A stretch of DNA of 9,605 nucleotides, taken from contig JAOUNC010000069.1 in assembly GCA_029881175.1 (NCBI GenBank), forward strand, positions 1 through 9,605. Reading direction: 5' to 3'. Shown one piece after another: positions 1 through 9,605 of this stretch. Made by a program: the position numbers and the translations under genes. The notes below the pieces were generated by a model, which was not told the origin of the DNA, did no database searches, and worked only from the letters and a program-made list of their open reading frames with translations. The DNA comes from Nitrospirota bacterium (GTDB lineage Bacteria; Nitrospirota; Nitrospiria; Nitrospirales; UBA8639). Numbering within the stretch: the first letter of the stretch is position 1; every line of letters begins with the position of its first letter.

Positions 1-1195
1 AATCAGCCGAGCCACCAAACAGCCAAGGCACGTTTTTGCCTATAGCATTGAGAACCTTGGCTGAAGCTTCTCGACCCGCTAATCCCTTCTGGTCCGCAGA
101 AAAGACCGGCAAATCCTTGGCCCATGCTTCCGGCAACTGGCGGTGCTGCATCTTGTAGAGATGATCAGCCAATTCTGGATACTGCGTTTGATATTCGGCA
201 AACCGAGCCAGCCAGGTCTTCCGCAATTCCCCGCCCCGTGTGCCAATCCCTTGTTGAAAATGAGTCAGCACTCCCTCAGGAATCAAAAATTTGGCATCTT
301 CCGGCCACCCATAATTCCGTTTCGTCAACCGAATTTCTTCTTCGCCCAGCGGTTCCCCATGAGCAGAATGCGTGTCCTGCTTATTGGGCGCACCGTAGGC
401 AATATGACTATCCACAATAATAAGAGTCGGACGCTCGGATTCCTGACGAAACGTGGCAAAAGCCCGATCTAACATCTCGACATCATTGGCATCGCCAACC
501 CGCGTCACATTCCACCCATACGCGATAAACCGAGTGGCCACGTCTTCAGTAAATGCCAAAGCGGTATTGCCTTCAATCGTAATTTTATTATTGTCATAGA
601 TCCAGCAGAGATTCGAAAGCTTAAGATGCCCGGCCAAAGAGGCCGCTTCGGCAGAAACCCCTTCCATCAAACAGCCGTCACCGCAAAGAGCATAGACATC
701 ATAGGAAAACATCTCAAAGTCAGGACGGTTGAAATAGCTGGCCATCCATCGTTGAGCCATGGCCATCCCCACACTCATCGCCACCCCCTGCCCGAGTGGA
801 CCGGTGGTGGTTTCAATTCCCGACGTCCAGCGATATTCAGGATGGCCAGGGCACTTGCTCTCTAATTGGCGAAACCGCTTGATATCGTCTAACGTCACCG
901 CCAGTTGTCCCAAGTGTTCATATTCGTCGTTGACGGCCTTCACGCCACAGAGATGCAACAACGAATAGAGCAACATGGAGGCATGGCCTGCAGATAATAC
1001 GAACCGGTCACGGTTCGGCCAAATGGGATCAGCCGGATCAAAGCGCAAGAGCCTATTCCATAACCAATAGCCCACCGGGGCCAAAGCCATTGGCGTGCCA
1101 GGATGACCGGAATTGGCTGCTTGCACCGCATCCATTGCCAAGGTGCGAATGGTGTTAATACAAAGCTGGTCCTGCAAATCCTCTGTACGGTTCAT
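1..1195 (-). CDS. tkt: Transketolase, N-terminal 398 residues (3' end outside window)
   Basis: Thiamine-diphosphate enzyme of the pentose phosphate/Calvin pathways, moving two-carbon ketol units between sugar phosphates in the cytoplasm. The reverse strand reads without a stop from 1195 to the window edge. Visible family marks are the SGHPG motif (residues 29-33), SAGHAS (68-73), TTGPLGQG (130-137), the ThDP/metal motif GDG (172-174) through to NN at 202-203, and HSAHGEPLG (276-284). The frame runs into the pyrimidine-binding domain, ending at LFGGSAD (392-398). Full-length transketolases are about 660-700 residues, so roughly 60% is present. I chose ATG 1195 because an AAGAGGAG ribosome site lies 6 nt upstream. 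An in-frame ATG at 1219 would add eight residues but has only a weak site. Identity is secure; the isozyme cannot be told. Confidence 0.96.
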   Translation of the reverse strand, partial: MNRTEDLQDQLCINTIRTLAMDAVQAANSGHPGTPMALAPVGYWLWNRLLRFDPADPIWPNRDRFVLSAGHASMLLYSLLHLCGVKAVNDEYEHLGQLAVTLDDIKRFRQLESKCPGHPEYRWTSGIETTTGPLGQGVAMSVGMAMAQRWMASYFNRPDFEMFSYDVYALCGDGCLMEGVSAEAASLAGHLKLSNLCWIYDNNKITIEGNTALAFTEDVATRFIAYGWNVTRVGDANDVEMLDRAFATFRQESERPTLIIVDSHIAYGAPNKQDTHSAHGEPLGEEEIRLTKRNYGWPEDAKFLIPEGVLTHFQQGIGTRGGELRKTWLARFAEYQTQYPELADHLYKMQHRQLPEAWAKDLPVFSADQKGLAGREASAKVLNAIGKNVPWLFGGSAD

Positions 1196-1307
1196 TCTCG
1201 ACTCCTCTTGTTTTTCCATATCTTTAATCCCTGCGCTATCTTTTCTGAGGACGTCATATTACAAAAAAAAAGAACTCGAAGCGATATGCCATCCAAAGTC
1301 AGAGCTG

Positions 1308-1316
1308 ATCATACCA
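1308..1316 (-). promoter_or_regulatory. Candidate extended -10 promoter for transketolase
   Basis: On the minus strand the sequence TGG-TATGAT (1316 to 1308) is an extended -10 element (TGn plus five of six bases of TATAAT). It lies about 107 nt before the transketolase start at 1195. No good -35 is present at the usual spacing, which is common for extended -10 promoters. This is inferred from sequence only. Confidence 0.35.
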
Positions 1317-1427
1317 CTTTACGCAAATTCTCTATAGGTTTTTCGGTAAGCACAGATACCGACTTAATGGAAGAAACAGGGATCGACCACGAGCGAGGCC
1401 CAACAGGGACTGCACCTCCCAAGTTGG

Positions 1428-1685
1428 GGCTGTTGAAAAAAGCCGCCAGCGGCGTTCCCTGCCTTCGCCGGAGCGGCTTCGCGCAGGCAGGTCACCAATT
1501 TTCCGTGCTCACGTACTGGAAGTACGCTCTGCGCGCTAACAATGGTTTCACCTTTCAGGATGAGCCAGGCAATAGGTGGTCACCTTCGGGATTCACCAAG
1601 CAATTGGCGAACTTCCCTTCGGCAAAGCTCAGGACAGACGGGACGAACCTTTCGAAAGGCTCAAGGCATACTTTTTTGAACAGCC
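1428..1685. repeat. 258-bp MITE-like element with terminal inverted repeats
   Basis: The left end GGCTGTTGAAAAAA (1428-1441) and right end TTTTTTGAACAGCC (1672-1685) are inverted copies of each other with a single mismatch. Inside are further self-complementary parts: CCTGCC near 1458 facing GGCAGG near 1487, the hairpin CGTACT-GGA-AGTACG (1512-1526), and the 12-nt palindrome CCTTTCGAAAGG (1648-1659). There is no transposase reading frame, so it would be a non-autonomous or REP-like element. From memory, elements with these ends and a central CGTAC hairpin are scattered through Nitrospira genomes; I could not check this. No clear target-site duplication was seen. Confidence 0.7.
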
Positions 1686-1758
1686 TAGATGCCTCAAGTA
1701 TCCAACGTGTCTTTGGGCTTATTTGCCCTTGAAAAAATAATTATTCAACACGTCCAAG

Positions 1759-1788
1759 TTGCCAATTCCCTGACCCTATCATTATGAT
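1759..1788 (+). promoter_or_regulatory. Candidate sigma-70-type promoter for the thiolation pair, start site near the ATG
   Basis: TTGCCA (1759-1764, five of six to TTGACA) and TATGAT (1783-1788, five of six to TATAAT) are 18 bp apart. A start site 6-8 nt after the -10 would fall at about 1794-1796, touching the ATG at 1797. This would make a nearly leaderless mRNA and fits the absence of a Shine-Dalgarno sequence before that ATG. Confidence 0.45.
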
Positions 1789-1796
1789 TCAATCCT

Positions 1797-1991
1797 ATGA
1801 AAATCCATCTCAGCCACCCTACCCGTGACATCGAACTCCAGGGGCCCAAACGTGTTGTGGACATCTTCAAGGAACTCCAATTGATTCCCGAAGCTTTTTT
1901 GATCATTCGCGGACAGGACCTCATGACAGAAGACGAAATCGTGGCGGACGGGGATAGTATTGAAGTCCGTCCCGTCATTTCCGGAGGGTAG
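1797..1991 (+). CDS. ThiS/MoaD-like sulfur carrier protein (TtuB-like)
   Basis: A 64-residue ubiquitin-fold type protein ending in Ile-Ser-Gly-Gly. A C-terminal Gly-Gly is the mark of sulfur carriers (ThiS, MoaD, TtuB), which an E1-like enzyme adenylates and which then hold sulfur as a thiocarboxylate. The final part, with acidic residues followed by GDSIEVRPVISGG, matches the usual end of the fold. It lies 3 nt before a TtuA-family tRNA thiolase, so the likely role is to donate sulfur for 2-thiouridine in tRNA, as TtuB does for TtuA in Thermus. No Shine-Dalgarno precedes ATG 1797; the mRNA may start almost at the ATG. ThiS or MoaD function cannot be excluded from sequence alone, but the neighbour argues against it. 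No activating E1 gene is in view. Confidence 0.85.
   Translation: MKIHLSHPTRDIELQGPKRVVDIFKELQLIPEAFLIIRGQDLMTEDEIVADGDSIEVRPVISGG
1983..1988 (+). promoter_or_regulatory. Ribosome binding site of ttuA embedded in the Gly-Gly codons of the carrier
   Basis: The last two sense codons of the carrier gene, GGA GGG, encode the functional C-terminal Gly-Gly. They also form a strong Shine-Dalgarno sequence 6 nt before the ATG at 1995. The stop codon TAG (1989-1991) lies between, so ribosomes finishing the carrier are placed to start on ttuA. Confidence 0.8.
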
Positions 1992-1994
1992 CCC

Positions 1995-2933
1995 ATGAAA
2001 TGTCGAAAATGTCCTCAACGGGCGGTCTTGGGCATGCCTCGCCACAATACGGCATTCTGCGGACCCTGCTTGACTGAATTTGTCCGAAACCAAGTCCAAA
2101 AAGCTATCAAAGCGCAGGCAATGTTTTCCCCGAATGACCGCATTCTTGTCGCGGTCTCTGGCGGAAAAGATAGCGTAACCCTCTGGGAAATTCTGCTCAA
2201 ACTCGGCTATCGGGCCGATGCCCTCTATGTGGATTTAGGCATAGCAGGGTATTCGGAACGTTCTCACGAAAAAGTGGAGCGTTTTGCTCGTGATGTCGCC
2301 GAATCCTGTGGGTCAAAGCTTATCGTTCATACCGTGGAAGAGGACGCCGGAGCGGGCATTAAAGAATTGGCAACTCTCGTCAAACGGCCCACCTGCTCCA
2401 CCTGTGGCACCATTAAACGGTACCAATTCAATCGCGTAGCCTGGGAGAATAAGTACGATGTCATGGCCACGGGTCATAATCTGGATGATGAAGCCGCCCG
2501 GCTGCTCGGCAATGTGCTGCAATGGCAGGAAGAATATCTCCAAAAACAATCTCCGACCCTGCCTGCGTCCGTAGAAGGATTCGCCAAAAAGGTCAAACCG
2601 CTCTATCGCATGACCGAACGTGAAATTGCCGCCTATGCTGTCGTGAACCGGATTGATTACTTGGTGGAAGAATGCCCCATGGCCAAGGGCGCGAAAATGC
2701 TGGTCTATAAAGATGCGCTCAATAGACTGGAAATGGAATCGCCCGGTACGAAACACCGCTTTTATTATGGATTCTTAGAAAAACAAAAGAACGCCGCTGA
2801 CTCATCCAATCACTCCATGACCGATAGCGATCAAGCCACGCTCCTCCCCTGTGAAACCTGCGGCCAACCCACCACCGCCGGCACCTGCTCATTCTGCCGC
2901 ATGATGGCCCGCGCGAAGAGTCCCACTCGCTAG
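1995..2933 (+). CDS. ttuA: TtuA/Ncs6-family tRNA 2-thiolation enzyme
   Basis: A 312-residue PP-loop ATPase that activates a tRNA uridine (position 54 in TtuA, position 34 in Ncs6) by adenylation and replaces O2 with sulfur. In order: an N-terminal zinc finger (C3, C6, C22, C25); the ATP-binding P-loop SGGKDS (55-60); a C134-x-x-C137 pair plus C227, the three cysteines that hold the 4Fe-4S cluster in characterised TtuA; GHNLDDEA (160-167), typical of this family; and a C-terminal zinc finger (C286, C289, C298, C301). All expected cysteines are present, so the enzyme looks intact. A linker of about 20 residues rich in Ser, Asn and Asp (268-284) precedes the last finger. It is translationally coupled to the sulfur-carrier gene 3 nt upstream, which supports the TtuA/TtuB assignment. 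Whether the target is U54 or U34 cannot be decided here. Confidence 0.9.
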   Translation: MKCRKCPQRAVLGMPRHNTAFCGPCLTEFVRNQVQKAIKAQAMFSPNDRILVAVSGGKDSVTLWEILLKLGYRADALYVDLGIAGYSERSHEKVERFARDVAESCGSKLIVHTVEEDAGAGIKELATLVKRPTCSTCGTIKRYQFNRVAWENKYDVMATGHNLDDEAARLLGNVLQWQEEYLQKQSPTLPASVEGFAKKVKPLYRMTEREIAAYAVVNRIDYLVEECPMAKGAKMLVYKDALNRLEMESPGTKHRFYYGFLEKQKNAADSSNHSMTDSDQATLLPCETCGQPTTAGTCSFCRMMARAKSPTR

Positions 2934-3046
2934 GAGACTGACCCCTTCCTCTCACATCAGCGCCACAAAAGATCCTCACGCGTCTCCTTGTATTCTGAAT
3001 CTACTCAACCTGACAGAACTACGAATTTTCGCTTTTTTCAGACCCG

Positions 3047-4801
3047 TCACTCTTCGCGATAAAAGCGGATGCTCACTTTCTTGCCCTTAATCCTGGTCCG
3101 TCCCAGCGCCTTCATGATGCCCTGAGCCATTTCTTCTGGCACTTTCACCAACGAGAATTGATCCGATATTTTGATGGGGCCGATCATATTCGAATTGATT
3201 CCGGCCTCGTTGGCAATAGCGCCAACAAAATCGCCAGGACGGATGCCTGCCAATTTGCCGACGTTGAAATGCAAGGTGGCCAGGTTTGTGGGTCGGCCAG
3301 GGCGCTCCCGCTTACCAACTGGTCGGCCCGCCCCGCCTCTTGGATGTGCGCCGCGCGGAAGATCAGGAGCCTCTCGTCTGGGGCGTCGTGGCGTCTGAGA
3401 GGATTCCTGGACACGGTCCCGTATAGCCGGAATGTTTTCTTCGGTTCGCTCCCCCTCTTTCGATCCATAGGCCAATTGCATGGCAGCCGCCGCTACCTCG
3501 ACTGCATCAAATTTTTCGGTGAGGGTATTGACGATATCCCGGAAACGATCAAAGTTCTTAGTTTTCAGGATGTCCTGAATGGAAGCTGCGATCCTTTCCA
3601 GTCGCTTGGCTTCGAGGTCGGCCACTGTCGGAAGTGTGGCCATCTCAATTTTTGATTTTGTGAGCCGCTCGATGTTCTGTAACAACCAGCGTTCGCGCGG
3701 TTCGACAAGCGTGATCGCTTCACCGGCCCGGCCGGCGCGGCCGGTCCGACCGATACGATGAACATAGGCCTCAGGTGACGACGGAACATCGTAATTCATC
3801 ACATGCGAGACATGTGAGATATCCAAACCTCGTGCGGCAACATCCGTGGCGACCAGCAACTCGGTCTTTCCTGCCCGGAAGGAGTCCATCACACGATCCC
3901 GTTGAGCCTGATTCATGCCTCCATGTAGACCTTCCCCTCGGTACCCCCGGCTATTGAGCCTGGACGTCAACTCATCCACTTCCAGACGAGTGCGGCAGAA
4001 CACCAATGTCGACTTCGGGCTGGCCATATCCAGGATACGGATCAGGGCCGAAACCTTGTGTGGCCTTGCGACAAGGTATCCAATCTGGTGCACGCGAGGG
4101 GCCACTCCTGCTTTAACCGGCTCCTTCGCAATCTGAATCTCAACAGGGTCCTGTAAATGACGGCGTGCGATTGCTGCAATGCGAGAGGGCATCGTCGCCG
4201 AAAAGAGTGCCGTCTGCCTGGTTTTGGGAGTCTGTTGAAGGATGGCATCCAGATCTTCGGCGAACCCCATATTGAGCATTTCATCCGCTTCATCCAGCAC
4301 CACAACTTGCAGATCCTTGAGCTGAAGGGTCTTGCGGCGGATATGATCCAACGCCCGCCCTGGGGTCGCCACGACAATATCAACGCCACGTTTTAGCGCG
4401 ATCAGTTGTGGTCGTATGGCCTGTCCGCCATACACCGCAAGGATAGCGACCCGCTGCTCTTTCCCATAGCGCTGAACGGCCTCGCACACTTGCATCGCTA
4501 ATTCCCGTGTAGGCACGAGAATGAGGACGGAAGGATGTTCCTGTCGAGACGAATGGGCCAGGCGCTGGAGAAGGGGCAAGGTGAACGCAGCCGTTTTACC
4601 TGTTCCTGTGGCAGCGCGACCCAGGAGGTCGCGTCCGGCCAATAGCGGTGGAATCGCCTCGAGTTGGATAGGCGTAGGCTCTTCGTATCCCAACGTCTCA
4701 AGCGTCGTCAACAATGCTGCTTCGAGGCCGAGAGATGCGAAACCGGGGGAAAAGCCCTTCATGGTCGGAGTTGTAGGTTGGGGTGTCGTATCGTGTTTCA
4801 T
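3047..4801 (-). CDS. deaD: DEAD-box ATP-dependent RNA helicase, DeaD/CsdA type
   Basis: A 584-residue cytoplasmic RNA helicase of the kind that unwinds structured RNA in ribosome assembly and cold adaptation. Motifs in order: the Q motif around F21 to Q46; motif I ATGTGKT (64-70); PTREL (97-101); TPGR (146-149); DEAD (170-173); SAT (201-203); LVFCRTR (about 265-271); ATDVAARGLD (about 315-325); and HRIGRTGRAG (about 346-355). After the two RecA domains come a helical dimerisation-like part and a basic Arg/Pro/Gly-rich linker (about 460-505). The last 80 residues match the DbpA RNA-binding domain (VGKLAGIRPGDFVGAI near its start). Length and order fit DeaD. The ATG at 4801 has only a weak purine stretch upstream; an internal ATG at residue 14 has none. 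The gene converges on ttuA with 113 bp between, where I found no clear terminator. Confidence 0.95.
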   Translation of the reverse strand: MKHDTTPQPTTPTMKGFSPGFASLGLEAALLTTLETLGYEEPTPIQLEAIPPLLAGRDLLGRAATGTGKTAAFTLPLLQRLAHSSRQEHPSVLILVPTRELAMQVCEAVQRYGKEQRVAILAVYGGQAIRPQLIALKRGVDIVVATPGRALDHIRRKTLQLKDLQVVVLDEADEMLNMGFAEDLDAILQQTPKTRQTALFSATMPSRIAAIARRHLQDPVEIQIAKEPVKAGVAPRVHQIGYLVARPHKVSALIRILDMASPKSTLVFCRTRLEVDELTSRLNSRGYRGEGLHGGMNQAQRDRVMDSFRAGKTELLVATDVAARGLDISHVSHVMNYDVPSSPEAYVHRIGRTGRAGRAGEAITLVEPRERWLLQNIERLTKSKIEMATLPTVADLEAKRLERIAASIQDILKTKNFDRFRDIVNTLTEKFDAVEVAAAAMQLAYGSKEGERTEENIPAIRDRVQESSQTPRRPRREAPDLPRGAHPRGGAGRPVGKRERPGRPTNLATLHFNVGKLAGIRPGDFVGAIANEAGINSNMIGPIKISDQFSLVKVPEEMAQGIMKALGRTRIKGKKVSIRFYREE

Positions 4802-5092
4802 AGACGGTCTGGATAACCTTTCTAGCTTGGGTTCTAGATGGAGGGTCTGGCCGAATTTTGTCGCCTGTCCTGCATCATGTGGTCGTCAGTATAGTTGGCG
4901 TAGGAGGAGATTCTGGAATCACCTTTCTATGCGCTCCTGTCAAAAGGCTCTATTTGAATGTTTTGATATTGAGGAAGAATTCTGTCGCATCACCTACTCT
5001 AAAGCACTTTACCTAGCGCACTTCAACTTTCAACTCAGACAATTCTGGCCGCCTTCGCCTCCATAAGAAGAGAGTGAGGTAAGGGGAAAGGC

Positions 5093-5272
5093 CTACTTGG
5101 AAGTTATAAGACTAACTACAGGAATGAGAGAATTCACCACATTGCCACATTTGGCAACAGAAATACACTGGTCTTTAGTATCAGAAAAGCCTTTATCATA
5201 GGCAATACCGTACTCACAACCCACACCACAAATTCGTTGGCCTCTGTTGCCAAACTTTGGATTTTCCTTTTT
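5093..5272 (-). pseudogene. Possible remnant of a small Cys-rich protein
   Basis: Reading the minus strand from just after a TGA (5275-5273) gives 59 sense codons ending in TAG (5095-5093). The content looks protein-like: many Gly, Asn and Lys, and four cysteines (CGVGC, then DQC and AKC), followed by a hydrophobic end (NSLIPVVSLITSK). There is no ATG or TTG; the first GTG falls inside the CGVGC part, so a normal start is missing. Either this is the 3' end of a decayed gene or a chance frame. Open frames of this length are common by chance, so confidence is low. No family recognised. Confidence 0.22.
5150..5254. repeat. Perfect 12-bp inverted repeat spanning 105 bp
   Basis: TTTGGCAACAGA (5150-5161) and TCTGTTGCCAAA (5243-5254) are exact reverse complements. 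The left arm also overlaps a short hairpin (TTGCCA 5142-5147 with TGGCAA 5152-5157). The arms could be ends of a miniature element or arms of a long stem. They fall inside the Cys-rich open frame. Confidence 0.45.
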
Positions 5273-5432
5273 TCACGCCCTCTACTTGAACCTTAATGAA
5301 TACCCCATCTGAGCTCTACCCCGTGGGCTAACAGACAAGGCCCTGATTCAACCGAGGAAGGAGGAAAAATCAGGAAACACCTTTCCAGACAGACTCAGAT
5401 GAGGCCGTGAGGGCGCGAATCCTCTTCCGGTT

Positions 5433-5552
5433 GTCATGCTGAGCCCCTTCGATGGAGTGTATCCTAAGCTAGGCCGAAGAGCTCCGCGAAGCATCTCACC
5501 TCGGGCATACCCGTTCGTGTGGGCTCAGATCCTTCGCGAAGCTCAGAATGAC
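5433..5552. repeat. 120-bp dispersed repeat with GTCATnCTGAGC ends
   Basis: GTCATGCTGAGC (5433-5444) faces GCTCAGAATGAC (5541-5552), inverted copies with one mismatch. The interior contains CCCTTCGATGGAGTGTATCCT, CGAAGCATCTC and ATCCTTCGCGAAGCTCAG-like segments. I recall this type of sequence (GTCATTCTGAGC...GAAGAATCTC) as an abundant non-coding repeat in many environmental bacteria; this was not checked. It has no coding content of its own. Confidence 0.6.
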
Positions 5553-5581
5553 CTCTCTTGGAGCAACCCAGCAGTAAAATA

Positions 5582-5603
5582 TATTCCCATCTTTATGGGA
5601 ATA
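5582..5603 (-). terminator. Candidate terminator hairpin after the 143-residue gene
   Basis: TATTCCCAT (5582-5590) and ATGGGAATA (5595-5603) form a perfect 9-bp stem with a 4-nt loop. On the minus strand it is followed by a short T-rich run (TATTTTA), and it lies 50 bp after the stop codon of the gene ending at 5654. The stem is AT-rich and the T-run short, so termination may be weak. Confidence 0.4.
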
Positions 5604-5653
5604 ACAGGGAAGGGTTACTCCTAATTTTCAGATATGGCAGATGAGTAGGAAGA

Positions 5654-6085
5654 TTAATCGGGGAGTTCGATGCCCCCGCCTTCGAGGTCGGTGTCAATGC
5701 CGGTGAGCTCCATTTTATTGCCAACACGCCACCATTCAGCGGACACTTCGGAAAGTGCCCCCTTGGAGGTATAAAACTTTGCGGTGGGAATGCTCACCGT
5801 ATGATTTTCCGCTTTATGGATCTCCATCACCGTGGTTTTCAGCGTCGTATCCTCAACCTTGAGTGTTTCAGGCGTGCTTGTCAGCACAAATCGATCATTA
5901 GGATTCGTTTCCCATACATTGTGTTTTAACGTGGCCACCTCTGTTCCTGTCGGCATAAATACACCCATGGATAGTGCCAATTTCTTTTCTTCTTCCAGCC
6001 ATTCAATCCGAACCTGTTCTTTGCCATGCGCCAAAAACGTTCCATTCGTATTTCGTAGGGTGTTGGTGCCTAATTGAATATCCAC
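5654..6085 (-). CDS. Unrecognised 143-residue protein
   Basis: I do not recognise a family. The start is GTG 6085, chosen for the strong AGGAGGAG ribosome site 6 nt before it. The protein has no signal peptide and no membrane segment. It is rich in Thr, Glu and Lys and has alternating hydrophobic/polar stretches throughout (for example VRIEWL, KLALSMGVF, RFVLTSTPETLKVEDT), which suggests a mostly beta-strand soluble fold. There is a single WW (118-119), no cysteine, and an acidic C-terminus with a Gly-Gly-Gly. It stands alone, with its own candidate promoter and a hairpin downstream, 139 bp after the phosphonate-type operon. Whether it depends on that operon is unknown. The strong ribosome site and intact frame indicate a real gene. 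Confidence 0.75.
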   Translation of the reverse strand: MDIQLGTNTLRNTNGTFLAHGKEQVRIEWLEEEKKLALSMGVFMPTGTEVATLKHNVWETNPNDRFVLTSTPETLKVEDTTLKTTVMEIHKAENHTVSIPTAKFYTSKGALSEVSAEWWRVGNKMELTGIDTDLEGGGIELPD

Positions 6086-6146
6086 GAGATGCTCCTCCTA
6101 GAGTATATTGAATCCGTTTTCTTCTAGACCCAAGGCGATCTCCCCA

Positions 6147-6176
6147 ATTATTCCTCAGGAGAATCACGAAATTCAA
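6147..6176 (-). promoter_or_regulatory. Candidate promoter for the 143-residue gene
   Basis: On the minus strand TTGAAT (6176 to 6171) and AATAAT (6152 to 6147) are 18 bp apart, resembling -35 and -10 boxes. A start site near 6140 would give a leader of about 55 nt. This would make the gene a separate unit from the operon ending at 6225. Confidence 0.35.
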
Positions 6177-6224
6177 GCGGTCGTGATTGTACGTAACCCC
6201 GACACGATGAGGATACCGCTCCAA

Positions 6225-7223
6225 CTACATAGGTGATATGGGTTCAGGTGCAGCAGGGAGATCCTTGCCTTTCAACAACATGAGGCAACCCAAGCCAATG
6301 ACAATCCAAAGAATTTCCCGCAATCGCCGGATCAGCGCAAAGGTTATGCCTGTCACTTCTGTATATCCGAAACTCATGAGCAACAAGGTATAGCCACCTT
6401 CTTGCGCCCCTACACTCCCGGGAATAAAAAATGTGCCGCCTTTGATGAAGACCGTGAGCGCCGCAATTGAGATGGATGTCCAGACATCAACATGCACATC
6501 CAGGTAATACAAAATCGCATAGACTTCTAACGTTTCGCAAAACCAGGCCAGAAAAAACGTGCCCACGGCCACATAAAACGTAGGACGGTTTTCAGAATAA
6601 AACCCTCGAATCGTGGCATCCATTTCTTCTAATTGCGTTTCTCGTTTTTCAAGAAAGGCTAATCGAACTCCGCATGTTCGCAACAGGGTCAAACAGCCCA
6701 TACCCAGCCCATAGCGTTGAAACATCACAAACAGGCCCACCCCAAATGCCAGGAGCCCCAGACTCACGAACATCGCTATCCAGTAGTGGCTTGCAGCCTC
6801 CATGATCCAAAACGCCAGACCCAACCCGAGCAAAATAAACAGCACTTGCGCCAACGTCATCGTCGTCTTGGCCGTAATGACGGAGGCCATCCCCTCGACC
6901 ATTGGCACCCCATACCGCTTGAGGAGGTAGGCTTTCAGGGGTTCGCCACCCACATACGCCGCTGGCGTGGTGACATTCACCGTCTCACCCGCCATCCGGA
7001 TGGCAAACAGCCGCAGAAACCCAACGTCCTTAGCATAGGCCCCGAGCGTGAGGCGCCAACCCCATGCCTCAAGCCCATACACGACTATCATAGGGAGCAA
7101 AATAACGATGAGCGGAAGAGGTCCGAGTTGGGAGACTGCGTGAAGAATCGGTTCGAGACCGATATGCAAAACGATTCCGATCAGGGCAAGAAGCCCAATG
7201 ATCAGAAACAGGAGTTTAAACAC
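6225..7223 (-). CDS. Flippase-like integral membrane protein (LPG_synthase_TM / UPF0104 family)
   Basis: A 332-residue multi-pass inner-membrane protein of the family that includes the membrane half of lysyl-phosphatidylglycerol synthase and the hopanoid-associated HpnL. Hydrophobic segments lie at about 4-22, 36-54, 113-140, 147-168, 215-240, 250-267, 278-296 and 303-317. Family marks are GETVNVTTPAAYVGGEPLKA (79-98), with E80 and E94 in the membrane region, PGSVGAQEGG (268-277), and RRLREILW (299-306). The N-terminal segment fits the family from residue 1. The start is GTG 7223, which lies inside the end of the preceding gene (8-bp overlap) and has no strong ribosome site, so translation is probably coupled. 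Proteins of this family are thought to move or present lipids. The neighbouring lipid-head transferase suggests it handles that product, which is inference. Confidence 0.85.
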   Translation of the reverse strand: MFKLLFLIIGLLALIGIVLHIGLEPILHAVSQLGPLPLIVILLPMIVVYGLEAWGWRLTLGAYAKDVGFLRLFAIRMAGETVNVTTPAAYVGGEPLKAYLLKRYGVPMVEGMASVITAKTTMTLAQVLFILLGLGLAFWIMEAASHYWIAMFVSLGLLAFGVGLFVMFQRYGLGMGCLTLLRTCGVRLAFLEKRETQLEEMDATIRGFYSENRPTFYVAVGTFFLAWFCETLEVYAILYYLDVHVDVWTSISIAALTVFIKGGTFFIPGSVGAQEGGYTLLLMSFGYTEVTGITFALIRRLREILWIVIGLGCLMLLKGKDLPAAPEPISPM

Positions 7224-8697
7224 GGGAAATGAGATTTCGACGGAGGAGCCAAGTCAACGACATCACAAAGAACCACGACCCGATGGCGGCTAAAGCGAGA
7301 AACCAATGTAACATTCCCAACCCTGCACAGATCAGGACCACCACAGAAAAATCTCGATTGGCCACGTTGCCCAGCATAAACTCGATTTTTTGGCGTTCAC
7401 GTGCCGTCAACAAGCGTAAATCACGTGGTCGTGAACGCACCTGGCGAGCCACATTGACCAATAACAACGACACGATATTGGCTAGCACCGCTGATGCGCC
7501 CATCACCAATGGCAGTTGTGTCTGCTCCCATGGTCCCTGGAGATAGGCTCCGCAGGCCATTCCGGCAAAGATAGCGATATGCACGACGTTGTCTGCCCAA
7601 ATGTCCAACTCCTGCCCAAACTTAGATTCGGAAAACGTCAGCCTGGCCACTTCGCCATCGCAACAATCAATGATCACTGACAATTGAAAGAGCAGCGCCC
7701 CAATCAGCGCATATTCCCATGAGCCGGGAACAAAGAACCCTGCTGCGAGTAATCCCACCACCATGGAGATGATCGTGATCGTATTTGGTGACCATTGTAG
7801 CTTCAAAAATAGTCGCGTGAGCAAACCAGAGCACTTTCGGTTCACATAGCGATCAACCAATCCGTCCATCCCGCCTTTCAACGTCTGAAGAGAACGGACC
7901 AATGTTTGTTCTGCCAGCTTCGGCCCCTGGGGACCACGGACATCTCGAAACCAATGCGTCTCACCTGAAATAGTTTGGACCGTGCCTTCGACCGCAGCCT
8001 GTTCCAAGGCTAACCGTAAGGGGTTCGTCCCATGGGCATGCAACACACCCGATACGCCTAATAACCGGCCTGGCAATACCATGAGATCCCCGACGATGTG
8101 TAGCCCTGACCCATCAGGGCTCTTAACCGGAGGAGCGGCTTCCATAAGGGGCAACACGGCAGGATCTCGAAACATCACAGAGGGCGCCGGCCGACCTTCA
8201 AAACCTACCCTCACCACGACACTCGGATTCTCCCAATGATAGCCGTCTTCCTGCTGACCAACGACGACAACCGCTTTGCCTTGTGCACCTTCATATCGTA
8301 ATCGCTGGACCAGTGATGAAGAAAACACGGTATGACAGCCCACCACCATACAGGCGCCATTGACTTCATCGGCCAAGGTCTCCCAGGTTTCGGGGTCATG
8401 AGGTGGAAATTCACGAACAGGCAACCAGCGAACCGCAGCCTGAAGCCGACTATCTTCTCGCAACAAATCTCGCAAGGCCGGCTCTTCTTTCCCGGCTAAG
8501 ACCCAAATTTGAGATATGCCGCCTCGCTGCAAGGTGAACACGGCCCGTTGAAACAACGTCATCCCGCCAACACGGGTTAATGGACTTGGTAGGGCCTCCA
8601 CGGAATCTCCGCTCCCTGACGCGAACACCCCGGCGGAGGTGAGGAGAATGGCCGTATCAACGGCATCTGTCGTTTCTTGTTTGAGAATTCCATCCAT
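7216..8697 (-). CDS. CDP-alcohol phosphatidyltransferase fused to a degenerate nucleotidyltransferase domain
   Basis: A 493-residue two-domain protein. The C-terminal part (about 280-493) is a membrane CDP-alcohol phosphatidyltransferase: the metal and substrate motif is complete (D344, D347-G348, A351-R352, G361, D365, D369) and hydrophobic segments surround it. It also carries the pre-motif DGLVDRYVNR (278-287) and SPN (303-305). The N-terminal part (about 14-270) resembles sugar-phosphate nucleotidyltransferases. The layout recalls the bifunctional inositol-phosphate cytidylyltransferase/di-inositol-phosphate phosphate synthase. The expected catalytic residues are not there: the Gly-rich loop is SAGVFASGSGDS, the usual PK is PS (37-38), the metal Asp is C121 (GCH), and the second Asp near DVD is R254 (DVR). 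The domain is probably inactive and may bind or scaffold. It starts at ATG 8697, 24 nt after the cytidylyltransferase gene. The likely reaction is CMP-AEP (or CDP-X) plus an alcohol giving the head-grouped lipid or polyol. Confidence 0.85.
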   Translation of the reverse strand: MDGILKQETTDAVDTAILLTSAGVFASGSGDSVEALPSPLTRVGGMTLFQRAVFTLQRGGISQIWVLAGKEEPALRDLLREDSRLQAAVRWLPVREFPPHDPETWETLADEVNGACMVVGCHTVFSSSLVQRLRYEGAQGKAVVVVGQQEDGYHWENPSVVVRVGFEGRPAPSVMFRDPAVLPLMEAAPPVKSPDGSGLHIVGDLMVLPGRLLGVSGVLHAHGTNPLRLALEQAAVEGTVQTISGETHWFRDVRGPQGPKLAEQTLVRSLQTLKGGMDGLVDRYVNRKCSGLLTRLFLKLQWSPNTITIISMVVGLLAAGFFVPGSWEYALIGALLFQLSVIIDCCDGEVARLTFSESKFGQELDIWADNVVHIAIFAGMACGAYLQGPWEQTQLPLVMGASAVLANIVSLLLVNVARQVRSRPRDLRLLTARERQKIEFMLGNVANRDFSVVVLICAGLGMLHWFLALAAIGSWFFVMSLTWLLRRNLISRV

Positions 8698-8721
8698 AAT
8701 GATTACGCCTCAATTAGACGA

Positions 8722-9483
8722 CTATGGAGTCACGGAAACGCCTACAGGAGTCTGCTGCATGGCTTCTATGGCTGGCAAGATCTGTGAAGTCGCTCGCTGA
8801 ATATCTTCAGGAAAATCAATTTCAATCCAGGGTAAGCCTCCAATTTTTTCATACCCAACGGGGACATCCTGGAAAAACGTCGCGAGCGCATCCTCATATT
8901 CCATATCGAGCTGGCCATCTTCAATAAAGGTTTGGACGGAAGCAAGCAACGAAGGGATATCCGATTGTTGAACCTTCAAAAACCCTACACCCTCTCCGGC
9001 TTCCTGGTAATGTGCTGGCAGTCTCTTGCTCAACGACAGCACCCGGCCGTCTTGTGCCGCAATCATGCATTCTTCAGATTCCTGCTTCACCGTCTCATCC
9101 ATGAGCAACGCTGAAGATTGTGAAGACCGCACTAAGCGTGTCAAAATTTCCGGGGCATACAAGACATCCGCATCCATGAGCACGACATCATCATCCATTT
9201 CGTGTCGAGCAGCCCATAACGAGGTGATACTTCCCCGAACAAACTGATCATTTTCCACCCATCGTATATCTACGGTGGAAGAGTCAGCGGCCATGGCCTC
9301 ACGTATCGCATCTTGGGCAAACCCCACCACCAACACAATAGGAGACACACCTAATTGATGTAAACATTCGACATGTCGAGACAACAAGGTTTGCCCACCA
9401 ATTTGTACCAGACATTTGGGCTTCCCTTGCGTAACCGCCTGAAGGCGTTTGCCAACCCCCGCCGCAAAAATGATGGCTTTCAT
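8722..9483 (-). CDS. pntC: PntC/LicC-like cytidylyltransferase, probably making CMP-2-aminoethylphosphonate
   Basis: A 253-residue soluble nucleotidyltransferase with an intact active site: AAGVGKRL (7-14), K21-P-K23-C-L, EN(D) at 77-79, SITSLW (85-90), the metal-binding D104-A-D106, GEGVGFLK (163-170), DMEYEDAL (193-200), and WIEIDFPEDI (219-228) holding the second Asp, D223. These are marks of the LicC/PntC group, which joins CTP to phosphocholine or 2-aminoethylphosphonate. The preceding gene looks like an AEP transaminase, and the ATG at 9483 overlaps its stop (ATGA), so AEP is the likely substrate. CMP-AEP would then feed the transferase encoded 24 nt downstream. GGAG about 11 nt upstream is a modest ribosome site. 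Alternatives are phosphocholine or a sugar phosphate. The family call is firm; the substrate is inferred from context. Confidence 0.8.
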   Translation of the reverse strand: MKAIIFAAGVGKRLQAVTQGKPKCLVQIGGQTLLSRHVECLHQLGVSPIVLVVGFAQDAIREAMAADSSTVDIRWVENDQFVRGSITSLWAARHEMDDDVVLMDADVLYAPEILTRLVRSSQSSALLMDETVKQESEECMIAAQDGRVLSLSKRLPAHYQEAGEGVGFLKVQQSDIPSLLASVQTFIEDGQLDMEYEDALATFFQDVPVGYEKIGGLPWIEIDFPEDIQRATSQILPAIEAMQQTPVGVSVTP

Positions 9484-9605
9484 CCTCGAGATTTCTCCAG
9501 CGTTGACTGAAAGGCCGATAAAAATCCTTCAATATTCTGATTGGTCAGCGCCCCGATATTAGCCACGCGAAAAATTTTGTCCTCGAGTTGGGCTTGCCCG
9601 GCATA
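9480..9605 (-). CDS. phnW: Class-V aminotransferase C-terminus, probably 2-aminoethylphosphonate-pyruvate transaminase (partial)
   Basis: Only the last 41 codons are in the window, read from 9605 to the TGA at 9482-9480. The piece contains KIFRVANIGALTNQNIEGFL (10-29), which matches the FRIGNIG end-signature of AEP-pyruvate transaminases better than the RIGHMG form seen in alanine-glyoxylate/serine-pyruvate enzymes. A pyridoxal-phosphate enzyme of this kind interconverts phosphonoacetaldehyde and AEP with alanine/pyruvate. In a biosynthetic setting it would make AEP. The stop overlaps the next start by 4 bp, so the two are translationally coupled. The catalytic lysine and most of the protein are outside the window, so the call relies on a short piece plus context. 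Confidence 0.65.
   Translation of the reverse strand, partial: YAGQAQLEDKIFRVANIGALTNQNIEGFLSAFQSTLEKSRG

What the first reader, a model, noticed from the sequence alone, without database searches (positions are those of the whole stretch)
6225..9605. Tightly coupled cassette for a phosphonate-headed lipid or polyol
Four genes on one strand are joined by a 4-bp overlap, a 24-bp gap and an 8-bp overlap: an AEP-transaminase-like C-terminus, a PntC/LicC-type cytidylyltransferase, a CDP-alcohol phosphatidyltransferase and a flippase-like membrane protein. Known biology: PntC makes CMP-AEP, and CDP-alcohol transferases place head groups on alcohols. Inference: the cassette makes AEP, activates it, attaches it to a lipid or polyol, and moves the product. 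AEP lipids are not a standard feature of the group this window appears to come from.
Basis: partly seen in the sequence, partly recalled or inferred. Interest (0 to 1): 0.7.

Follow-up and report, generated by a model that had tools for sequence, protein, structure and literature searches.

The report
Nitrospirales phosphonate head-group transfer operon
Of 189 genomes searched in the order of the nitrite oxidiser Nitrospira, 171 carry both marker genes of a pathway predicted to make the rare carbon-phosphorus compound 2-aminoethylphosphonate, activate it, and attach it to an alcohol, possibly a membrane lipid.

Summary
The four coupled genes are real (9605-6225, minus strand; 4-bp overlap, 24-bp gap, 8-bp overlap). 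The window is a whole contig of a Nitrospirales draft genome, cut inside the aminotransferase. In relatives the operon starts further upstream: a split phosphonopyruvate/sulfopyruvate-type decarboxylase, a full PhnW-like transaminase, then the window's cytidylyltransferase, CDP-alcohol phosphotransferase and flippase (33 of 37 loci in that order). In 189 genomes of the order, phosphotransferase and PEP-mutase-family protein are both present in 171, both missing in 8, single in 10. So AEP made and CMP-activated is well supported; the acceptor is not known. The phosphotransferase has the six-helix AF2299/DIPP-synthase build, which speaks for a soluble acceptor; the flippase speaks for a lipid. 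The part list matches a published Nostoc/Burkholderia 'phosphonolipid' cluster. New here: near order-wide presence, and genomes that hold, in place of the canonical PEP mutase and never beside it, a divergent relative with a lyase-like loop (EDNVxPKRCS), often next to this operon.

The parts
9480..9605 (-). C-terminal 41 residues of the PhnW-like aminotransferase (gene cut by the contig end)
   Evidence: Sequence; 80% identical over 40 residues to a full-length relative, which is TIGR03301-like at 347.3 bits
8722..9483 (-). PntC/LicC-type cytidylyltransferase, 253 aa, predicted to make CMP-AEP
   Evidence: Pfam NTP_transf_3; best solved relative PntC-AEPT 6pd1 E 2.6e-17, then LicC 1.4e-11; G9, G11, R13, K23, D104, D106, E195, E197, D223 invariant in 51 of 51 distinct sequences (hits with a stop or under 90% coverage were dropped before that count)
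7216..8697 (-). CDP-alcohol phosphotransferase, 493 aa: degenerate nucleotidyltransferase-like domain (about 12-270) plus six-helix catalytic domain (about 280-490)
6225..7223 (-). Flippase-like membrane protein of the LPG_synthase_TM / HpnL kind, 332 aa
   Evidence: Pfam E 3.4e-36; TIGR03476 HpnL 151 bits, below its cut-off of 195.65; TIGR00374 flippase-like 83.6 bits, above its cut-off of 43.2
5654..6085 (-). 143-aa protein of unknown function, possibly a seventh gene of the operon in this family
   Evidence: Follows the flippase on the same strand in 11 of the 37 loci (10 with all six genes, and L008, which is cut); no confident Pfam match (best E 0.093)

Best explanation
The window holds the last four genes of an operon whose six-gene form is conserved across the order Nitrospirales and which is predicted to make 2-aminoethylphosphonate (AEP), activate it as CMP-AEP and transfer it to an alcohol, possibly a membrane lipid, that the flippase-like protein would then move across the membrane. 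Steps: (1) PEP to phosphonopyruvate by a PEP mutase encoded elsewhere in the same genome (gene shown; activity inferred from 65% identity to the enzyme of 1m1b and the diagnostic motif). (2) Decarboxylation to phosphonoacetaldehyde by a two-subunit thiamine-diphosphate enzyme (gene pair shown in relatives, beyond the contig end here; substrate inferred). (3) Transamination to AEP by the PhnW-like enzyme (tail shown here, whole gene in relatives). (4) CTP + AEP to CMP-AEP by the 253-aa PntC-type enzyme (catalytic residues shown; substrate inferred). (5) Transfer of the AEP group from CMP-AEP to an alcohol by the CDP-alcohol phosphotransferase, whose own nucleotidyltransferase-like domain has lost its catalytic motifs and probably serves as a structural part (signature shown; donor and acceptor inferred). 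I take a lipid acceptor as slightly more likely than a soluble one; it is the least certain step. (6) Translocation of the product (inferred from family only). The confidence given is for steps 1 to 5 with any alcohol as acceptor; for a lipid acceptor it would be about 0.35.
For: PEP mutase over cut-off in the own genome, fused to a nucleotidyltransferase. Co-occurrence in 189 genomes of the order: both the phosphotransferase and a PEP-mutase-family protein in 171, neither in 8, first only in 7, second only in 3; Fisher p 2.7e-8, not corrected for kinship; the 8 double absences fall in five genera. Linkage: in G014 the cytidylyltransferase, the PEP mutase fusion and a one-chain decarboxylase lie side by side on one strand; in 17 of 20 fetched regions (choice told under Tried and rejected) and in G039 a PEP-mutase-family fusion lies divergently beside the operon, about 0.75 to 4 kb away. 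No phosphonatase over cut-off in 40 genomes (no control was over it either), so the transaminase is not likely catabolic; ComA in 1 of 40 and not in the own genome, so a sulfopyruvate route is not supported; inositol-1-phosphate synthase in 0 of 20 genomes of the genus, so an inositol route is not supported. Glu196 of T. denticola PntC, placed near the amine of AEP (PMC6697681, section read), has Glu197 as its counterpart here, invariant in 51 of 51.
Against: The decarboxylase subunit searched for was not found in the own genome (no match in G000, 82% complete) and only 41 residues of the transaminase are seen. The second subunit scores slightly higher as sulfopyruvate decarboxylase beta (188.8 bits) than as phosphonopyruvate decarboxylase (174.4), neither over cut-off. 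Position 104 is Asp, as in LicC by my reading of the numbering, not Glu as in PntC. Lipid acceptor: six transmembrane helices only, while lipid-acceptor members of this family typically have three or four more, and AF2299 and AfDIPPS, the nearest folds, do not process lipids (PMC4634129). Two f4 genomes show no flippase in the operon. Phosphatidylserine decarboxylase is present in the own genome, so an AEP lipid would add to phosphatidylethanolamine rather than replace it. Seven genomes (87-95% complete) have the phosphotransferase without a PEP-mutase-family match, and three the reverse. In genomes with only the divergent PEP-mutase relative, step 1 rests on an enzyme of unproven activity.
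Confidence: 0.6

Rival explanations
1. Same pathway to CMP-AEP, but the acceptor is a soluble polyol or sugar, giving an AEP diester that works like an osmolyte or a surface precursor, as di-myo-inositol phosphate does.
For: Six-helix build and nearest folds AF2299 and AfIPCT-DIPPS; PMC4634129 states that the six-helix build appears conserved in members with soluble acceptors and that those two do not process lipids.
Against: A flippase-like gene follows the phosphotransferase in 34 of 37 loci; the published Nostoc/Burkholderia cluster with the same parts, hpnL included, is read as phosphonolipid (PMC5987646, passages), though without an assay in the passages I saw.
Confidence: 0.25
2. The cytidylyltransferase and phosphotransferase are a split version of the archaeal inositol-phosphate pair (IPCT-DIPPS) and have nothing to do with AEP.
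For: NF041135 IPPtranDIPPsyn is the best NCBIfam match of the phosphotransferase and the second best of the cytidylyltransferase, both far under cut-off (96.3 and 84.4 against 580); JGI names some relatives so.
Against: Inositol-1-phosphate synthase is in 0 of 20 genomes of the genus and 5 of 40 overall; the cytidylyltransferase is nearer PntC (2.6e-17) than IPCT (3.9e-10); transaminase and decarboxylase lie upstream in 36 of 37 loci, and in the last one (L008, a contig end) the transaminase alone.
Confidence: 0.06
3. The decarboxylase and transaminase make taurine-like sulfonates from sulfopyruvate, or another pair such as phosphoethanolamine from phosphohydroxypyruvate, and the head group is not a phosphonate.
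For: Split subunits as in ComDE and a slightly higher beta-subunit score as sulfopyruvate decarboxylase.
Against: ComA in 1 of 40 genomes; PEP-mutase-family proteins follow the operon across the order; a sulfonate has no phosphorus for a cytidylyltransferase to activate (established chemistry). The phosphoethanolamine route was not tested by any search.
Confidence: 0.07

Closest known systems
Phosphonate cluster of lichen Nostoc and Burkholderia (PMC5987646, Fig. 7 legend and passages)
   Same: CDP-alcohol phosphatidyltransferase, NTP transferase, pepM, ppd, AEP aminotransferase and hpnL; read there as phosphonolipid synthesis
   Different: Here the canonical pepM is not in the operon but elsewhere, fused to a second nucleotidyltransferase, or a divergent relative stands beside the operon; the decarboxylase is split in two. 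I did not compare the sequences of the two clusters.
PntC and PEP-mutase/nucleotidyltransferase fusions (PMC6697681)
   Same: PF12804 cytidylyltransferase beside AEP genes; PEP mutase fused to PF12804, reported there for 33% of PEP mutases
   Different: Two separate nucleotidyltransferases in one genome; the operon's one stands beside a CDP-alcohol phosphotransferase
Archaeoglobus AF2299 and IPCT-DIPPS
   Same: Nucleotidyltransferase-like domain fused to a six-helix CDP-alcohol phosphotransferase; complete catalytic signature
   Different: The fused domain lacks the GxGxR and PK motifs, and a cytidylyltransferase with them is encoded just upstream; inositol synthesis is missing in the genus
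HpnL / flippase-like LPG_synthase_TM family
   Same: Full-length family match
   Different: Below the HpnL cut-off (151 of 195.65 bits)

Membership tests
PEP-mutase-based phosphonate biosynthesis | PEP mutase with EDKxxxxxNS in the same genome | tested here: met
   G000:C420, 387.4 bits over cut-off, EDKQFPKTNS
PEP-mutase-based phosphonate biosynthesis | Phosphonopyruvate decarboxylase | tested here: inconclusive
   Two-subunit enzyme upstream in relatives, under cut-off for both phosphonopyruvate and sulfopyruvate models; not found in the own incomplete genome
PhnW/AEP transaminase | Full-length match to the AEP transaminase model | tested here: inconclusive
   Relative: 347.3 bits against cut-off 360.8, whole length, ahead of every other transaminase model; own gene cut to 41 residues
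PntC AEP cytidylyltransferase | Nucleotidyltransferase catalytic residues and the amine-contacting acidic pair | tested here: inconclusive
   Catalytic residues 51 of 51; Glu197 matches PntC Glu196, Asp104 matches LicC rather than PntC
PntC AEP cytidylyltransferase | Prefers AEP over phosphocholine | not testable with these tools
   Needs an assay
CDP-alcohol phosphotransferase | DxxDGxxAR...GxxxDxxxD with eight conserved residues and 6-10 helices | tested here: met
   47 of 47 distinct sequences; six helices in hydropathy and model
Lipid-acceptor CDP-alcohol phosphotransferases (PE/PC synthase type) | Three or four extra C-terminal helices (typical of the group, not strictly defining) | tested here: not met
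   Six helices only (rule from PMC4634129); so it is not filed as a member of this type
IPCT-DIPPS (di-myo-inositol phosphate) | Inositol-1-phosphate synthase in the genome | tested here: not met
   0 of 20 same-genus genomes, own included
Sulfopyruvate (ComA-E) pathway | ComA | tested here: not met
   Absent in the own genome; 1 of 40

The most novel reading that the evidence does not exclude
Nitrospirales as an order carry a phosphonate-headed membrane or surface component, and in up to 51 of 189 genomes the C-P bond is made by a second kind of PEP mutase whose active-site loop reads EDNV(F/Y)PKRCS, with a cysteine as in C-C lyases in place of the asparagine held to be diagnostic. The two kinds exclude each other and one has displaced the other beside this operon, so surveys that filter on EDKxxxxxNS would have missed much of Nitrospira, N. 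moscoviensis included.
Probability: 0.4. Interest if true: 0.78.

Novelty: new variant of a known kind. Interest (0 to 1): 0.6.

Why it matters
Nitrospira are main nitrite oxidisers and complete ammonia oxidisers in soil, water and treatment plants (recalled). If they put a C-P head group on lipids or surface molecules, they would be a steady phosphonate source there and have a surface that resists phosphatases. Three searches for Nitrospira with phosphonate terms listed 1, 5 and 1 papers; none shows phosphonate production by Nitrospira in its title or the start of its abstract. I read a passage of only one (PMC9239080: possible phosphonate uptake in archaea), and the library holds open-licence papers only. 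The question can be tested directly in cultured N. moscoviensis. The divergent PEP-mutase form also offers a test of which residues C-P bond formation truly needs.

Tried and rejected
Inositol pathway: rejected on missing inositol-1-phosphate synthase. Sulfopyruvate pathway: rejected on missing ComA (two controls ring, so the search works). AEP breakdown by PhnW plus phosphonatase: no match over cut-off in 40 genomes, best 58.6 bits against 220; weak matches ring in all 14 controls and none of these is over the cut-off, so this search had no positive control. AEP lipid in place of phosphatidylethanolamine: phosphatidylserine decarboxylase is present in the own genome (relatives not searched).

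Tree of the PEP-mutase domain (20 rows): the canonical rows form one group against the divergent ones (100/100) and sit with 1m1b PEP mutase (100/99); the divergent rows form one group (100/100), but their place against 5unc PEP mutase, phosphonopyruvate hydrolase and the single lyase outgroup is not settled; the outgroup branch is very long and the program warned of it. Closest solved relative of the divergent form is 5unc PEP mutase (290 bits, 51% identity), then the hydrolase (238 to 244), 1m1b PEP mutase (212 to 213), lyases at most 142. So whether it is a PEP mutase, a hydrolase or a lyase is open.

Choice of regions: 9 of the 20 were picked because coordinates already showed both genes on one contig; G189 was known to have them on different contigs; of the 10 taken blind, 8 had the divergent form beside the operon and 2 (G040, G051) showed no operon gene in the stretch, on contigs of 5.7 and 10.7 kb. 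Against the adjacency: of the nine divergent-form genomes first fetched, only G039 has it beside the operon, and in G023 the two lie about 2.5 Mb apart; G125 has them on different contigs; in G027 and G035 the phosphotransferase was not found. In L146 the phosphotransferase hit overlaps the cytidylyltransferase hit, so that locus is weak evidence for gene order. The 51 below-cut-off genomes include two with weaker matches (G069 9.5e-75, G080 6.3e-54), which I did not inspect.

Fold search rows other than CDP-alcohol phosphotransferases were single-domain matches, mostly to sugar nucleotidyltransferases; CEPT1-type enzymes were not among the rows shown, which is no evidence against them. Search for Nitrospira lipid papers: listing only, nothing used. 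PMC9381506: passages only, not relied on.
Full report
WHAT IS THERE. The window is the whole of contig C262 of a 3.07-Mb draft genome, 81.94% complete. Named relatives of the 493-aa protein are Nitrospirales and Nitrospiraceae genomes, among them UBA8639. Domains: NTP_transf_3, CDP-OH_P_transf, LPG_synthase_TM. The first gene is cut by the contig end; 41 residues are left.

BEYOND THE WINDOW. In relatives the operon begins with a thiamine-diphosphate enzyme in two genes (about 165 and 193 aa), followed by a transaminase of about 362 aa and the window's genes. The first subunit scores 132.2 bits as phosphonopyruvate and 113.1 as sulfopyruvate decarboxylase; the second 174.4 and 188.8; none reaches its cut-off (relative L010). 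The transaminase scores 347.3 bits for PhnW-AepZ over its whole length against a cut-off of 360.8, ahead of every other transaminase model. Thirty-three of 37 loci keep all six genes in order. In the own genome the second decarboxylase subunit was not found (the first was not searched there) and the transaminase only as its tail; the nearest genome carries residues 160-362.

PEP MUTASE. Searching TIGR02320 finds a PEP mutase over cut-off in 25 of 40 genomes, the own one included; no control genome is over the cut-off. The own protein is 571 aa: PEP mutase with EDKQFPKTNS, then an NTP_transf_3 domain; its mutase domain is 65% identical to the enzyme of 1m1b (Mytilus, recalled). All 25 over-cut-off loci read EDKxxxxxNS. 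It lies far from the operon: on another contig in the own genome, at 2.43 against 1.89 Mb in G018 and 0.34 against 4.50 Mb in G010.

TWO KINDS. Nine of the 40 genomes have instead a fusion that scores 239-285 bits, under the cut-off, and reads EDNV(F/Y)PKRCS; all nine were aligned and 20 more from the order were fetched: 29 of 29 have this loop. Over the order, 174 of 189 genomes have a PEP-mutase-family match at E 1e-50 or better; 123 hold one over the cut-off, 51 only one below it; G110 alone has two matches and both are over the cut-off, so no genome shows both kinds. I checked the loop in 28 of those 51. The divergent form lies divergently beside the operon in 17 of the 20 fetched regions and in G039 (how I chose them, and the cases against, are told under Tried and rejected). 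In G034 and G037, which have the canonical form elsewhere, degraded pieces of the divergent form lie at that same place beside the operon. The simplest reading is displacement of one by the other in the same role; that both make phosphonopyruvate is inference. One divergent-form genome is taken to be Nitrospira moscoviensis: P0158 bears that name with a longest contig of 4,589,485 bases, the length of the contig behind L140.

CO-OCCURRENCE. Phosphotransferase in 178 of 189, PEP-mutase family in 174 of 189, both in 171, neither in 8, first only in 7, second only in 3; Fisher p 2.7e-8 without correction for kinship. The set is genomes of the order at least 85% complete plus the own one. In the phylum sample (245 genomes) the phosphotransferase at E 1e-40 is in 84, all in this order; 17 listed genomes outside the order lack it, and 141 more without a match are not listed by name.

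CYTIDYLYLTRANSFERASE. Best solved relative PntC-AEPT, then LicC, then IPCT. In T. denticola PntC, Glu104 and Glu196 are placed near the amine of AEP and LicC has smaller Asp residues (PMC6697681: abstract, passages and sections 8 and 10 read). By the printed alignment the counterparts here are Asp104 and Glu197; both invariant in 51 of 51 distinct sequences. The residue evidence for AEP over phosphocholine is thus mixed; the neighbours decide it.

RIVALS TESTED. Inositol, sulfopyruvate and AEP breakdown (no positive control) each miss their marker gene. Psd is present.

VERDICT. As a kind it is known (phosphonyl tailoring with CMP activation; a published cluster with the same parts). What is new is the near-universal presence in Nitrospirales and the exchange of two PEP-mutase-family forms beside it. 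Organism names for 1m1b (Mytilus) and 5unc (Streptomyces) and general remarks on Nitrospira ecology are recalled.

Noticed in passing
L087:10840-12516, L140:2787-4463, L083:8830-10509 and 26 more: PEP-mutase-family/nucleotidyltransferase fusion with lyase-like loop EDNV(F/Y)PKRCS, never seen together with the canonical form in the order.
   Followed up: partly
L085:15512-16026 and L088:5681-5956: Degraded pieces of the divergent PEP-mutase fusion beside the operon in two genomes that have the canonical form elsewhere.
   Followed up: partly
L094:8706-9997, L092:3080-4458, L102:7572-8872, L101:7436-8413: In families f2 and f4 a squalene-hopene-cyclase-like toroid protein, in three of these four loci with a Rieske protein, lies between the cytidylyltransferase and the phosphotransferase; a possible clue to a terpenoid acceptor (Pfam run on L094 and L102 only; the other two by eye).
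   Followed up: partly
L089:1242-4816: In G014 (84% complete), where the phosphotransferase was not found, cytidylyltransferase, canonical PEP mutase fusion and a one-chain decarboxylase lie side by side.
   Followed up: partly
L107 (G110:C5:56062-56910): A second PEP mutase in G110 with loop EDKKGLKRNS in a 479-aa frame.
   Followed up: no
window 1797-2933 (+): A ThiS-like 64-aa protein (22.4 bits, cut-off 22.5) followed directly by a TtuA-like PP-loop enzyme, the pair expected for tRNA 2-thiolation.
   Followed up: no
window 3047-4801 (-): DEAD-box RNA helicase with DbpA and DeaD dimerisation domains.
   Followed up: no
L010:6276-6677 and the same place in nine other f1 loci: A QueF-like gene stands divergently before the first decarboxylase gene in 10 loci; NCBIfam QueF-II match tested on L010 only.
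   Followed up: no
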